Assembly: GCF_015694465.1 (NCBI RefSeq)
Contig: NZ_JADQDO010000001.1
Location: 124,001 to 188,000, forward strand
DNA: 64,000 bases
Source of the DNA: Microvirga alba
GTDB lineage: Bacteria > Pseudomonadota > Alphaproteobacteria > Rhizobiales > Beijerinckiaceae
Direction: 5' to 3'
The notes beneath the pieces were generated by a model that had not been told where the DNA came from, ran no database searches, and saw only the letters and a program-made list of their open reading frames with translations. Position 1 is the stretch's first letter, and each line of letters opens with the position of its first letter. Shown piece by piece: positions 1 to 64,000 of the stretch. The position numbers and the translations under genes were made by a program.

Positions 1-443
1 CGCAGGTCCCGGACACCGTTCGCATGGCCATTCGCAACAATGGTGGGGGGCATGCCAATCACACCATGTTCTGGCAGCTCATGGGTGGGTCGGGCGGAGC
101 GCCCACCGGCGAGCTAAAAAGCGCCATCGAGCGCGATCTCGGCGGGTTCGAGAAGTTCCAGACCGATTTCGACGCCGCGGGTTTAAGCCAGTTCGGCTCG
201 GGCTGGGTCTTTGTGACGGTCTCCCCCGAAGGCCATCTAGCGATTGTCACAAAGCCGAACCAGGACACGCCCCTCATGCAGGGCCAACGGGTTCTGATGG
301 GCAATGATGTGTGGGAACACGCCTATTACCTCAAATATCAGAACCGTCGCGCCGATTACCTGAAGGCGTGGTGGAACGTGCTCGACTGGGACAAGATCAA
401 CCAGCGCTACGCCGCAGCGAAGGCGGGCACGCTGACGATTTGA
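1..443 (+). CDS. Fe/Mn-family superoxide dismutase, C-terminal part (5' end outside window)
   Basis: Converts superoxide to oxygen and hydrogen peroxide in the cytoplasm. The frame is open from the left edge (codons from base 3) and ends at TGA 441-443. Visible family signatures are GGGHANHTMFW (one metal-ligand His), GAPTGEL, and DVWEHAYYLKYQNRR, which carries the Asp and His metal ligands. About 146 residues are present; the N-terminal helical hairpin with the first His ligand lies outside the window. Whether the metal is Fe or Mn cannot be told from this part. It converges on dxs with only 49 bp and a strong hairpin between them. Confidence 0.96.
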   Translation, partial: QVPDTVRMAIRNNGGGHANHTMFWQLMGGSGGAPTGELKSAIERDLGGFEKFQTDFDAAGLSQFGSGWVFVTVSPEGHLAIVTKPNQDTPLMQGQRVLMGNDVWEHAYYLKYQNRRADYLKAWWNVLDWDKINQRYAAAKAGTLTI

Positions 444-452
444 GAAACCTTT

Positions 453-480
453 CCGTCATTCCGCGCCCGCGGAATGACGG
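453..480. terminator. Perfect 13-bp inverted repeat between convergent genes
   Basis: Arms CCGTCATTCCGCG and CGCGGAATGACGG are separated by 2 bases. It sits between the stops of the superoxide dismutase gene and dxs, so it could end transcription from both sides. There is no clear T-run. The core GTCATTCC/GGAATGAC also occurs in the repeats near 4.8-4.97 kb, so it may be a REP-like element used as a terminator. Confidence 0.6.
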
Positions 481-492
481 AGTGGATCGTCT

Positions 493-2400
493 TCACGCCC
501 GCGCCTTGTGTGGCGTCTCGTGGCCAAGCGCCTCGAACACCTTGGCGATGATCCCGGCTGCGTCGAGACCGGCGGTTGCGTACATGCGCTCCGGCTTGTC
601 GTGGTCGAGGAACGTGTCCGGCAGGACCATGGCGCGGACCTTCACCGTGCCGCGATCGAGCGCGCCCTTGTCCGCGAGAAGCTGCAGCACGGAAGCGCCG
701 AAGCCGCCGCTGGAGCCTTCCTCGACGGTGATCAGCACTTCGTGGTCACGGGCGAGCCGCAGGATCAGTTCCTCGTCGAGCGGCTTGGCGAAGCGGGCAT
801 CGGCGACCGTGGTCGAGAGGCCCCGCGTCTCCAGCTCCTCGGCGGCCTTCAAGGCTTCCGCGAGGCGCGTGCCGAGGGAGAGAATCGCGATCCGGTTGCC
901 CGCGCGCACGACGCGGCCCTTGCCGATGGGAAGCGGCACGCCCTTTTCAGGCATCTCGACGCCGACGCCTTCGCCGCGCGGGTAGCGGAAGGCGATGGGG
1001 CCGTCGTCATAGGCCGCCGCGGTTGCGACCATATGCACCAGTTCGGCCTCGTCGGCCGCCGCCATCACCACCATGTTCGGCAGGCAGCCGAGATAGGCGA
1101 TGTCGAAGGAGCCCGCATGGGTCGGGCCGTCGGCGCCGACGAGCCCGGCGCGGTCGAGGGCGAAGCGCACCGGCAGGTTCTGGATCGCGACGTCATGCAC
1201 GATCTGGTCGTAGGCGCGCTGCAGGAAGGTGGAATAGATGGCGCAGAACGGCTTGTAGCCTTCGGTCGCCATGCCGGCGGCAAACGTCACCGCATGCTGC
1301 TCGGCAATGCCGACATCGAAGGTGCGGTCCGGGAATTCCTTGTGGAACAGATCGACGCCGGTGCCCGACGGCATCGCGGCCGTGATCGCGACGATCTTGT
1401 CGTCCTGTCGCGCTTGCCGGATCAGGCTCTCGCCGAAGACCTTGGTGTAGGACGGCGCATTGGCCTTGGCTTTGGCCTGCGCGCCCGTCACCACGTCGAA
1501 GGTGGCAACCCCGTGATACTTGTCGGCGGAGGCTTCGGCCGGCGCGTAGCCCTTGCCTTTCTGCGTCACCACATGGACCAGGATCGGGCCGGTTTCGGAA
1601 TCCCGGACGTTCTTCAGGATCGGCAGCAGGTGGTCGAGATTGTGCCCGTCGATGGGGCCGACATAGTAAAAGCCCAGCTCCTCGAACAGGGTGCCGCCGG
1701 TCCAGAACCCGCGCGCGAATTCTTCCGCCTTGGCGGCCTTGTCGTAGAAGAACTTCGGCAGCTTCTTCGCCAGCTGCTTGGCGGTCTCGCGCAGGCCCCG
1801 ATAGGTGCCGCCTGAGACGAGCCGGGCGAGGTAGGACGACATGGCGCCGGTCGGCGGCGCAATCGACATGTCGTTGTCGTTGAGAATGACGATGAGGCGC
1901 GAATGCATCGCGCCCGCGTTGTTCATGGCCTCATAGGCCATGCCCGCCGACATCGCGCCGTCGCCGATCACGGCGATGACGTTGTTCTTTTCGCCCTCGA
2001 GATCGCGCGCCACGGCCATGCCGAGACCCGCCGAGATCGAGGTGGAGGTATGCGCCGCGCCGAAGGGGTCGTATTCGCTCTCGGTCCGCTTGGTGAAGCC
2101 GGACAGCCCGCCCGCCTGCCGCAAGGTGCGGATGCGGTCGCGGCGGCCGGTGAGGATCTTGTGCGGATAGGCCTGATGCCCGACATCCCAGATCAACCGG
2201 TCGCGCGGCGTGTCGAACACATAATGCAGGGCGACCGTCAGCTCCACGACCCCAAGTCCCGCGCCGAGATGCCCGCCGGTCACGGAAACGGCGCTGATGG
2301 TCTCGGTCCGCAACTCATCCGCCACCTGCCGCAGCTGGGTTTCGGGAAGCTGGCGAAGATCGTCAGGAATGCGGATCGTGTCGAGAAGAGGTGTGGACAA
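493..2400 (-). CDS. dxs: 1-deoxy-D-xylulose-5-phosphate synthase
   Basis: Thiamine-diphosphate enzyme that condenses pyruvate and glyceraldehyde 3-phosphate to DXP, the first step of the non-mevalonate isoprenoid pathway, also feeding thiamine and pyridoxal synthesis. The 635-residue length is typical. Visible are the [15 protein letters not shown] segment near the N-terminus, the thiamine-diphosphate motif [18 protein letters not shown], the GPIDGHN segment and the [10 protein letters not shown] transketolase pyrimidine-domain signature. The only sensible start is a TTG at 2400 ([12 protein letters not shown]-type N-terminus follows); no ATG lies just upstream in frame. It lies downstream of xseB on the same strand, a common alphaproteobacterial pairing. 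Confidence 0.97.
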
Positions 2401-2500
2401 CGTTGTTCTCGCTTGGCCTTGGCAAGCGGCCTGATACTGGAAATAGGGACTTAAGCGGCCTGGTCAAACGTCGGGCTTGGCCGTTTTCATGAAAACCGGT

Positions 2501-2764
2501 CTATTCGGAGACGTCGAGCGGGGTCGCTCCCGCTGCCTGGCCGTCCGGGCCGATCGTGATTTTTTCGATCCGGGCTTCGGCCTTCTTCAGAAGCTGTTCG
2601 CAATGCTTCTTCAGGGCCTCGCCACGCTCATAGATCGAGATCGAATCCTCGAGCGGCACGTCGCCGCGCTCGAGCCGACGCACGATTTCCTCAAGCTCGG
2701 CCAGAGCCTTCTCGAAAGGGAGAGCCTCGATGGAGGTGGTGTCAGTCATGCCGTTATCCGCCAT
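2501..2764 (-). CDS. xseB: Exodeoxyribonuclease VII small subunit
   Basis: Small subunit of ExoVII, which degrades single-stranded DNA together with XseA. The 87-residue protein has the family pattern: [45 protein letters not shown] in short overlapping blocks, followed by a variable tail. ATG at 2764 is used; ATG at 2749 (MTDTTS) is an alternative. dxs follows on the same strand after a 100-bp gap that contains a small palindrome (GTTTTCATGAAAAC near 2483-2496). xseA is not in the window. Confidence 0.93.
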
Positions 2765-2824
2765 TCTCGTGATCCGGCGTTATGCGGATTGCGGGGCCTC
2801 ATGGCAAGTTTCGGATCAGGCCGG

Positions 2825-3337
2825 TCAAGCAAGGGGCAGGGTAAAGGGCGTTCCCTCGAAGGCCTCCGCGCCGCGCCCGATGCGGGCAACCGCATCGACC
2901 ATGCGTCCCCTCCGGCGCAGAATATCGTCCGCCAGCGCGATGAACCGAGGGTTCGGAGTGGCGCTGGGGGCAGCTTGCCGCAGGGCTTGGGCGATCGCGC
3001 TCTCGTCTCGCTCCGGCGCAAGGGCACAGGCCGAAATATAGGCCGCGGCTGTGGAGCGGCTGATTCCGGCAAAGCAATGGAAGACGAGGGGGCTTTGCCG
3101 GTCCCAGGTCCGGACGAAGGCGAGAAGCTGCTCGATATGCTCAGGCCCCGGGAGAATATGGCCCTCCAGCGGCTCTATGATGTCACTGACGCCGATGAAG
3201 AGGTGCCGCTCCGCCAGAATCGTCACCGGGCGCTCGACCGGAGATCCGACGTTCATCAGCGTCACCATGTGGCTGGCGCGCGTCGTGGTGACGGTCTCGT
3301 GCAGGCGGGACAGAGGGCTGACGTGGAGGGTCGGCAT
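2825..3337 (-). CDS. Cysteine-based protein tyrosine phosphatase-like protein
   Basis: Predicted cytoplasmic phosphatase of about 170 residues. The active-site loop HCFAGISRSTAAAY fits the HCxxGxxR(S/T) signature, with the nucleophilic Cys followed by the phosphate-binding Arg. A possible general-acid region lies earlier. The start MPTLHV at 3337 is preferred over the ATG-like codon at 3361 because the family begins near there and a purine-rich stretch precedes it. It lies between xseB and the HD hydrolase gene on the same strand. The substrate is unknown; a protein or small phosphorylated molecule is equally possible. Confidence 0.8.
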   Translation of the reverse strand: MPTLHVSPLSRLHETVTTTRASHMVTLMNVGSPVERPVTILAERHLFIGVSDIIEPLEGHILPGPEHIEQLLAFVRTWDRQSPLVFHCFAGISRSTAAAYISACALAPERDESAIAQALRQAAPSATPNPRFIALADDILRRRGRMVDAVARIGRGAEAFEGTPFTLPLA

Positions 3338-3366
3338 GGCGATTCTTTCGTTCTCGGGCACCTTAT

Positions 3367-3963
3367 TCAGGGCGTAGCCGTAACGGCCTGGACGCGCGCG
3401 CGAAAACGCTCCTGCGCCTCCGTGACGGGCCAGGGATCAAGAAAGGCGTGGATCGACCGGGGCAATGGTTCCGGTCGGCCGAAAATTTTGATCGCTTCCT
3501 CGCGGGCAAATCCGGCGAGCTTCGTCGCTTCCAGAAAGGCCGCCTGCCGATCCGCGCGCTTGATAAAACGCTTCAGGATCGCCGAAGGCTCCGGCGGCAG
3601 GCCGTAATGGATGTGGATGGCGGCGAGAAGCCGCGCCTCGACGGTCTTATACGCGTCGCCGATGACCACCTTGAAGGGCGAGATGATGTCGCCGATCACA
3701 TATTCCGGCGCATCGTGCAACAGCACCGCGAGCCGCCAGGCGCGCGACATGTCCGGGTTGAGATGGTCGGCAATGGCCTCGACCAGCAAGCTGTGCTGCG
3801 CGACCGAGAAAATATGCGTGCCGATCGTCTGCCCGTTCCAGCGCGCGACGCGGGCAAGGCCATGAGCGATGTCGTCCAGCTCCACGTCGAGCGGCGAGGG
3901 GTCGAGCAGGTCGAGCCGCCGCCCGGAGAGCATGCGTTGCCAGACGCGTGGCTCCTTCGACAT
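3367..3963 (-). CDS. HD-domain phosphohydrolase (YfbR-like)
   Basis: Predicted metal-dependent phosphohydrolase of 198 residues. It shows the HD-type ligand series: H in GTHIFSVAQHS, the HD pair in LAVLLHDAPEYVIGDI, and D in FIKRADRQAAF. YfbR-like members remove phosphate from 5'-deoxynucleotides, so a role in nucleotide pools is plausible but inferred. The start MSKEPRVW at 3963 is chosen because it overlaps the tag stop codon by one base (TGATG), a coupled arrangement. A longer open frame upstream is the antisense-frame shadow of tag. Confidence 0.85.
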   Translation of the reverse strand: MSKEPRVWQRMLSGRRLDLLDPSPLDVELDDIAHGLARVARWNGQTIGTHIFSVAQHSLLVEAIADHLNPDMSRAWRLAVLLHDAPEYVIGDIISPFKVVIGDAYKTVEARLLAAIHIHYGLPPEPSAILKRFIKRADRQAAFLEATKLAGFAREEAIKIFGRPEPLPRSIHAFLDPWPVTEAQERFRARVQAVTATP

Positions 3964-4571
3964 CAGAGCTTCTCGGCCATCGCTGCACATTCCGCGTGGC
4001 GGAAACACCCGGTCAGGTGATCGTTCGCCATCCCCACCGCCTGCATGAAAGCGTAGACGATGGTGGGGCCGACGAAGTTGAAGCCCTCGGCTTTCAGCGC
4101 CTTCGAAATCCGCCGCGAGACATCGGTCTCGGGCTGCACGTGGGCTCGGCTCTTGAGGTTGTTCTGAATCGGGCGGCCATCGACAAAATCCCACATGAAA
4201 CGCGAGAAGCCGCCGCGTTCCTGAATCGCCAGCCAGGCCCGCGCGCCGGCGATGGTCCCCACGATCTTGGCGCGGTTTCGCACGATGCCCGTATCGAGCA
4301 TCAACGCCTCCACCTTCGCCTGATCGAACCGCGCGATGACGGCGGGATCGAAGCCGGCGAAGGCGGCGCGGAAATTCTCGCGCTTGCGGAGAATTGTGAT
4401 CCACGAAAGCCCGGCCTGGAAGCCATCGAGGATGAGCTTTTCGAAAAGGGCGCGGTCGTCGAATTCCGGCACGCCCCATTCGGTGTCGTGATAGGCGACG
4501 TAAAACGGGTCGGTGCCCGGCCACCAGCAGCGAGTCTTGTTGTCAGGGTGAAGGATCAATCCGTCGGTCAT
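3963..4571 (-). CDS. tag: DNA-3-methyladenine glycosylase I
   Basis: Base-excision repair enzyme that removes 3-methyladenine from alkylated DNA. The 202-residue protein shows the Tag signatures: CWWPGTDPFYVAYHDTEWG near the N-terminus, LFEKLILDGFQAGLSWITILRKRENFR in the helix-hairpin-helix core, and a C-terminal zinc-site region with conserved Cys and His (FRHAECAA). Its stop overlaps the start of the HD hydrolase by one base, so the two are probably cotranscribed. The gene starts next to a repeat-rich intergenic stretch. Confidence 0.96.
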   Translation of the reverse strand: MTDGLILHPDNKTRCWWPGTDPFYVAYHDTEWGVPEFDDRALFEKLILDGFQAGLSWITILRKRENFRAAFAGFDPAVIARFDQAKVEALMLDTGIVRNRAKIVGTIAGARAWLAIQERGGFSRFMWDFVDGRPIQNNLKSRAHVQPETDVSRRISKALKAEGFNFVGPTIVYAFMQAVGMANDHLTGCFRHAECAAMAEKL

Positions 4572-4718
4572 GACCGCAGATGTAACGGCCTCTCGCGCGC
4601 ACGGGAAGATGGGGTGGGAGAAAGATCACGCCCTCGCTGTTATTTCGGGCCTCGAAAGCGGAGCCCGACCCGAAGGGCCGCGCGAAGTGGGGAAACCCAG
4701 AAACACTGACGAGCCAGG

Positions 4719-4751
4719 ACAGGAAGCAACGGCTGTCGCTGCGTCCTGTCC
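4719..4751. repeat. Imperfect inverted repeat
   Basis: Arms begin GGACAGGAAGCA and end TGCGTCCTGTCC, with one interruption, around a loop of about 10 bases. It is the first of several palindromes in the gene-free interval after tag. It could act as a transcription or RNA-stability element; no function can be assigned. Confidence 0.55.
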
Positions 4752-4766
4752 ATAACGCGCGGCGGT

Positions 4767-4859
4767 TATGGGTTCCGGGCTCGCCTGCGGCGCCCCGGAA
4801 TGACAAAGAGCGCTTCCCTCCGTCATTCCGGGGCCGCGAAGCGGAGCCCGGAACCCATA
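4767..4859. repeat. Long inverted repeat (two 38-bp imperfect arms)
   Basis: Left arm 4767-4804 starts TATGGGTTCCGGGCTC and ends CCCCGGAATGAC. Right arm 4822-4859 starts GTCATTCCGGGG and ends GAGCCCGGAACCCATA. The outer 16 and inner 12 bases pair exactly and the middle only partly. The arms surround 17 bases. This is the pattern of a dispersed palindromic repeat (REP/RIME-like) common between genes of Hyphomicrobiales. Confidence 0.8.
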
Positions 4860-4920
4860 CCCGCTGACGGTTGAGGATAAAGAGCAACGGCTGTCGGCCG
4901 TGTTGTTCGCAAAGCTCAGC

Positions 4921-4965
4921 GGTTCTGGATTCCGGGCCCGCCCCTACGGGCCGTCCCGGAATGAC
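4921..4965. repeat. Single copy of the same GGTTC...GGAATGAC repeat unit
   Basis: The segment starts GGTTCTGGATTCCGGGC and ends CGTCCCGGAATGAC, matching the ends of the left arm at 4767-4804. It can itself fold through TCCGGG/CCCGGA. With 4767-4859 this makes at least three unit copies within 200 bp. Confidence 0.65.
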
Positions 4966-5028
4966 GGGGGCGCTCTCGCTGATGCTCAGCCCGCAATGAC
5001 GACAGCGAAGAATGTTCCTCTTTTGTTC

Positions 5029-5056
5029 TTGACATTATTCCCAATCTTGGCTATCT
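5029..5056 (+). promoter_or_regulatory. Candidate housekeeping promoter
   Basis: TTGACA at 5029-5034 and CTATCT at 5051-5056 are separated by 16 bases, close to the alphaproteobacterial sigma-70 pattern. No protein start of the expected kind follows on this strand before the convergent paiB-like gene, which suggests that an untranslated RNA is made. Confidence 0.55.
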
Positions 5057-5062
5057 CTCCTC

Positions 5063-5382
5063 CTGTCCCGGCCCACCGAGGGGCGCGCTCGCGAGGCGTC
5101 GTGATTGTGGGGTCGGGCACGGTCCCGCGAGTGGGGGTACGCAACCCCATTCGGCGGGAGGCCCAGGCTGTGCCGAGGGCTCAGGTTGGTCCGGGGCCGC
5201 CCGTCTCTCGCAGACGGTGTCCGCCACGGGCAGCTGTTGGAGCCAACGCCGCCTGTCCGCCTAAAAGAACCGTGCGCGAGGTGCCAGCCGGCTCTCACAT
5301 CTCATTGCCATCATCGAGCCGGACCGCACGTCGCGCCACCCTCGATCGCTTCTCAGGCTTGGGGCTTTTTCAGCCCCAAGCC
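5063..5382 (+). ncRNA. Candidate structured non-coding RNA
   Basis: A GC-rich stretch of about 320 bases follows the promoter at 5029-5056. It contains several exact hairpins: CCGTCT/AGACGG at 5201-5217, GTTGG/CCAAC at 5236-5247, and a closing 11-bp stem GGCTTGGGGCT/AGCCCCAAGCC at 5356-5382 that could terminate transcription, though no T-run follows it. The open frames across it read as arginine- and proline-rich shadow translations. The conserved cores of RNase P RNA, SRP RNA, tmRNA and a cobalamin riboswitch were looked for by eye and not found. The ends are estimates. Bases 5383-5495 show nothing further. Confidence 0.4.
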
Positions 5383-5495
5383 CGCACCCGCTTGCTCTTT
5401 GAAAACACCGTGCCGAGGAACGCTCACAAAGCGGTCCTGAAAAGCGCTCTGTTCCGCCGCGTCCCGCCTCGCCATGGATGGGTTCTGCAACCGCG

Positions 5496-6134
5496 CTACC
5501 GCACGCTCCGCTCGTCGACGAGATCCGCCATCTGCTGGGCGGCGTCGGTAGCGGTGCCGCGCAAACCCGACGCCACCCGCTGGCGGTCTGCCTCTGATCT
5601 ATTCTGGCTGACCTTCCACTTGCCCTCGATGCGGGAGATCTCGATCTCGACGCCGATGATGCCCTTGAGCTGCGCTGCGACGTAGTCGGCGGGCGCATCG
5701 GTCACGGCCCAGGGCTCCGGCCGGGCGGCTTCCTGCTGACGGGTTACAGCGCCGATCTGCCGGAGCAGCCAATCGGGGTCGTCGATGACGGTCATGCGGC
5801 CATAAGCCTGCACGACGGCGTAGTTCCAGGTGGGGACTACCTTGCCGGTCTCCCGCTTCGCCTCATACCAGGAGGGCGTGATGTAGGCCTCGGTTCCCTG
5901 GAAGATGACGAGCGCCTCCTGATCCGGATCGAAGTCGCGCCATTGCGGATTGGCCCGCGAGAGATGGGCCCTCAGCGTGCCTTTCGGCGAGGCCGAGGCA
6001 TCGAGAGCGAATGGAAACGGGTTGGCGATGAGGCCGGTACTCCCCGTCGTCACGAGCAGCCCGAGCGGATGGGCCTGAATCAGCGCGTGCTGAACCTCAA
6101 GGCGATCTTCGCGGAAATGCGGCGGTTGGTACAT
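5496..6134 (-). CDS. PaiB-like FMN-binding negative transcriptional regulator family protein
   Basis: A 212-residue protein of the PaiB/FMN-binding split-barrel family. The N-terminus MYQPPHFRED is typical, followed by LGLLVT, a region ending ALVIFQGTEAYITPSWYE, and WNYAVVQAYGRM, all hallmarks of the family. In Bacillus PaiB influences protease and sporulation genes; many proteobacterial members may instead be flavin-dependent enzymes, so regulatory function is uncertain. It is monocistronic, transcribed towards the repeat/RNA region and divergent from nothing recognisable; ygfZ lies upstream on the same strand after about 110 bp. Confidence 0.87.
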   Translation of the reverse strand: MYQPPHFREDRLEVQHALIQAHPLGLLVTTGSTGLIANPFPFALDASASPKGTLRAHLSRANPQWRDFDPDQEALVIFQGTEAYITPSWYEAKRETGKVVPTWNYAVVQAYGRMTVIDDPDWLLRQIGAVTRQQEAARPEPWAVTDAPADYVAAQLKGIIGVEIEISRIEGKWKVSQNRSEADRQRVASGLRGTATDAAQQMADLVDERSVR

Positions 6135-6243
6135 GGCGGGCCCACTATCGTGTCACGGAGACGCTACCCTCCCTCGCGCGCTCCTGACCAATCAATATTC
6201 TCAAGCGCTGCCATCACTTGCGTCGATGGGTGGCGTCGCCCGG

Positions 6244-7116
6244 CTAAGCTTGTGTCTCGCCGGGAAAGGGGAAGTCGATCCAGGCTGGCTTTTCCAACTG
6301 CACGGGAATGCCCCCGGCCCGGATCGTCTCGCCCGCTGCCAGCGCATCCGCCGCCCGGTCGAGGCGGATCATGAGAAGGCCCTTGCCGTCCGCGCCGGTG
6401 CCGGTCTTGCCGAGCGATTTCTCGCCCGCGATGACTTCGGCACCAACTTCGGCGGCAAACCCGCCCTCATAATGAGCCGGCACGATGCGGGTGCGCGCGG
6501 TGCCGCGATGCTGCATGCGGGACACCACCTCCTGCCCCACATAGCAGCCCTTGTCGAAATCGACCCCGTGGAGCTGATCCATCAGCGCTTCATGCGGAAA
6601 GGCGTCCCCGAACAGAAAATCCCGGCCGCCTTCCGGCACACCGAGTGCGATGCGGTGCGCGTGGTACTGTTCGGGCGAGGCCTTCGCGAATTCCGCGCTG
6701 TCCTCGCCTGCGACAATCGCGCGCCAGCCGAGCGCGGGTTGGCGCGGGTCTTCCACGACGAGGCCGGTCTCATCATTCGGTGTCGGGGCGTCCCAGCCCA
6801 CAATGACGGCGAGCTTGTCGGAGAGATCCTCGACCGTGACCTTCGCCCGGAGCTTGTAGAAACCGAGGCGCTTGGTGAGATCGGCCGCGTAACCCTTCAG
6901 GACGTCGAGATAATATCCGCCGCCGATCTCGGCGGGGGCCTCGAAGACGATGAAATCGAACAGAATTTTGCCCTGCGGCGTCAGCAGGGCACCGAGCCGG
7001 GCCTTTTGAGGCGAGACGCGGTCGAGGTCGCAGGTGATGAGACCGTCGAGAAAAGTCTTGGCGTCCTCGCCGGAAACTCTTACCACGCCTCGATCGGCCA
7101 GATGAGCTGACGGCAT
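6244..7116 (-). CDS. ygfZ: Folate-binding YgfZ-type protein (Fe-S cluster maintenance)
   Basis: Tetrahydrofolate-dependent protein related to the glycine-cleavage T-protein, needed for repair or assembly of some iron-sulfur enzymes. The signature K-G-C-Y-x-G-Q-E appears as DKGCYVGQEVVSRMQHRG and includes the conserved Cys. The N-terminus LADRGVVRVSGEDAKTFLDGLITCDL is also typical. Start 7116 (MPSAHLADRG) is preferred over 7176 because a GGAGC Shine-Dalgarno-like stretch precedes it. It gives 290 residues and leaves 74 bp for a shared promoter with the divergent dihydroorotase gene. Confidence 0.92.
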   Translation of the reverse strand: MPSAHLADRGVVRVSGEDAKTFLDGLITCDLDRVSPQKARLGALLTPQGKILFDFIVFEAPAEIGGGYYLDVLKGYAADLTKRLGFYKLRAKVTVEDLSDKLAVIVGWDAPTPNDETGLVVEDPRQPALGWRAIVAGEDSAEFAKASPEQYHAHRIALGVPEGGRDFLFGDAFPHEALMDQLHGVDFDKGCYVGQEVVSRMQHRGTARTRIVPAHYEGGFAAEVGAEVIAGEKSLGKTGTGADGKGLLMIRLDRAADALAAGETIRAGGIPVQLEKPAWIDFPFPGETQA

Positions 7117-7190
7117 GCCCCGCTCCAGTTGCTTTTGCAATAAGCGTGACATAGGCCCAGTCGGCGCCAGCCTCAAGGGATGAGATTACC

Positions 7191-8525
7191 ATGCCCCAAA
7201 CGTTCGACCTGATCCTCAAGGGCGGCATTGTCGTCAATCACGATGGACGCGCTGAGCGCGATGTGGGCGTGAGGGACGGCACCATCGTCGCCATCGGCGA
7301 CCTCTCTCTCGCCTCGGCCGGACGCGAGGTCGATTGCCGGGGCCTGCACATCCTGCCGGGCGTCATCGACACGCAGGTGCATTTTCGCGAGCCCGGCCTC
7401 GATCACAAGGAAGACCTGGAAACCGGGTCCCGCGCCGCTGTCATGGGCGGTGTGACGACCGTGTTCGAGATGCCCAACACCGATCCGCAGACCACGAGCG
7501 CGGAGGCGCTCGCCGACAAGATCAAACGCGGGCATCATCGGATGCATTGCGACTTCGCGTTCTGGGTCGGCGGCACGCATGACAATCTGAACGACATTCC
7601 CGATCTCGAACGCCTGCCGGGCGCTGCCGGCATCAAGGTGTTCATGGGCTCGTCGACCGGCTCTCTGCTGGTCGAGGATGATGAAGGCATCGCCAATATC
7701 CTGCGCCGCACCCGTCGTCGCGCTGCCTTCCATTCGGAGGATGAGGCGATGCTGCGGGAGCGCAAGAATTTGCGCATCGAGGGCGATCCGCTTTCGCATC
7801 CGGTCTGGCGCTCGGCGGAAGTCGCGCTTGCCTGCACGCAGCGCCTCGTGCGCATTGCGAAAGAAACGGGAGCGCGCATTCACGTGCTGCATGTGAGCAC
7901 CGCCGAGGAGATGGCGCTCCTCAAAAACTACAAGGATCTCGCCTCCGTCGAAGTCACGCCGCACCATCTCACCCTCGTCGCGCCCGACGCTTACGAGCGG
8001 CTTGGCACCTACGCGCAGATGAATCCGCCCGTGCGCGACGAATTCCACCGGCACGCACTGTGGGAAGGGCTCGATGAAGGCATCGCCGACATCCTCGGAT
8101 CGGATCACGCGCCCCATACCCGCGAGGAGAAGGATCGGACCTATCCGAACACGCCGTCCGGCATGACCGGCGTGCAAACGCTCGTGCCGATCATGCTCGA
8201 CCACGTGAATGCGAGCCGCCTGACGTTGGAGCGCTTCGTGGACCTGACGAGCGCCGGCCCGAAGCGACTGTTCGGCATCGCGAAGAAAGGCCGCATCGCC
8301 GCGGGCTACGACGCCGATTTCACGGTGGTCGATCTCAAGCGCCGCGAGACGATCACGAATGATTGGATCGCTTCCAAATGCGGCTGGACGCCCTATGACG
8401 GTGTCACCGTCACCGGCTGGCCCGTCGGCACGATCGTGCGCGGCAACGTGGTGATGTGGGAGGGCGCACTCGACGCGCCTTCACGCGGCGAAGCGGTGCG
8501 GTTTGAGGAAACCCTGAAGGGATAG
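7191..8525 (+). CDS. pyrC: Dihydroorotase (class I, amidohydrolase superfamily)
   Basis: Interconverts carbamoyl-aspartate and dihydroorotate in pyrimidine synthesis. The 444-residue protein has the amidohydrolase metal motif in PGVIDTQVHFREPG, MGGVTTVFEMPNT, the GIKVFMGSSTGSLL segment with the presumed carbamylated Lys, and the late metal Asp in ILGSDHAPHT. The class I length and the REPG motif favour dihydroorotase. Related hydantoinase or allantoinase activity cannot be excluded, because several paralogues of this family exist in Hyphomicrobiales. It is divergent from ygfZ and stands alone. Confidence 0.85.
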   Translation: MPQTFDLILKGGIVVNHDGRAERDVGVRDGTIVAIGDLSLASAGREVDCRGLHILPGVIDTQVHFREPGLDHKEDLETGSRAAVMGGVTTVFEMPNTDPQTTSAEALADKIKRGHHRMHCDFAFWVGGTHDNLNDIPDLERLPGAAGIKVFMGSSTGSLLVEDDEGIANILRRTRRRAAFHSEDEAMLRERKNLRIEGDPLSHPVWRSAEVALACTQRLVRIAKETGARIHVLHVSTAEEMALLKNYKDLASVEVTPHHLTLVAPDAYERLGTYAQMNPPVRDEFHRHALWEGLDEGIADILGSDHAPHTREEKDRTYPNTPSGMTGVQTLVPIMLDHVNASRLTLERFVDLTSAGPKRLFGIAKKGRIAAGYDADFTVVDLKRRETITNDWIASKCGWTPYDGVTVTGWPVGTIVRGNVVMWEGALDAPSRGEAVRFEETLKG

Positions 8526-8532
8526 AAACAAC

Positions 8533-9294
8533 TCACGTCATGAGATGACGCTCGAAGAACGCGATCACTTGTTCGTAGTGTTCGTTTTCGGCAGCGCTTC
8601 CCGGAATGTGATCTTCGCCCTCGTAGTAATGCACCTCGGGCGCGTGGCCGTGGTGTTTGAGCCGCTTCTCGAGACGGCGCGTCATGTCGACGGACCAGAC
8701 GCGGTCCGCCGTTCCATGGCTGAGGAAGATCGGGCCGTCGAAGCGCTCGATCTCGATGGGAGTCGTCGGCAGCAGGCCCTCCGACGAACCGCGCCATGTC
8801 CACGCGCGCTTCCCCGGGTCCCAGGCCTGCCAGCCGGGATCGCCCGTGTCGCGCCAGGCGGCGGCGTTCGAGGCTCCGCAGACGACGTCGGGCGGGCTGT
8901 GCGCCGCCAGCGCGTCCGGCAATCCGCCGACGCCGTCTCGCGCCATGAGCGAGGCCAGCAACAGCGCATGTTCGGCGCCGCGTGATACACCGTAAATTCC
9001 GATCTTCGGGCCCACGCAGGCGAGGTCCCGAAGCGCATTCAGCGCGCTCACGGTCTGATCGAGCGGGGCGTCGGTGATGTTGCCCGCGTTCCAGAAATTC
9101 CCGCCCTTCGAGTACGGGAAGGGGAAGGCGAGAAAGCCATGGGCGGCGAGGATGGCCGCATTCCGATGGCTCCATCCGGACCACGCTCCCTCGGACCCGT
9201 GCAGGACCATGATCGCGGGAAAAGGCCCGTCGCCGGGTGGCCCGTAAGTGGTTCCCCACGGCGGCAGCAGGCGACGAACGATCTTGAGCGGCAT
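8533..9294 (-). CDS. Alpha/beta hydrolase (dienelactone hydrolase/acyl-CoA thioesterase C-terminal-like)
   Basis: A 253-residue alpha/beta hydrolase. The nucleophile elbow is G-V-S-R-G in IYGVSRGAEHALL, the acid is probably the Asp in SHGTADRVWS, and the His is in EGEDHIPGS. An oxyanion-hole region, MVLHGSEGAWSG, lies near the N-terminus. The start MPLKIV at 9294 fits the fold better than a start at 9321. It converges on pyrC with only 7 bp between stops. The substrate is unknown; ester or thioester hydrolysis is likely. Confidence 0.8.
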   Translation of the reverse strand: MPLKIVRRLLPPWGTTYGPPGDGPFPAIMVLHGSEGAWSGWSHRNAAILAAHGFLAFPFPYSKGGNFWNAGNITDAPLDQTVSALNALRDLACVGPKIGIYGVSRGAEHALLLASLMARDGVGGLPDALAAHSPPDVVCGASNAAAWRDTGDPGWQAWDPGKRAWTWRGSSEGLLPTTPIEIERFDGPIFLSHGTADRVWSVDMTRRLEKRLKHHGHAPEVHYYEGEDHIPGSAAENEHYEQVIAFFERHLMT

Positions 9295-9385
9295 CCAATG
9301 ACCCCCGTGGCGACAGCGCAAGCCTTCACTCGCGCAGATCCCGGTAATGTAATTGAATTGCGTCTCGCCTCCAGGGAGAAAAGCA

Positions 9386-9420
9386 CCGAGCGACGGAATA
9401 TCGCTCGGCCCTGGCTTTTT
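9386..9420. terminator. Hairpin with T-runs on both strands
   Basis: Stem CCGAGCGA (9386-9393) pairs with TCGCTCGG (9401-9408). On the minus strand it is followed by TGCTTTTCT, so it can end the small acidic-protein transcript; on the plus strand a TTTTTT lies a few bases further on. It lies in the 140-bp gap upstream of the alpha/beta hydrolase. Confidence 0.6.
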
Positions 9421-9463
9421 TGCCCGGCAATTAGCAAGCGGTGGGGATCAGTCGGGCCGCGTC

Positions 9464-9721
9464 TTAGTGCTTCAGCGCCAACGAAAATGAGCCGCTGCGG
9501 ATCTTGTCCGGCAGGCCGGCGGCGTATTCCGCCACCGCTTCCTCGCCATAGGTCGTGACGAGCTCCATGAAGGCTGCGAAAAGCGCTGCCTGCGCCATGC
9601 AATCGGCGTCGAGCCCATCGAACTCGGCCTCGGCGAAAGCCTCGGTCACATAGCTCAGGGCCGCCTGTTTGATGGCGCTCAGTTCTGGCAGGTCGGAGAG
9701 AGGGACGTCGTTATCGTTCAT
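9464..9721 (-). CDS. Small acidic protein of unknown function
   Basis: An 85-residue, acidic, probably all-helical protein with no membrane segment or Cys motif. The start is taken as the ATG at 9721 (MNDNDVPLSD), preceded by a G-rich AAGGGG stretch. The in-frame TTG at 9727 is less likely. Codon use resembles that of the neighbours and a terminator-like hairpin lies downstream, which supports it as a real single gene. Function not recognised. Confidence 0.6.
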   Translation of the reverse strand: MNDNDVPLSDLPELSAIKQAALSYVTEAFAEAEFDGLDADCMAQAALFAAFMELVTTYGEEAVAEYAAGLPDKIRSGSFSLALKH

Positions 9722-9857
9722 GATCAAGGCCCCTTTTTCAGGGGCGGCGCGCGAGTACGGTTAAAAACGCAACCTACGCGGCGCACCGGCCCAAGGCCAG
9801 CATCACCTTGCAAAGAGGTTAACGCGAGGGGGCAAGGCCGCAATTAATGTGGATAAA

Positions 9858-10514
9858 TCAGCCGCCGTAGCGCGCGGCGATCGTCCGGGCCAATTGCTCG
9901 CCTTCTGCGAGGTAGCGGGAGGACGCTTCCTGCGCGGAGGCTGTGCAGATCCGGTAGGTCAGGGCATAGGCTTGGTAGCCCTTGTTATAGGCGCCCGCGA
10001 GCCGCTCGCGCCGGCCCGGCGTCGTGCCCTCCGCCTCGAGAAGCGCCTGCATGCGTTTGCTCCATTCGGCTCCGTCGGGCGCTGCGCATAATGGCCGCAG
10101 CAGCGCGAGGGAGCCCATGATCTCGGAGAGCCGCAACAGATCGTTTTCATAGGGGGCTGGCGGGGGCTCGACGCGGGGTGCCGGTTCAGCCTTTTGCGGT
10201 GGCGGCGCGGGTGCGGGGCGATGCGGTTGCGGCGCCCGCCGTTGCGGTGGCGGCTGATATTGCGGCGGGAACTGATATTGCGGAGGCGGCAGGTATTGCG
10301 GCGGAGGGCCTTGCGGCGGCAACCCGAAGAGTCGCTCGAAGAAGTTTTGAGCCGTCGCGGGTTCGGGCAGTCCAAGGATCGCCACGGTGACGAGGAAAAA
10401 CGAAAAGCCTCTCAGCGACAGGCGTCCTGCTGCTCGAGCCGGAAAGCTAAATCCAGAATTCCGGCAAGACCCGGCGTCATGGGCAGATCGGCGATGTCGC
10501 TCTGTGTGACCCAA
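9858..10514 (-). CDS. Secreted proline-rich TIGR02301-like protein
   Basis: The protein has a hydrophobic export signal (RGFSFFLVTVAILGLPEPATAQ), a proline/glutamine-rich linker with repeated PPPQY units, and a C-terminal helical domain (DLLRLSEIMGSLALLRPLC ... YKGYQAYALTYRICTAS) with two conserved cysteines. This matches the alphaproteobacterial TIGR02301 periplasmic family of unknown function. The start is not settled. The first in-frame ATG (10514) lies about 100 bases inside the NUDIX gene, and the only start-like codons near the signal peptide are CTG codons at 10421 and 10415, the latter overlapping the NUDIX stop (CTGA). Translation coupled to the NUDIX gene is likely. Confidence 0.75.
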   Translation of the reverse strand: MGHTERHRRSAHDAGSCRNSGFSFPARAAGRLSLRGFSFFLVTVAILGLPEPATAQNFFERLFGLPPQGPPPQYLPPPQYQFPPQYQPPPQRRAPQPHRPAPAPPPQKAEPAPRVEPPPAPYENDLLRLSEIMGSLALLRPLCAAPDGAEWSKRMQALLEAEGTTPGRRERLAGAYNKGYQAYALTYRICTASAQEASSRYLAEGEQLARTIAARYGG

Positions 10515-10861
10515 CGGATCTCCCTGGCTTCCGGTCCTGTCCGCGGCTCGCCCGAAACCCAGCGCACGGCGTGAGGGGCGATCACGACATGATGTTTAAC
10601 TCGGCCGTCCGGCTCCCGTTCAATCAACTCCACGGGAGAGAGGAGACCGATCAGCTTGGCCTTAACCCCGACCTCTTCATGAAGTTCCCTGAGCGCCGCT
10701 TCGCCCAAGGTCTCGCCGGTCTCGACCTGGCCGCCGGGGAGAGAGAACAGACCCTCTCCCGGTGGTTTTCCGCGCGCGGCGAGAAGCACGCGCCCGTCCC
10801 GGAAAACCGCGACGGAGGCGGCAAGAAACGGACGGGTCGGATAGAAGCGATCCCTCGTCAT
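10412..10861 (-). CDS. NUDIX hydrolase (MutT-like)
   Basis: A 149-residue NUDIX pyrophosphatase. The Nudix box reads GGQVETGETLGEAALRELHEEVG, with the full G-x5-E-x7-REUxEExG pattern. Substrates are nucleoside diphosphates linked to another group; the exact one cannot be told. The ATG at 10861 is chosen because it overlaps the stop of the HTH-citrate synthase gene by four bases (ATGA). A longer frame to 10951 is not supported. It is cotranscribed with the citrate-synthase-like gene upstream and the TIGR02301-like gene downstream. Confidence 0.88.
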   Translation of the reverse strand: MTRDRFYPTRPFLAASVAVFRDGRVLLAARGKPPGEGLFSLPGGQVETGETLGEAALRELHEEVGVKAKLIGLLSPVELIEREPDGRVKHHVVIAPHAVRWVSGEPRTGPEAREIRWVTQSDIADLPMTPGLAGILDLAFRLEQQDACR

Positions 10862-12009
10862 GGGAAAGCCTTGTCTTGCGCCACCACGTAGCGGGCGCGG
10901 GGGCGAATGAGGGTGGCCTGCTGGCGCTGCTCGACGGCATGAGCGAGCCATCCGGCCGTCCGGCCGATGGCGAACAGCGCGAAGGCTGCGCCGCGCGGCA
11001 GGTCGTAGGCGCGCTCCATCATCACAAGACCCGCATCGACGGTCGGCCCCTCGCCGGCGTGCTCGCTCTCCCGCAGGATCGCGGCATCGATGGCGCGCAG
11101 GGGCAGGTCCTTGACGAGAGTCGCGCCGCGCGGGTCGCCTTCCGGGTAGAGCGGATGATGAAAACTCGGGAAAGCCTTGCTCTGAGAAGGCGCTCGGCCG
11201 CCTCGGTCATCGCATTCTTCCAGAAAGGCGCGCATGTGGTCTGTCGCACCGCCATGGAGCGGGCCACTCAAAGCGGCCAGGCCCGCGATCACCGCATTGC
11301 GCAAGGATGCGCCGGTCGAAGCCGCGACCCTGACCGCGAAGGCGGAGGCGCTGAGTTCATGATCGGCGCAGAGCACGAGCGCGCGCCGGATCGCGTCGGC
11401 TGCCTCGGCGGAGACGTTCCATGACGACGCCAGATGGCGATGAAGGGGCATAATGCCGGGATCCGCCCCGCTTCCCGCCGCCGCCATCAAGCGCAGGATG
11501 GTTGCGATCTCACGGTTCGGGTGCTGGCGATTCTCGGAGGCTTGCTCGGACAGAAGATGAATCGCCTGAGAGACGAAGCCCTGCGAGCCGAGGGCGGGGC
11601 CCGCCAAGGGGCTGATGGGAGGCGAAGGCAGGGCGAAGGCATCCGCGGCGATGTCGCCGATCAGCAGGCACGCGGCGTCCTCAAGGGGCGCGGTCTCGGC
11701 CAGGTCCACCGCATCCACACCCCGATAGAGAAGATGGCCGTCCTTGATCTGCGTGAGCGCGGTCTCCAGCACCGGAAGCCCCCAATCGAGCGCGGTCGCG
11801 GCAGCGGCAGTCGGGCGGCGAAACTGCGTCCGGCGCTTCACCAGGGCCTCCACGTCATCCAGCGCATAGAGGCGCTGGCGCGGATCGTGAGGCGAGGCGA
11901 AGGAGCGGATCAGCCCCCGGCTGACATAGGCGTAGAGGCTCGCCCGGCTGATGCCGAGGCGGCTGGAGGTCTCCTGTGCGGAGATCAGATCAAGGGATGC
12001 TGGCTTCAT
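10858..12009 (-). CDS. Citrate-synthase-family protein with N-terminal helix-turn-helix domain
   Basis: A 383-residue protein. Residues 1-60 form a MerR/excisionase-like HTH (LISAQETSSRLGISRASLYAYVSRGLIRS ... RQRLYALDDVEAL). The remainder is a short citrate-synthase fold with GPLHGG (one catalytic His), a changed second His region (FHHPLYPEGDPRG instead of GFGHRVY...DPR) and VDAGL where NVDFYSG is usual. The start MKPASLDL at 12009 is favoured over 12060. Fusions of this type are known in Hyphomicrobiales but the function is not settled: enzyme, DNA-binding sensor, or both. It is divergent from a second citrate-synthase-family gene. Confidence 0.85.
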   Translation of the reverse strand: MKPASLDLISAQETSSRLGISRASLYAYVSRGLIRSFASPHDPRQRLYALDDVEALVKRRTQFRRPTAAAATALDWGLPVLETALTQIKDGHLLYRGVDAVDLAETAPLEDAACLLIGDIAADAFALPSPPISPLAGPALGSQGFVSQAIHLLSEQASENRQHPNREIATILRLMAAAGSGADPGIMPLHRHLASSWNVSAEAADAIRRALVLCADHELSASAFAVRVAASTGASLRNAVIAGLAALSGPLHGGATDHMRAFLEECDDRGGRAPSQSKAFPSFHHPLYPEGDPRGATLVKDLPLRAIDAAILRESEHAGEGPTVDAGLVMMERAYDLPRGAAFALFAIGRTAGWLAHAVEQRQQATLIRPRARYVVAQDKAFP

Positions 12010-12085
12010 ATATTGATATGTTGATTCAAGATTGACCGGGAGGCAAGCCCGGCGGGACACTCATGCTCGAAAAAGGAGAAACTCC
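12010..12085. promoter_or_regulatory. Shared divergent promoter region with palindrome
   Basis: The 76-bp space between two divergent citrate-synthase-family starts is AT-rich against its surroundings. It contains the exact palindrome TTGATTCAA at 12021-12029 with related TTGATA/ATTGA copies either side. It is a plausible operator for the HTH-citrate synthase protein. A strong Shine-Dalgarno AAGGAGAA lies at 12073-12080 for the rightward gene. Confidence 0.5.
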
Positions 12086-13153
12086 ATGAAGCTCGGACTT
12101 GATGATGTCGTTGCCGCCGAAACGGTGCTTAGCCATGTGGACGGCGAGGCGGGCCGCCTGATCATCCGTGGGCACGACCTCGAAGAGCTGGCGGGCCGCT
12201 TGTCCTACGAGGAGACCGTCGCGATGTTGTGGGACGGGCTGGTCCCGTCATTCGTCGATCCTCGCGCGGTGATCGGCGCGGCGCGGGTGCGGGCCTTTGG
12301 CCATTTTGCGCCGCTTGCTCCCCATCTGACCGGCCTGACGCCGGTCGAGGGCATGCGCCTTTTGCTTGCGGCCCTGCCAGATGCGGAGACGGATCATGCA
12401 TCGCTTGCAGTCGGAGCGGCGGCGGTCGCGGCGGCGATGGCGGTTCGGGGCACGAAAGGGCTCCTGCCCGTGGCGCCCGATCCGTTGATGGGTCACGCCG
12501 CCGATCTGCTACGCATGCTGCGCGGCGCGCCTGCCGATCAAGGCGAGGCTGAGGCCCTCGACACTTATCTCGTGACGGTGATCGACCACGGCCTCAACGC
12601 TTCCACCTTCACCGCCCGCATCGTCGCCTCAACAGAGGCCGGTTTGCTGTCGTCCGTGGTGGCGGGTTTGTGCGCGCTCAAAGGTCCGCTCCATGGCGGC
12701 GCGCCGGGGCCGGTGCTCGACATGCTCGATGCTATCGGGTCAGCGGAGAATGCCGAGGCTTGGCTCGACGATGCCATCGGGCGCGGCGAGCGGCTCATGG
12801 GCTTCGGGCACCGGGTCTACCGGGTTCGCGATCCGCGCGCCGATGTGCTGAAGGCTGCCGCCGGGCGCTTGAGGGGCCGTGACAACCGCATCGCCTTCGC
12901 CGAGGCGGCGGAGAAGGTGGCACTCAAGGTGCTGGAACGGCGCAAGCCCGGCCGCCGGCTCGACACCAATGTGGAGTTCTACACGGCATTGCTGCTGGAG
13001 GCGCTCGGCATCCCGCGCGAGGGCTTTACACCTCTCTTCGCCGCAGGACGCACGGCGGGCTGGGTTGCGCATGCGATCGAGCAGGCGAGGACCGGCCGGA
13101 TCATCCGGCCGCAATCGCGCTATGTCGGACCATGGCCGGCTGAGGCCGCGTAG
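12086..13153 (+). CDS. Citrate synthase/2-methylcitrate synthase family protein
   Basis: A 355-residue type II-like short citrate synthase that would condense oxaloacetate with acetyl-CoA or propionyl-CoA. The first catalytic His is in GPLHGGAPG and the second in MGFGHRVYRVRDPR. The segment normally reading NVDFY with catalytic Asp reads NVEFYTALLL, an Asp-to-Glu change. The CoA-binding Arg region AGRTAGWVAHAIEQ is intact. The start MKLGLDDV at 12086 is set by the Shine-Dalgarno AAGGAGAA. It is divergent from the HTH-fused paralogue, and the two may form a heteromer or enzyme/regulator pair. Confidence 0.85.
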   Translation: MKLGLDDVVAAETVLSHVDGEAGRLIIRGHDLEELAGRLSYEETVAMLWDGLVPSFVDPRAVIGAARVRAFGHFAPLAPHLTGLTPVEGMRLLLAALPDAETDHASLAVGAAAVAAAMAVRGTKGLLPVAPDPLMGHAADLLRMLRGAPADQGEAEALDTYLVTVIDHGLNASTFTARIVASTEAGLLSSVVAGLCALKGPLHGGAPGPVLDMLDAIGSAENAEAWLDDAIGRGERLMGFGHRVYRVRDPRADVLKAAAGRLRGRDNRIAFAEAAEKVALKVLERRKPGRRLDTNVEFYTALLLEALGIPREGFTPLFAAGRTAGWVAHAIEQARTGRIIRPQSRYVGPWPAEAA

Positions 13154-13212
13154 AGTGGGTGCGGTCCGATTTGGAACGGATCACCGTTTCATTCGGTGGG
13201 GCATGATTTTTT

Positions 13213-13250
13213 CGGAAAACCAGCCCCCACTTTTCGGGGTCATGCCCTAA
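13213..13250 (+). repeat. Dispersed repeat copy (CCACTTTTC..GATCATG-type)
   Basis: This segment ends CCCACTTTTCGGGGTCATG followed by CCCTAA. It is closely similar to 18007-18046 and, in its last third, to 15301-15331. It lies between the stops of convergent genes. It belongs to a short intergenic repeat family of unknown role. Confidence 0.6.
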
Positions 13251-14002
13251 ACGTGCTGTCCGCCGTTGATGTGGAGTTCGGCGCCGGTCACGTAGGACGA
13301 GGCGTCGGTGCAGAGGAAATAAATCGCCTTTGCCACCTCGTCCGGCGTGCCGAGCCGCCGGAGCGGGATTTGCTCGACGATCTTCTCGGTTCCTGGTGAA
13401 AGGATCGACGTATCGATTTCGCCCGGTGAGATCGCATTCACGCGAACGCCCAGCGGCCCGAAATCGGCCGCCATCTCGCGGGTGAGCGCCGCAAGCGCCG
13501 CCTTCGAGGTCGCGTAGGCCGCGCCCGCGAAGGGATGGACGCGGGAGCCGGCAATCGAGGTGACGTTGACCACCGAGCCCTTGGCGCGGGTCAACTCGTC
13601 CACGAGGCCGCGCGCCAGCATGATCGAGGCGAAGAAATTGACCTGGAAGACCCGCAGCCAATCCTGATGCACAGTCTCGATCGCGCTCAGCCGCGAGCCG
13701 CCGGGGCCTTTGGGCGAAATGCCCGCATTGTTGACGAGGGCATGCAGAACACCGCCCTCGACCTCAAGCCGCCCCTTCACGTCGCTGATCGCGCGCAGCG
13801 TATCGTCTGCGTCGGCCAGATCGACCTGAAGATGATCCTCCGGCCCCATCTCCCACGGGCAGTTTTCGGGAAAGGGATGCCGCGAACAGGTAATGACCCG
13901 CCAGCCTGCGGCCGAAAAGCGCTTCACGGTGGCATGTCCGATCCCCCGGCTTGCGCCGCTGAGCAACATGACGCGACGGGGATGATTGGTCGAAGAGGAC
14001 AT
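13247..14002 (-). CDS. Short-chain dehydrogenase/reductase (SDR)
   Basis: A 251-residue classical SDR, NAD(P)-dependent, cytoplasmic. The Rossmann glycine motif is SGASRGIG, then NNAG in LVNNAGISP, the catalytic Ser in NVTSIAGS and the Tyr/Lys pair in AAYATSKAALAAL, followed by RVNAISPGEIDT. An Arg (TCSRHP) after the second strand suggests NADP(H). The C-terminus TGAELHINGGQHV is typical of FabG-like members. The substrate is unknown. It is a single gene whose stop region touches the repeat at 13213-13250. Confidence 0.9.
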   Translation of the reverse strand: MSSSTNHPRRVMLLSGASRGIGHATVKRFSAAGWRVITCSRHPFPENCPWEMGPEDHLQVDLADADDTLRAISDVKGRLEVEGGVLHALVNNAGISPKGPGGSRLSAIETVHQDWLRVFQVNFFASIMLARGLVDELTRAKGSVVNVTSIAGSRVHPFAGAAYATSKAALAALTREMAADFGPLGVRVNAISPGEIDTSILSPGTEKIVEQIPLRRLGTPDEVAKAIYFLCTDASSYVTGAELHINGGQHV

Positions 14003-14081
14003 GGAGGAACCTATGTGAAAGGGCGCAGACCCTAACGTGGTGGGAGGCTGGGGTCTACCGGCCGAGGACGCATTGCTTCGC

Positions 14082-14115
14082 AGTCATGGCCGGGCTTGTC
14101 CCAGCCATGTCGATA
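14082..14115. repeat. Imperfect palindrome (TCATGGCCGGGC type)
   Basis: GTCATGGCCGGGCTTGTCCCAGCCATGTC forms an imperfect hairpin in the 158-bp space between the SDR start and the pdxH stop. This is a common Hyphomicrobiales intergenic palindrome. It could help end pdxH transcription. Confidence 0.55.
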
Positions 14116-14160
14116 AGAAAAACGCACAGGCCCGGTGATGGCCACCGGGGTCTTTGCCGC

Positions 14161-14769
14161 TCAGGGGTAGAGGCGTGTTTTGCGCCAGCCTTCGCCTTCG
14201 CGGGTGAAGACGACCCGGTCGTGGAGGCGGAAGGGGCGGTCCTGCCAAAACTCGATGGAGATGGGAGCGATGCGGAAGCCCGTCCAATGGGGCGGGCGCG
14301 GCACCTCGCCGATGGCATATTTCGCGGTGTTCACCGCGACTGCCTTTTCCAGGGCAAAGCGGCTCTCCAGCGGGCGGGATTGCTGGCTCGCCCAGGCGCC
14401 GATGCGGCTGTCGCGCGGGCGGCTCTGGAAATAGGCGTCGGCTTCCGCGTCGCTCACCAGGGTCACCGGACCGCGCGCGCGGATCTGCCGGCGCAGGCTC
14501 TTCCAGTGCATCACCAGCGCCGCCTTCGGCTGGCCGAGGAGTTCGCGGCCCTTGTTCGATTCGGTGTTGGTGTAGAAGACGAAGCCGTTGTCATCCGCCC
14601 CCTTCAGCAGCACCATGCGGACATCAGGCAGTCCGTCCTGATCCACGGTCGCCAGCGCCATGGCATTGGGGTCATTAGGCTCGGAGGCTTCGGCTTCCTT
14701 CAGCCAGGACTGGAACAGGGCGAAGGGCTCATGGGCTTCGGTGAAGTCACCGCTTGTTAACTGATTCAA
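14161..14769 (-). CDS. pdxH: Pyridoxamine/pyridoxine 5'-phosphate oxidase
   Basis: FMN enzyme that makes pyridoxal 5'-phosphate from PNP or PMP. Visible signatures include [57 protein letters not shown] and a C-terminal [14 protein letters not shown] ending WRKTRLYP. The TTG at 14769 ([16 protein letters not shown]) is chosen: it has an AGGA Shine-Dalgarno 7 bases upstream and the usual length (202 residues). The in-frame ATG at 14829 would overlap the divergent lipoprotein start. Confidence 0.93.
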
Positions 14770-14815
14770 GGCTTTATCCTGGGATGTGACTCGTTCGTTC
14801 CGGGAGACTCGACGC

Positions 14816-15295
14816 GTGACGATTGCCAATGCGCGCCGTTATAGATCAGACGCTCTCCTGAGCGAAGCCAAGAAAATCCTCGCCGTGGGGCTTATCGCCC
14901 TGAGTGCGGGCGCTTGCAGTTTCACCTTCGGCGTCATCGGCATGCAAGAAGACGAGCCGGAAGCTACGGGCTCGGTTGCTCCGCAGGTGGCGGCGCCGCT
15001 CTCCCCCGATCTCGACGAGGAGGATTGGCGGCGGGCCAAGGCCGCTTTGGCGGTCGCTCTCGACCCACAGGGGCCGGGAACACTCGTCTCCTGGGATAAT
15101 CCAACCTCGACCATGAAGGGCTCCTTCGCGGCCGCAGGCGCGCCTTTCGTGAAGAACGACGAGATCTGTCGCGCTTTTTCGGCCAATCTCAACGGGACCT
15201 CAGCCGCGACGCTGCAAGGCACGGCCTGCCGCCCCTCCGGCGGCGAATGGGTCATCAAGGATATCAAACCGGCAAAGGTCCCCGCTCGAGCTTGA
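14816..15295 (+). CDS. Small lipoprotein of unknown function
   Basis: A 159-residue protein with a lipobox-like signal LIALSAGAC near residue 35, so it is probably exported and lipidated. A surface-protein-16-like C-terminal domain is possible: it contains [12 protein letters not shown] and two later cysteines in ICRAF and [11 protein letters not shown]. The GTG at 14816 is chosen for its CGGGAG Shine-Dalgarno. It is divergent from pdxH with 46 bp between starts. Similar small proteins with a GxW-ending domain are common in rhizobia, but no function is known to me. Confidence 0.75.
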
Positions 15296-15300
15296 GGCCG

Positions 15301-15331
15301 CATGATCCCCCTTGTCCCGATCATGTTCTAA
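15301..15331 (+). repeat. Partial dispersed repeat copy
   Basis: CATGATCCCCCTTGTCCC followed by GATCATGTTCTAA resembles the ends of the copies at 13213-13250 and 18007-18046. It has a CATGATC/GATCATG dyad. It lies between the lipoprotein stop and the DnaJ-like gene; the rest of that 134-bp gap shows nothing else certain. Confidence 0.5.
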
Positions 15332-15429
15332 AGCTTAGCAAAGCGTTGCGAACGCGCCGCATTTTTCCCATATGGTCGTCAGCCCCTGCTGGGCTGCCAG
15401 CCCTTTTCTGACGGCTAACGGATTCCACG

Positions 15430-16374
15430 ATGCGCAACCCCTACGATGTCCTCGGCGTGCAGCGCTCCGCGAGCGAGGCGGAGATCAAGAAGGCGTTCCG
15501 CAAGCTCGCCAAGACCTATCACCCGGATCGCAACAAGGACGATCCGAAGGCCAAGGATAAGTTCGCGGAGGCGAATGCCGCCTACGAGATTCTGGGCGAT
15601 GCGACCAAGCGCGGTCAGTTCGACCGGGGTGAGATCGACGCCGATGGAAAGCCGCGCTTCCAGGGCTTCGAGGGGTTCGGCGGCGGCCGCGGCGGTGGCG
15701 CGCGTTATGAGAATTTCAGCTCCGGCGGCGGCCCCTTTGGCGGACGCGGCAGCGCGCGCGGTCAGGGTTCCGAGCCGGGAGATGACTTTTTCTCGCAAAT
15801 ATTCGGGGACGCATTCCGCTCGGCAGGCGAGGGCGCGACGCGCCAGAGCCGTTCGCGCGCCCAGCCTCAGAAGGGTGAGGATGTCTCAGCAACGCTTTCG
15901 GTGACCCTGGAAGAGGTGGCGAGCGAGGCAAAGAAGCGGCTGCATCTGCCCACGGGCCGCGATGTGGACGTGGTCATCCCGAAAGGTGTATCCGACGGGC
16001 AGGTGATCCGCCTGCGCGGGTTGGGGCAGGCAGGCCCAGGCGTCGAGCCGGGTGATGTGCTCCTCACCATCAAGTTCGCGCCGCATGAGCGCTTCACGGT
16101 CGACGGGGCGAATCTCCATCTGCGGCTGCCGATCGAAATCGAGGACGCGATCCTCGGTGCTTCCGTGCGCGTACCGACCCTGACCGGGGCGGTGGCGATG
16201 AAAATCCCGCCCATGACCAATTCCGGCCGCACTTTCCGGCTGCGCGGCAAGGGATTGCCCACCAAGACCGGACATGGCGATCTGCTAGTGGTCAGCGAGA
16301 TCACGTTGCCCGAGGTCGTGGATGAAGATCTGATGGAATATGCCCGCAAGCGCCGCTCGGCGAAGGCGGAATAG
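15430..16374 (+). CDS. DnaJ-like co-chaperone (CbpA type)
   Basis: A 314-residue J-domain protein that would stimulate DnaK ATPase. The N-terminal J domain (residues 2-70) has the HPD tripeptide in [11 protein letters not shown] Gly/Phe-rich stretch follows ([22 protein letters not shown], in pieces), then the DnaJ C-terminal substrate domains ([37 protein letters not shown]). There is no CxxCxGxG zinc-finger domain, so it is a type II, CbpA-like protein, not DnaJ itself. It is followed by fabI on the same strand after 119 bp. Confidence 0.92.
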
Positions 16375-16493
16375 GAAACTTCACCGTTCGGAAACGCTGA
16401 TTCACAAGGCTAAGGCGGTTGGGTCTTCCCCCCCGTCGCTCTGTCGGATAAGAAGCCCTCTTCTGACGTGTCCAGCGACGATTTAGGTGAATC

Positions 16494-17324
16494 ATGGCGG
16501 AGACCACGGCGCCCGGCATTTTGGCCGGCAAGCGCGGTTTGATCATGGGTGTTGCGAACAACCGTTCCATCGCCTGGGGTATCGCGCAAGCGGCTCGCAA
16601 CCACGGGGCCGAGCTTGCCTTCACATATCAGGGCGATGCCCTGAAAAAGCGCGTCGAGCCCCTGGCGAAGGAGCTTGATGCCGCAGTCGTCGGCCATTGC
16701 GACGTCACGGATGCTGCCAGCATCGACGCAGTTTTCGACGAGGTGAAGAAGCTCTGGGGCTCTCTCGACTTCGTGGTCCATTGCATCGCCTTTTCCGACA
16801 AGGACGAGCTGACTGGCCGCTATGTGGAGACGACCGAAGGCAACTTCACGAAGTCGCTCCTGATCTCCTGCTATTCCTTCACGGCGGTCGCCCAGCGCGC
16901 CGAGAAGCTGATGACCGATGGCGGTTCGCTGCTGACCCTGACTTATTACGGCGCCGAGAAGTGGATGCCGCACTACAACGTCATGGGTGTCGCCAAGGCG
17001 GCGCTCGAGGCGTCCGTGCGCTATCTCGCGGCCGATCTCGGGCCGAAGAACATCCGCGTCAACGCCATCTCCGCCGGTCCGATCAAGACGCTGGCGGCTT
17101 CCGGCATCGGCGACTTCCGCTACATTCTGAAGTGGAACGAGTACAACTCGCCGCTCCGCCGCACCGTCACCACCGAGGAAGTTGGCGAGACCGCCGCCTA
17201 TCTCGTCTCCGACATGTCGCGCGGCATGACCGGTGAAATCCTCCATGTGGACGCGGGCTACCACGTCGTCGGCATGAAGAACCCGGAAGCGCCCGACCTC
17301 TCGCTGGACAAAGAAGGCCAGTGA
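16494..17324 (+). CDS. fabI: Enoyl-[acyl-carrier-protein] reductase (NADH) FabI
   Basis: Last reductive step of fatty-acid elongation, reducing enoyl-ACP with NADH. The 276-residue SDR-like protein has the FabI-specific GVANNRSIAWGIA nucleotide motif, the FSDKDELTGRYVETT loop, and the catalytic Tyr-x6-Tyr-MGVAKAALE series (YYGAEKWMPHYNVMGVAK), with SAGPIKTLAASGIGDF in the triclosan-binding loop. Its stop overlaps the next start by four bases (GTGA), so the two genes are coupled. Confidence 0.96.
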   Translation: MAETTAPGILAGKRGLIMGVANNRSIAWGIAQAARNHGAELAFTYQGDALKKRVEPLAKELDAAVVGHCDVTDAASIDAVFDEVKKLWGSLDFVVHCIAFSDKDELTGRYVETTEGNFTKSLLISCYSFTAVAQRAEKLMTDGGSLLTLTYYGAEKWMPHYNVMGVAKAALEASVRYLAADLGPKNIRVNAISAGPIKTLAASGIGDFRYILKWNEYNSPLRRTVTTEEVGETAAYLVSDMSRGMTGEILHVDAGYHVVGMKNPEAPDLSLDKEGQ

Positions 17325-17914
17325 GCGAGAAGCGTCCCACGATCTACCTCATCCGCCACGGCGAGACAGACTGGAACGCTGAGGGACGGCTTCAAGGGCA
17401 GCAGGACATTCCGCTTAACGCCGTAGGCCGTGTGCAGGCCGAGGAGGCGGGGGCGCGGCTGCGCGGCCTCGTTCTCGACTATGGGAGCCTCGACTACGTG
17501 GCGAGCCCCATGGGCCGCACGCGCGAGACGATGGAGCGGATGCGCGATGCTGTCTTCCTCGATCCGAGCCAGTATCGCCTGGACGATCGGCTCGTCGAGC
17601 TGACCTTCGGCTCCTGGGAAGGCATGACCTGGAAGGAAGTCCGTAAAAAAGATCCGCAAGCCGCCGCGATGCGCGAGCGCGACAAGTGGAACTTCGTCCC
17701 ACCGGATGGTGGCGAGAGCTATGCCATGCTGGCCGGCCGCATCCGCCCTTTCCTGGACGATCTGACACGCGATGCGGTCGTGGTGGCCCATGGCGGCGTC
17801 GCGCGCGCCTTTCTGGCGCTGGCCTGCGGCGTCTCAACCCGTCACGCCGCCAGTATCGACATCTGGCAGGGCAAGATCCTCGTCATTGAGGGCCGCAAGC
17901 ATTATTGGGCGTGA
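17321..17914 (+). CDS. Histidine phosphatase (phosphoglycerate-mutase-like)
   Basis: A 197-residue member of the histidine phosphatase branch. The catalytic RHG motif is in LIRHGETDWNAEGRLQG, a second catalytic His is in VVAHGGVARAFLALA, and Glu in LVELTFGSWEGMTW acts as acid. It starts with GTG overlapping the fabI stop. The family includes phosphoglycerate mutases and broad phosphatases; the short length favours a phosphatase. Substrate unknown. A repeat (18007-18046) follows in the gap before aroC. Confidence 0.88.
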   Translation: MSEKRPTIYLIRHGETDWNAEGRLQGQQDIPLNAVGRVQAEEAGARLRGLVLDYGSLDYVASPMGRTRETMERMRDAVFLDPSQYRLDDRLVELTFGSWEGMTWKEVRKKDPQAAAMRERDKWNFVPPDGGESYAMLAGRIRPFLDDLTRDAVVVAHGGVARAFLALACGVSTRHAASIDIWQGKILVIEGRKHYWA

Positions 17915-18006
17915 CGGCTGTCACCCCCGTCCCGGCGGTCCATCAAGGTCACCGCTCGTCAAGCGGCCCTCGGGATGACGTGTTGGGGTGGGGCCGCGTT
18001 ATTGAC

Positions 18007-18046
18007 GGGCAAAAACCGGTTTCCACTTTTCCGGATCATGCTCTAA
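18007..18046 (+). repeat. Dispersed repeat copy (CCACTTTTCCGGATCATG type)
   Basis: GGGCAAAAACCGGTTTCCAC followed by TTTTCCGGATCATG and CTCTAA matches the copy at 13213-13250 over most of its length. It lies in the 158-bp gap between the histidine phosphatase and aroC, shortly before the aroC start at 18073. Confidence 0.6.
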
Positions 18047-18072
18047 GACGCCCTGAACCTTGTTAAAGCGCC

Positions 18073-19185
18073 ATGTCCCATAACACCTTCGGTCACCTTT
18101 TTCGCGTCACCACCTTCGGCGAAAGCCACGGACCGGCCCTCGGCTGCGTCATCGACGGTTGTCCGCCGATGATCCCCCTCGAAGCGTCCGAGATCCAGGC
18201 GGAACTCGACCGCCGCCGTCCTGGCCAGTCGCGTTTCACGACCCAGCGGCGTGAGCCCGATGAGGTCAAAATCCTCTCCGGCGTCTTCATGGACGAGCGC
18301 ACAGGCCGTCAGGTCACCACCGGAACGCCCATCGCGCTCATGATCGAAAACGTCGATCAGCGCTCGAAGGACTATTCAGAAATCAAGGAATCCTACCGTC
18401 CCGGCCACGCCGACTTCACCTACGATGTGAAATACGGCATCCGCGACTATCGCGGTGGCGGCCGTTCTTCTGCGCGTGAGACGGCCGCCCGCGTGGCCGC
18501 GGGCGCGGTCGCGCGGAAGATCGTGCCCGGAGTCACGATCCGTGGCGCTTTGGTGCAGATGGGACCCCATCCGATCAACCGCGCCCAGTGGGACTGGGAT
18601 GAAGTCTCGCTCAACCCCTTCTTCTGCCCGGATGCCGAAGCGGCGGCCTTTTACGCGGATTATCTCGATGGTCTGCGCAAGGAAGGCTCCTCCATCGGCG
18701 CGGTAATCGAGATCGTTGCGGAGGGCGTGCCGCCTGGGCTCGGGGCGCCGATCTACGGCAAACTCGATTCCGATCTGGCTTCCGCGCTCATGTCGATCAA
18801 CGCGGTCAAGGGTGTGGAGATTGGTGACGGTTTCGCTGCCGCTGCCCTTCGCGGCGAAGAAAACGCCGATGAGATGCGCCCGGGCAATGCGGGGGCTCCC
18901 ACGTTCCTGTCGAACCATGCCGGTGGGGTTTTAGGCGGCATTTCCACGGGGCAGCCGGTGGTGTGCCGCTTCGCCGTGAAGCCGACCTCCTCGATTTTGA
19001 CGCCCCGCGCCAGTGTGACGCGTTCCGGCGCCGAGGCTGAAGTCGCAACTAAGGGGCGGCACGACCCCTGCGTCGGTATTCGCGCCGTGCCGGTGGGCGA
19101 GGCGATGGTCGCTTGCGTTTTGGCAGACCATTTCTTGCGCCATCGGGGGCAACTCGGCTCTAGCGTCGAGTGGCCAATCAAGTAG
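18073..19185 (+). CDS. aroC: Chorismate synthase
   Basis: Converts 5-enolpyruvylshikimate-3-phosphate to chorismate using reduced FMN, the last shared step of aromatic amino acid synthesis. The 370-residue protein has the signatures [17 protein letters not shown], the [19 protein letters not shown] region in its N-terminal part, [19 protein letters not shown], and the C-terminal [17 protein letters not shown]. Length and motifs are standard. ribB follows on the same strand 36 bp downstream. Confidence 0.97.
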
Positions 19186-19221
19186 AGATCGCGGTCGGGC
19201 GAAAGATCGAAAGAGAGCGAC

Positions 19222-20307
19222 ATGACGGGCCATAGCGTCACCGAAACCATCGAAGCCTTTGCGCGGGGTGAGATCGTCATCGTGACCGACGACGATGACC
19301 GCGAGAACGAGGGCGATCTGATCGTTGCTGCTTCTTTCTGCACGCCGGAGAAGATGGCCTTCATCATCCGCAACACCTGCGGCATCGTCTGTGCGCCGCT
19401 GACCGCCGCCGAGGCCCGTCGCCTGCGGCTCGACCCGATGGTTCCTTCAAATGATGCGCCGCTCGGCACCGCCTTCACGGTAACCGTCGATGTGCGCCAC
19501 GGCCTGACGACCGGCATTTCGGCCGAGCAGCGTTCCAACACCGTCCGCGCACTCGCCAACAACAACATGGGCGCAGCCGATTTCGTGCGCCCCGGCCACG
19601 TGTTCCCCCTGATTGCCAAGGATGGCGGCGTCCTTATGCGCTCCGGCCACACGGAAGCCGCCGTCGATCTTTGCAAACTCGCCGGCCTGGCGCCGGTCGG
19701 CGTCATTTGCGAACTCGCCAATGACGATGGCACGGTGATGAAGGGGCCGCAGATCGACGCCTTCGGCCAGAAGCACAATCTCAAGCGCGTTTCCGTTGCG
19801 GAGCTGATCGCGTATCGGCAGGCGCGCGAGAAGCTGGTCGAGCGGATCGCGACCTTCCCGGTCGAGACCGAGTGGGGGCCTCTCACGGGCTATGCTTATT
19901 CGACTCCTTTCGACAGCGTCCAGCACATGGCACTGGTCCACGGTCGCATCGGCGATGGGACCGACATTCCGGTGCGGTTGCATCGCGCCAATGCCCTGAC
20001 CGACGTGTTCGAGGGTGGCAAGACCATCGCCGCCGCGATGCATCGTTTCGCAAAAGAGGGCCGGGGCGTCCTCGTCTATCTCCGCGACGGCACGGCGGGC
20101 GTTCCGACCACGTCGTTTTCCGAGGGCGACGCGACGGCCTCGGAAGCCATGCGTTCGAGCCAATGGCGCGAAGTCGGCCTCGGCGCGCAGATCCTGAAAG
20201 ACCTCGGTGTGGTCTCCATCCGCAATCTCGCCACAACTTCGCGATCTTACGTTGGGTTAAGCGGATTCGGAATCGACCTTCTCGGTGAAGAGCCGCTTGA
20301 AAGCTGA
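19222..20307 (+). CDS. ribB: 3,4-dihydroxy-2-butanone-4-phosphate synthase with degenerate GTP cyclohydrolase II-like domain
   Basis: Makes the four-carbon riboflavin precursor from ribulose 5-phosphate. Residues 1-205 hold the RibB domain with the acidic loop TDDDDRENEGDL, the HTEAAVDL segment and the RTC-like metal region. Residues 210-361 resemble the RibA fold (VQHMALVHGRIGD ... VRLHRANALTDVFEGG) but lack the three zinc-binding Cys of GTP cyclohydrolase II (usual C..GD..SxRCDC), so that activity is unlikely. This is a RibBX-type protein, annotated RibB or RibBA elsewhere. It is probably cotranscribed with aroC. Confidence 0.92.
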   Translation: MTGHSVTETIEAFARGEIVIVTDDDDRENEGDLIVAASFCTPEKMAFIIRNTCGIVCAPLTAAEARRLRLDPMVPSNDAPLGTAFTVTVDVRHGLTTGISAEQRSNTVRALANNNMGAADFVRPGHVFPLIAKDGGVLMRSGHTEAAVDLCKLAGLAPVGVICELANDDGTVMKGPQIDAFGQKHNLKRVSVAELIAYRQAREKLVERIATFPVETEWGPLTGYAYSTPFDSVQHMALVHGRIGDGTDIPVRLHRANALTDVFEGGKTIAAAMHRFAKEGRGVLVYLRDGTAGVPTTSFSEGDATASEAMRSSQWREVGLGAQILKDLGVVSIRNLATTSRSYVGLSGFGIDLLGEEPLES

Positions 20308-20373
20308 CCCTAGGGGTCAGGCGAGCAAGAACTAGCGTCCCTTCACCGGGGGCCTTCAAAAGAATAACCGCCA

Positions 20374-21801
20374 TTGAACTCCAATCATGATGGATCGGGG
20401 GCGACGCCTGCTGGGCGCGCGCATCACACGATCCACGATCGCGTATTGCGTGAGGCGAACGAGGCCTCGTCGAGCCAATCCTGGGCTTGGGCCCTGATAG
20501 CGTCCCTGCGCCAGTTCACGGATCGCATCGTCCATGGCTCGCCGGGGCGCGATGCTGCGCGCTTGGCGACTCGACTCGTCCTGGCCAGGGGCATGTCGGT
20601 CGTGACGCTGATTGTCGCGGCCTGGCTCGTGGACATCCAAGCCTTCGCCGAGTTCGGTGTCTATCAGACCTTGGCGACGCTGGCCTGGATTGCTTTGTTC
20701 CTCCGTTACGACGCGGCCATTGTGTCGGCGCGCTCGGATGAGGAGGCGGGTGAGGCCCTGCGCCTTTGCATCGGCGTCGGAACGATCCTCTGGCTTTTCT
20801 TTTCTGGCAGCTCTTTGATCGTCGGCGGGGCCGGCTTGATGCGGATGCAGCTTGCTGTGTTGCTGCCCTTCTCCATCCTCGGCCGCGGTATGCTGCGCCT
20901 GACCTTTGCGACGGCGACGCGGGACGGAGACTTCAAGGGCATCGGACGCGCCTCCATGGTGCAGTCGGTTCTACAACCGACGGCGCTTGTCCTTCTGGTC
21001 CTGTCGCCGATCGACGACGCGCTCGGCTTCGCCATCGCCGACATTGTCGGTCACGTCAGCGGGGTCGCTTATCTGGCGTGGCGTCGGCGCAAGCATCTCC
21101 AAGCCCTCGAAGCAGGGTGGTCGGTTGCGGCGTTGCTTGACGCAGGCCGCCGATGGAAGAGCCTGCCGCTCTATAATCTGCCGGGCTCTTTCTTCGCGCT
21201 TGCCTTCGTGATGTCGCCTCTGCTGATCATGCCCATGGCCGCCCCGCCGGTTCTGGCCGGACACGTGGCGCTGGCCTATCGCATGTTCGACGTGCCGACT
21301 CAGATTATCACGGCCGCTTCGACACCGATCTTTCTGAACAGGTTGCGGCCATCCCTGGATAGAGCGAGTCCGATCTTCGGCCGTCACATCATGTTAGGAC
21401 TGAGCCTTCTCATCGGTGTGGGCTATGCGCTCATGGCGGGGCTTCTGATGCTTGCGGATCCGTTGTTGACCGGCACGGCTTTGGATGGACTCGCCTACGT
21501 GATTCCCTACGTCGCTCTTTTCCTATGTTTCGTCGCTCTGGCTGCCCCGCTCAACGATTCGTGCGCTCTCTACCCTCAGCAGAGGCGGCTCGTGCTGATT
21601 CAAGGAATGGCGGTCCTGGGGAGTTGTCTGGCGGCAGTCTTCGTTACCGGGACGTCTTCGGGAGGAGCGCTTCTGACGCTCGCCCTCATCTCGGGCCTGC
21701 GCACCCTGTTTCTGGGAGAACTGCTTCGCCGGCTGTCGCGCCTCAGTCATGAATCCTTCGTCGCAACAGCGCCCGTCAGGTCCGCATCTCCCGTCCCATG
21801 A
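20374..21801 (+). CDS. Polysaccharide flippase-like polytopic membrane protein
   Basis: A 475-residue protein with about 12 hydrophobic segments (for example MSVVTLIVAAWLVDIQAF, LAVLLPFSILGRGML, LALAYRMFDVPTQIITAAS-like region, SLLIGVGYALMAGLLMLA). The pattern fits Wzx/MATE-type lipid-linked oligosaccharide flippases (MOP superfamily) in the inner membrane. The start is uncertain: the frame opens with TTG at 20374 without a clear Shine-Dalgarno. No glycosyltransferases adjoin it, so the exported glycan is unknown. It converges on the deacetylase gene and its stop overlaps that gene's end by about 26 bp. Confidence 0.72.
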   Translation: MNSNHDGSGATPAGRAHHTIHDRVLREANEASSSQSWAWALIASLRQFTDRIVHGSPGRDAARLATRLVLARGMSVVTLIVAAWLVDIQAFAEFGVYQTLATLAWIALFLRYDAAIVSARSDEEAGEALRLCIGVGTILWLFFSGSSLIVGGAGLMRMQLAVLLPFSILGRGMLRLTFATATRDGDFKGIGRASMVQSVLQPTALVLLVLSPIDDALGFAIADIVGHVSGVAYLAWRRRKHLQALEAGWSVAALLDAGRRWKSLPLYNLPGSFFALAFVMSPLLIMPMAAPPVLAGHVALAYRMFDVPTQIITAASTPIFLNRLRPSLDRASPIFGRHIMLGLSLLIGVGYALMAGLLMLADPLLTGTALDGLAYVIPYVALFLCFVALAAPLNDSCALYPQQRRLVLIQGMAVLGSCLAAVFVTGTSSGGALLTLALISGLRTLFLGELLRRLSRLSHESFVATAPVRSASPVP

Positions 21802-22717
21802 GGGCGTCGATGTGCATTGAGACGGATTTCGACAGGCCCTCGAGATCGTAGCCGCCTTCGAGAACCGACACGATTCGCCCGCGACAATGGCGGTCGGCAA
21901 GTGTCATCAGTTTCTGAGTCGCCCAGGCGAAATCGGTCTCGGTCAGATTGAGGCTCGCCAGGGGGTCGCGCCAATGGGCGTCGAACCCTGCCGAGATCAC
22001 GACCAGGTCGGGCGCAAACGCGTCGATGCGCGGCAGTACGATGCTTTCCAGCGCGTCCCGGAACGCTTCGCTCCCGTCCCCGGCCTGCAGCGGCGCATTG
22101 ACGATGGTGCCATGCCGGCCCGTCTCCGTGATCGTACCCGTGCCGGGATAAAGCGGCGCCTCATGAGTCGAGCAATAAAGCACGCTGGCATCATCCCAGA
22201 AGATGTCCTGCGTTCCGTTACCGTGATGCACGTCCCAATCGAGGATGGCGACGCGCTGTGCGCCATGGTGGCGCTGCGCATGGCGCGCAGCGATGGCCGC
22301 ATTGTTGAAGAAGCAGAAACCCATGGCGCGCGTGCGCTCGGCATGATGTCCGGGCGGGCGCATCGCGACGAAGGCATTGGCCGCTCGGCCGGTCATGACC
22401 TCGTCGACGGCCTTCACCGCGCCGCCTGCCGCCCTGAGCGCCGCCTCGTAGGTGCCGGGCGACATGACCGTATCATCGTCGACCCGCACCAGTCCCTCGC
22501 GCGGGCTGACGTCGCGCAGCGAGAGAACGTAATGCTCCGGATGGGCGAGGGTGAGGCTTTCCATTTCCGCCATTGGCGCGAGTTCTCGGAGGAGCGGGAC
22601 GAAGCGCTCCTTCTCGAGCGCACGCTCGATCGCGCGGAGGCGGTCGGGCCGCTCCGGATGTCCGAGGGGTGTTTGATGGTCGAGTGCGGCAGGGTGAGTG
22701 ATGTAAAGCGTGGACAT
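21776..22717 (-). CDS. Histone-deacetylase-family amidohydrolase
   Basis: A 313-residue zinc amidohydrolase of the HDAC/acetoin-utilisation/acetylpolyamine hydrolase family. The N-terminus has HPERPDRLRAIE, followed by the paired-His charge relay in RPPGHHAER, FCFFNNAAIAA, and metal ligands in DWDVHHGNGTQ and SAGFDAHWRDPL. The start MSTLYITHP at 22717 is the family N-terminus; the longer frame to 22888 is rejected. Substrates in bacteria include acetylated polyamines and other N-acyl compounds; the exact one here is unknown. It is divergent from the L,D-transpeptidase gene across about 200 bp. Confidence 0.92.
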   Translation of the reverse strand: MSTLYITHPAALDHQTPLGHPERPDRLRAIERALEKERFVPLLRELAPMAEMESLTLAHPEHYVLSLRDVSPREGLVRVDDDTVMSPGTYEAALRAAGGAVKAVDEVMTGRAANAFVAMRPPGHHAERTRAMGFCFFNNAAIAARHAQRHHGAQRVAILDWDVHHGNGTQDIFWDDASVLYCSTHEAPLYPGTGTITETGRHGTIVNAPLQAGDGSEAFRDALESIVLPRIDAFAPDLVVISAGFDAHWRDPLASLNLTETDFAWATQKLMTLADRHCRGRIVSVLEGGYDLEGLSKSVSMHIDALMGREMRT

Positions 22718-22917
22718 GAAATTTCTTCGATCGGGGCAATCCACTGTCGCAGCGAGTCGAGCGGCTGTCCATGTTGTTGCTGTGCAACACACTTTCGAGG
22801 CAAGCCGTGGCATTGTGCCGGCGATTCGCCTCTCCCCATTACCTAAGGGAGCGCTTCTCGAAGCGCTGCCGTTTCCTATTCTCCGCACCCTGGGGACGCG
22901 AAGTAGAGCTTTGATCC

Positions 22918-23505
22918 ATGCGCCTCTCCAGCCTATCCCTGATCCTCGCCACGATGACTGCCTTGGCCGGCTGCAGTTTCAAGGGGGTTCCTGAGCCAGA
23001 AGTGTCGGTCCGCGACGCGGATTGGATGGCCCGGGTTCCGAAGGCGCAGGAAGATTTGCGCTATGGGCGATACCTCATGGACGACCCGACCGGCGAGACG
23101 CCTGGCACTATCGTGGTCGATTCCAAGGAGCGGTTCCTTTACTACGTGCTGCCCGGAAAGAAGGTCATCCGCTACGGCGTCGCCGTTGGCGACGAGATCT
23201 ATGGGTGGACCGGCACGTCGCGGATCGCGCGCAAGGCCGAGTGGCCGGATTGGAATCCTCCCGCCGAGATGAAAGCTCGTTGGCCGCATGTCCAATATAC
23301 CAAAGGCGGGCCGGACAACCCCTTGGGCGCGCGTGCGCTTTATCTCTACGAGGGCAACAAGGACACGCTCTACCGCATCCACGGCACCAACGAGCCCGAG
23401 AAAATCGGCTTGGCGGTTTCCTCGGGCTGCATCAGGATGCGCAACATCGACGTGGTCGATCTCTACAACCGCGCCGATGTGAACGCGAAGGTTGTCGTTC
23501 GCTAA
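22918..23505 (+). CDS. L,D-transpeptidase (YkuD family), lipoprotein-like
   Basis: A 195-residue exported enzyme that would crosslink peptidoglycan stem peptides or attach proteins to them. The N-terminal signal ends in a lipobox-like TALAGCSF (Cys near residue 19). The YkuD catalytic block HGTNEPEKIGLAVSSGCIRM contains the His and the nucleophilic Cys in the S-x-G-C-x-R motif. It ends VNAKVVVR. It is followed by a strong bidirectional hairpin. Confidence 0.9.
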   Translation: MRLSSLSLILATMTALAGCSFKGVPEPEVSVRDADWMARVPKAQEDLRYGRYLMDDPTGETPGTIVVDSKERFLYYVLPGKKVIRYGVAVGDEIYGWTGTSRIARKAEWPDWNPPAEMKARWPHVQYTKGGPDNPLGARALYLYEGNKDTLYRIHGTNEPEKIGLAVSSGCIRMRNIDVVDLYNRADVNAKVVVR

Positions 23506-23530
23506 AGCGGGGAACTCTGCTATCGGCGTC

Positions 23531-23556
23531 GGCCCGGGACGACCCGGGCCGTTTTA
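23531..23556. terminator. Bidirectional terminator hairpin
   Basis: GGCCCGGG (23531-23538) and CCCGGGCC (23543-23550) form an 8-bp perfect stem with a 4-base loop, followed by GTTTTA. It lies between the convergent L,D-transpeptidase and patatin genes. Confidence 0.75.
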
Positions 23557-24402
23557 CGGCACCGACGTCGTCCGCATGCGCTTCGCGAAGGCTTCGCCGT
23601 CCTTCAACCCCATCTCATAGGCTTTTCGGATCCCGGCCGGGTTCGTGATGTCGAATTGACCAATCGGAACGGGCTCCGACGGCTGGATATAGGTCCGGCC
23701 TCTCACCTGCGGGAATGCGCGGTAGAGGCGCGAGAGGATCACAAGCGTTCTGCCGCCCTTCGCCTCGACCTCGGACAGAGGCTCAGCCGGGACATTGTCC
23801 ACGAGGCCGCCATCGAGCGCCGCCATTCCGCCGACGCGCCCAATCGGCATGAAGGGCGGCACGCTGGCGCTGGCCATCAGCGCTGCCCGAAGGTCGGACG
23901 GGGAGGGGAGATCGCGCACCCGGACGAATTCCGCGCGAAAGCCGATGGCGCGTCCACCTTTCGGGTGAACCGGCCCACGCCATTTCTTCTCGACCTGATA
24001 GGTGGCGAGGCCGAGCGGGATCGCGACAGTGAGGGGGAGCCGCCGGGGCTTGCGGGCGAGGCCGATCAGGATGTCCGGACCGCGCTTGAGGCGCTCCAGA
24101 GCCGCCTCATCCATGAAAGCTTCGATCAGGGTGCGGTACATGCGCGAGACCGGCCAGGGGGAGCCTTCGCTGCGCCAAGCGCGCCATTCGAAGTTCCGGC
24201 GGCCGAGGCTGCAGCCCTCGGCCACCATTTCGTTGACGGGCCGCCCGAGGCCGAGAACGCTATAGCAGGCCGACCATGCGCCCGCGCTGACACCGACGAT
24301 CATTTTCGGTTTGAGGTCGAGCACAGGCGCCGCCGCCTCCCAGAAGCCGCCTTGCCAGTAGCAACGGTTTCCCCCGCCAGCGAATGCGATCGCGTCGAAC
24401 AT
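23554..24402 (-). CDS. Patatin-like phospholipase
   Basis: A 282-residue acyl hydrolase of the patatin/RssA type. It has the Gly-rich oxyanion loop FAGGGNRCYWQGGF, the nucleophile elbow GVSAG at about residue 38-42, and the catalytic Asp in ALDGGLVDN. No signal peptide is visible, so it is probably cytoplasmic or secreted by another route. It lies 6 bp downstream of the MarR regulator on the same strand, suggesting joint expression. Confidence 0.9.
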   Translation of the reverse strand: MFDAIAFAGGGNRCYWQGGFWEAAAPVLDLKPKMIVGVSAGAWSACYSVLGLGRPVNEMVAEGCSLGRRNFEWRAWRSEGSPWPVSRMYRTLIEAFMDEAALERLKRGPDILIGLARKPRRLPLTVAIPLGLATYQVEKKWRGPVHPKGGRAIGFRAEFVRVRDLPSPSDLRAALMASASVPPFMPIGRVGGMAALDGGLVDNVPAEPLSEVEAKGGRTLVILSRLYRAFPQVRGRTYIQPSEPVPIGQFDITNPAGIRKAYEMGLKDGEAFAKRMRTTSVP

Positions 24403-24408
24403 GGCCTC

Positions 24409-24900
24409 TCAACCCTGACCCTTGGCGAGCGTCTCGTCCTCCGCCGTCCTGGCGCTGTCGCGCCAAGCCAAAACGATACGCTCGAGGTCCGCCAAATCCG
24501 CGGGCGGAAGCGACCCCAGCGTGCTCTCCACGTATGACCTTTGGAGGGCGATGCCCTTTTCGGCGAGATCGCGCCCCTTCGACGTCAGATGCAGAGCGTT
24601 GGAACGGCGGTCGCCGGGGATCGCCCTGCGTTCCACAAGGCCCGCCTCGACCATTCGGTCGAGCAGGCCAGAGACGTTGCCCTTCGTCACATAAAGCCGC
24701 TCGGCCAATTCCTGCTGGCTCAACCCCTCCCGCTCGGTCAGGGTCGAGAGCAGATCGAATTGCGGAATCGACAATCCAAGCGTCTTCAACTCCGCCGCGA
24801 CCGTGTTCATTGCGCGCCGATGCAGACGGATGAAACGGAACCAGACCCGAAGCGGGTCGACGGATGGGCTGGTCGCGGAGACTGGGGCAGCGGACGTCAA
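24409..24900 (-). CDS. MarR-family transcriptional regulator (PetP-like)
   Basis: Winged-helix repressor of about 163 residues. The HTH region is SQQELAERLYVTKGNVSGLLDRMVEAGLVERRAIPGDRRSNALHLT with the wing DRRS motif. The start is taken as TTG at 24900, preceded by AAGGAAA; an ATG at 25008 is in frame but would put the palindrome-like element at 24931-24944 inside the gene. The effector is unknown. It is followed directly by the patatin gene. Confidence 0.85.
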   Translation of the reverse strand: MTSAAPVSATSPSVDPLRVWFRFIRLHRRAMNTVAAELKTLGLSIPQFDLLSTLTEREGLSQQELAERLYVTKGNVSGLLDRMVEAGLVERRAIPGDRRSNALHLTSKGRDLAEKGIALQRSYVESTLGSLPPADLADLERIVLAWRDSARTAEDETLAKGQG

Positions 24901-24930
24901 AGGCTCGGTTTCCTTGCTTTTCTCGAGATA

Positions 24931-24944
24931 GTTTACATCGAAAC
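24931..24944. promoter_or_regulatory. Candidate MarR operator
   Basis: GTTTACATCGAAAC is a near-palindrome 31-44 bases upstream of the preferred MarR start. Position and symmetry fit an autoregulatory site. It would be coding if the longer MarR start at 25008 were used. Confidence 0.35.
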
Positions 24945-25131
24945 CTTGCCTAGCGTCATCCCGTTGAGGCGTGGCAAAGATACGTGCTCTCCAGAACCTC
25001 TCGCTCAAAATGGGGTGAGAGGAACAAAATTACGGTTTCGGCTTTCTTATCGACCCAGCCGGTCGCCGAGGCGAGCTGCTTCTCAGCGAGGGGAAGTGGC
25101 ATGCGCTAGAAGGGATTTGTGAAGCCACCCG

Positions 25132-25911
25132 ATGCGCCATCTCATCATCGAGGAGCCGTTCTCGCGGCCGGCGAAATGGTCGCCCATGCTGGCATGGTTC
25201 GCGCTCGTCGTGTCCGTCATGGCCGCTGCGCTGATCCGCTGGAACCGGATCGATTACCCAGCTGGTTTCGTGGCCCTCGGCTCGGGGCTGCTGGTGGCGT
25301 TCATCGCGGTCGGGCTGTCGCTTGTCGCTTTCATCCGTATCTGGCAGGAAGGCCGCCGGGGATTGGGAAAAGCGATCCGCGGCCTTCTCATCGCCGCTCT
25401 GGTGCTTGCGTATCCGGGTTGGATGGCGGTGAAGGCTGTTACTCTGCCGCCCATCAACGACATTTCCACCGATACCGACAACCCTCCGGCGTTTTCGCGC
25501 TCCCGCGCCGCGCTCGAGGCGCGAAACGGCCGGGTGCCACCGGATGCAACTCCGGAGGCTCGCGAGCGGCAGCGTGAAGCCTACGTGCAAATCGCGCCGC
25601 TCAACCTCGATGTCGATCCCGACGAAGCCTTCGCCTTGGTGCGTGAGGCAGCCACCAATCTCGGTTGGCAGGTGATCGAGGCCTTGCCGCCCGGTGGCCG
25701 TATCGGCACCGGCCGTCTTGACGCGATCGGTCACAGCTTCCTGTTGAATCTGCCAGACGACATTACCGTGCGGATCCGTCCCCGCGCGGATGGGGCGCGT
25801 ATCGATATTCGCTCCGCGTCACGCATCGGCACCCACGATCTCGGCGCCAATGCCGCCCGAATTCGTGCCTTCCTCGAAGAGACCTCGAATCTCGCGCTCG
25901 CGGGAAGCTGA
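25132..25911 (+). CDS. Membrane protein with DUF1499 domain
   Basis: A 259-residue protein with three hydrophobic N-terminal segments (MLAWFALVVSVMAAALI, FVALGSGLLVAFIAVGLSLVAF, LLIAALVLAYPGWMAV), then a soluble DUF1499 domain (residues about 150-255) with WQVIEALPPGGRIG, VTVRIRP-like and IDIRSASRIGTHDLGANAARIRAF. DUF1499 proteins are conserved in Hyphomicrobiales and of unknown function. It is divergent from the MarR gene, converges on the MBL gene with 8 bp between stops. Confidence 0.85.
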   Translation: MRHLIIEEPFSRPAKWSPMLAWFALVVSVMAAALIRWNRIDYPAGFVALGSGLLVAFIAVGLSLVAFIRIWQEGRRGLGKAIRGLLIAALVLAYPGWMAVKAVTLPPINDISTDTDNPPAFSRSRAALEARNGRVPPDATPEARERQREAYVQIAPLNLDVDPDEAFALVREAATNLGWQVIEALPPGGRIGTGRLDAIGHSFLLNLPDDITVRIRPRADGARIDIRSASRIGTHDLGANAARIRAFLEETSNLALAGS

Positions 25912-25919
25912 CCTGCCCC

Positions 25920-26831
25920 TCAGGCCAACCGGTACTCGCTATCGAGGGATGGCAGGCCCTCGGTCGCGACCTGGCCTTTCGCGATGAGATCTTCCAGGTG
26001 AGCGAAGACCGAGAGGCCCGCCGCCCCGATCAAGGCGGGCTTCAGTCCCTGATAAATCGCGGCCACGATTTCGGGAATCGTCCTGTCGCCGGCCGCGAGA
26101 CGGTTGAGGATTGATACCTCGCGCTGGCGGCGGTGGTGGGCGAGGGCCCGAACGAAGCGTTGCGGTTCCCGCACGGGGCCGCCATGGCCGGGCCAATAGA
26201 GGGTCTCGTCACGCCCGCGCAGTTTCTCCAGGGAGGCCATGAAGTCGCCCATGGATCCGTCCGGCGGCGCGATGACGGTCGTGGACCACGCCATGACGTG
26301 GTCGCCCGAAAACAAGGCATTCTCCTCCGGCAGCGAAAAGGCGAGGTGGTTCGCCATGTGCCCCGGTGTCGTCAGCGCTTCGAGTCTCCAGCCGGGTCCC
26401 TCGATCACGTCGCCTTCGACGAGTTCCTGGTCGGGCACGTAGTCCTTGTCGGAGCTGGCCTCCAGGAAATTGACCTCGCCTATCGACAGGGGGCGTGCGC
26501 TGCGATGAGGGCCGCAGCCCACGAGCTTGGCTCCCGTCGCTGCCTGGATGGCTCGCGCGGCTGGAGAGTGATCCTTGTGGGTATGGGTCACGAGAACATG
26601 CGTCACCGTCTCGCCACGCACGGCGTCGAGCAGGGCGTCGATATGTTCGGGCAGATCGGGGCCGGGATCGATAATCGCCACGTGGCCCGACCCGACGATG
26701 TAGGTGCAGGTCCCCGTGAAGGTGATGGCCCCCGGATTGTTTGCCACGATCCTGCGAACCAGGGGGCTTACGCGCACGCATTCGCCGGACTGAGCCGGAG
26801 GGTCGATGTCGAATGCGAGTTCGTCTGCCAT
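25920..26831 (-). CDS. MBL-fold metallo-hydrolase (LACTB2-like)
   Basis: A 303-residue metallo-beta-lactamase-fold hydrolase. Metal motif HxHxDH is VTHTHKDHSP, a later His is in TPGHMANHLAF and Asp in FSGDHVM; another His is in YWPGHGGPV. A C-terminal winged-helix-like part (AIYQGLKPALIGAAGLSVFAHLEDL) matches LACTB2/glyoxalase-like relatives that act on RNA or thioesters. The start is ATG at 26831 or the adjacent ATG at 26834, after AAGGAAG. It is divergent from bioY. Substrate unknown. Confidence 0.88.
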   Translation of the reverse strand: MADELAFDIDPPAQSGECVRVSPLVRRIVANNPGAITFTGTCTYIVGSGHVAIIDPGPDLPEHIDALLDAVRGETVTHVLVTHTHKDHSPAARAIQAATGAKLVGCGPHRSARPLSIGEVNFLEASSDKDYVPDQELVEGDVIEGPGWRLEALTTPGHMANHLAFSLPEENALFSGDHVMAWSTTVIAPPDGSMGDFMASLEKLRGRDETLYWPGHGGPVREPQRFVRALAHHRRQREVSILNRLAAGDRTIPEIVAAIYQGLKPALIGAAGLSVFAHLEDLIAKGQVATEGLPSLDSEYRLA

Positions 26832-26964
26832 CATCACTTCCTTGAGGAATTTTCTGGGCATCAATAAGGAGCTTTGCTGCTGCCGCTTGAGGCCCTCGTC
26901 CGACCCCCGTATAAGGCCTTATCAGCCGCCCGCGAATGGCGGAATGAGATCTGGAGATCTGCTC

Positions 26965-27585
26965 ATGTCGACTGGCGCTACGTCCCTTGCCTCGCCGTCC
27001 ACCCTCGTTGGCCTTCTTTGGCCCTCGCGGGACGACGCTCGCTTCGCCGCGCTTCGCGCCATCGTCCTGATGGTCGTGGGCTCCGCGCTTCTCACTATCT
27101 CGGCGAAGGTTCAGGTGCCGCTGCCTTACGTGCCCATGACGATGCAGACGATGGTCGTCCTCATCATCGGCGCGTCTTATGGCCTGCGTCTCGGCGGCGC
27201 GACGGTTGCGCTCTATCTTGCCGAAGGCGCGATGGGGATGCCTGTTTTCGCCAATACCCCGCCGCTGGCCGCTGGTATTTCCTATTTCCTGAGCCCGACG
27301 GGCGGCTTCCTTTTCGGCTTCCTTGCTGCTGCCCTCGTCATGGGCTTCATGGCCGAACGCGGCTGGGACCGTTCGCTTGCCCGCGTCATCGTCATGATGA
27401 CCATCGGCCACGCGGTGATCTTCGCTGTTGGCCTGTCCTGGCTCTCCGCAATCATGCCGTTCGCCAAGGCCTGGACCGTGGGCGCTGCCCCCTTTGTCGC
27501 CGCGACCCTCGTCAAGACCGCGCTCGCCGCTGCCCTGATGCAGGCCGCCTGGACGGTGACGCGCCGCAAGGATGCTTCCCGCTAA
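26965..27585 (+). CDS. bioY: Biotin transporter substrate-binding component BioY
   Basis: Integral membrane S-component of an ECF-type biotin importer, 206 residues with about six hydrophobic segments. Signatures are VQVPLPYVPMTMQTMVVLI and the GAMGMPVFA motif with PTGGFLFGFLAAALVMG. The start at ATG 26965 (MSTGATSL) follows a GGAGA Shine-Dalgarno. No bioM or bioN genes adjoin, so it may act alone, as reported for some solitary BioY proteins, or with genes elsewhere. No biotin riboswitch or clear BioR box was seen. A strong terminator follows. Confidence 0.92.
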   Translation: MSTGATSLASPSTLVGLLWPSRDDARFAALRAIVLMVVGSALLTISAKVQVPLPYVPMTMQTMVVLIIGASYGLRLGGATVALYLAEGAMGMPVFANTPPLAAGISYFLSPTGGFLFGFLAAALVMGFMAERGWDRSLARVIVMMTIGHAVIFAVGLSWLSAIMPFAKAWTVGAAPFVAATLVKTALAAALMQAAWTVTRRKDASR

Positions 27586-27616
27586 GCCTTTGAAGGCCGA
27601 TCAAGCCTTACAAAAA

Positions 27617-27640
27617 GCCGCCCCTTCGGGCGGCTTTTTT
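27617..27640 (+). terminator. Rho-independent terminator of bioY
   Basis: Stem GCCGCCC/GGGCGGC with loop CTTC, followed by TTTTTT. It is a textbook intrinsic terminator 31 bp after the bioY stop; a run of A upstream of the stem (AAAAA) makes it usable from the other strand for the convergent DoxX gene too. Confidence 0.92.
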
Positions 27641-27666
27641 GTTTCGCGGCGTGATGCGAGTGCGGC

Positions 27667-28074
27667 TCAGGCTGCGCGCCGCTGGCGCAACTGGTCGAGG
27701 CTCCACGCGCCACCGCCGGCGGCGACCAGGAACAGAAATACGAAGCAATAGAGGATTGCCGCATCGCCGCCGTTCAAAGCGGGGAAGAAGCTTTTGGGTG
27801 CGTGGGCCATCCAATAGGCGACCGCCATCTGACCCGCGAGAATGAAAGCGACAGGGCGGGTGAAAAGCCCGAACGCCAGAAGCGCGCCGCCGACGATCTC
27901 GATGACGCCCGCGAACCAGAACAAGGTGAACATGGCAGGGGCGGGACTGGCCGAAACCGGGAACCCGAGAAGCTTCTGGGTGCCGTGCTCCAGGAAGATC
28001 AGCGCCGCCACGATGCGCAGGACGCTCAGAAGGCGCGGGGCCCAAATGTTTTCGAGAGAAGTCGTTCCATTCAT
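27667..28074 (-). CDS. DoxX-family membrane protein
   Basis: A 135-residue inner-membrane protein with four hydrophobic segments. The family motif RIVAALIFLEHGTQKLLGFP is near the N-terminus and GLFTRPVAFILAGQMAVAYWM follows. DoxX proteins are small quinone-related or redox-linked membrane proteins of mostly unknown role. It is a single gene converging on bioY. Confidence 0.9.
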   Translation of the reverse strand: MNGTTSLENIWAPRLLSVLRIVAALIFLEHGTQKLLGFPVSASPAPAMFTLFWFAGVIEIVGGALLAFGLFTRPVAFILAGQMAVAYWMAHAPKSFFPALNGGDAAILYCFVFLFLVAAGGGAWSLDQLRQRRAA

Positions 28075-28282
28075 TGATTCGTCTCCATGCTGGGAATTCT
28101 GCCGTCTGCGTCGGCTCTCCCAACGCGTGGCTGCGTGACGAACCCGTTAGCGGTGCGCAGGCGCTCTTTCCAGATCGAGAGGCCCGCCATCCGGTAACGA
28201 ATTGCTTACCACGTTTGGAAGTCACATCGATCCTACGGCGCGGCGCCGCGTTCTCCTCATGCGCAGAACGCAGGAGACTGCA

Positions 28283-28420
28283 ATGCTGATCCTCGATCCG
28301 AGAACCGGACAGATTATCTCGATCGACCCTCGGCCAAAGCCGAGTCGTTGCAGCGCGCCTTGGTCGCACGCGAACAAGGAATGTTTTCCGATTGAAGCAA
28401 TGTTGAGGAACGACCTTTGA
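28283..28420 (+). CDS. Small hypothetical protein
   Basis: A 45-residue frame starting MLILDPRTGQIISIDPRPKPS. An AGGAG Shine-Dalgarno lies 6 bases before the ATG and the space to the left is long enough for a promoter, which supports translation. The C-terminal half is less gene-like. The rest of 28075-28282 holds only the DoxX upstream region. No function recognised. Confidence 0.4.
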   Translation: MLILDPRTGQIISIDPRPKPSRCSAPWSHANKECFPIEAMLRNDL

Positions 28421-28438
28421 AGGTCTCGGGAAAGTTGG

Positions 28439-28512
28439 TCGGAGTGGCAGGATTTGAACCTGCGACCCCCACGTCCCGAACGTGGTGCGCTACCAGACTG
28501 CGCTACACTCCG
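28439..28512 (-). tRNA. tRNA-Pro (anticodon CGG)
   Basis: Read on the minus strand, acceptor CGGAGTG pairs with CACTCCG, discriminator A. The D-stem is GCGC, the anticodon stem CCACG/CGTGG carries loop TTCGGGA with anticodon CGG, and the T-arm is GCAGG TTCAAAT CCTGC. No CCA is encoded. 74 bases. Confidence 0.96.
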
Positions 28513-28674
28513 ACACCGAAAATCTTCGGGAGGCCGGTCTTATAGCGGGGGTGGCGGAGGGCCGCAAGGGGTGAAATGGCGGTTCGTGACGATATCTGCG
28601 CAACTCGCGAAACTCTGCTGAAAACGGAGTTGCCAGCAGCGATTATGCCGATTATGAACACGCCACTCCGATGG

Positions 28675-28749
28675 TGGGGCGTCGCCAAGCGGTAAGGCAG
28701 CGGTTTTTGGTACCGCCATTCCCAGGTTCGAATCCTGGCGCCCCAGCCA
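28675..28749 (+). tRNA. tRNA-Gln (anticodon TTG)
   Basis: Acceptor TGGGGCG pairs with CGCCCCA, discriminator G and an encoded CCA follow. The anticodon stem GCGGT/ACCGC carries TTTTGGT with anticodon TTG; T-arm CCAGG TTCGAAT CCTGG. The 75-base gene marks the left border of the accessory region. Confidence 0.96.
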
Positions 28750-29353
28750 ATCCTCCCACTCCTGAAAAACCTGGAATTCTCGCTGGCTGGGTAGCTTTGT
28801 GCCCCGGTGGGACTTATTCGTCGATGACGTGATCAGCCCTCCAGATCCTGATCCCGTTCGTCCAGGGTCATTTGCAGCGGATGCTTCGAGGCTTCGGCTG
28901 TCCTTTTCAGGCCCATGCGCACGATCATTCCGAGGGGATTGTTCGAGCCGAGCCAGAGAAAGAGGTTCTCCACGCCGTCTCCATTCACATGATGATGCCT
29001 TAGCAATTCCAGCTGGCTGTACTCGTTGAATTGAGGATCTCGTGACGGGTTCAAGGACCACGTGGGCGGTCCGCTCGAAGCGGCGTTTGGCAGGGCAAAG
29101 AACCGGTCATTGGCCCTCGGGATTGCCAGCAATGCGCTCAAGGCAACGTCGCGGCGTCACCATCCACGCATCCGCCCGCGACCGATACGTTCGGGTAGAA
29201 CTGGTGCCGGCCTAGGGCAGAGCGATGTCCCCCTAGCACCGTTCGGAGTGGTCCTCCGCCTCGTCCCAAGTACTTGTGAAGACGATTGCGCTCGACCATT
29301 CGCGAGGCTTGCGGATGTCGCTGCAGTACTATTTCTGAATTCCGGCTGCGTCA
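28750..29353. other. Gene-poor interval after tRNA-Gln
   Basis: Apart from the weak candidate at 28833-29141 (minus strand) nothing convincing is coded in these 600 bases. The base composition is lower in GC than the core genes to the left. No integrase gene, no terminal inverted repeats and no second copy of the tRNA-Gln 3' end were seen. It may be a decayed junction between core and accessory DNA. Confidence 0.4.
28833..29141 (-). CDS. Possible hypothetical protein or gene remnant
   Basis: A 102-residue frame whose C-terminal two thirds (QFNEYSQLELLRHHHVNGDG ... LFLWLGSNNPLGMIVRMGL) has ordinary amino-acid composition, unlike shadow frames in this DNA. No family is recognised and no good Shine-Dalgarno is visible. 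It may be the 3' fragment of a lost gene next to the tRNA-Gln gene. Confidence 0.3.
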   Translation of the reverse strand: MSALLAIPRANDRFFALPNAASSGPPTWSLNPSRDPQFNEYSQLELLRHHHVNGDGVENLFLWLGSNNPLGMIVRMGLKRTAEASKHPLQMTLDERDQDLEG

Positions 29354-30271
29354 CTACCAGATGAAGCTAGGCACGACATACTGTGGCGCAAAGCCCGTTC
29401 GGGCGAATAGGAGGGAGCAACTTTCGGGATCGACACCCTGCGGACCCCATGCGAGCTCGCCGCGATGGATCCCGCCGGCCACGAGGATGCTATCAAGACC
29501 GCATCCCGCTGCCCCGGCGACGTCGTGATGAAGGGAATCGCCGATCGCTGCCACACGGTCTCGCGGTAGATCGAGGAGGCGCAAGCACGTGTCGTAGATC
29601 CGGCCATGAGGCTTGCCGTGATAGCGCACGGCGCCTCCCAGTTCTTCATAAGCCCTGGCGATCGCACCGGGGGCCTCAAGTAGTATGCCGTCAGGACTGA
29701 CGCGCACGATGTCGGGGTTGCCGCAGATCATCGGCAATCTGCGCTCGGCAGCCCGGTCGAGAATCTTCTTCCATCCTGCGATCGATTGGCGCGGCGGGTC
29801 CATGCTGAGAGCGAAAAGAAAGTCTGCCTGGTCGATATCGGAGACTAGCGTCAGTCCGAGGCCGTCGACCAGATGATCTTCGCCTTCGCGGCAGAACAGA
29901 AAACATCGCGGCCCCAAGGCCGCGTGGAACGGATCGTTCCTGTCGAGCAGGGCATCGCGCGCGTCATCCCCGGCAGATATGACGGCATCGTAAAGCGACC
30001 TTGAAAATCCAATACGGCTGAGCAGGATCTCGTTTTCGGGGCCGCGCCGTCCGGAATTCGAAAGAATCAGAATCGCCTTCCCCGCAGAACGAAGGGCGGC
30101 AAGGGCCTCGACGGCGCCCGCATACGGGCGAACTCCATCATGCAGAACGCCCCACTGATCCAGCAGGAAGCCGTCGAAATGCGGAGCCAGCGACGCCATC
30201 CCGGTTCGCGCTTCGAAAAGGGGCGGCTTTGCCACCTGCGGGCTGGCCTCAAGTGATGCGGGAGCGGACAT
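29354..30271 (-). CDS. HAD-superfamily class IIA phosphatase (TIGR01459-like)
   Basis: A 305-residue NagD/PGP-type sugar-phosphatase relative. HAD motif I reads LLDQWGVLHDG: the nucleophile Asp is present but the usual second Asp is Trp, as in the TIGR01459 subfamily. Motif II is LILSNSGRR, the Lys is in RYHGKPHGRIY, and motif IV is VAAIGDSLHHDVAGA. The start at 30271 (MSAPAS) overlaps the end of the permease gene by about 23 bp. As the last gene of the phn-type ABC operon it probably removes phosphate from the imported compound inside the cell; this is inferred from position. Confidence 0.85.
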   Translation of the reverse strand: MSAPASLEASPQVAKPPLFEARTGMASLAPHFDGFLLDQWGVLHDGVRPYAGAVEALAALRSAGKAILILSNSGRRGPENEILLSRIGFSRSLYDAVISAGDDARDALLDRNDPFHAALGPRCFLFCREGEDHLVDGLGLTLVSDIDQADFLFALSMDPPRQSIAGWKKILDRAAERRLPMICGNPDIVRVSPDGILLEAPGAIARAYEELGGAVRYHGKPHGRIYDTCLRLLDLPRDRVAAIGDSLHHDVAGAAGCGLDSILVAGGIHRGELAWGPQGVDPESCSLLFARTGFAPQYVVPSFIW

Positions 30272-31049
30272 AGGCTGAGAAAGCTTCACTGAGTATGACG
30301 ACGACGAAAATCGCTAACAGGATGACAAGGACTTGCGACCAGAGGAACTGGTTGATGGAGGCGTAGAGATAGAGGCCGATCCCTCCAGCGCCGACAAAAC
30401 CGAGAACACTGGATTCACGCACGTTGATGTCCCACCGGTAGATGGTTGTGCCGATCAGTACGGGGTAGATCTGCGGCAGGATGGCGGTGGAGTAGATCTG
30501 CAGTGTTCCGGCTCCCGTCGCCTCGATGGCCTCGATCTGGCCGTGATCCACCTCCTCGATGGCCTCGGCGACGAGTTTGGCGATGAAGCCGACGGAGCGG
30601 GCGGCCACAGCGCAGATGCCGGCCACGGGGCCGGGACCGAATATCGCAACGAAGACCAGCCCCCAGATCACCGTATTGATAGAACGCGACAGAACGAGGA
30701 TGGCGCGGCCGACCAGCCAAGTTGCTCCATTGAGTGTCGTATTGCGCGCAGCAAGGAACGCAATCGGAACCGCAAAGATGATCGAAATCATGGTGCCGAG
30801 CGTCGCGATATGAATCGTCTCGACAAGCGGCCTTAAAACCAAAGGCAAATAGGACCAACGGGGTGGCCACATGCGCTGCACAAGATCAGCCGCCTGCAAA
30901 TGAGCGTCGGCGAAAAATGCCCATTCGATTTCGAGTGCGGAGACCGACCAAGCTGCTGCCAGCGCGGCGCTGCCGATCCACAGCCAATGAATCAGACGTT
31001 CACGGGGAGTGTAGCGTTGCCAAATATCGGGATAGTTTTTTTTGCTCAA
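30249..31049 (-). CDS. phnE: Phosphonate-type ABC transporter permease (second PhnE)
   Basis: Inner-membrane permease of 266 residues with about six hydrophobic segments. The EAA-like loop is AIEATGAGTLQIYSTAILPQIYP, and the C-terminal NVRESSVLGFVGAGGIGLYLY block is diagnostic of PhnE. The TTG at 31049 is chosen: GGAGG lies 5 bases before it and its first bases overlap the previous stop (TTGA). An earlier GTG at 31082 is weaker. Pairs with the other PhnE to form the channel. Confidence 0.92.
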   Translation of the reverse strand: MSKKNYPDIWQRYTPRERLIHWLWIGSAALAAAWSVSALEIEWAFFADAHLQAADLVQRMWPPRWSYLPLVLRPLVETIHIATLGTMISIIFAVPIAFLAARNTTLNGATWLVGRAILVLSRSINTVIWGLVFVAIFGPGPVAGICAVAARSVGFIAKLVAEAIEEVDHGQIEAIEATGAGTLQIYSTAILPQIYPVLIGTTIYRWDINVRESSVLGFVGAGGIGLYLYASINQFLWSQVLVILLAIFVVVILSEAFSAYVRSRIT

Positions 31050-31861
31050 CGGAGCCTCCGCCGGACCCAGTCGCTGAACCACTCGCCAAGCGCTACCATA
31101 GCGGCGATCGAAATTAGAATAGCGCTGCTGAAATCGAAATCGTAACGAGAGAATGAGGCGGAGAGGGTTTGGCCGATGCCGCCCGCGCCGACAATGCCGA
31201 TCACAGTGGAATGCCGCAAATTCGCGTCAAGTCGATAGATAAATACACCCAGCGTCTTCACTAGAACCTGCGGCGTGACTGCATAGAATACCACCTGAGC
31301 GAAGGTGGCGCCCGTCGCGCGCACTGCTTCGACCGGCCCCTCCTTCATGTTTTCGATATCCTCTGCCAACATCTTTCCCAGGAATATTGCCGACGCGAAT
31401 GCAAGGGTCAGCAGTCCCGCTACGGGGCCAAACCCAAATAGCTTTACGAAGAAAATTGCGATGATGACTTCGTGAAACGTACGGCCGATGACGATCAGTC
31501 CGCGGGCCATGAGATATATCGGTCTCGGCGCGAGATTGCGCGCGGCGCAGATGCCGAGTGGGATGCACAACAACATTCCGACAATACTCGCCGCGATAGC
31601 AATTTGGATGCTCTCGATCATGCCGTTGAGGAGAATTTGCCAACGCTCGAAACTTGGCGGCACCATCCGCATCAGAATGTCGAGCGCGCGCGGCAACCCG
31701 GCCAGAACGCGTTTGCCGTCGATGTTGAGGGTTGAAAGTGACCAGACCAGATAAAGAATGATGCCGAGCCAGAACATCGCGCGGCGGGCACGTGTACCGA
31801 ACAACGTCGGTGGTCGCCATGCATCGGGGTGGGCGGCGCGGACGGCGTCGGAACTCATCAT
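31046..31861 (-). CDS. phnE: Phosphonate-type ABC transporter permease (first PhnE)
   Basis: Permease of 271 residues. It has [19 protein letters not shown] and [24 protein letters not shown] as EAA-like loop, and [21 protein letters not shown], the PhnE signature. Its start ATG overlaps the phnC stop (ATGA) and its stop overlaps the next gene, so the operon is translationally coupled. It differs enough from the second PhnE to suggest a heterodimeric channel rather than a recent duplication. Confidence 0.93.
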
Positions 31862-32694
31862 GCGCCCGCAGCTTCGTTGTTCGAAGTCAGCGTCCAGTCC
31901 TCGTCGCCATAGATCCGCGCCAGCGCGGCATCGGTCAGCTGGTCTGGCGTATCATCGAAGACGAGGGCGCCCTCGCTGAGGCCCACAATGCGATCAGCAT
32001 GACTCTTGGCGAGCGCAACATCGTGAATGTTGATAATGGCCGGGGTCTTGCGTTCGGCAACAAGCTCTCCGACGAGCCGCATGATCTGACGCGAGGTCTT
32101 TGGATCAAGGCTCGCCGTAGGCTCGTCTAATAGCAGCAAGTCAGGGCGCTGCATCAATGCGCGCGCGATACCGACACGTTGTCGCTGTCCACCCGAAAGC
32201 GCGTCGGCGCGTCGGTCCTGATAGCCCGCGAGGCCCACGCGGTCGAGAAGCTCGAATGCCGCGCGAATATCCTCGGCTGGAAATCTATAGCGCAGCGAAG
32301 CAAACAGGCTGACATAGCCCAGACGACCAGAAAGCACATTCTGCATGACTGTAAGCCGCTCTACCAGGTTGTATTCCTGGAAGATCATGCCGATACGCCT
32401 ACGCGCCGAACGCAAATCTTTCCTGTCGAGCGCTACAATATCCTTGCCATTAAGCAAGATACGTCCAGAGGTCGGTTCGACCAGCCGGTTGATGCAGCGA
32501 ATGAAGGTGCTCTTGCCCGCTCCGGACGATCCGATGATCGCCACGACCTGCGGACGGTCGATGATCATGTCGATGCCGTTCAGCGCGCGTTTACCAGTCT
32601 TGTAGACTTTGCTGAGGCACTGGACGTCGAGCAGCGGCGCGACAGCCTTGGAGGTTGCCGCGCCGCTTTGGGTGCGTGCCGACACGTGTGCCAT
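31858..32694 (-). CDS. phnC: Phosphonate-type ABC transporter ATP-binding protein
   Basis: A 278-residue ATPase energising the PhnD/PhnE importer. Walker A is [17 protein letters not shown], the Q-loop is [14 protein letters not shown], the ABC signature [17 protein letters not shown], Walker [13 protein letters not shown]. The switch His lies in [16 protein letters not shown]. The Q-loop and VERLTV segment are typical of PhnC. ATG 32694 overlaps the phnD stop by one base. Confidence 0.95.
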
Positions 32695-33686
32695 CAATCG
32701 CCCTTCAACTTGGAAAGGCCATCCTGCGTATATGTAACGCCGGTCTCCTTCTGAATGGTGCGGATATCAGACCAGGCGTCTTTGTAGTCGATCTTCTTGA
32801 AACCTTTCTCGTCTTTGAACTCCTTTGCGAGTTTCGAGTTCAGAAAATCGAAGGTGAGGAAAGCCTCTTGGATTTTCTGCTGGAGTTCAGGGTTGAGGTC
32901 GTGCGCCACGCCAAAGGCGGTGCGGGGAAACGGGTTCGACTCGTACACGATACGGACCGCATCGGCCTTGAACATGCCACGAGCCACCATGCGTTCCATC
33001 ACATTGGATGCGATGGGCGCTGCGTCATAATCCTTGTTCACAACGCCCATGATCGAGTTGTCGTGTTTCCCCGAGAAGAGAACCTCATAGTCGGTTCCGG
33101 GTTGGATACCCTTCTCTTTGAACAGGACGCGCGGTGCGGTGTCTCCCGAATTCGAGGAAGGGGCCACATGCGCAACGCGCTTGCCCTTGAGATCAGCGAC
33201 CGATTTGATGGAACTGTCGGCCGGGACAATGAGCTGGAGCGTGTAGCCGATCGTACCATCCTTCTTTTCCATGGCGACGAGAGGCCGAAAACCCGCAAGA
33301 TTGACTGCGTAGGGCGTTGCGCCACTGGCAACACCGGCGATGTGCAGCCGCCCGGATCGCATGGCTTCGATTTGGGCAGCGTAGGATTCAGCCGCGAACC
33401 AGCGCACGCGCTTGCCGGTTACTTTGCCAAGGTGGGTCATGAAATCTTCGAAGACATTCTCATAGACTGAGGGATCCTCGACCGGCGTGTAGCTGAAAAT
33501 CAGCGTGTCGGGATTCTTCCAGCCACTTTTGTCCTTTGGCACATCGGCCAGAAGGTCGCCATCAGCGTCACAATAGCGAGCATCGAGCGTGCCCCGACTG
33601 GCGCAGTTCTGCGCCTCTGCGGCGCCGATTTGAACCGCTGTTGCGACACACAGCGTCGCAACAACGGACAGAATTGTCCGTAGCAT
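32694..33686 (-). CDS. phnD: PhnD-like phosphate/phosphite/phosphonate substrate-binding protein
   Basis: Periplasmic binding protein of 330 residues with a signal peptide ([26 protein letters not shown]). The phosphonate-binding domain shows [38 protein letters not shown] and the anion-binding Ser-rich loop [14 protein letters not shown]. The ATG at 33686 follows GAGGATC. It is the first gene of the operon. The ligand may be a phosphonate or a phosphate ester; the attached HAD phosphatase favours the latter, and no C-P lyase genes are present. Confidence 0.92.
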
Positions 33687-33794
33687 GAGATCCTCCCAAA
33701 ATAACCTGCCGTTGACCGGCCTTTTATCATTTCTGAGAGAAATCAATCACACTGGAAACAAATGATCAAGCGGACTTGTAGTAGAGGGAGAGTA

Positions 33795-34592
33795 TCAGTC
33801 GGTTGCGACGATACATTTCGTTCCAGCTTCGATGAGACATCTCCGTAACGCTTCCGGTGGCTCTGCATCCGTGACGAGAATGTCGAAGGAGGACAGGGGG
33901 GCAAGGCGACCCACTGCTGTCCTGTCGAATTTTGATGAATCGGCGACCGCGATCGCGCTTCTCGAATGGGCGAGGCTAGCCTGTCTGACAGCGATCTTTT
34001 GCAGGTCGAAATCCATCGGCGCGCCATCGGTGTCAAAGCCCGCAAAACTCATAATCGTGAAGTCGACTTTGAAAAGGCCGATCTGATCGATAGTAACGCT
34101 TCCGACAAGTGATCCGTTGGGGCCGCGCAGCGCGCCGCCCGTGACGAAGACCTCGATGCGCGGATGATCCGTGAACAGCATCGCGACGGCGGCGCTGCAG
34201 GTGAAAACTTGCAAGCCGTTCTTCACCAGGAGCGCGCGGGCGACGGCCTCGACTGTCGTGCCCACGTCGAGGAATACGGATGCCCCATCTGGAATTCGGT
34301 GGGCTACGGCACGTCCAATTCGTTCTTTGCCATTGATGGCTATGACCTGCTTTTGCGCATAGCCGAGGCGCACCGAGTTGTCCCGGAGGCCAGCGCCGCC
34401 GTGGAAGCGTTGCAGCAGGTGGGCCTTTTCAAGTTGGATGATATCTCGACGTACGGTTTGGTTCGACACACCGAACTGGCGCGCGAGCGCTTCGATGGTG
34501 GCGAAGCCTTGCTCTTGGACGGCTTTCAGCACAAGCTGCTGCCTTGCACTGAGGTCGTCGCCCTGGTGTCGCAATGCGGCTTCGTGTTTCAT
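33795..34592 (-). CDS. DeoR-family transcriptional regulator
   Basis: A 265-residue repressor. The N-terminal HTH is FATIEALARQFGVSNQTVRRDIIQLEKAHLLQRFHGGAG, a standard DeoR signature; the C-terminal sensor has DVGTTVEAVARALL and VTGGALRGPNGSLVG for sugar-phosphate binding. It lies upstream of phnD on the same strand, 108 bp away, and probably controls that operon in response to a phosphorylated sugar-like ligand. This agrees with a phosphorylated substrate for the importer. Confidence 0.92.
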   Translation of the reverse strand: MKHEAALRHQGDDLSARQQLVLKAVQEQGFATIEALARQFGVSNQTVRRDIIQLEKAHLLQRFHGGAGLRDNSVRLGYAQKQVIAINGKERIGRAVAHRIPDGASVFLDVGTTVEAVARALLVKNGLQVFTCSAAVAMLFTDHPRIEVFVTGGALRGPNGSLVGSVTIDQIGLFKVDFTIMSFAGFDTDGAPMDFDLQKIAVRQASLAHSRSAIAVADSSKFDRTAVGRLAPLSSFDILVTDAEPPEALRRCLIEAGTKCIVATD

Positions 34593-34896
34593 CAGGACGG
34601 TTCCGCTTGTAAACTATCTTACATTGATCCGTTAATGCGGGGGGCGCGCGGCTTGTCAAGCGCCCTATCGGGCAGAACACCCGAAACGCGTCACGCTGCG
34701 TATTCCTCGCACTCCTGACCAGGAGTTACCGCGACATCGTCCTGAAAACCGTGCTCCGTTGAGTCCCAAATCCTGTCCAATGCCCGTTAGTGTGGACGAC
34801 GCCTGGTAGTTTTGGTCCTTGCTTTGCTTCAAAGAGTGGCTCACATTTAGCTCCAAACATGCACAATATCACGTTTCCGGGTCTGGGAGGGGGTAA
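34593..34896. other. Intergenic region, possible promoters
   Basis: These 304 bases separate the DeoR gene from the small rightward gene at 34897. They include a short exact dyad, CTCCTGACCAGGAG (34711-34724), and AT-rich patches suitable for promoters. No gene, tRNA or long repeat was seen. Confidence 0.35.
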
Positions 34897-35271
34897 GTGA
34901 AGCCATCTAATTCGAGCGATCTCAGGCAGGTGCTGGCGAAGGCGATTGTTACGCTGCCGACTCCAACCGATCTGAGGCTTGTGGCGCAGCGCTTCGTCGA
35001 TCATGCGATTGAGCCGCGCCTGTCCCCCACCGATGTCAGCGCCATCGTGCAGGATCTTGGTTATCCCGATCTTGAGAGTTTTTGCCGTGACGTCGGCTTG
35101 CCGGATCATATTACAGAACGATGGAAGCGCTTCGGGGTCTCATCAGAGATGGGGCAGATCTTCGCTTTCTTGGGGCTGCAGCGTAGCCGCGTCCGCGATG
35201 CCGTCGACGAGTTTGAGGCCACAAGGAATGTCGGCTTGGATGAGTTCTTTTGCGAACGTGGGCTGATCTGA
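34897..35271 (+). CDS. Small helical protein of unknown function
   Basis: A 124-residue frame, GTG start at 34897 preceded by GGGAGGGGG. It reads as a soluble helical protein (LRLVAQRFVDHAIEPRL, VSAIVQDLGYPDLESFCRDVG, VRDAVDEFEATRN). The segment LESFCRDVGLPDHITERWKRFG resembles a short helix-turn-helix but matches no family I know. It stands alone between two regulator genes. The composition is gene-like; function not recognised. Confidence 0.5.
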   Translation: MKPSNSSDLRQVLAKAIVTLPTPTDLRLVAQRFVDHAIEPRLSPTDVSAIVQDLGYPDLESFCRDVGLPDHITERWKRFGVSSEMGQIFAFLGLQRSRVRDAVDEFEATRNVGLDEFFCERGLI

Positions 35272-35307
35272 GCGCCGACAGGATTAAAGATTATAGCGAG
35301 AGCGATA

Positions 35308-36282
35308 TCATGCCTCATCGAGGAGCGCGGTTGCCGTCTCGCTGTCAGTAATCAGGACCTGAACCGAGACCGCCTTTAAAGCCGCCCGAATTGCCTCGAC
35401 TTTCTTGTTGCCACCGGCGGCGAGGACGACATTCGGGATTCTGCTGACCGCATCAAGGCCGATTGCCATGACCCGGCGATTGATGTCGTGGTCAACGAGG
35501 CGTCCATCGAAAGTTACAAAGAAGCACAGAATATTAGCGACGGCACCCTGGTCCTTTAACGGGTTGATGAGATCGGACGGGACAATGCCATGTCTGAAAA
35601 TGGTAGCCTCCGGCGAAACGTCGCCGACCGTGAGGAGGGCGATATCCGCCGCTTCCGCCCGAGCCCGGGCAAATCGCAGGGTCGGCTGCGACCACAGGCG
35701 GTCCCGTAGTTCGGGGTCATCGACGATGACCGGCGCCGTGATCTGGTAGCTGTCGGCGCCAAGGGCCTCCGCCACTTTTACTGCGACGATCGAGGGATTA
35801 ATCCATTGCGAGTGCGGTAAGCTGCCAACGAGGGCCGCGACTGTCGCGCCTTTAAGTTGGCGCCGGGGCAGGAAGGCCAAGCTGGCATAGAGAGTCGCGC
35901 CGCCGCCGATGGCGAGCGTTGCGCCATCCTTCATTTGCTCCCCCACGTAAGACGCAACGGCGTGGCCGATCGCCTTTTCAAGGCTTCCTTCGTCGCTGGG
36001 TGTCGGTACAACGACCGCCGCGGCAAGTCCCCAGTGCTTTTCGAGCTCTCGCTCCAGTCGGATTTGGCTTGCCGTCGGAGTGTTGATAGTCGTCGTGACA
36101 ATGCCATCGGATATGCAGGCGGCGAGCGTCCGCATCACCTTGATCCGCGTTACGCCAAGCTTTTCCGCAATCTGCTCCTGCGTGAAGCCTTCTACGAAAT
36201 AGAGCCACGCGGTCTTTACAGCCAAATCCGATGAAACCAGCGGCGGTCCCAGTTCTTCGTTCTTTGTCTTAGGTGATGGCAT
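35308..36282 (-). CDS. SorC-family sugar-responsive transcriptional regulator (1)
   Basis: A 324-residue regulator. The N-terminal HTH is FVEGFTQEQIAEKLGVTRIKVMRTLAACISDGIV; the C-terminal SorC sugar-binding domain contains LAIGGGATLYASLAFL, VAALVGSL, DIALLTVGDVSPEATIFRHG and VVLAAGGNKKVEAIRAAL. ATG 36282 is preferred to the TTG at 36300. It is divergent from the importer operon starting at 36489, and a perfect 12+12 bp palindrome lies between. Ligands of this family are phosphorylated sugars. Probably controls the 36.5-42.2 kb operon. Confidence 0.92.
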   Translation of the reverse strand: MPSPKTKNEELGPPLVSSDLAVKTAWLYFVEGFTQEQIAEKLGVTRIKVMRTLAACISDGIVTTTINTPTASQIRLERELEKHWGLAAAVVVPTPSDEGSLEKAIGHAVASYVGEQMKDGATLAIGGGATLYASLAFLPRRQLKGATVAALVGSLPHSQWINPSIVAVKVAEALGADSYQITAPVIVDDPELRDRLWSQPTLRFARARAEAADIALLTVGDVSPEATIFRHGIVPSDLINPLKDQGAVANILCFFVTFDGRLVDHDINRRVMAIGLDAVSRIPNVVLAAGGNKKVEAIRAALKAVSVQVLITDSETATALLDEA

Positions 36283-36346
36283 CCCTTTGCATCCCTTCAA
36301 AGACCGCTTGCCGTTCGGTCCTGTCGCTAGCCTTCCGCAGCGTCCT

Positions 36347-36378
36347 GTTCATTTGTTCTTGACAGTGAACAAATGAAC
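36347..36378. promoter_or_regulatory. Perfect 12-bp inverted repeat operator with embedded -35 box
   Basis: GTTCATTTGTTC (36347-36358) and GAACAAATGAAC (36367-36378) are exact reverse complements around TTGACAGT. The TTGACA (36359-36364) is a good -35 box for the rightward operon, so a regulator bound here would block RNA polymerase. The site lies between the SorC gene and its divergent target operon. The half TGAACAAA recurs at 50908-50915, upstream of the second SorC-linked importer. Confidence 0.75.
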
Positions 36379-36454
36379 AATAACGTTCTTCCGCGCTGTC
36401 ATCAAACGTGACGGTGGAGCCAATAAGAATTTGCGAATCGATATTTTCAAATGG

Positions 36455-36468
36455 CGATATCGATATCG
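36455..36468. promoter_or_regulatory. Palindrome CGATATCGATATCG next to the ribosome binding site
   Basis: This exact 14-bp palindrome ends about 20 bases before the ATG of the substrate-binding-protein gene at 36489; AGGAGG lies at 36478-36483. It could be a second operator or an mRNA hairpin. Confidence 0.45.
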
Positions 36469-36488
36469 TGTAACAACAGGAGGACGCT

Positions 36489-37475
36489 ATGATCCATATT
36501 TTGAAGGGCGTGCGGCTCGCATCGTTGGCCCTTACTGCAAGCTTGGTCGTCTCTGCCGCACAAGCGGAAACGCTGATGCTCTACACCTCCCAGCCGGAGG
36601 CAGATGCTTCAAAGACCATCGAGGAATTTCGCAAGGTCAACCCGGGTATCGATGTTCAGGTGTACCGGTCCGGCACCAGCGATATCCTCAGCAAACTCGC
36701 CGCGGAGTTCGCGGCAGGCGCTCCACAAGCCGACGTTCTGTTCATCGCCGATGCAGTGAGCATGGAGCTCCTGAAAAAAGACAAGCGTCTTGCAGCCTAC
36801 AAAGAAGCGAATATCGCAGGCTTTCCTGCCGAGAGCTATGACGCCGACAAGACTTATTTCGGCAGCAAGCTCATCACCACCGGCATCGCCTACAATACCG
36901 GTGCCAGTAAGAAGCCGAAGCACTGGTCGGATCTGACAGACGCTGCCTATAAGGGTATGCTCGTCATGCCGAGCCCGCTCTACTCGGGGGCCGCTGCGTA
37001 TCAGCTGTCGGGTTTTGCCGTGAAACCGGAGCTGGGGTGGGGCTATTTCGAAAAGCTGAAAGCCAACGACACCATCGCGGTCCGTGGTAACGGCGCGGTG
37101 CTGAAGTCTGTGGCGAGTGGTGAACAGCCTTACGGTATCCTCGTCGACTTCATGGCTCTCAATGCCAAGGCCAAAGGCTCCCCGATCGAGTTCGTGTTCC
37201 CCGAGGAGGGCGTTCCCGCTGTCACCGAGCCGGTCGCTATCATGTCCACGGCGAAGAACCCGGCCGCCGCGAAGAAGTTCGTGGACTTCATCCTCTCGGA
37301 TGCAGGCCAGAAGCTGGCTCTTTCACAGGGCTATCTGCCCGCAAAGGAAAGCGCGGGACGTCCGTCCTGGCTGCCTGAAAACGCCAAGATCAAGATCATG
37401 CCGATTGACATCAAGGCAGTCCTGGAGCGGACCGAGGACGACAAGAAAAAGTTCTCGAATCTGTTCGGCGGCTAA
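36489..37475 (+). CDS. ABC transporter substrate-binding protein (AfuA/FbpA-like) (module B)
   Basis: Periplasmic binding protein, 328 residues, with a signal peptide ending SAAQAE. The N-terminal domain starts TLMLYTSQPEADASKTIEEF and continues ADVLFIADAVSMELL and LITTGIAYNTG, typical of family-1 extracellular proteins first named for iron and now known to include sugar-phosphate (AfuA) and aminoethylphosphonate binders. The Tyr ligands for ferric iron near the C-terminus are not evident. Strong AGGAGG Shine-Dalgarno. First gene of a five-gene coupled operon ending in surE, so a phosphorylated organic ligand is likely. Confidence 0.88.
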   Translation: MIHILKGVRLASLALTASLVVSAAQAETLMLYTSQPEADASKTIEEFRKVNPGIDVQVYRSGTSDILSKLAAEFAAGAPQADVLFIADAVSMELLKKDKRLAAYKEANIAGFPAESYDADKTYFGSKLITTGIAYNTGASKKPKHWSDLTDAAYKGMLVMPSPLYSGAAAYQLSGFAVKPELGWGYFEKLKANDTIAVRGNGAVLKSVASGEQPYGILVDFMALNAKAKGSPIEFVFPEEGVPAVTEPVAIMSTAKNPAAAKKFVDFILSDAGQKLALSQGYLPAKESAGRPSWLPENAKIKIMPIDIKAVLERTEDDKKKFSNLFGG

Positions 37476-37487
37476 GGAGCCTTTTTC

Positions 37488-39236
37488 ATGGCCGGATCGA
37501 TCGGTGGCGTGCGGAACTCGTCCGACCTCGTCATACCTGCTTCAATAAAAAGAGGCTTTCCATCGGAATGGGTGTTGACGGGACTCGTGGTCGCGATCGT
37601 CGTCATCCTGTCGATCCTTCCCATGCTTCGTCTGGTGCAAGAGATCATTGCACCAGGCGGTCGTCTGTCGATTGCGGCTGTCGAAGCCGGGTTGTCGAAT
37701 CCCGCCACGTGGACCGCAACCTGGCACTCTCTTGTGGTCGGTTTCGGAGGCACCGCTTTGGCGGTGCTCTTCGGAACCGCCGTGCCCATCCTCATTTCAC
37801 TGACTGACGTTCGCGGGCGCAGCGCCTTCGTGCTCTGCTTCGTGACGCCCTTGATGATCGCGCCTCAGGTGACGGCCCTCGCGTGGCTGCAGCTGTTCGG
37901 CCCGGCGAGCCCTCTGCTGAAGTTGCTCGGCATCGCTCCTCCTTTGGGAAGCCGCAATCCTCTGTATTCGGCGCAGGGCATCATTCTGCTGCTGGGCGTG
38001 CAGTACGGGCCGCTGGTGTTCCTGATGGTTCGCGCAGGTCTGCGCAAGTTGCCGCGCGAGCTGGTGGAGGCAGGTTTGGCTGGGGGCGCCAGCCGCTGGA
38101 CCGTGCTCAGAACAATCGTGCTGCCTTTGATGACGCCTTCTATCATTGGCGCATCCGCACTGGTGTTTGTTTCCTGCGTCGGCAACTTCGGCATTCCGGC
38201 TTTCCTCGGAATTCCGGCCAACTATCTCGTTCTGCCGACGCTGATTTATCAGCGCCTTGCCGGGGCCGGGCCCTCAGCGCTGGCGGAAGTGGCGTTTCTT
38301 TCGGTTCTGATCGGCGTTATCGCTATGGTCGGCATCGTCGCGCAAGATATCATCAGCCGCCGGCGCGATTACCGGATCGCGACCACATCGTTGCCAGTCG
38401 AGCCCTTCGAGCTTGGACGCTATCGCGTGCTCGTCGAGGCGATCATGTGGCTGATCATTTGCGCCATTCTGGTGTTGCCGATGCTGGGGTTGTTCCTGAC
38501 ATCCCTTGTGCCGGGTTACGGTATTCCGCTGTCGTTCAAGACCGTAACCCTGTCCAACTATTCCTTCGTGTTGTTCGATCACGCGGCTGCCAAGAGCGCC
38601 TTCTTTAACAGCTCGGTTCTTTCCGTCGCCGCTGCGGTCTTCGCCGTTCTGGTGGCGGTGCCGCTCGGCTATTTTATCGCTTGGCGTACGTCTTGGTGGA
38701 GCAAGGTGCTGAACCTGACCGTGGAGCTGCCGTACGCGCTCCCAGGTGTGGTACTGGCGATTGCAGCCTTGCTGATGTTCCTCAAGCCGATCCCGCTGAT
38801 CGATCTTCGGATCTACAACACGGTTTGGATCATCCTCTACGCCTACCTCGCGCGCTTCATGGTGCTGGCATTGCGTCCGACGGTGAGTGGATTCCATCAG
38901 ATCGACCGCTCTCTGGAGGAGGCCGCGCAGGTTGCTGGCGCCGGGTTCGTGATGCGGCTGCGCACGATCATCTTTCCAATGGTAGCACCGGTGGCCGTTG
39001 CTGGCGGGCTTCTGATCTTCATGACGGCGTTCAGTGAGCTCACGGTGTCCGCATTGCTGTGGGCTTCCGGCTCGGAGACCATCGGCGTCGTGATCTTCTC
39101 CTTCGAGCAGGGCGGCGATTCGAGCTATGCGGCGGCGATCTCGACGATGACCGTGGCACTTACGTTGCTGCTGATGCTTGCTTCTAATTTCCTTGCACGT
39201 CACTTGCCGAACGGAGTTCTCCCATGGCGGGACTAA
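37488..39236 (+). CDS. Fused double-domain ABC transporter permease (module B)
   Basis: A 582-residue inner-membrane protein with about 12 hydrophobic segments, that is, two permease domains in one chain. The first EAA loop is EAGLAGGASRWTVLRTIVLPLMTPSI, the second EEAAQVAGAGFVMRLRTIIFPMVAPVA. This FbpB/AfuB layout goes with the binding protein just upstream. The Shine-Dalgarno AAGGAG precedes ATG 37488. Its end overlaps the ATPase start by 13 bases. Confidence 0.92.
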   Translation: MAGSIGGVRNSSDLVIPASIKRGFPSEWVLTGLVVAIVVILSILPMLRLVQEIIAPGGRLSIAAVEAGLSNPATWTATWHSLVVGFGGTALAVLFGTAVPILISLTDVRGRSAFVLCFVTPLMIAPQVTALAWLQLFGPASPLLKLLGIAPPLGSRNPLYSAQGIILLLGVQYGPLVFLMVRAGLRKLPRELVEAGLAGGASRWTVLRTIVLPLMTPSIIGASALVFVSCVGNFGIPAFLGIPANYLVLPTLIYQRLAGAGPSALAEVAFLSVLIGVIAMVGIVAQDIISRRRDYRIATTSLPVEPFELGRYRVLVEAIMWLIICAILVLPMLGLFLTSLVPGYGIPLSFKTVTLSNYSFVLFDHAAAKSAFFNSSVLSVAAAVFAVLVAVPLGYFIAWRTSWWSKVLNLTVELPYALPGVVLAIAALLMFLKPIPLIDLRIYNTVWIILYAYLARFMVLALRPTVSGFHQIDRSLEEAAQVAGAGFVMRLRTIIFPMVAPVAVAGGLLIFMTAFSELTVSALLWASGSETIGVVIFSFEQGGDSSYAAAISTMTVALTLLLMLASNFLARHLPNGVLPWRD

Positions 39237-40306
39237 CCATTGATCGGGTCAGCAAACGCTTCGGCGATTATGAGGCACTCTCCAACGTTTCCATCAATGT
39301 TGCCGATGGAGAGTTCCTGGCGGTTCTGGGGCCCTCGGGTTGCGGTAAGACAACCCTACTTCGAATGGTGGCCGGCTTCGAGAAGGTCACCGACGGACGC
39401 ATCATCATCGGCGGTGAGACGATGTCGACACCGGAGCGTAACCTCCCCCCGGAGAAGCGCCGGGTTGGCATCGTATTCCAGAACTATGCCCTCTGGCCGC
39501 ATATGACTGTCGCGGAAAACGTAGGATACAGCTTAAAGGTCGCGAAGGTCTCTCGCGCGGAGCGCGACCGCCGCGTTGCCGAAGCGCTTTCACTCGTCAA
39601 TCTCACCGGCTATGGCGACCGGCGTCCGGCTAATCTCTCCGGTGGCCAGCGCCAGCGCGTGGCCTTGGCTCGTTGTCTCGTCTCCGCGCCGTCGCTCGTC
39701 CTCTTCGACGAGCCGCTCGCCAACCTAGACGTCCACCTGCGTGCGGCGATGGAAGATGAGTTCGCTGATTTCCATAAACGAACCGGTACCACCATAGTCT
39801 ACATCACGCATGATCAGGCGGAAGCCATGGCCCTTGCGGATCGGATTGCCGTGATGGACGAGGGCCGCCTCGCGCAGCTTGCTCCTCCACGCGAACTCTA
39901 TCGCGAGCCGGCAAACGAGATGGTCGCATCCTTCATTTCGCAAGGCATCATCCTGCCTGCCGACGTCCTGACGGCTGCGGAGGCCGGGCATTGTCGCGTC
40001 CGCGTGCTGGGCCACGAAGTGCTGGTGCGTTGCCGCCCGGATGAGAGTCCGCGCGCCGCTGCGAAGCTGTGTTGCCGCTCGCCGGAACTCGAGGCCGTGG
40101 GACCAAGTGAGGATGGCATTCCGGTCGCCATCAAGCGGGTTGTTTATCAGGGCGGCCGTGCCCGAGTCGAACTGTCGCCCGTCGAGCGGCCGGATCTCAA
40201 TTTGCATCTTGAGCAGGCCGATCCTGTGACCCTCGTAGCGGGTGTCGAAGCACGTGTGCGCATTCGGACCGGCTGGCTGATCCCAGAGGCGAGGAACGCC
40301 CCATGA
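39224..40306 (+). CDS. ABC transporter ATP-binding protein (module B)
   Basis: A 360-residue ATPase. Walker A GPSGCGKT at residues 36-43, Q-loop IVFQNYALWPHM near 83-94, signature LSGGQ at 138-142, Walker B LVLFDEP at 158-164. The C-terminal part (from about 240) is a TOBE-like domain as in FbpC/PotA. The start ATG lies inside the permease 3' end and its stop overlaps the MBL gene by four bases (ATGA). Confidence 0.94.
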   Translation: MAGLTIDRVSKRFGDYEALSNVSINVADGEFLAVLGPSGCGKTTLLRMVAGFEKVTDGRIIIGGETMSTPERNLPPEKRRVGIVFQNYALWPHMTVAENVGYSLKVAKVSRAERDRRVAEALSLVNLTGYGDRRPANLSGGQRQRVALARCLVSAPSLVLFDEPLANLDVHLRAAMEDEFADFHKRTGTTIVYITHDQAEAMALADRIAVMDEGRLAQLAPPRELYREPANEMVASFISQGIILPADVLTAAEAGHCRVRVLGHEVLVRCRPDESPRAAAKLCCRSPELEAVGPSEDGIPVAIKRVVYQGGRARVELSPVERPDLNLHLEQADPVTLVAGVEARVRIRTGWLIPEARNAP

Positions 40307-41472
40307 TGCAGGTCGATCTTCACGGCGGTTTCGGTGAGAAGGGGCGCACAAGCGTCGCGCTCCGCTCAGCGAGGAGCCATATTCTGCTCGATGTCGGGAT
40401 CAAGGTGGGGGCTTCCGGACAAGAATATTACCCGGTCATCGGTCGAGAGGTTGGGACCATCGAGGCGCTTTTCCTGTCCCATGCTCACGAGGACCACGTT
40501 GGTGCCCTGTCCTGGCTGCTGGCCGAAGGCTATTGCGGCCCGATCTTCATGACCGAGGAGACCCGCGAAGAAGCCCCAGCAACCCTCGCGCATTATGCAG
40601 ATCCAGCGCAGCTGGAACTGTTTCCCTTTCCCAGCGACCGGGTTGAACTGTTCAAGCCCGGTGACACGCTGACCGTTGGCGATTTGACCATTCGCACCGG
40701 ACGTTCGGGGCATGTGGTCGGCGGTGTATGGTTTGCTGTCGGCAATGGGGAAGAGACCATCGTCTATTCCGCAGACATCTTGCCCGACAGCAAAGTGTTT
40801 GTGATGGATCCGCTGCCGTCCTGCGACCTGCTCATCCTCGATGCCTCCTACGGTGCAGATCCGGTTTCCGGCGCTGCAAGGGCCGATGAGATCGCCGCCT
40901 GGGTTACCGAGCATCCGAAGGGATGTCTGCTGCCGACGCCATTATTCGGTCGGTCCTTGGAGTTGCTGGCGGTGATGCCGAGGCGCTTCGCAATTCATGC
41001 CAGCATGCGCCAGGCTTTGATGATCCAAATTGCAGCGAGAGAGGCCCTGTATCCCAAGGCTGTCGAGAGGTTGAAGCAGCAACTCGCTGTAGCTATCGAC
41101 TGGCACGACGGCGACCCATTGCCTGACTGCCCGTTGCTCGCCGACGACGGCATGGGAACAGCCGGTCCTTCTGCAACGCTGATCCCGCATGCCGATGCGA
41201 GCGGCTATCCGGTGCTGTTGACCGGGCATCTTCCGGCCTCTTCCCCCGGCGACCTGCTCTATCGCAGCGGACGCGCATCCTGGATCCGCATGCCGACGCA
41301 TCCGACCCTGTCGGGCAACCTCGATGTCTGGCAAAAGGCCGGCGAGCCTCAGACCCTCGGTCACTCTTGCTCACCGTTCATGCTCGAAGAGCTCGGCCAT
41401 CACATTACTTCGCTACGCACGGATGTCCGCACGGGCCAGAGTCTCACTTTGCTTGAAGGAGCGATCTCATGA
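40303..41472 (+). CDS. MBL-fold/beta-CASP-like metallo-hydrolase (module B)
   Basis: A 389-residue protein. Metal motif SHAHEDHVGALSWLL supplies HxHxDH, the third-motif His is in RSGHVVGGVWF and Asp in VYSADILPDS. It begins VDLHGGFGEKGRTSVALRSARSHILLDVG. The region after residue 200 (LLPTPLFGRSLELLAVM ... LTGHLPASSPGDLLY ... PTHPTLSGN) resembles the beta-CASP insertion of RNase J/CPSF-type nucleases and related hydrolases. Being overlapped by both the ABC ATPase and surE, it probably acts on the imported compound, for example as a phosphodiesterase; this role is inferred. Confidence 0.78.
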   Translation: MMQVDLHGGFGEKGRTSVALRSARSHILLDVGIKVGASGQEYYPVIGREVGTIEALFLSHAHEDHVGALSWLLAEGYCGPIFMTEETREEAPATLAHYADPAQLELFPFPSDRVELFKPGDTLTVGDLTIRTGRSGHVVGGVWFAVGNGEETIVYSADILPDSKVFVMDPLPSCDLLILDASYGADPVSGAARADEIAAWVTEHPKGCLLPTPLFGRSLELLAVMPRRFAIHASMRQALMIQIAAREALYPKAVERLKQQLAVAIDWHDGDPLPDCPLLADDGMGTAGPSATLIPHADASGYPVLLTGHLPASSPGDLLYRSGRASWIRMPTHPTLSGNLDVWQKAGEPQTLGHSCSPFMLEELGHHITSLRTDVRTGQSLTLLEGAIS

Positions 41473-42236
41473 GAATCCTGGTCTGCAACGATGACGGCGT
41501 GGAAGCGCCCGGTATCGCGTTTCTCGGTGAGGTCGCCCGCACGCTTTCGGATGACGTGTGGGTCGTCGCTCCCGATGGGAAGCGCACTGCGGGCAGTTCA
41601 TCGCTGACGATTGCACGTCCATTGACGATGACGCGCCTGTCGGAGCGCCGATATTCGTGCTCCGGCACGCCCGCCGATTGCGTCGTGACGGCCATGACCT
41701 GGCTCTTCAACGGGGACAAGCGCCCGGACCTTGTGCTGTCGGGCGTGAACGACGGTCGCAACGTGGCAGAGGATTTGGCGTACTCGGGCACACTCGGCAT
41801 CGCCCGGGAGGCGACCTTTTGGGGCATTCCCGCGATCGGGTTCTCGCGGGTGAAGAATCCCAGGATCACCGATCAGGACGTACCGTGGATGGCCGACCTG
41901 ATCCGGGGGCTCTGGCAGAACCGCGACGTCTGGGCGACTGAGGGGCACTTTCTGAGCATCAATCTGCCGGAGGATCTGCCGGCGCCGATCCGGCAGCCGA
42001 AGATCGGCCGCGATAAGATCGGGAATTCGGCGGAGGTGATCTCCTCAGATGGCGACACGGTCGTCCTCGTGGTTCCGCGTGGGCGGCCCCACAGCACGAC
42101 GCCGGGAGACGAGAACGAAGCCATCGACGGCGGACATGTCACCATCAATCGCTTGAGCTGGTTCGGTGAAGCACCGCTTAAGCCCGATGCTCTCTTAGCG
42201 ATTTCCCCACCGTCGAAGGTGCAAGAGGCGGTTTAG
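41469..42236 (+). CDS. surE: 5'/3'-nucleotidase SurE
   Basis: Survival-protein-E phosphatase that releases phosphate from nucleoside 5'- and 3'-monophosphates and short polyphosphate. The metal-binding start ILVCNDDGVEAPGI (Asp pair), the Ser/Asn cluster in PDGKRTAGSSSLT and the SGVNDGRNVAEDLAYSGTLGIAREA block are complete in 255 residues. SurE in alphaproteobacteria usually sits by pcm; here it is instead the last gene of an ABC import operon, so this may be an extra catabolic copy. It starts within the MBL stop (ATGA). Confidence 0.93.
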   Translation: MRILVCNDDGVEAPGIAFLGEVARTLSDDVWVVAPDGKRTAGSSSLTIARPLTMTRLSERRYSCSGTPADCVVTAMTWLFNGDKRPDLVLSGVNDGRNVAEDLAYSGTLGIAREATFWGIPAIGFSRVKNPRITDQDVPWMADLIRGLWQNRDVWATEGHFLSINLPEDLPAPIRQPKIGRDKIGNSAEVISSDGDTVVLVVPRGRPHSTTPGDENEAIDGGHVTINRLSWFGEAPLKPDALLAISPPSKVQEAV

Positions 42237-42262
42237 GCCACGATGGAACCAGTTCCGGGACA

Positions 42263-42288
42263 GCCGTCATACCCAAAATGACGGCTGT
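42263..42288 (+). terminator. Hairpin after surE
   Basis: GCCGTCAT and ATGACGGC pair around ACCCAAA, 27 bases after the surE stop. There is no T-run, so it is terminator-like at best; a second short GCCC/GGGC hairpin with TTTTT loop follows near 42316-42328. Confidence 0.45.
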
Positions 42289-42433
42289 GGCGGGTTTAAC
42301 GCGCCGGACGGGCATGCCCTTTTTGGGCGTGTGAATGAAATCTTGTTGTCATTTACCTAAAAGGACTTGCATTCGGAGTGCCAGCTGCACTTTAACAGTC
42401 AACTTAGTCGGCAAATCAAATCAGACACACGCA

Positions 42434-44128
42434 ATGGACGCAACCCGGACGCTCATCCAAATGATTGGCAGTGTCGCCCTTCTCTTATGGGGGGTGCGCA
42501 TGGTGCGCACGGGCGTGACCCAGGCGCTTGGAGCCGAATTGCGGAGGCTGGTTGCCTTATCGTCGCGAAACCGCATCGCGGCTTTCTTTAGCGGCCTGAT
42601 CGCAACGACGCTGTTGCAGTCGAGCACTGCCATGGCGCTCGTCATCGGTTCTTTTGCTGGGCAAGGCATCATTGGGCTGTCGGCTGCGCTGGCCGTGATG
42701 TTGGGCGCCGACGTTGGTTCCACGCTCGCGGCACAACTCCTGGCCTTCGACATCAAATGGCTCTGGGCGGTTCTCGTCGCGGGCGGATACGTTCTTTACA
42801 GCAGCCGCGAAAGCGCGGCGGGCGCCGCACGTGCGATCATCGGCCTTGGTTTTCTTCTCTTGGCTCTGCAGGAACTAAGCGTGGCCGCCGTTACGCTGCG
42901 CGAGGCACCCACCTTGCGCGTCGTCCTCGGGGCTGTAGGCGCAGAGCCACTCATTGCGCTCGGCATCGCGGCGCTTCTGACCTGGGCGGCCCATTCCAGT
43001 CTTGCCATCGTTCTTTTCGTGATGTCGCTAGCGGGAAGCGGTGTTATTCCAGTGTCGGTGGCGCTCACCCTTGTGCTCGGGGCCAATATCGGCGGCGCCT
43101 TTGCTCCCTGGGTAGCGCTTGCTGGTTCGCCGCCTGCTGCACGTCGTGTGCCTCTGGGCAACCTCCTCATGCGCGGGGTTGTCGGTCTCGCCGTCGTGCC
43201 TTTCGTCGACTATGCTGCCGAATGGACGTCCTCCTTCGTTGAGGACGCGGCGCGAAGCGTGGTCCTTTTCCACACGGCCTTCAATCTCGGCGTTGCACTT
43301 CTTGGCCTTCCTTTCGTCGGCGTTCTTGCCAATCTTCTGCAGCGGTGGGGCGACGAGCCCGCGGGCGCGGGCGACGAAGGCAAACCGCGCCATTTGGAGA
43401 GGAGCGTGCTCGACACGCCGTCCGAGGCACTTGCATGCGCATTGCGCGAGTCGTTGCGCATGGGAGACCTGGTCGCCACCATGCTGCACGATGTGATCGC
43501 CGCCATCGAAGGCAACGATCAGATACCGCTGAAGGATATCGAGAAGGCGGACGACACCGTCGACCGTTTACACGAAGCCATCAAGCTCTACCTCGTCGAG
43601 GCTTCGAAGGCGCCGATGACGGAAGAGGAAAGTCGTCGCCTCTTGGAGATCCTGACCTTCACGACCAATCTGGAACATATCGGCGACATCATCGATAAGA
43701 ACCTCCTGGGGCTTGCCGCCAAGAAGGTGAGACGACAACTCTCGTTCTCCGCCGAAGGGTTGGAAGACATCCGTGCCTTCCACGCGCGTGTCATCGAGAC
43801 GATGCGTCTTGCCGCCAATGTGTTCGCCACGCGCGATGTCGGCTTGGCCCGCAGGCTCTTTGCCGACAAAAGCGCCATGCGCGCGGCGGAGCGCAACGCG
43901 ACCGAGAGCCACTTCGTGCGCCTGAAGGATGGCAGGCCTGAGTCGATCGAGACCAGCTCCATCCATATCGACATCATCCGAGACCTCAAGCGCATCCACG
44001 GCCACCTTACGGCCACGGCTTACCCGCTGCTAGAAGCCCAGGGCGATCTTGCGGAGTCGCGGCTCAGGAATCAGAGCACCAAGGATCGTCGGGACGATCT
44101 TTCGTTGTCCGTGAGCGGGCGTACCTGA
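42434..44128 (+). CDS. Na+/phosphate cotransporter family protein with C-terminal PhoU-like domain
   Basis: A 564-residue membrane protein of the NptA/YjbB family. The N-terminal part has two related hydrophobic repeats containing the QSSTA motif (TLLQSSTAMALVIGSF) and a later HSSLAIVLFVMSLAG. Residues about 350-555 form a PhoU-like helical domain (LVATMLHDVIAAIE, TTNLEHIGDIIDKNLL). Such proteins move phosphate with sodium; YjbB is an exporter. The start is ATG 42434; no strong Shine-Dalgarno. Standing just after the surE operon it could handle phosphate released by SurE. Confidence 0.9.
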   Translation: MDATRTLIQMIGSVALLLWGVRMVRTGVTQALGAELRRLVALSSRNRIAAFFSGLIATTLLQSSTAMALVIGSFAGQGIIGLSAALAVMLGADVGSTLAAQLLAFDIKWLWAVLVAGGYVLYSSRESAAGAARAIIGLGFLLLALQELSVAAVTLREAPTLRVVLGAVGAEPLIALGIAALLTWAAHSSLAIVLFVMSLAGSGVIPVSVALTLVLGANIGGAFAPWVALAGSPPAARRVPLGNLLMRGVVGLAVVPFVDYAAEWTSSFVEDAARSVVLFHTAFNLGVALLGLPFVGVLANLLQRWGDEPAGAGDEGKPRHLERSVLDTPSEALACALRESLRMGDLVATMLHDVIAAIEGNDQIPLKDIEKADDTVDRLHEAIKLYLVEASKAPMTEEESRRLLEILTFTTNLEHIGDIIDKNLLGLAAKKVRRQLSFSAEGLEDIRAFHARVIETMRLAANVFATRDVGLARRLFADKSAMRAAERNATESHFVRLKDGRPESIETSSIHIDIIRDLKRIHGHLTATAYPLLEAQGDLAESRLRNQSTKDRRDDLSLSVSGRT

Positions 44129-44163
44129 ACGAATCCCGCATCGAAAACACAAGCCAGAAAGCG

Positions 44164-44190
44164 TAATGCCCCGCCTGGCGCGGGGCATTA
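44164..44190. terminator. Bidirectional hairpin between convergent genes
   Basis: TAATGCCCCGC (44164-44174) and GCGGGGCATTA (44180-44190) are exact complements around a 5-base loop, between the phosphate cotransporter gene and the leftward aco-like operon. Confidence 0.8.
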
Positions 44191-44255
44191 TCGTTCGATT
44201 CGTCGGGTCAGGCGAAGAAAAATCGCCGACCAGTATGCGCGGCCGGCGGCATGAC

Positions 44256-45644
44256 TTATCCGAGGCCTGCGAGTTCGGCCGCAAGCCGCCCCACTGCACG
44301 CTTCTGCTCGAGCTGCGGCATGTGACCTGTCGCTGGGAACATGTGGACGGCAACCGCGCCAGGCAGGCCCGTTGCGTGACGGGCCGGGATGACCCGGTCC
44401 TCCGTGCCAAATACGACCTTTACCGGCCAGTCGAAGTGCTCAAACAGGTGGCGGATACTGAAGGCCTGGGTGCCATCCGGGAAGAGATGGGCCGCGAGCC
44501 GCTCCTGTGATCGCGTCAGATCGCCGGTGCGTGCCCGGAGGGTTGCGCTCACGAAGGATGCGCCAAGGCTGCGTTCATCGAAGGCGAGCTCACGAACCCA
44601 CGGAGCCAAGCTAGCCTCGCTCGTGGCACGCAGGATACCGGAGATGAAGGCGCCATTCATATCGGGCCCGAGCCCTGCCGGTGACAGCAGCATCAAAGAA
44701 CGGATGTCCAGTTGGGACTGGGCTGCAACCGTTGCTGCAACAGCAGCGCCGAGGGAATGACCGATGAGATGAAGGGTATCGACGCCTTCGCTGAGGAGGG
44801 TGTCCAGGACCGATGAGGCGAGATCGTCGAGCGAGTTCTCGTCGGAAAGGGGAGAGCGTCCGTGCCCGGGCAGATCGATCCCGAGGATCGGTCGATCAGC
44901 GGGCATGGAGGGAAGGGCGGGACGCCAGCTGTTCAAGTCGGAACCGAAACCATGGATCAGCACGAGCGGTGTGCCTGTTCCCTGGCGCAGCCACACACGG
45001 TGTAGAGGTCCGGATTCGCGCGGAGCGGAAGCCGCATTTTGCCTCGCGGGAACCCGGCAGGAGCGACGTGTCGCGGGAGCAGCAGGGCGCTCTTGTGTGA
45101 ATGCGCTGGAGTTCGTGGCATCGATATGCTCCAGCACATCGCTGTACTGGATGCGTCCACGAGGTCCCGATCCGCGCAGCCCGCTCAGCTCGATCCTATG
45201 CTCACGGGCGAGGCGGCGAGCCAGCGGAGTGGCGCGGGTGGCATTCGACCCAATGGCGGCAGGCACCCATGCGCTCGACGGTGCGGCGGGCGCCAAAGCC
45301 GGTGATATCTCAGCGGGGAGCGCGGCCTCGGCGGGCGCGCCAGTGGCGGTCGGAATGTCGACGGGCAGTTCGGGCGCGGCATGCACCGGGCCCTTATACG
45401 CCTCGTGTTCGCCGTAAATCATGGCAACCACGCTGCCGACCGGCACTTCGAGCCCTTCCTCGCCCGTCATGTCGCGGATGATGCCGGAGACCGGAGCCTC
45501 GATCTCCATCGCAGCCTTGTCGGTCTCGATCTCGAAGATCACCTGGCCCTTTTCGACCTTGGCGTTTTCCTTGACAAACCAGCGCGAGACTTTGCCTGCC
45601 GCCATATCCATGTCGACGCGCGGCAGGATCACTTCAGTCGGCAT
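44256..45644 (-). CDS. acoC: Acetoin dehydrogenase-type E2 (lipoyl domain + alpha/beta hydrolase)
   Basis: A 462-residue E2-like subunit. Residues 1-80 are a biotinyl/lipoyl domain with the modified Lys43 in EIETDKAAMEI, residues about 135-170 a peripheral-subunit-binding domain (PLARRLAREHRIELSGLRGSGPRGRI in pieces), and 220-462 an alpha/beta hydrolase instead of the usual acyltransferase, with Ser297 in GHSLG, Asp416 in GTEDRV and His441 in TGHMP. This is the AcoC layout. The substrate may be acetoin or another alpha-hydroxyketone or 2-oxo acid. No E3 gene adjoins. Confidence 0.88.
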   Translation of the reverse strand: MPTEVILPRVDMDMAAGKVSRWFVKENAKVEKGQVIFEIETDKAAMEIEAPVSGIIRDMTGEEGLEVPVGSVVAMIYGEHEAYKGPVHAAPELPVDIPTATGAPAEAALPAEISPALAPAAPSSAWVPAAIGSNATRATPLARRLAREHRIELSGLRGSGPRGRIQYSDVLEHIDATNSSAFTQERPAAPATRRSCRVPARQNAASAPRESGPLHRVWLRQGTGTPLVLIHGFGSDLNSWRPALPSMPADRPILGIDLPGHGRSPLSDENSLDDLASSVLDTLLSEGVDTLHLIGHSLGAAVAATVAAQSQLDIRSLMLLSPAGLGPDMNGAFISGILRATSEASLAPWVRELAFDERSLGASFVSATLRARTGDLTRSQERLAAHLFPDGTQAFSIRHLFEHFDWPVKVVFGTEDRVIPARHATGLPGAVAVHMFPATGHMPQLEQKRAVGRLAAELAGLG

Positions 45645-45645
45645 T

Positions 45646-46644
45646 TCAGGCCTCCTTGCAAACGAGCTTGCGCGCAGCAGCGACGATATCGGGAACCTGA
45701 GGTACCGCGGCCTTTTCGAGTTCTGGATTATACGGAAGAGGAGACTCAGCGCCGCCCAGGCGCATCACGGGCGCGTCGAGGTAGTCGAAAGCCTCGCTCT
45801 CGACGATGGCGGCGCTGATCTCCGCGCCGATTCCCAAGGTTTTCACGCCCTCGTAGACGCAGAGAAGCCGCGAGGTCTTCTTCACGCTTTCGATAATGGC
45901 CGGGGTATCCATTGGACGCAGCGAGCGCAGATCGATCACCTCGACGTCGATGCCTTCTTCCGCGAGCTGAGCCGCAGCATCGAGCGATTTGTGCACCATG
46001 ATAGAGGTGGCGACGATCGTGAGATCGCGACCGTGACGGCGCGTTTCCGACTTGCCGATCGGCACGGTGTAGTGGCCCTCGGGCACCGGGCCTTTCATCT
46101 TGTAGAGCAGCTTGTGCTCGAAGATCATGACAGGATCTGGATCCGCCACGGCAGCAAGCAGCATCCCCTTGGCATCATGGGGCGTCGAAGGCTGAAGCAC
46201 CTTCAGCCCGGGCACATGAGCGAGCCAGGCCTCGAGGCTCTGGCTGTGCTGGGCCGCAGCCCCGGTGCCGGAGCCTGCTGGGAAGCGCATGACGAGAGGC
46301 ACCGAGACATTGCCGCCGAGCATGTAGCGCATCTTGGCGGCCTGGTTCACGATCTGCTCCATGGCGAGCGTCGCGAAGTCCGAGAACTGGAATTCGAAGA
46401 TCGGGCGCATGCCGGTGACGGCCGCACCAATTGCCACACCCGCGCCGCCGAGTTCGGAAATGGGAGTGTCCATGACCCGGTCCTCGCCGAAGCGATGGAC
46501 CAGATCGCCGGTCACCTGGAAGGCGCCGCCATAAATGCCGATGTCCTCGCCCATGAGGAAGACGCGCTCATCGGCCTCCATGGCGATGGCCATCGCCTCT
46601 TGGATCGCTTGGGCATAGCTGAGTTCGCGAACATTCGCATCCAT
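45646..46644 (-). CDS. acoB: Acetoin/2-oxo-acid dehydrogenase E1 beta subunit
   Basis: A 332-residue TPP-dependent E1 beta subunit. It has [47 protein letters not shown], and the C-terminal transketolase part [19 protein letters not shown] 46644 (MDANVREL) lies 7 bases after the E1 alpha stop; an ATG at 46668 overlapping that gene is an alternative. One base separates its stop from the start of the E2 gene. Confidence 0.92.
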
Positions 46645-46651
46645 GGCAGAC

Positions 46652-47680
46652 TCAATTCGTGTAGACATAGCGGGTGACGTCGGAGGGCGAGGGCAAAGGG
46701 CTGGCTTTCGCGAATTCGAGACCCTCGGCGATTTCAACCTCGACCTCGGCGCGAATTTTTTCGATCTCATCCGGCGTGATCAGGCCCAGCTCCGTCAGTT
46801 CCTTCTCAAAGATCCCGATGGGATCGCGCGCCTGCCAGGCCTCGATTTCCTCCTTCGTCCGATAGCGATTGCGATCCGAGCGCGAGTGACCGCGAATGCG
46901 GTAAGTCTTGCTCTCGATCAGCGTCGGGCCTTCGCCGCGACGAGCGCGGTCACAGGCTTCGAAGGAGGCAGCTGCAACGGCACCGAAATTGTTGCCGTCG
47001 ACGATGACACCCGGCATCGCGTAGGCGCTGGCGCGATCGGCAATGTTCGGTACAGCCGTCGAACGCTTCGTCGAGGTGGACATGCCGTAGCCATTGTTCT
47101 CGCAAACGAAGATCACCGGCAGTTTCCAGATAGAGGCCATGTTGAGAGCCTCGTGAAACGCGCCTTCGTTGTTGGCGCCATCGCCGAAGAACGACACGAC
47201 GACGGAATCCTTGCCCTGCTTCTTAACGGACAGAGCCGCGCCGACGGCAATCGGAATGCCTCCGCCGACGATGCCATTCGCGCCGAGATTGCCCTTACCG
47301 ACATCGGCAATGTGCATGGAGCCGCCGCGTCCACGGCAATAGCCGTCCTCCTTGCCGAAGAACTCGGCAAGCATCTTCTTCACCTCGGCGCCCTTGCCGA
47401 TGCAATGGCCGTGGCCGCGGTGGGTGGAGGTGATGTAGTCGGCGTCGGTCAAGGGCGCGCAAATGCCGACGGCGCTGGCTTCCTGACCGATGGAAAGATG
47501 CATCGTGCCATGGATCAAGCCGCGCATGTAGGATTCTTCCGCGCTCTCCTCGAAACGACGGATGAGGTGCATCTTGCGGAGCGCTTCGCGCAATGCGTCC
47601 GTGGACAGACGCCGGTAAACATCTGGCAGGTTGGCGGCACGTGCCGGGGCAGCCGCCTTATCGGTCGTAGGTTGAGTCAT
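46652..47680 (-). CDS. acoA: Acetoin/2-oxo-acid dehydrogenase E1 alpha subunit
   Basis: A 342-residue TPP-binding E1 alpha subunit. The thiamine-diphosphate motif is [31 protein letters not shown]; the phosphorylation-loop region RIRGHSRSD is also conserved. It starts [18 protein letters not shown]. It forms an operon with the E1 beta and E2 genes, with the Rossmann/SAF-domain gene upstream (53 bp) on the same strand. Confidence 0.93.
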
Positions 47681-47733
47681 GGCCGTTCTCGTGGCGGTTG
47701 GGGGCGCAGCGCTTCAGGGGCGCCCATTCAATC

Positions 47734-49062
47734 TCAGACAGCTGATGCGAAGCGCGCATCCGCTTCGTCGAGGCGGCGGCGAATTTGTGTGACGACAAAG
47801 GAGTCGTCCGGCTGGCAGTTCTCGTAGGTGAGCCGCTCGCCCGCCTTGATCGGCTTCAGAACCTTGGCGCGCTCGGAGAGACCCAGCGGAAGCGCGCGCG
47901 TGCTGCGCGCATCGCTCCAGGTCATGGCGAAACCACGGTAATCCGTCTCGCCGATCCTGCCTAGGATCTCGCCCGGCCGAAGGTCCCGCTTGGCAAGGGA
48001 GACGCATTCCGCGACAGGATAATCGAGGGGCTGCAGGTCGGGCTTGCCGAAAGCGACGGCCCGGGCGGCTGAGAGCGGCGTCTCCAGGCTGGTCAGATGA
48101 TAGGGACGGACGATCGAGAAGCACGGGCCGGGGCCCACCTTCAGGTCGATCATGCGCTCCAGAACGCGTGGGTGCTTCGGCTTCACGATGCAGAATACGC
48201 CCGGCGCGACGCCCTTGCCGATGGAGTAGTCGACGACGCCCGAACGGCTGAGTATGCCGCCATCCTCCTTGGTGCACAGCACCTGCGCCAGTTCCTCGCG
48301 CGTTGCCTTGGGGCCGTGCATGCCGGGGACATCCGGCACAAGGCCGGTGGCATTGGCAACGGCGACCATCTCGACCATGGTCTTGGTCCCGTCCACGAAC
48401 TCTACCAACATGCGGGCATTCATGTTGCGGGCGCGGGCTTCCTCTTCATAATCCGCAGGCATAGCGTCGAACTTGAGAGGGTTGTTCTTGCCCTTGCCGG
48501 CCGCCACGATCTCGAAGCCCAGACTCTGGGCGAAGCTGACGAGCTCCAGCGTGCAGGCAGGTTCGTCGCCGGCAGCGCCCGTATAGACTACACCGGCCTT
48601 GCGAGCCTCTTCCTTCAGGAAACGCCCGACAGTGATGTCGGCTTCCACGTTCAGCATTACGACGTGCTTGCCGTTCTTCATCGCTTCGAGGGCGAAAAGC
48701 GTACCGACATTCGGGTTGCCCGTGGCGTCGATCACCACGTCGATCCGTCCGGCAGCGCAGAGCGCGTTCATGTCGTCGGTGATCGCGATCTTGGAGGCTT
48801 CGATAGCGCGGTCGATGTCGGCGGCTCGCGATGCGTTCACCACGTCCTCGGCTGCATGGCCAGCCAAGAGAGCTGCGTCACGGGCGGCCTGCGGACGAAC
48901 CTCGGAAATCGCACCAATGCGCACGCCGGGCATGAGCGCGACCTCGACGACGATGTCGGTCCCCATCTGCCCTGCGCCAGCCAAGCCGACTGTGATCGGC
49001 CCGGATTTTTCCACCCGCGCTGCGAGCTCAGCTGCCAAGCCTAGCTGTGCCACCCGTGACAT
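47734..49062 (-). CDS. Homoserine-dehydrogenase-like oxidoreductase with C-terminal SAF domain (COG4091-like)
   Basis: A 442-residue protein. The N-terminal Rossmann motif is VGLAGAGQMGTDIVVE at about residues 24-39, followed by DVVIDATGNPNVGT and HVVMLNVEADITVG. Residues about 350-430 form a SAF domain (AECVSLAKRDLRPGEILGRIG ... LKPIKAGERLTYENCQPD), as in sugar-acid dehydratases and antifreeze-like proteins. The family is widespread in catabolic operons; its substrate is not settled to my knowledge. Its position before acoABC suggests that it makes the 2-oxo or hydroxyketone substrate for that complex. Confidence 0.87.
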   Translation of the reverse strand: MSRVAQLGLAAELAARVEKSGPITVGLAGAGQMGTDIVVEVALMPGVRIGAISEVRPQAARDAALLAGHAAEDVVNASRAADIDRAIEASKIAITDDMNALCAAGRIDVVIDATGNPNVGTLFALEAMKNGKHVVMLNVEADITVGRFLKEEARKAGVVYTGAAGDEPACTLELVSFAQSLGFEIVAAGKGKNNPLKFDAMPADYEEEARARNMNARMLVEFVDGTKTMVEMVAVANATGLVPDVPGMHGPKATREELAQVLCTKEDGGILSRSGVVDYSIGKGVAPGVFCIVKPKHPRVLERMIDLKVGPGPCFSIVRPYHLTSLETPLSAARAVAFGKPDLQPLDYPVAECVSLAKRDLRPGEILGRIGETDYRGFAMTWSDARSTRALPLGLSERAKVLKPIKAGERLTYENCQPDDSFVVTQIRRRLDEADARFASAV

Positions 49063-49666
49063 CGAATATACCTCTGTTCCGCTTAAATGATTGCTGTCAC
49101 GCTAGAGAACTTTTGTGTGTCGGTCAAGCAATGTGTTCACATATGCAATGCGAGCATTGGCTTTGATGGGTTGTCGAGTGCCTCCAAGCGATCCAGGTTC
49201 TGACTGTGCCATATGCCCGATCCCAGTGCGCTTCGAGGTGGCCTCAGTGGCGCAAACGGTAAGAGGCTGCCGCAGAATCTTTCTAGAACACTTGCGCAGT
49301 GCTGGCGTGAATTGTGCATGGAGCCAGGTCACGAAGTCACGCTCTCGCGGATTTTGGCGCCCTTCCGGCCCTCCAGTTCGCCTCGCGATGGTGAATGCTG
49401 GCCCGAAGGGGGCGTCGGCGTGAGTTGCCTGCACGGGGGTGCGGTCGTCGATATTGCCGATTGTGGTCATGCCAGCCACGCGGGTGCCCTGGATGCCGAG
49501 GAAGATTCACTTGCCGGCACGCTTTGGGCGCCCAGGTCACGTGATTTAAAGGAGGAGGTGGTCCTGAAGAACGGCAGGAGACACCGGCTTCAAGGCTGAG
49601 GTGGTGTGCGCTCCGACGAGAGGGCAACACAACGCCGATAGGGGGGCGGTCGAGGTCTCCGGGAGG
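49063..49666. other. Gene-poor interval between catabolic modules
   Basis: About 600 bases between the SAF-domain oxidoreductase start and the SorC(2) stop. Open frames exist on both strands (for example 49102-49479 minus) but none has a recognised domain or convincing start. The first ~70 bases left of 49130 must contain the promoter of the leftward operon. It may hold gene remnants. Confidence 0.4.
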
Positions 49667-50692
49667 TTAGGGCGAGGGTACGCCGACCGCTTTGAGGATC
49701 GAGGAAGCCGTGACTTCATCGGTGATAAAGGCTGTCGGCTTCACCATCCGAATAGCGCCAATGATCGCGTCGACCTTGCTCGGGCCGCCCGATGTGAGAA
49801 TCCTGTTCGGGGCCGAGGCGAGACTTTCTATCGGGATCGCCATGACGCGCTCGTTGGTGGGGTGCTCCACGAGACGGCCGTCGAGGCCATAAAAATAATA
49901 GAGCAAGTCGCCGACTGCACCTTCCTTGATCAAGGACAGCCTGTCTTGTTCAGAGAAATAGCCAAACCGATACGCGGTCGCATCCGGCGTCATGCCTCCG
50001 ACGCTGAGCAAGATGGTGTCGAGGGAGCTGCCTACTTCGAAAATCTCGGATAGTCCGCAACGCTCGACGAGCGCGCGCTTGGTCTCAATGCTATCGACCA
50101 GCGCCGGAGCGGGAAGCAGGAAACACTCCGCCTGAAGGAGTCGGGAGAACTGCCATGCGAATTCGGTTGGGTTGTACTGCTTAGCTCTCACAATGCCGCC
50201 CAGTAGCGACACGATCGAGATGTCGGGGATCTGACGATCGCTAATGAAATCGAGCGCCTGCAGCAGGGTCTTGCCCCACCCGACCCCGATCTTCATGCCC
50301 GGTTTAAGCAACTCGGAGATGAACTGGCCAGTCGCGGCAGCAATCGGCCTGGTCGGGTCGGCATCCCGGGAGGAGAGGGGGGCGACCACAGCCTCCCGAA
50401 TGCCGAACGCTCGCTCAAGCGCCATTTCGAGTGCCGTCAACTCGGACACGGTCCTGCTGAGGGAAATGCGGACTTCGTGCAGGTTTCTCGCATCCGATAG
50501 AAGCCGGACGACTGTGACGCGGCCAATTCCCAGGGCATCCGCGATGGCGCTCTGGGTCATCTCTTCGACGTGATACATCCAAGCAGCGCGAAGTCTAAGG
50601 CGATCCGAGCGGCGCCCGGCCGGAATGGGGGCATTTTCGGCTTCGACTGACGCGGCTGCAGCGTTCTTCTTTCGCGTCTTGTTTTGGCTCAT
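49667..50692 (-). CDS. SorC-family sugar-responsive transcriptional regulator (2)
   Basis: A 341-residue regulator and paralogue of the SorC protein at 35308-36282. The HTH is HVEEMTQSAIADALGIGRVTVVRLLSDARN, the sugar-binding domain contains IGVGWGKTLLQALDFI, ISIVSLLGGIV, TILLSVGGMTPDATAYRFG and RILTSGGPSKVDAIIGAI. A basic N-terminal tail (MSQNKTRKKNAAAA) precedes the HTH. It is divergent from the module D importer and could also influence the aco-like operon on its other side. Confidence 0.92.
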   Translation of the reverse strand: MSQNKTRKKNAAAASVEAENAPIPAGRRSDRLRLRAAWMYHVEEMTQSAIADALGIGRVTVVRLLSDARNLHEVRISLSRTVSELTALEMALERAFGIREAVVAPLSSRDADPTRPIAAATGQFISELLKPGMKIGVGWGKTLLQALDFISDRQIPDISIVSLLGGIVRAKQYNPTEFAWQFSRLLQAECFLLPAPALVDSIETKRALVERCGLSEIFEVGSSLDTILLSVGGMTPDATAYRFGYFSEQDRLSLIKEGAVGDLLYYFYGLDGRLVEHPTNERVMAIPIESLASAPNRILTSGGPSKVDAIIGAIRMVKPTAFITDEVTASSILKAVGVPSP

Positions 50693-50866
50693 AGCGGATT
50701 TGTAGCCTAGGCGGCCCCGTCATTCAACACGGGCTCTTATCAGAACATAACACGCTTCAAATATACAATTGCTCCGCGAAAATCCTGCCCTGCTCGCGAA
50801 GGGGCTCGGGGATGCGAGTGCAGCTGATCAAGTGAAAATCGCCGAATTTTGCCGACCGGCCGTGCT

Positions 50867-50915
50867 GTCACAAAGATTGTGACCGAAGCTTGACAAGCGG
50901 CATTGGCTGAACAAA
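50867..50915. promoter_or_regulatory. Operator/promoter region of module D importer
   Basis: GTCACAA (50867-50873) and TTGTGAC (50877-50883) form a perfect inverted repeat, TTGACA (50890-50895) is a possible -35 box just after it, and TGAACAAA (50908-50915) repeats exactly a half of the operator at 36366-36373. These elements lie between divergent SorC(2) and importer genes. Confidence 0.6.
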
Positions 50916-50953
50916 GATCAAAATTAAAATACAAACGTACATGGAGGTACGCT

Positions 50954-51979
50954 ATGATAAGGGTAACGCGTCGACAATTTGCTGGCGGGCTGATGGGGGC
51001 ATCGCTGCTGCCTTCGTCCGGCGTGCTCGCGCAGTCCAAAAAGCTCACTTTGTATATGGGGCCGCCCGAGCCGACATGCGCAGCGCTCACCGGCGCCTTC
51101 GAAAAGCAGACGGGCATCTCGCCGACGCTATTGCGCCTTTCGGCCGGTGAGGCGGTCAACCGCATCCGCGCTGAAAAAAGCAGACCGCAGGCGAGCGTTC
51201 TATATGGTATCGGCCTGCCGTCGATGATGACGCTGAAGGCAGACGGCCTTCTGCAGCCCTACAAGCCGAAGGGCATCGAAGACATCCCTGCCAAGTACGT
51301 GGATCCCGAAGGGTATTGGACAGGCATCGACGTCGACTTCATCGGCTTTGCCTCGAACAAGAAATTCCTGGAGGAGAAGGGTCTCAAGGCTCCGACGAGC
51401 TGGGAAGACCTCACGCGGCCGGAATTCGCTGGCCAGATCTGTCTCGGGAGCCCGGCGACCTCTGGTACCGGCTACACTTTCCTCACAACCGTTCTGCAGG
51501 TCATGGGCGAGGAGAAGGGCTGGGATTATCTGAAGCGGTTCAATGCCAACGTATCGCAATATACCCGCTCAGGCATCGGTCCAACGCAGCTCGTCGGGCG
51601 CGGCGAGGTCGGCGTCGGCATTCTCTTCGCTCACGATATCCTCGGCAGCATCGACAAGGGCTTCCCGCTGGAGATGACGCTGCCAAAGGAGGGAACCGGC
51701 TACGACCTGTTCTGTGCAGTCATGCTGAAGGATGCGCCCGAGCCTGAGGCCGCGCGCAGCTTCCTCGATTGGGCCGTGACGCCGCAATCCCAGGAGATCC
51801 TGGCTGCCTCGGAGTACTTCGACGTTCCGACGAACAAGAACGCGAAGATCCATGAACTCGTGAAGCCTTTCCAGGGCGCGAAACTCGTCGACTTTGACTT
51901 CGCTTGGGCTGGAAGCTCAGCGACCCGCCAGGCAATCATCGCGCGGTTCCAAAACGAGATCCTGGCTGGAAGGAAATAA
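50954..51979 (+). CDS. ABC transporter substrate-binding protein (AfuA/FbpA-like) (module D)
   Basis: A 341-residue periplasmic binding protein. The N-terminus MIRVTRRQFAGGLMGASLLPSSGVLAQ carries an RRQF twin-arginine-like signal. The mature part (KLTLYMGPPEPTCAALTGAF, YWTGIDVDFIGFASNKKFL, SPATSGTGYTFLTTVLQVMG) matches the same family as the module B protein but is clearly divergent. GGAGGT lies 6 bases before ATG 50954. Its ligand is unknown; the operon ends with a phosphopentomutase homologue, so a phosphorylated sugar is likely. Confidence 0.9.
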   Translation: MIRVTRRQFAGGLMGASLLPSSGVLAQSKKLTLYMGPPEPTCAALTGAFEKQTGISPTLLRLSAGEAVNRIRAEKSRPQASVLYGIGLPSMMTLKADGLLQPYKPKGIEDIPAKYVDPEGYWTGIDVDFIGFASNKKFLEEKGLKAPTSWEDLTRPEFAGQICLGSPATSGTGYTFLTTVLQVMGEEKGWDYLKRFNANVSQYTRSGIGPTQLVGRGEVGVGILFAHDILGSIDKGFPLEMTLPKEGTGYDLFCAVMLKDAPEPEAARSFLDWAVTPQSQEILAASEYFDVPTNKNAKIHELVKPFQGAKLVDFDFAWAGSSATRQAIIARFQNEILAGRK

Positions 51980-51984
51980 GCGTA

Positions 51985-53649
51985 ATGACTTCGATCGCGC
52001 TCACGAGCGTGACGGAAAAGGGCCGCGGCAGGGATTGGACGCTCTATGTCGTCTATCCCGCCGCAGCTCTGTTCGTCTTGATCTTTACGGCCTATCCGAT
52101 GATCGACTTGCTCTCGCGGGCATTCGTCGTCGATGGGCACCTGTCATTGGCCACGATTGGAGCAATTGTCGCCGATCCCTTTAACCGCACAGTTTTCTGG
52201 AACACATTGCTGTTGGGCGCGACCGTAGCGGTGCTCGGCACGATTCTGGCAACGCTGTATGCGTATGCCATCGCACGGGTGGCGATTCCGGGTAAAAGGG
52301 TCTGGCACTTCTTCGCGCTCCTGCCCACGATCTCGCCGCCAATCCTCATGGCTCTTGGGCTGATCCTGCTTTACGGCAGAAGAGGGCTGATCACGAACGA
52401 GCTGTTCGGTATCCAGAGTTCCGGTCTCTATGGTTTCAAGGGACTGGTTATCGCTCAGCTCATATCCTATTTCCCGTTCGCCTATCTCCTCATGCTCAAC
52501 CTCTTCCGCGGCCTCGACGCTTCGCTTGAGGAAGCCGCGGCCACGATGGGAGCGAACGGCTGGCGGGTCCTAAGGACGGTAAGCCTGCCACTTCTTGTGC
52601 CCGGTCTCGCGGGCGCAGCACTCCTGATGTTCAGCTATTCGTTCGCGGATCTAGGCAATCCGCTGCTGCTGGGCGGGGATTTTCCCGTCATGTCCTCGCA
52701 GATCTACCAGATGATCATCGGCATGTACGACATCCCTCAGGGCGCGGCCCTCGCGGTACTGCTCCTGATCCCGGCGGTGCTGATGTTCTTCGCGCACAAG
52801 ATGCTGACGTCGCGGATGTCGTTCGCCTCCGTGGGCGTGAAAGGTTCGAGCCGCCATCGGGAAGTGCGCCATCTCGGCGTTCAGGCGGCGGCATTGCTGT
52901 TCGTCGGATCCATCACGTTCATAATCTGTTTGCAGTATGGAACGATCATCGCTGGCGCCGTAACCCAATTGTTCGGCGTCAACTACGCGCTGACACCGAA
53001 ACACTTTATCGCTGCACTGACCAAGTCGCGCGGGGCGCTTCTCGATACCCTCACACTAGGCGTCATTGCATCGTTTATCTCAGTGGTGTTGGGATTGCTG
53101 ATTGCCTGGATCGTTGCGAGGACCAAAGCGCCTGGGCGCTCGATCATGGACTTCATCGCCAATCTGCCGCTTGCGATCCCGGGAACCGTCATTGGGCTTG
53201 CATTCGGTCTGGCATTCAATGGGCCGCCCCTGATACTGACTGGCACCGCTGCCATCATCATTGCGGCTTTTGCGGTACGCTCCCTGCCGTACGGCATTCG
53301 CTCGGGCGTCGCAGCGCTCAATCAGATCAATCGGACGCTTGACGAGGCCTCCACCACGATGGGTGCGACGTCGGGTGAGACCTTGTGGCGGGTTCTGCTG
53401 CCACTTGTGCGGCCGGCTCTACTCGCCGGAATGGTGTTCTCTTTCACCCGCAGCGTGACGACTTTGAGCGCAGTCATCTTCGTCGTCTCGCCGCATTGGT
53501 CTCTCGTCACGCCGACCATCCTGTCCCAGATGGACAGAGGCGATGTCGGTGAGGCTGCGGCCCTCAGCGTGATCGTCGTGCTTATGGTTCTGCTCATCAT
53601 CCACGGCGTGCCACGACTCCTCGGTCGCGACTGGCGCGAAGCCCACTAG
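51985..53649 (+). CDS. Fused double-domain ABC transporter permease (module D)
   Basis: A 554-residue permease with about 12 hydrophobic segments. The first EAA loop is EEAAATMGANGWRVLRTVSLPLLVPG and the second DEASTTMGATSGETLWRVLLPLVRPALLAG. ATG 51985 (MTSIALTS) lies 5 bases after the binding-protein stop; AGGAAAT overlaps the previous gene's end as Shine-Dalgarno. Partner of the neighbouring binding protein and ATPase. Confidence 0.93.
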   Translation: MTSIALTSVTEKGRGRDWTLYVVYPAAALFVLIFTAYPMIDLLSRAFVVDGHLSLATIGAIVADPFNRTVFWNTLLLGATVAVLGTILATLYAYAIARVAIPGKRVWHFFALLPTISPPILMALGLILLYGRRGLITNELFGIQSSGLYGFKGLVIAQLISYFPFAYLLMLNLFRGLDASLEEAAATMGANGWRVLRTVSLPLLVPGLAGAALLMFSYSFADLGNPLLLGGDFPVMSSQIYQMIIGMYDIPQGAALAVLLLIPAVLMFFAHKMLTSRMSFASVGVKGSSRHREVRHLGVQAAALLFVGSITFIICLQYGTIIAGAVTQLFGVNYALTPKHFIAALTKSRGALLDTLTLGVIASFISVVLGLLIAWIVARTKAPGRSIMDFIANLPLAIPGTVIGLAFGLAFNGPPLILTGTAAIIIAAFAVRSLPYGIRSGVAALNQINRTLDEASTTMGATSGETLWRVLLPLVRPALLAGMVFSFTRSVTTLSAVIFVVSPHWSLVTPTILSQMDRGDVGEAAALSVIVVLMVLLIIHGVPRLLGRDWREAH

Positions 53650-53660
53650 GAAGTGCTTTA

Positions 53661-54767
<1,107 letters not shown>

Positions 54768-54799
54768 ATTGTTCTGCCAAGCACAAGGCGAGACCAAGT

Positions 54800-56032
54800 A
54801 TGCAAACTGAGAAGCCGCAATTTGATCGTGTGATCATTCTTGTCCTCGATGCCCTGGGTCTGGGTGCCATGCCGGATGTCCATCTGGTAAGGCCGAACGA
54901 TGTGGGATCGAACACTCTGAAGCACGTTGTGAGGGCGGCGGGCGGTTTGTCCCTGCCGAACCTGGAGCGTCTTGGCCTTGGAACGGTCGCTCCCGATTCC
55001 GGCCTGCGGGTCGAACCCAACCCGATCTCAGTCCATAGCGTCTTTTCGCTGGGCTACAAAGGTGCCGACACTTATCTCGGTCATCAGGTCATCATGGGAT
55101 CTCGGGTTCCAGACGTGCCGGAGGAGTTGTTTGAAGTTGTCCGAGATGATGTGGCGGCGGCTCTGCGCCGCCACGGACATCACGTCGAGCCGGCTGGAGA
55201 TGGACTCGCGGCCCTGTTCGTCGACGGCCGTATGATCTGCGGCGACAATCTGGAAAGCGACCCGCTTCAGACTTACCATTGTGTCGGTTCGATCGATGAT
55301 CAGCCTTATGAGGAGATCGTCGCCGTTGGCGAAATCCTGAGGTCCGTGGCCAGGGTCCGGCGTGTCGTCGCGATGGGCGGATACGGCTTTAACGCGGCGG
55401 ATATCCGCCGCTGCACCGAACGGAGGCCGACTGGGCAATGCGGCGTCAATAATGTCGCCCTCGGTCTCTATACGAGCAACTATGTCGTCCGGCACCTGAC
55501 GAGCGGTACCAAACCCGATGTACAGATTCCCACGATCCTGAAGAAAGCAGGCTTCGAGGTCGAGTTGATCGGCAAGGTTGCCGATGTGATCACCTGCCAA
55601 GGGGCGCACAAGGAACCGCACGTTTTGACCCAGCCGGTTCTGGACGCGACCTATGCGTCACTGGCTCGAGTGAAGCGCGGCCTCATCGCGATCAATATCC
55701 AGGAGACGGATCTTGCAGGCCACGACGAGAGTGCGGAAAGGTATGCCGCATGCCTGCGCATGTCTGATGAGGGGATTGGCAGGATGATGGATATGCTCGG
55801 CCCGCGCGATCTCCTAATCGTCACGGGGGATCACGGGAATGATCCGACAATCGGCCACGACAAGCATACCAGAGAATTCACGCCGCTTCTGGTTTGGAAC
55901 CCGCATATCAAACCACGTGGCATCTTCATGCGAGAGAGTCTTGCCGATATCGCCGCGACGATTGCTGACATTTTTGATGTCGAGGCGCCGGAGATCGGAA
56001 CGAGCTTCTTGGATGAGATACAGTTGTCCTAA
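54800..56032 (+). CDS. Phosphopentomutase-family (DeoB-like) metalloenzyme with altered substrate loops
   Basis: A 410-residue alkaline-phosphatase-superfamily protein with overall DeoB similarity: ILVLDALGLGAMPD (metal Asp), the Ser/Thr nucleophile region KGADTYLGHQ, ETDLAGHDES, and metal ligands in TGDHGNDP and DKHTREFTPLLVW. In classic DeoB the corresponding loops read GHWE and GHRRD; here they are GHQV and GHDE. It may therefore move phosphate on a different sugar, or act as a phosphatase. It is the last gene of the module D operon, 32 bp after the ATPase gene. Confidence 0.85.
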   Translation: MQTEKPQFDRVIILVLDALGLGAMPDVHLVRPNDVGSNTLKHVVRAAGGLSLPNLERLGLGTVAPDSGLRVEPNPISVHSVFSLGYKGADTYLGHQVIMGSRVPDVPEELFEVVRDDVAAALRRHGHHVEPAGDGLAALFVDGRMICGDNLESDPLQTYHCVGSIDDQPYEEIVAVGEILRSVARVRRVVAMGGYGFNAADIRRCTERRPTGQCGVNNVALGLYTSNYVVRHLTSGTKPDVQIPTILKKAGFEVELIGKVADVITCQGAHKEPHVLTQPVLDATYASLARVKRGLIAINIQETDLAGHDESAERYAACLRMSDEGIGRMMDMLGPRDLLIVTGDHGNDPTIGHDKHTREFTPLLVWNPHIKPRGIFMRESLADIAATIADIFDVEAPEIGTSFLDEIQLS

Positions 56033-56066
56033 TGTCATCTGATTGCGTGAAAGCGATGGCTCATGT

Positions 56067-56100
56067 TGCTGACGGCCTTGGGCATGCCCGGCCGTCAGCA
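56067..56100. terminator. Inverted repeat between convergent operons
   Basis: TGCTGACGGCC (56067-56077) and GGCCGTCAGCA (56090-56100) are exact complements around 12 bases. It separates the DeoB-like gene from the convergent phosphoribosyltransferase gene. No long T-run follows. Confidence 0.65.
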
Positions 56101-56195
56101 TCGTCAGGCGAGATCGAGGCCTAACGCCTCTTTCAGTTCATGATCAGGTTGCAAATCTCTGCCGCAGTCTTGCAGATATCAGATTGGGCTGCGCT

Positions 56196-56885
56196 CTAGA
56201 CTTCGGGGGTCCAACCGCCTGAGGCTCCGCGTGTAAGAAGAGGTGTCTTGAACACGCCGACTACGCGCTCAGGCCATTCCGCGTTCACGTCCGCGAGCCG
56301 CTTTTTCCACCTGTCCGTTTGCAGCATGGCCGCGCCGATGGCGACCGGGGAGATGCCGCATTGTGCGAGCAGCTCCAGGGCGGCGACAATGGATGTGCCG
56401 CTGCTGATCACGTCATCGACGAGGAGGACGCGCCTGTTCTCGAGCACGGGCAACATGCGCGGATCCACATAGAGGCGCTTTACGTGGCCGGGACTTGTGA
56501 TGGATGTCAGCGGGACGGAGAGGTCTTCGCGGTACCAGAATTTTCGCGATGTGCCGAGCGGAACGTAACGGGAGTGGCCGAGCTCCTTCGCGGCTCCGCG
56601 CGCGAGCGTAAGACCCAATGTCGGCAATCCCACGACGACGTCAGGCTCGTACTCGGCGACTTTTTTCGCCAAGCTCGCGCAGAGCGCTTCTTCAACCGCG
56701 AAGCTAGCCTGATTGATGATCAGTGAGGCCAGGGCATGTTTGCCGTCCGACAATTCTCTGATCGGCAGGCGCAATTGACGCCCGTCATCGAATTCCGCCG
56801 GAAAAAAAATGCGATATCCCGCTTCGGGTTGGCGCTCGAACGTCGCGGGCTCGTGTATTTCCTGCCAAAAATCGTGGGGCCGCAT
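56196..56885 (-). CDS. Phosphoribosyltransferase
   Basis: A 229-residue type I PRTase. The PRPP-binding motif RVLLVDDVISSGTSIVAALELL is complete; the substrate hood is DVVVGLPTLGLTLARGAAKELG with TSRKFWYREDLSVPL. It is larger than Apt and unlike Hpt in its N-terminus, so the base is uncertain (purine likely). Last gene of the minus-strand purine/nucleoside operon, 32 bp after the M20 gene; it could turn bases released by nucleoside hydrolase into nucleotides. Confidence 0.85.
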   Translation of the reverse strand: MRPHDFWQEIHEPATFERQPEAGYRIFFPAEFDDGRQLRLPIRELSDGKHALASLIINQASFAVEEALCASLAKKVAEYEPDVVVGLPTLGLTLARGAAKELGHSRYVPLGTSRKFWYREDLSVPLTSITSPGHVKRLYVDPRMLPVLENRRVLLVDDVISSGTSIVAALELLAQCGISPVAIGAAMLQTDRWKKRLADVNAEWPERVVGVFKTPLLTRGASGGWTPEV

Positions 56886-56917
56886 CGCTGGCTTCCTTCA
56901 TTCCTGAATTGCTGGAA

Positions 56918-58102
56918 TCAGGTCGGCGTGTCCATCGCCAAGGCCAGCTCCTGTTCCACGAGCGTGGCCCAAAAGGCAACGCCTGTCGGAATGGCATCGT
57001 CGTTGAAATCATACGCGGTGTTGTGGTGAAGCGCCCCATCCACGGCGGGTCCGTTTCCGAGCCAGACATAAGCACCCGGCGCGGCCTCGCCGAAAAAGGC
57101 AAAATCATCGCCAGCGGTCGATGGGGGAAAGTCGGTGACGACGTTCGTTCCGCAGACAGTCCGGGCGGCTTTGAGGGCCCGCGCGGTCGCATCCGGATCA
57201 TTGACGACCGGCGGAATGCGCCGGATGAATTCATATGTCACGTCGATATCGAACATCGCGGCGACGCCGTGCGCCAACCGGCCGATTTCGGTTTCCAGTT
57301 GGTCCCTGACCTTGCTCGAATAGGCGCGCGCGGTTCCTCCGATCTCGACGATGTCGGGAATCACGTTGAGCGCCTTCGGATCGCCCGCGTGGACGGAGCA
57401 GGCGCTCACGACGGCGGGCTGCAATGGATCGACGACACGCCCGACAATCGTCTGAAGAGACGCGAGGAAATGCGCACTTGCGGTAATCGGGTCCTTGCCG
57501 AGATGCGGCTTCGCGCCATGCGTGCCGACGCCCTTGAAGGTGACGAGCCAGCTATCCGAAGAGGCAAGTTGAGGCCCGACCACGACCGCCATCTGGTTCG
57601 TGTCCAGGCCTGGCATGTTATGGAGGCCATAGACAGCATCGCAAGGAAAGAGCTCGAAGAGCCCATCCTCGACCATTTTCTTCGCGCCGCCACGCCCTTC
57701 CTCGGCGGGCTGGAAGATGAAATGGACCTTGCCTGAAAAATTGCGTGTCCGCGCCAGATAGCGCGCCGCGCCCAGAAGCAGGGCGGTGTGCCCGTCATGG
57801 CCGCACGCATGCATCTTGCCAGAGGTCTTTGACTTGTAGGGACGCTCCGCCAATTCAGGCATGGCAAGCGCATCCATATCCGCGCGCAGGCCGATGGTGC
57901 GGGTTCCGTTCCCGACCTGCAGTGTGCCGACGATTCCCGTCTTGCCAAGGCCGCGATGAATCTGAAGGCCAGCCTCAGTCAGTATCGACGCGACGATTTC
58001 GCTCGTACGCTCTTCCTCGAAGCCGAGTTCGGGATGAGCGTGAAGATCCCGGCGCAGATCGCGCAGGAAAGTCACATCGTCGAGGATCTCGCGCGGAATC
58101 AA
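56918..58102 (-). CDS. M20-family amidohydrolase (hippurate hydrolase-like)
   Basis: A 394-residue metallo-amidohydrolase. Metal-binding motifs are HACGHDGHTALLLGAARYL and PAEEGRGGAKKMVEDGLF; a dimerisation/lid domain follows. The start MIPREILDDVTFLRDLRRDLHAHPELGFEE is typical of aminoacylase/IAA-amide hydrolase members. It may remove acyl or carbamoyl groups from amino acids or purine-derived compounds. Its start overlaps the adenine deaminase stop by four bases (ATGA), so it belongs to the purine operon. Confidence 0.88.
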   Translation of the reverse strand: MIPREILDDVTFLRDLRRDLHAHPELGFEEERTSEIVASILTEAGLQIHRGLGKTGIVGTLQVGNGTRTIGLRADMDALAMPELAERPYKSKTSGKMHACGHDGHTALLLGAARYLARTRNFSGKVHFIFQPAEEGRGGAKKMVEDGLFELFPCDAVYGLHNMPGLDTNQMAVVVGPQLASSDSWLVTFKGVGTHGAKPHLGKDPITASAHFLASLQTIVGRVVDPLQPAVVSACSVHAGDPKALNVIPDIVEIGGTARAYSSKVRDQLETEIGRLAHGVAAMFDIDVTYEFIRRIPPVVNDPDATARALKAARTVCGTNVVTDFPPSTAGDDFAFFGEAAPGAYVWLGNGPAVDGALHHNTAYDFNDDAIPTGVAFWATLVEQELALAMDTPT

Positions 58103-59886
58103 TCCATGATCTCCAGAACAGGGGTTTCAAGAACGGCATTCGTCGCAACATCCGCGATGCCGCGATCCGTCTGATGTGGACCGGCATTGCAGGCCAGCGT
58201 CGCACCAAAACACGCCTTGAACACGAGATAGGGCGGTTGCCAGGGCGCGATGCGATCGACAGCTGTGCGGATGGCGCGAAAGCCGTCGGCAACCTCAGTC
58301 ATCTCCGCCTCGGACACCAAGCCGCAAAGCGGCAGCTCCAGAAGCGCGTCCAATTTTCCATTCGACGCCACCGCCATGCCGCCGCCCGCCTCAACGACGG
58401 CATTGGCCGCGATGCTCATATCGCGTGGATTGCCGCCGAAGACCGTGAGGTTGTGGCTGTCATGCGAGACGGTCGTGCAGAAGGCTCCGTTCCACTTGCC
58501 CCAACCGGTCAAGAGGCCCACGCGCGGACGGCTATCGGCCTTGCCATGGCGGTGGATGACGCTGATCAGCGTCGCGCCCTCCGGCAGAACGACGAAGCCA
58601 TCGTGGATATCGGCGACGGTTTCGCCCCATTGCGTGAAGCGGGGCCGATCGATTGTCGCGAGACGCGCCCTCTTGCCCTTCGCGGGGATCATGAAATCCA
58701 CTTCAGTCAGTGGCTGAAGTTTCATCGTATCGCGCAAGGTCGCGGCCGCGAGAGGGGGCAGGGGGACTGTCATCTCGCCATTGGTGGCGATTGTCCGGCC
58801 GCTGGCGAAGACGTGCCGAGCCTTGAAAGTGGTCAGATCATCGAAGAGCACGATGTCCGCCCGTCGTCCTGCTGCGACGAGGCCGAGATCAACGCGCCCG
58901 AGCCGGTTCGCGGCGTTCAGGGTCGCGGCGCGCAAGGCCCATTCGGGACGCATGCCATAGCGGACGAGCCGCCGCACCACGTCGTCCAGGCCGCCGCTCA
59001 TGTCGAGATCGTCGGGAAAGACGTCGTCCGTGCACAGCGTCACGGTCTGCGGCAAGTGGCCGAGCTTGTTCAGCGCCGCGACGAATTCAGGCAGAAGATG
59101 ATCGTGCGAACCGCGCAGTTCGATCGTGAGACCCGCCCGGAGCTTTGCCATCAGATCGTCGGCGGAGATCAGCTCATGATCCGAGCTCACGCCTGCCGTC
59201 ATGAACGCATTCAGATCCGCGCCGCCTAATCCACGCGCATGGCCGCAGACGAGCTTGCTGGAAGCAAGGCCCGCTTGGACGATGCCGGTCATGCGCGGAT
59301 CGCGGTCGATCACACCGCGCATGTTCATGACCTCGGCAAGTCCGCCGATCTCGGGCCACGACAGAATTTCTTCCAATTCCTCCGGCCCGAAATCAGCGCC
59401 CGCCAATTCAAGACCGGGTGCGGAAGGAACGCAGGAGGGCGCGAGCGTCACGACGCGCAGAGGCAAATCGCGAGAAGCCTCGATGGCCCATCTGACGCCG
59501 GAAAGGCCGCTCACATTGCCTAATTCGTGCGGATCCCAGACAATGGTGGTCACACCGCGCGGCAACACGGTTTTGGCATAGGTTGCCGGTGTCACCATCG
59601 AGCTTTCGATATGCATGTGCGTATCGATGAGCCCCGGCGCGATATAGGTGCCTGTCGCGTCGATGATCTCGTCGGCTGCCGTCAGCGCGTCCGGTTCGTG
59701 CACGCTGGCAATCAGCGGGCCGACAAGGCCGACATCGGCCAAGCGCAACTCGCCCGTCACCATGTCGACCAGAGTTCCACCCTTGAGCAGCACATCGAAA
59801 GGCGCGTCGCCGCGCGCGGCCCCGACAGCCCTGTCGCGTAGTGCGCGCTCGTTCAAATCCGCGGGTTCCTGCATGCGCGTGCTCAT
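58099..59886 (-). CDS. ade: Adenine deaminase
   Basis: Converts adenine to hypoxanthine and ammonia. The 595-residue protein has the Ade-type amidohydrolase motif PGLIDTHMHIESSMVTPATYA, the metal Glu region WDPHELGNVSG, GHARGLGGADLNAFMTAG, and the C-terminal ade domain (NLTVFGGNPRDMSIAANAV, AVASNGKLDALLELPLCGLVSE). Near-standard length. Its start overlaps the nucleoside hydrolase stop by four bases. In this operon it would process adenine released from adenosine. Confidence 0.94.
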   Translation of the reverse strand: MSTRMQEPADLNERALRDRAVGAARGDAPFDVLLKGGTLVDMVTGELRLADVGLVGPLIASVHEPDALTAADEIIDATGTYIAPGLIDTHMHIESSMVTPATYAKTVLPRGVTTIVWDPHELGNVSGLSGVRWAIEASRDLPLRVVTLAPSCVPSAPGLELAGADFGPEELEEILSWPEIGGLAEVMNMRGVIDRDPRMTGIVQAGLASSKLVCGHARGLGGADLNAFMTAGVSSDHELISADDLMAKLRAGLTIELRGSHDHLLPEFVAALNKLGHLPQTVTLCTDDVFPDDLDMSGGLDDVVRRLVRYGMRPEWALRAATLNAANRLGRVDLGLVAAGRRADIVLFDDLTTFKARHVFASGRTIATNGEMTVPLPPLAAATLRDTMKLQPLTEVDFMIPAKGKRARLATIDRPRFTQWGETVADIHDGFVVLPEGATLISVIHRHGKADSRPRVGLLTGWGKWNGAFCTTVSHDSHNLTVFGGNPRDMSIAANAVVEAGGGMAVASNGKLDALLELPLCGLVSEAEMTEVADGFRAIRTAVDRIAPWQPPYLVFKACFGATLACNAGPHQTDRGIADVATNAVLETPVLEIMD

Positions 59887-60809
59887 CGCGTAGCCTCCAC
59901 GCGCAGCGCATTCAGTGTCAGGGTTCTTGCGCGCTCCACGTCGATTGTGTCGGCGACTTGCGCATTGAACGCGGCGCTCGGGCGGCTATCGACGACGGTT
60001 CTGCCGCGCGTCAGAAGCCCGCCGAGCTCGACCTCGATTTGCGCGGGCCGGAAGCGCACCACATCCGACGTGGTGAAGGCGAGCGCCGCGATGGGATCGT
60101 AGATCGCCATTGCCGGGCGGTTCCGCTTGATGGCGATGTCGATAAATCCGGCGAGCATGTCGGCCAAAGCGACGGCGTGCCTGCCGCTCTCGGCGCGGAT
60201 CGGCAGAACAGCTGAGGGCTCGACGAGCACTTGGCGGCAGATGTCGAGATCGACCATCCGGAGAGGAATGCCGCTTGCGAGCACGATGGCGAGCGCCTCG
60301 GGGTCGGCATAGGCATTGAACTCGGCCGAAGGCGTATGATTGCCGCTGGTGACGCCGCCGCCCATCCAGGTCAATTCGCCGATCTTCCTGGCAAGGTCGG
60401 GTCGCGCCAATGCGAGAGCTGCGATGTTGGTCAACGGGCCGAGCGCGAGAATGCGGCGAGGCTCATTGTCCGGGCCTGATTCCAGCCAGTCGCTCAGCGC
60501 CAGAAACGCGTCGCTATGCGGCAGCAGCGTCGCGGACGGAAGGGTTTTGCCCGCGGTCGGAATTCCGCTTTCGCCGAGAATGCGCTGCGCCGTTTCGAGC
60601 TTGCCCAAGGTCGATAGGGCGCGGCCGTTGTGGACCGGAAAGGCCCAACCGAACGCGGCGACCGCGCGGGCGGCGTTGTCCTTGACCCTGTCTAGAGGCG
60701 CGTTGCCGAAGACGAGCGAGACGCCGTCGATCTCGAGGTCCGACTGACTGACGATGGCAACCGCCAGCATGTCGTCGAACCCCATATCGGTGTCGATCCA
60801 GACTCCCAT
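59883..60809 (-). CDS. Inosine-uridine-preferring nucleoside hydrolase family protein
   Basis: A 308-residue N-ribohydrolase that splits nucleosides into base and ribose. The calcium-binding N-terminal motif is WIDTDMGFDDMLA (DxDxxxDD), and the later FNAYADPEALAIVLASGIP and DPIAALAFT match the family. ATG 60809 (MGVWIDTDM) follows GAGGG; a TTG at 60824 is an alternative. It lies just downstream of the ABC ATPase gene and overlaps the adenine deaminase gene. Confidence 0.93.
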   Translation of the reverse strand: MGVWIDTDMGFDDMLAVAIVSQSDLEIDGVSLVFGNAPLDRVKDNAARAVAAFGWAFPVHNGRALSTLGKLETAQRILGESGIPTAGKTLPSATLLPHSDAFLALSDWLESGPDNEPRRILALGPLTNIAALALARPDLARKIGELTWMGGGVTSGNHTPSAEFNAYADPEALAIVLASGIPLRMVDLDICRQVLVEPSAVLPIRAESGRHAVALADMLAGFIDIAIKRNRPAMAIYDPIAALAFTTSDVVRFRPAQIEVELGGLLTRGRTVVDSRPSAAFNAQVADTIDVERARTLTLNALRVEATR

Positions 60810-60816
60810 CGCACCC

Positions 60817-61845
60817 TCACGCAAACCGCGCCAGGGGCGCGGCGTCTTCGACGGGGAGGTTGAAATTCAGCGATGTGCCGAGCTCATGCCCAGGGAAACC
60901 CGCATCGACCTCGGCTTTGATCGGGCCGAGCGGCGTATCCAAAAGATATTCCCGCGTGCGGCCTGCAAACGACGTGCCGAGCACCGTGCCCTGATAGGGG
61001 CCCTGGTCGAGTTTGACGGTGTTGGGACGCCACGCGAGGCCCGCAATCCCCGCCGGAGCGGAGCCCGACAGGTTGATCAGGCCATGCGGCGTTTTCAGCT
61101 GTCCGGCCTCAAGGGCGAAGACATTCTCAAAGCCGACGAAGTCGGCCACGAAGGCGGAGGCGGGCTTGTTGTAGATGTCCTCCGGCGTGCCGATCTGCTC
61201 GATGAGACCGTCGCGCATCACGACGATGCGGTCGGCGAGCGCAAGCGCTTCGACCTGATCGTGCGTCACGAAAATCATCGTGATGCCGCTCTCCTTCTGC
61301 ACACGCTGCAACTCCGTGCGCATTTCGAGGCGCAGGCGAGCGTCGAGGTTGGAAAGCGGCTCGTCGAGCAGCAACACTTTCGGTTCCATCACCATGGAAC
61401 GCGCCAGAGCCACACGCTGCTGCTGGCCACCGGACAGTTCGGCAGGCTTGCGGGCCGCGAATTTGCTGAGGCCGACGGACTTCAATCCGTTCTCGACCCG
61501 CTTTTCGAGTTCGTGCTTCGCCACTTTCTTCAGCCGCAGGCCGAAGGCCACGTTCTCGAAGACGGAGAGGTGCGGAAACAGGGCATAGGACTGAAAGACG
61601 AGGCCCACCGCGCGCTTGTTGGCGGGGACGCGAGTAATGTCCGCGCCATCGAGCCGGATGACGCCCGATTTCGGCGTCAGAAGCCCCGCGATCGAACGCA
61701 TGGTCGTGGTCTTGCCGCAGCCCGAGGGGCCGAGCAATGCGACAAGCTCGCCGCGCTTGATGCCCAGGTCGAGATTCCTGACGGCGATATTGTCGTCGTA
61801 GGCCAGGGTCAGCTGCTCGAGGGACAGGAAGGAGGTGTCAGACAT
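60817..61845 (-). CDS. ABC transporter ATP-binding protein (PotA-like) (module E)
   Basis: A 342-residue ATPase with Walker A GPSGCGKTTTMRSIAGL, signature LSGGQQQRVALARSMVM, Walker B VLLLDEPLSNLDARL and a TOBE C-terminus. It powers the two permeases encoded upstream. The start overlaps the permease stop by about 8 bases. The operon's downstream enzymes suggest a nucleoside or purine ligand, although classic PotA members move polyamines. Confidence 0.94.
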   Translation of the reverse strand: MSDTSFLSLEQLTLAYDDNIAVRNLDLGIKRGELVALLGPSGCGKTTTMRSIAGLLTPKSGVIRLDGADITRVPANKRAVGLVFQSYALFPHLSVFENVAFGLRLKKVAKHELEKRVENGLKSVGLSKFAARKPAELSGGQQQRVALARSMVMEPKVLLLDEPLSNLDARLRLEMRTELQRVQKESGITMIFVTHDQVEALALADRIVVMRDGLIEQIGTPEDIYNKPASAFVADFVGFENVFALEAGQLKTPHGLINLSGSAPAGIAGLAWRPNTVKLDQGPYQGTVLGTSFAGRTREYLLDTPLGPIKAEVDAGFPGHELGTSLNFNLPVEDAAPLARFA

Positions 61846-62617
61846 AGCGAGAGAATCCCAGAAAGCGTTCGGCCAGGAACACGATGCCGATGGACATGAA
61901 GGCCAGGAGCGCCGAGAGCGCGGCGACCGACGGATCGTAAGTGGTTTCGAGATAGGCGAGCATGTCGATCGGCAAGGTTCGCACCCCCGGGCCCGAAAGG
62001 AAGAGAGACACCGGAACCTGATTGAAGCTCGTCACGAAGCCCAGAATGAAAGCGGCGAGAATGCCCCCGCGAATGCTGGGCAGAACGACGCGGAGGAATG
62101 CGCCGAGCCGCGAGCAGCCGAGAAGGACAGCGGCCTCCTCGATGTCGCTACGCAAATTGACCATGCTGGCTGAGACGACGCGCACCGCATAGGGCAGCAC
62201 GAGGGCGGTATGAGCCATAAACAGCGCAAGCCCGATATTGAACCCGAGCGGAATGACCAGATAGCGCAGAAGTGCGAGACCGACGATGATGCCTGGAACG
62301 ATGATCGGCGCGGAGACGATGGTCCGCACCGTCTCGCCGAAGGGCACCTTGTAGCGGGCCAGCGCGTAAGACACCGGAATGCCGATGACAAGCGCGGCCA
62401 GCGTTCCGAGGATCGCGAGCATCATCGACATGACGAAGCTCGCGCGGAAGCTTTCGATCTCAAAGACCTTCAGGACCCATTTGAAGGAGAGGCCCTGCGG
62501 CGGAAAGGCCAGCGTGTCGCCCGCCGACAGCGATGCCGCGACGATGATGAGGAAGGGACCGATCAGGAAAAGCATGACGATCGTCAGAATGATCGTCGAC
62601 AGAAGGCGGGACGTCAT
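61838..62617 (-). CDS. ABC transporter permease (PotC-like) (module E)
   Basis: A 259-residue inner-membrane permease with about six hydrophobic segments. The EAA loop is EEAAVLLGCSRLGAFLRVVLPSIRGGI. The N-terminus LSTIILTIVMLFLIGPFLIIVAAS is typical of PotC-type subunits. Overlaps both neighbours. Confidence 0.93.
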   Translation of the reverse strand: MTSRLLSTIILTIVMLFLIGPFLIIVAASLSAGDTLAFPPQGLSFKWVLKVFEIESFRASFVMSMMLAILGTLAALVIGIPVSYALARYKVPFGETVRTIVSAPIIVPGIIVGLALLRYLVIPLGFNIGLALFMAHTALVLPYAVRVVSASMVNLRSDIEEAAVLLGCSRLGAFLRVVLPSIRGGILAAFILGFVTSFNQVPVSLFLSGPGVRTLPIDMLAYLETTYDPSVAALSALLAFMSIGIVFLAERFLGFSRYV

Positions 62618-63441
62618 CGTTTGGCCCTCGCGGTTGCGAGTCGCTTCAGCAACAGATTCGCGGAGAAGCTCATGACGATGAGGATCATCGCGATCACGCT
62701 CGCGGAGGCGAAGTCGTTCGCAACCGTGACGCGTTGGTAGAGCAGCGTTTCCAGCATGAGGACTTTCGATCCGCCGAGAATGGCGGGGGTGATATAGGCC
62801 GTCAGCGAGCCGGTGAAGACGAGCGTTCCGCCGATCACGAGGCCTTCCTTGGTGAGGGGAAGAATGACCTTCCAGAACACCTGAAGCCAGTTCGCGCCCA
62901 GCACGCGCGCAGCAGGAATCGCATCGCGAGGCATATTTTCAAGCGCGCTGATGAGGGCGATGATCATAAGCGGTAGAAACAGCTGCAGCAGGCCGATGAA
63001 CACGGCCGTTTCGGAGAAGAGAATCCGGATTGGCCCATCGGTCAGACCCAAGCCGGTCAGCGCCTGATTGACGAACCCCGTGCGGCCGAGGATCACGATC
63101 CACGCATAGGTACGTGCCACGGGCGAAATCATGAGCGGCAGAACGACCAGCCCGACCATCCGGCCGCGCCCCTTGGGCGGCAGATTTACGATACACAAAG
63201 CCGTCGCGTAGCCGATGATCGCTGCGACCACCGTCACCATCGCACCGAGCTTGAGGGTGCGGATGAACACGGTGAGATTGAGCGGTGTCGTGAAGAACGC
63301 CACGTAGGAGGCCAGCGACCAGCCCTCGGCGTTGCGCATCCCTTCGGACAGAAGGATCACGACCGGCGCGATGAAAACGACCGCCGCGAACAAGGCGGCG
63401 GGAAGAGCAAGAGCCAAGGCTTCGGCTCGGTTCTGAAACAT
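62614..63441 (-). CDS. ABC transporter permease (PotB-like) (module E)
   Basis: A 275-residue permease with six hydrophobic segments. The EAA-like loop is IPAARVLGANWLQVFWKVILPLTKEGLVIG; the segment MVGLVVLPLMISPVARTYAWIVILGR marks PotB. Its stop overlaps the next start (ATGA). A hairpin separates it from the binding-protein gene upstream. Confidence 0.93.
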   Translation of the reverse strand: MFQNRAEALALALPAALFAAVVFIAPVVILLSEGMRNAEGWSLASYVAFFTTPLNLTVFIRTLKLGAMVTVVAAIIGYATALCIVNLPPKGRGRMVGLVVLPLMISPVARTYAWIVILGRTGFVNQALTGLGLTDGPIRILFSETAVFIGLLQLFLPLMIIALISALENMPRDAIPAARVLGANWLQVFWKVILPLTKEGLVIGGTLVFTGSLTAYITPAILGGSKVLMLETLLYQRVTVANDFASASVIAMILIVMSFSANLLLKRLATARAKR

Positions 63442-63490
63442 GAGGGATCAGCCCGTATATGCGTCCGGCGCGGCGATCGTCACGAGGAGA

Positions 63491-63516
63491 CGATGGTCCC
63501 AAAACCGGGACCATCG
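63491..63516 (-). terminator. Intercistronic hairpin between binding-protein and permease genes
   Basis: CGATGGTCCC and GGGACCATCG pair exactly around AAAACC. It lies in the 111-bp space after the binding-protein stop. Such hairpins often protect the upstream mRNA or partly stop transcription so that the binding protein is made in excess. Confidence 0.7.
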
Positions 63517-63552
63517 CCATTCAACGCGAGACCGTCACGGCGATCTTGTTTG

Positions 63553-64000
63553 CTACTGCCCGACCTTGGCATTCCACTGTGAAAGCCAGTTGTCGCGGTT
63601 GTCGAGGATGGCATCCGCAGGCTGCAGGTCCAGCGTCTTCACGATGTCATCGCCATAGGTCAGATTGTCGGCGATGGCCGGGGGAAGCTTCACTTCCTTG
63701 TTGGACGGGCTGTCGACGAGGCGTTCGGCGAGTTTGGTCTGTATCTCCGTGGACAGCCAGTAATCCATGAATTCCAGCGCCAGATCCTTATTCTTCGCGC
63801 CCTTCACCAGCATCATGACGTTCATGCCGCCGGTCTGGCCTTCCTTCGGCGAGGCCCACTTGATCGGGAAGTTCATCTTGGCAAAACCGTCCCAGGCAAA
63901 GCGGCCGATCGGCGCCGCCCAGATCTCTTCCTGCTGCATCAACTGCACCAGCTGCGATGAGCGGACGTAGAAGGTAACGAAATCGTCCTTGTGCTCAGCG
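63553..64000 (-). CDS. ABC transporter substrate-binding protein, C-terminal part (module E; 5' end outside window)
   Basis: The frame is open to the right edge on the minus strand and gives about 148 residues (from AEHKDDFVTFYVRSSQLVQ to WNAKVGQ). The C-terminal lobe shows EEIWAAPIGRFAWDG, SPKEGQTGGMNVMMLVKG, LALEFMDYWLSTEIQTKLAE and TYGDDIVKTLDL, typical of PotD/spermidine-putrescine family binding proteins. The signal peptide is not visible. First known gene of the purine/nucleoside operon. Confidence 0.9.
   Translation of the reverse strand, partial: AEHKDDFVTFYVRSSQLVQLMQQEEIWAAPIGRFAWDGFAKMNFPIKWASPKEGQTGGMNVMMLVKGAKNKDLALEFMDYWLSTEIQTKLAERLVDSPSNKEVKLPPAIADNLTYGDDIVKTLDLQPADAILDNRDNWLSQWNAKVGQ

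Follow-up and report, generated by a model that had tools for sequence, protein, structure and literature searches.

A conserved operon pairing an ABC importer with a beta-CASP-type MBL protein and a phosphatase in Microvirga alba, and its proposed role in phosphodiester uptake

In the agrocinopine catabolism (acc) system of Agrobacterium, a sugar phosphodiester is imported by an ABC transporter and processed inside the cell by the phosphodiesterase AccF and a putative phosphatase, AccG, and the effector of the regulator AccR is the phosphomonoester product (PMC4526662). The binding proteins AfuA and P5PA bind phosphomonoesters, glucose-6-phosphate and pyridoxal-phosphate, respectively, and His205 of AfuA is needed for glucose-6-phosphate (PMC4546632, PMC8427247). 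AfuABC is reported to have been originally predicted to be an iron carrier.

The window analyzed here is a 64,000-nt stretch of Microvirga alba DNA (GCF_015694465.1, NZ_JADQDO010000001.1, forward strand, 124,001-188,000), and all coordinates below are places within it. Positions 36489-42236 are one operon encoding a binding protein, a fused permease, an ATPase, an MBL protein, and SurE (Table 1). The open reading frame coordinates confirm the five-gene run described in the initial annotation, with overlaps of 13, 4, and 4 bases from the permease onward, and place a 12-base gap between the binding protein and permease genes. The SorC-family regulator, whose start codon is uncertain (TTG at 36300), and the putative operator lie outside 36489-42236 and belong to the unit. 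Beyond SurE, RNA folding of 42245-42310 predicts a hairpin (-30.4 kcal/mol, z -3.2), with a T run not seen, and the Na/Pi-PhoU gene that follows is perhaps a separate transcript. In 7 of the 16 SurE-type loci, SurE is followed on its own strand by a gene of this cotransporter family.

Table 1. Features of the operon and its surroundings (window coordinates)
Feature	Position	Strand	Evidence
Periplasmic binding protein (P0001)	36489-37475	+	Pfam SBP_bac families above cut-off; PDB profile search
Fused double permease (P0002)	37488-39236	+	Two BPD_transp_1 stretches (Pfam, above cut-off)
ABC ATPase (P0003)	39224-40306	+	ABC_tran, 126 bits (Pfam)
Beta-CASP-type MBL (P0004), proposed phosphodiesterase	40303-41472	+	Lactamase_B (Pfam); profile match to CPSF73
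SurE paralogue (P0005), proposed phosphomonoesterase	41469-42236	+	PF01975, 156 bits
SorC-family regulator, divergent	35308-36300	-	PF04198 sugar-binding domain, 189 bits (Pfam)
Putative operator, perfect 13-base inverted repeat	36346-36379	.	8-base spacer contains TTGACA (36359-36364)
Hairpin 3' of SurE, possible transcript end	42260-42288	+	RNA fold
Na/Pi cotransporter with PhoU domain, associated neighbor	42335-44128	+	PF02690 and PF01895 (Pfam)

The neighborhood was surveyed in 79 loci carrying this MBL family, with seven distant beta-CASP loci as controls. All three importer genes lie near the MBL gene in 71 of the 79 loci, whereas neither the binding protein nor the permease was found in any of the seven controls. 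Because the neighborhood recurs in most of the 79 related loci, the association of these genes goes beyond chance, and the conserved gene set is well supported as a unit. We found no description of this gene combination among the titles and abstract beginnings listed in searches of the open-licence literature. In the annotated records examined, the MBL mostly carries a generic hydrolase name and the permease mostly that of an iron transporter, with "iron ABC transporter permease" being the annotation in many relatives.

By its profile and motifs, the MBL protein is a shortened CPSF73-like beta-CASP protein. Profile A1 matches CPSF73 (2i7t) at E = 1e-32 over positions 12-358 of 362, which is nearly full length, and the 347 matched model positions compare with 420 residues in CPSF73. 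The HxHxDH motif noted in the initial annotation is indeed present, as HAHEDH at residues 60-65, and the motif residues are retained in the alignment: H60, H62, D64, H65, H137, D158, and D180 are conserved in 79 of 79 loci, and D30 and H333 in 78 each, with one gap apiece. We take D180 to be the motif A acid, H333 the motif B histidine, and H354 the motif C histidine. The protein carries the signature of the beta-CASP MBL superfamily, namely HxHxDH, further His/Asp ligands, an acidic motif A, and a histidine in motif B. In motif C, beta-CASP proteins carry either His or Val where the last metal ligand sits. H354 occurs in all 16 SurE-type loci and in two others, both lacking a recognized phosphatase (18 of 79 in total); elsewhere the place is occupied by Ala, Leu, Val, Met, Gly, or a gap. 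The motifs would thus all be intact in the SurE branch. The nearest solved relatives are nucleases, yet the NCBIfam scores against RNase J (25.1 bits, cut-off 400) and aCPSF1 (77.7 bits, cut-off 580.2) fall far below the cut-offs, which places the protein outside both ribonuclease families. Given these scores and a length shorter than that of CPSF73, the original proposal of a nucleic-acid hydrolase acting on oligonucleotides is unsupported as stated, and it is weakened further by the binding protein, whose nearest solved relatives include sugar-phosphate and pyridoxal-phosphate binders. Structure predictions from four-sequence alignments were poor for both the MBL (mean pLDDT 51) and the binding protein (mean pLDDT 45).

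SurE is indeed the last gene of the import operon, and unrelated phosphatases replace it in the same place in related loci. A phosphatase accompanies the MBL gene in 60 of 79 loci. Four folds with no relation to one another are represented: SurE in 16 loci, dual-specificity phosphatase in 14, histidine phosphatase, alone or together with a PNKP-like HAD, in 28, and HAD by itself in 2. Phosphatases of these four kinds are absent from 19 loci, one of which (L079) ends at a contig edge. The catalytic signatures are retained (CX5R, 14/14; RHG or RHA, 28/28; HAD DxDGT, 15/19, the other four being cut at a script-chosen start). Phosphatase type follows the MBL tree, with 11 changes as compared to a shuffled mean of 48.0, and none of 200 shuffles is as low. 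On this comparison, SurE in this position can be exchanged for other phosphatases and is not a specific link. The pairing of the same importer and first enzyme with wholly different second enzymes points to an undescribed nutrient pathway. The Microvirga genome has two SurE copies, and the neighbors of the other one, read by eye, look like tatBC-serS-surE-pcm. The operon copy belongs to the Pfam family (PF01975 cut-off, 22.1 bits), scores 128.8 bits against TIGR00087, just below the cut-off of 135.1, and also falls short of the cut-offs of 12 further NCBIfam SurE models among the matches listed. Asp8, Asp9, and Asn94, presumably metal ligands, are present in 16 of 16 operon-type copies, as is K38, and A41 is present in 15.

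The ligand pocket of the binding protein is nearly invariant among relatives. A PDB profile search matched 8x1a (8e-31), AfuA (4r72, 3e-30), and P5PA (6wce, 2e-25), and AfuA was the best match in a single-sequence search. Ferric-binding proteins also match the profile, from about 4e-19, and entries so named, 8x1a excepted, are less similar than AfuA. Entry 8x1a was deposited under an iron(III)-compound-binding name. In FbpA-type ferric importers, a tyrosine pair binds iron. In an alignment read by eye, the AfuA phosphate residues Ser37, Ser148, and Gly149 correspond to T63, S166, and G167, each in 74 of 74 proteins; Thr150 becomes Ala168 in 73, and His205 is replaced in all 74 by V, I, A, or T. 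The acid places of the AfuA sugar site (Asp206, Glu229) hold D/E at 220 in 74/74 and E/D at 240 in 69/74. The loss of His205 and the change of Thr150 to Ala set the protein apart from AfuA-type hexose-phosphate binders and indicate partial retention of the phosphate site and a ligand other than glucose-6-phosphate.

The converse comparison argues against the importer and the MBL always going together one to one. Among 24 genomes of the order that encode the binding protein, the MBL is not among the listed surrounding genes in 16; three stretches stop at the permease. Tyr165 of the binding protein is found in 75 of 75 MBL-linked copies and in 6 of the 22 MBL-less ones, most of which have another residue there. 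A GpdQ/SpdA-like calcineurin phosphodiesterase lies near 3 of the 22 importers without MBL, in each case clustered with another ABC importer, and the GpdQ profile has no match near 16 genome copies of the importer without MBL.

A SorC-family regulator is found near 13 of 16 SurE-type loci (downstream and non-divergent in L121), LacI at 11 of 14 dual-specificity loci, and DeoR at 19 of 19 HAD-bearing loci, and all three families are sugar-type. The best NCBIfam model for the SorC protein is a DeoR repressor (183 bits, below the cut-off of 420). With up to three mismatches allowed, the genome contains a single such site, the palindrome between the operon and the divergent SorC gene. Of 12 SorC-type loci examined, 9 carry its form TGWTCATTTGT-N12-ACAAATGAWCA with at most one mismatch. 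Among 150 relatives, four genomes have it within the same tolerance, all with the SorC-type operon. The regulator may be a repressor that binds this palindrome. A search with one Pho box consensus found none between regulator and operon (five matches in the window versus 3.2 expected).

We consider it slightly more likely than not that the operon serves to take up, as a nutrient, a small phosphodiester that is broken down in the cytoplasm by MBL and then SurE. The binding protein would hold the phosphate of the ligand, and the ABC importer, induced by substrate, would bring the phosphodiester into the cytoplasm. The MBL protein, judged by homology, would hydrolyze one ester bond to give a phosphomonoester, from which SurE would take off the remaining phosphate. 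SorC would sense the substrate or the phosphorylated product and control the single operator, and the Na/Pi-PhoU carrier, where present, would handle the released phosphate. This proposal builds on features read from sequence: gene order, its conservation, phosphatase-fold swapping, retained catalytic motifs, and a unique palindrome. Also in its favor are the AfuA and P5PA matches of the binding protein, the sugar-type regulators, the calcineurin phosphodiesterase near three MBL-less importers, and the promoter free of Pho box matches. Against it stand the 19 loci lacking a phosphatase of the four kinds, the importers without MBL, the incomplete AfuA-type phosphate site, the ferric-binding proteins among the profile matches, the presence of another ABC importer beside all three calcineurin genes, and the phosphonate gene set as the one recognizable pathway next to an MBL-bearing operon. 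The two-step route of the initial annotation agrees with the conservation of the gene set, with unrelated phosphatases standing in for SurE, and with the CPSF73 match; its oligonucleotide substrate is unsupported as stated, though an oligonucleotide or cyclic nucleotide may yet be the ligand. Within the phosphodiester class, our best guess, offered tentatively, is a glycerol- or three-carbon-type phosphodiester.

Salvage of 2',3'-cyclic nucleotides or dinucleotides, opened or cut by MBL and converted to nucleosides by SurE as a member of the 5'/3'-nucleotidase family, is the alternative nearest to the initial annotation and seems unlikely. The nuclease relatives of MBL, the family of SurE, and the match of the HAD partner to the PNKP phosphatase family all agree with it, as does the best NCBIfam match of the calcineurin enzyme near MBL-less importers, SpdA, a 2',3'-cyclic nucleotide phosphodiesterase (245 and 155 bits, under the cut-off of 400). 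A uridine phosphorylase gene also lies near the MBL-less importer of Kosakonia, with other genes intervening. However, the MBL does not reach the length of the nucleases and scores far under their cut-offs, the nearest relatives of the binding protein include sugar-phosphate and pyridoxal-phosphate binders, and the runs around MBL contain few additional genes, among which those identified, a subset, include no nucleoside genes.

That the imported compound is a phosphomonoester, for instance a sugar phosphate or a glycerate phosphate, on which the phosphatase acts directly while MBL hydrolyzes something else, such as a lactone or acyl ester, is quite doubtful. AfuA and P5PA bind monoesters. Genes next to MBL-less importers encode, at two loci of one genus, a DUF4147 protein that weakly matches glycerate 2-kinase and, at one locus each, a dihydroxyacetone kinase and a 2-hydroxyacid dehydrogenase. 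Yet the MBL profile is specifically beta-CASP, members of which with known activity cut phosphodiesters, and the MBL is retained in the 19 loci without a recognized phosphatase. An importer of 2-aminoethylphosphonate or another phosphonate, with MBL performing a PhnP-like cyclic phosphodiesterase step, is very improbable: although PhnS2 (150 bits, cut-off 392.75) and PhnU2 (156, 593.25) are best NCBIfam matches and PhnT2 (316.8, 457.7) second best, each score falls far short of its cut-off and excludes equivalog assignment, and no PhnJ match linking the locus to C-P lyase was found in the Microvirga genome. The sole recognizable adjacent pathway, phnD-phnE-DUF1045-phnM-phnN directly upstream of the MBL-bearing operon in L109, is seen in one genus.

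Returning to the phosphodiester proposal, it is conceivable, a little short of an even chance, that a beta-CASP fold has been repurposed to cleave small phosphodiesters and forms the anchor of a so far undescribed nutrient pathway of Proteobacteria, together with any phosphatase at hand, and that Tyr165 marks the ligand form requiring MBL. If true, a fold known for RNA and DNA cutting would have acquired a metabolic role, and soil, marine, and enteric bacteria would share an overlooked organophosphate uptake family, plasmid-borne copies included. Because the gene set is small and modular, its substrate could be found by one binding screen.

Compared with known systems, the binding protein has AfuA and P5PA among its nearest solved relatives and partly retains the phosphate site; AfuABC is likewise reported to have begun with an iron-carrier prediction. 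It differs in the residues noted above, in the by-eye replacement of Thr60 by invariant Asp88, in an invariant Lys127, in the fused permease, and in dedicated MBL and phosphatase genes. With CPSF73 and TTHA0252, the MBL shares the core, D180, and H333, and in the SurE branch H354, under the motif assignments we assume, whereas it is shorter, lies within an importer operon, and mostly lacks the motif C histidine. SurE resembles the SurE nucleotidases in family and putative ligands but is a second genome copy, 34% identical to the other, with Thr in 15 of 16 operon-type copies at place 40, where the other copy has Ser. AccA belongs to the peptide-type binding proteins, and AccF is not known to be an MBL protein. 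Not counted as a member of the agrocinopine acc system, the Microvirga operon would by function follow a working scheme like the one described for it (PMC4526662).

The initial annotation described an importer-MBL-SurE operon of five genes. They code for the binding protein, fused permease and ATPase of an importer, a beta-CASP-type metallo-beta-lactamase (MBL) protein and SurE. The positions given for these genes are borne out, with a 12-base gap followed by overlaps of 13, 4 and 4 bases, and the operon proves to be real, conserved and unusual. All three importer genes lie near the MBL gene, on either strand, in 71 of 79 MBL loci (the window, 3 other loci, 14 plasmid records and 61 genome stretches). 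Because the search profiles were derived from the window and 12 plasmid loci, those 13 loci are not independent; some of the 79 rows are also near copies, the MBL proteins of L016 and L017 being identical. All full-length genome sites were included, minus 6 of 9 in genus g548 and one G363 fragment. Binding protein and permease are nearby in 3 further loci, the ATPase alone in 1 and no importer gene in 4, one of which (L079) stops at a contig edge. Near the controls, 7 of the 12 weak (<85 bits) phylum matches, binding protein and permease were absent (0/7); one control has an ATPase match 6 kb away on the opposite strand. Gene runs around the MBL gene mostly consist of importer, MBL, phosphatase and regulator and nothing more.

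Features around the operon in the window
Feature	Position	Strand	Remark
SorC-family regulator	35308-36300		divergent from operon
Na/Pi-PhoU carrier	42335-44128		after operon
DeoR/GlpR-type regulator	33795-34592	(-)	best NCBIfam PRK10906, 195 of 331 bits; beyond SorC regulator
Apparent lipoyl/E2 domain + alpha/beta hydrolase fusion	44256-45644	(-)	translation viewed by eye; as in acetoin dehydrogenase

The second enzyme is the variable part. A phosphatase accompanies the MBL protein in 60 of the 79 loci: SurE in 16, a dual-specificity type in 14, a histidine type (PF00300) in 11, histidine plus HAD (HAD_PNKP, PF25109) in 17 and HAD alone in 2. The dual-specificity call is weak, since L022 matches PF00782 just below cut-off and PTP-SAK above it and L020 has no Pfam match; record annotators name this type protein phosphatase or dual specificity phosphatase. 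None of these kinds was found near the MBL gene in the other 19 loci. The regulator family tracks the phosphatase (SorC at 13/16 SurE loci, LacI at 11/14 dual-specificity loci and DeoR at 19/19 HAD-bearing loci). On the MBL tree (78 rows, L079 omitted), the phosphatase label requires 11 changes versus a shuffled mean of 48.0, and one starred branch holds the 16 SurE loci and two without a phosphatase. The neighbourhood counts and this tree indicate that unrelated folds replaced the second enzyme while importer and MBL protein were retained, the pattern expected if the second enzyme strips phosphate from the MBL product. The genome's other SurE gene (L134 4562-5344; G000:C11 near 708.6 kb) has, by eye, a tatBC-serS-surE-pcm neighbourhood.

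The MBL profile A1, built from 14 sequences, matches the beta-CASP nuclease CPSF73 at E=1e-32 (347 model positions versus 420 residues), and metal-binding and motif residues are conserved in the 79-locus alignment. At motif C, all 16 SurE-type loci and 2 others carry the His (H354). The window's protein, 26-67% identical to those of 13 other systems, reaches no NCBIfam nuclease cut-off. From its fold family we infer a probable phosphodiesterase role.

The binding protein is 42-75% identical to those of 11 other systems. In a PDB profile search, its nearest relatives of solved structure include AfuA and P5PA, which bind glucose-6-phosphate and pyridoxal-phosphate, respectively (PMC4546632, PMC8427247). 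The top match, 8x1a, is named as an iron binder, and ferric-binding proteins rank weaker. Glucose-6-phosphate itself was ruled out as the ligand: AfuA's essential His is replaced, and the phosphate contact Thr150 becomes Ala. YTSQ 32-35, R60, G62, T63, D88, K127, SPLYSG 162-167, GNG 200-202 and Y215 are invariant (74/74). Because this invariance spans all phosphatase types, it suggests that MBL-linked binding proteins share one ligand class.

Importer copies without an MBL gene provide the reverse test. Strong binding-protein matches occur in 24 of 172 order genomes, 8 of them known MBL genomes; in the other 16, no MBL gene is among the six genes listed on each side of the binding protein, three of these stretches (L151, L154, L161) stopping at the permease. 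Six copies on plasmid records (L139-L142, L144, L145) bring the total lacking an MBL gene to 22; the Halomonas plasmid record L143 has both MBL and HAD. In the MBL-linked copies, 47 columns are identical in 74 or all of 75. Of these columns, Tyr165, which adjoins the Ser-Gly aligned with the AfuA phosphate site, is least kept in the copies without MBL (6/22), and every other one is kept in at least 11/22. Of the six keepers, L144 lies beside a GpdQ/SpdA-like phosphodiesterase and L151 stops at a contig edge. Such phosphodiesterases (we take PDB 2dxl and 2zo9 to be GpdQ) occur near the L140, L141 and L144 importers, each time clustered with another ABC importer, and were not found near the 16 genome copies. 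Neighbours were identified for a subset of copies; they include a DUF4147 protein that matches glycerate 2-kinase weakly (at L156 and L159), a dihydroxyacetone kinase at L158, a 2-hydroxyacid dehydrogenase at L146 and a phospholipase D-like protein at L145, the remainder looking unrelated. These neighbours lean toward glycerol- or glycerate-type phosphoesters. One copy, on a Kosakonia cowanii plasmid (L142 6932-12488), lies between metE and udp, genes that are usually chromosomal in enterics.

Between the SorC regulator and the operon, a perfect inverted repeat of 13 bases surrounds the sequence TTGACA. Of 12 SorC-type loci, 9 have a repeat of this form (missing in L018, L119 and L120), and it is a single site in the window's genome at ≤3 mismatches. 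At ≤1 mismatch it occurs in 4 of 150 relatives, all four with a SorC-type operon; it was not found in G062, G065 and G069, genomes with importer and MBL in which no SorC gene was found. No Pho box was found in the promoter between regulator and operon. Because the operator-like repeat accompanies the SorC operon and this promoter gave no Pho box, the sequence makes a substrate a likelier inducer than phosphate starvation.

The MBL family is scattered rather than core, given its low match rates. The A1 profile matched 8/385 genomes of the class, 30/397 of the order, 13/198 of the family of G477, 4/145 of the order of G661 and 29/398 of the phylum (17 at 274-457 bits, 12 at <85 bits); a single-sequence search matched 11/150 relatives. 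MBL matches occur in 113 of 72,556 plasmid records, distant nucleases among them; 14 of the 113, hand-picked for variety, were viewed in context. A conjugative Enterobacter hormaechei plasmid whose name refers to VIM carries the importer, MBL and histidine phosphatase genes (L025 5207-10610) downstream of an IS5-like element, and an Enterobacter cloacae plasmid also has an MBL match. The permease, fused elsewhere, is split into two genes or frames in L028 (7150-8879) and L107. At L067, an MBL protein (8015-9160) 61% identical to the window's has no importer or phosphatase recognised across a 17-kb stretch. In one genus, the phosphonate gene set phnD-phnE-DUF1045-phnM-phnN lies directly upstream of importer and MBL (L109 83-4249). 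L106 and L072 resemble L109 by gene length, L072 also by an amidohydrolase match; L102, of the same genus as L109, has a DnaJ-type gene at that place.

This gene combination was not found described in the open-licence papers searched. A functional parallel is the agrocinopine acc system, which likewise joins import, a diesterase, a phosphatase and a product-sensing regulator (PMC4526662); its parts differ from those of this operon. By analogy, the operon may work like the acc system.
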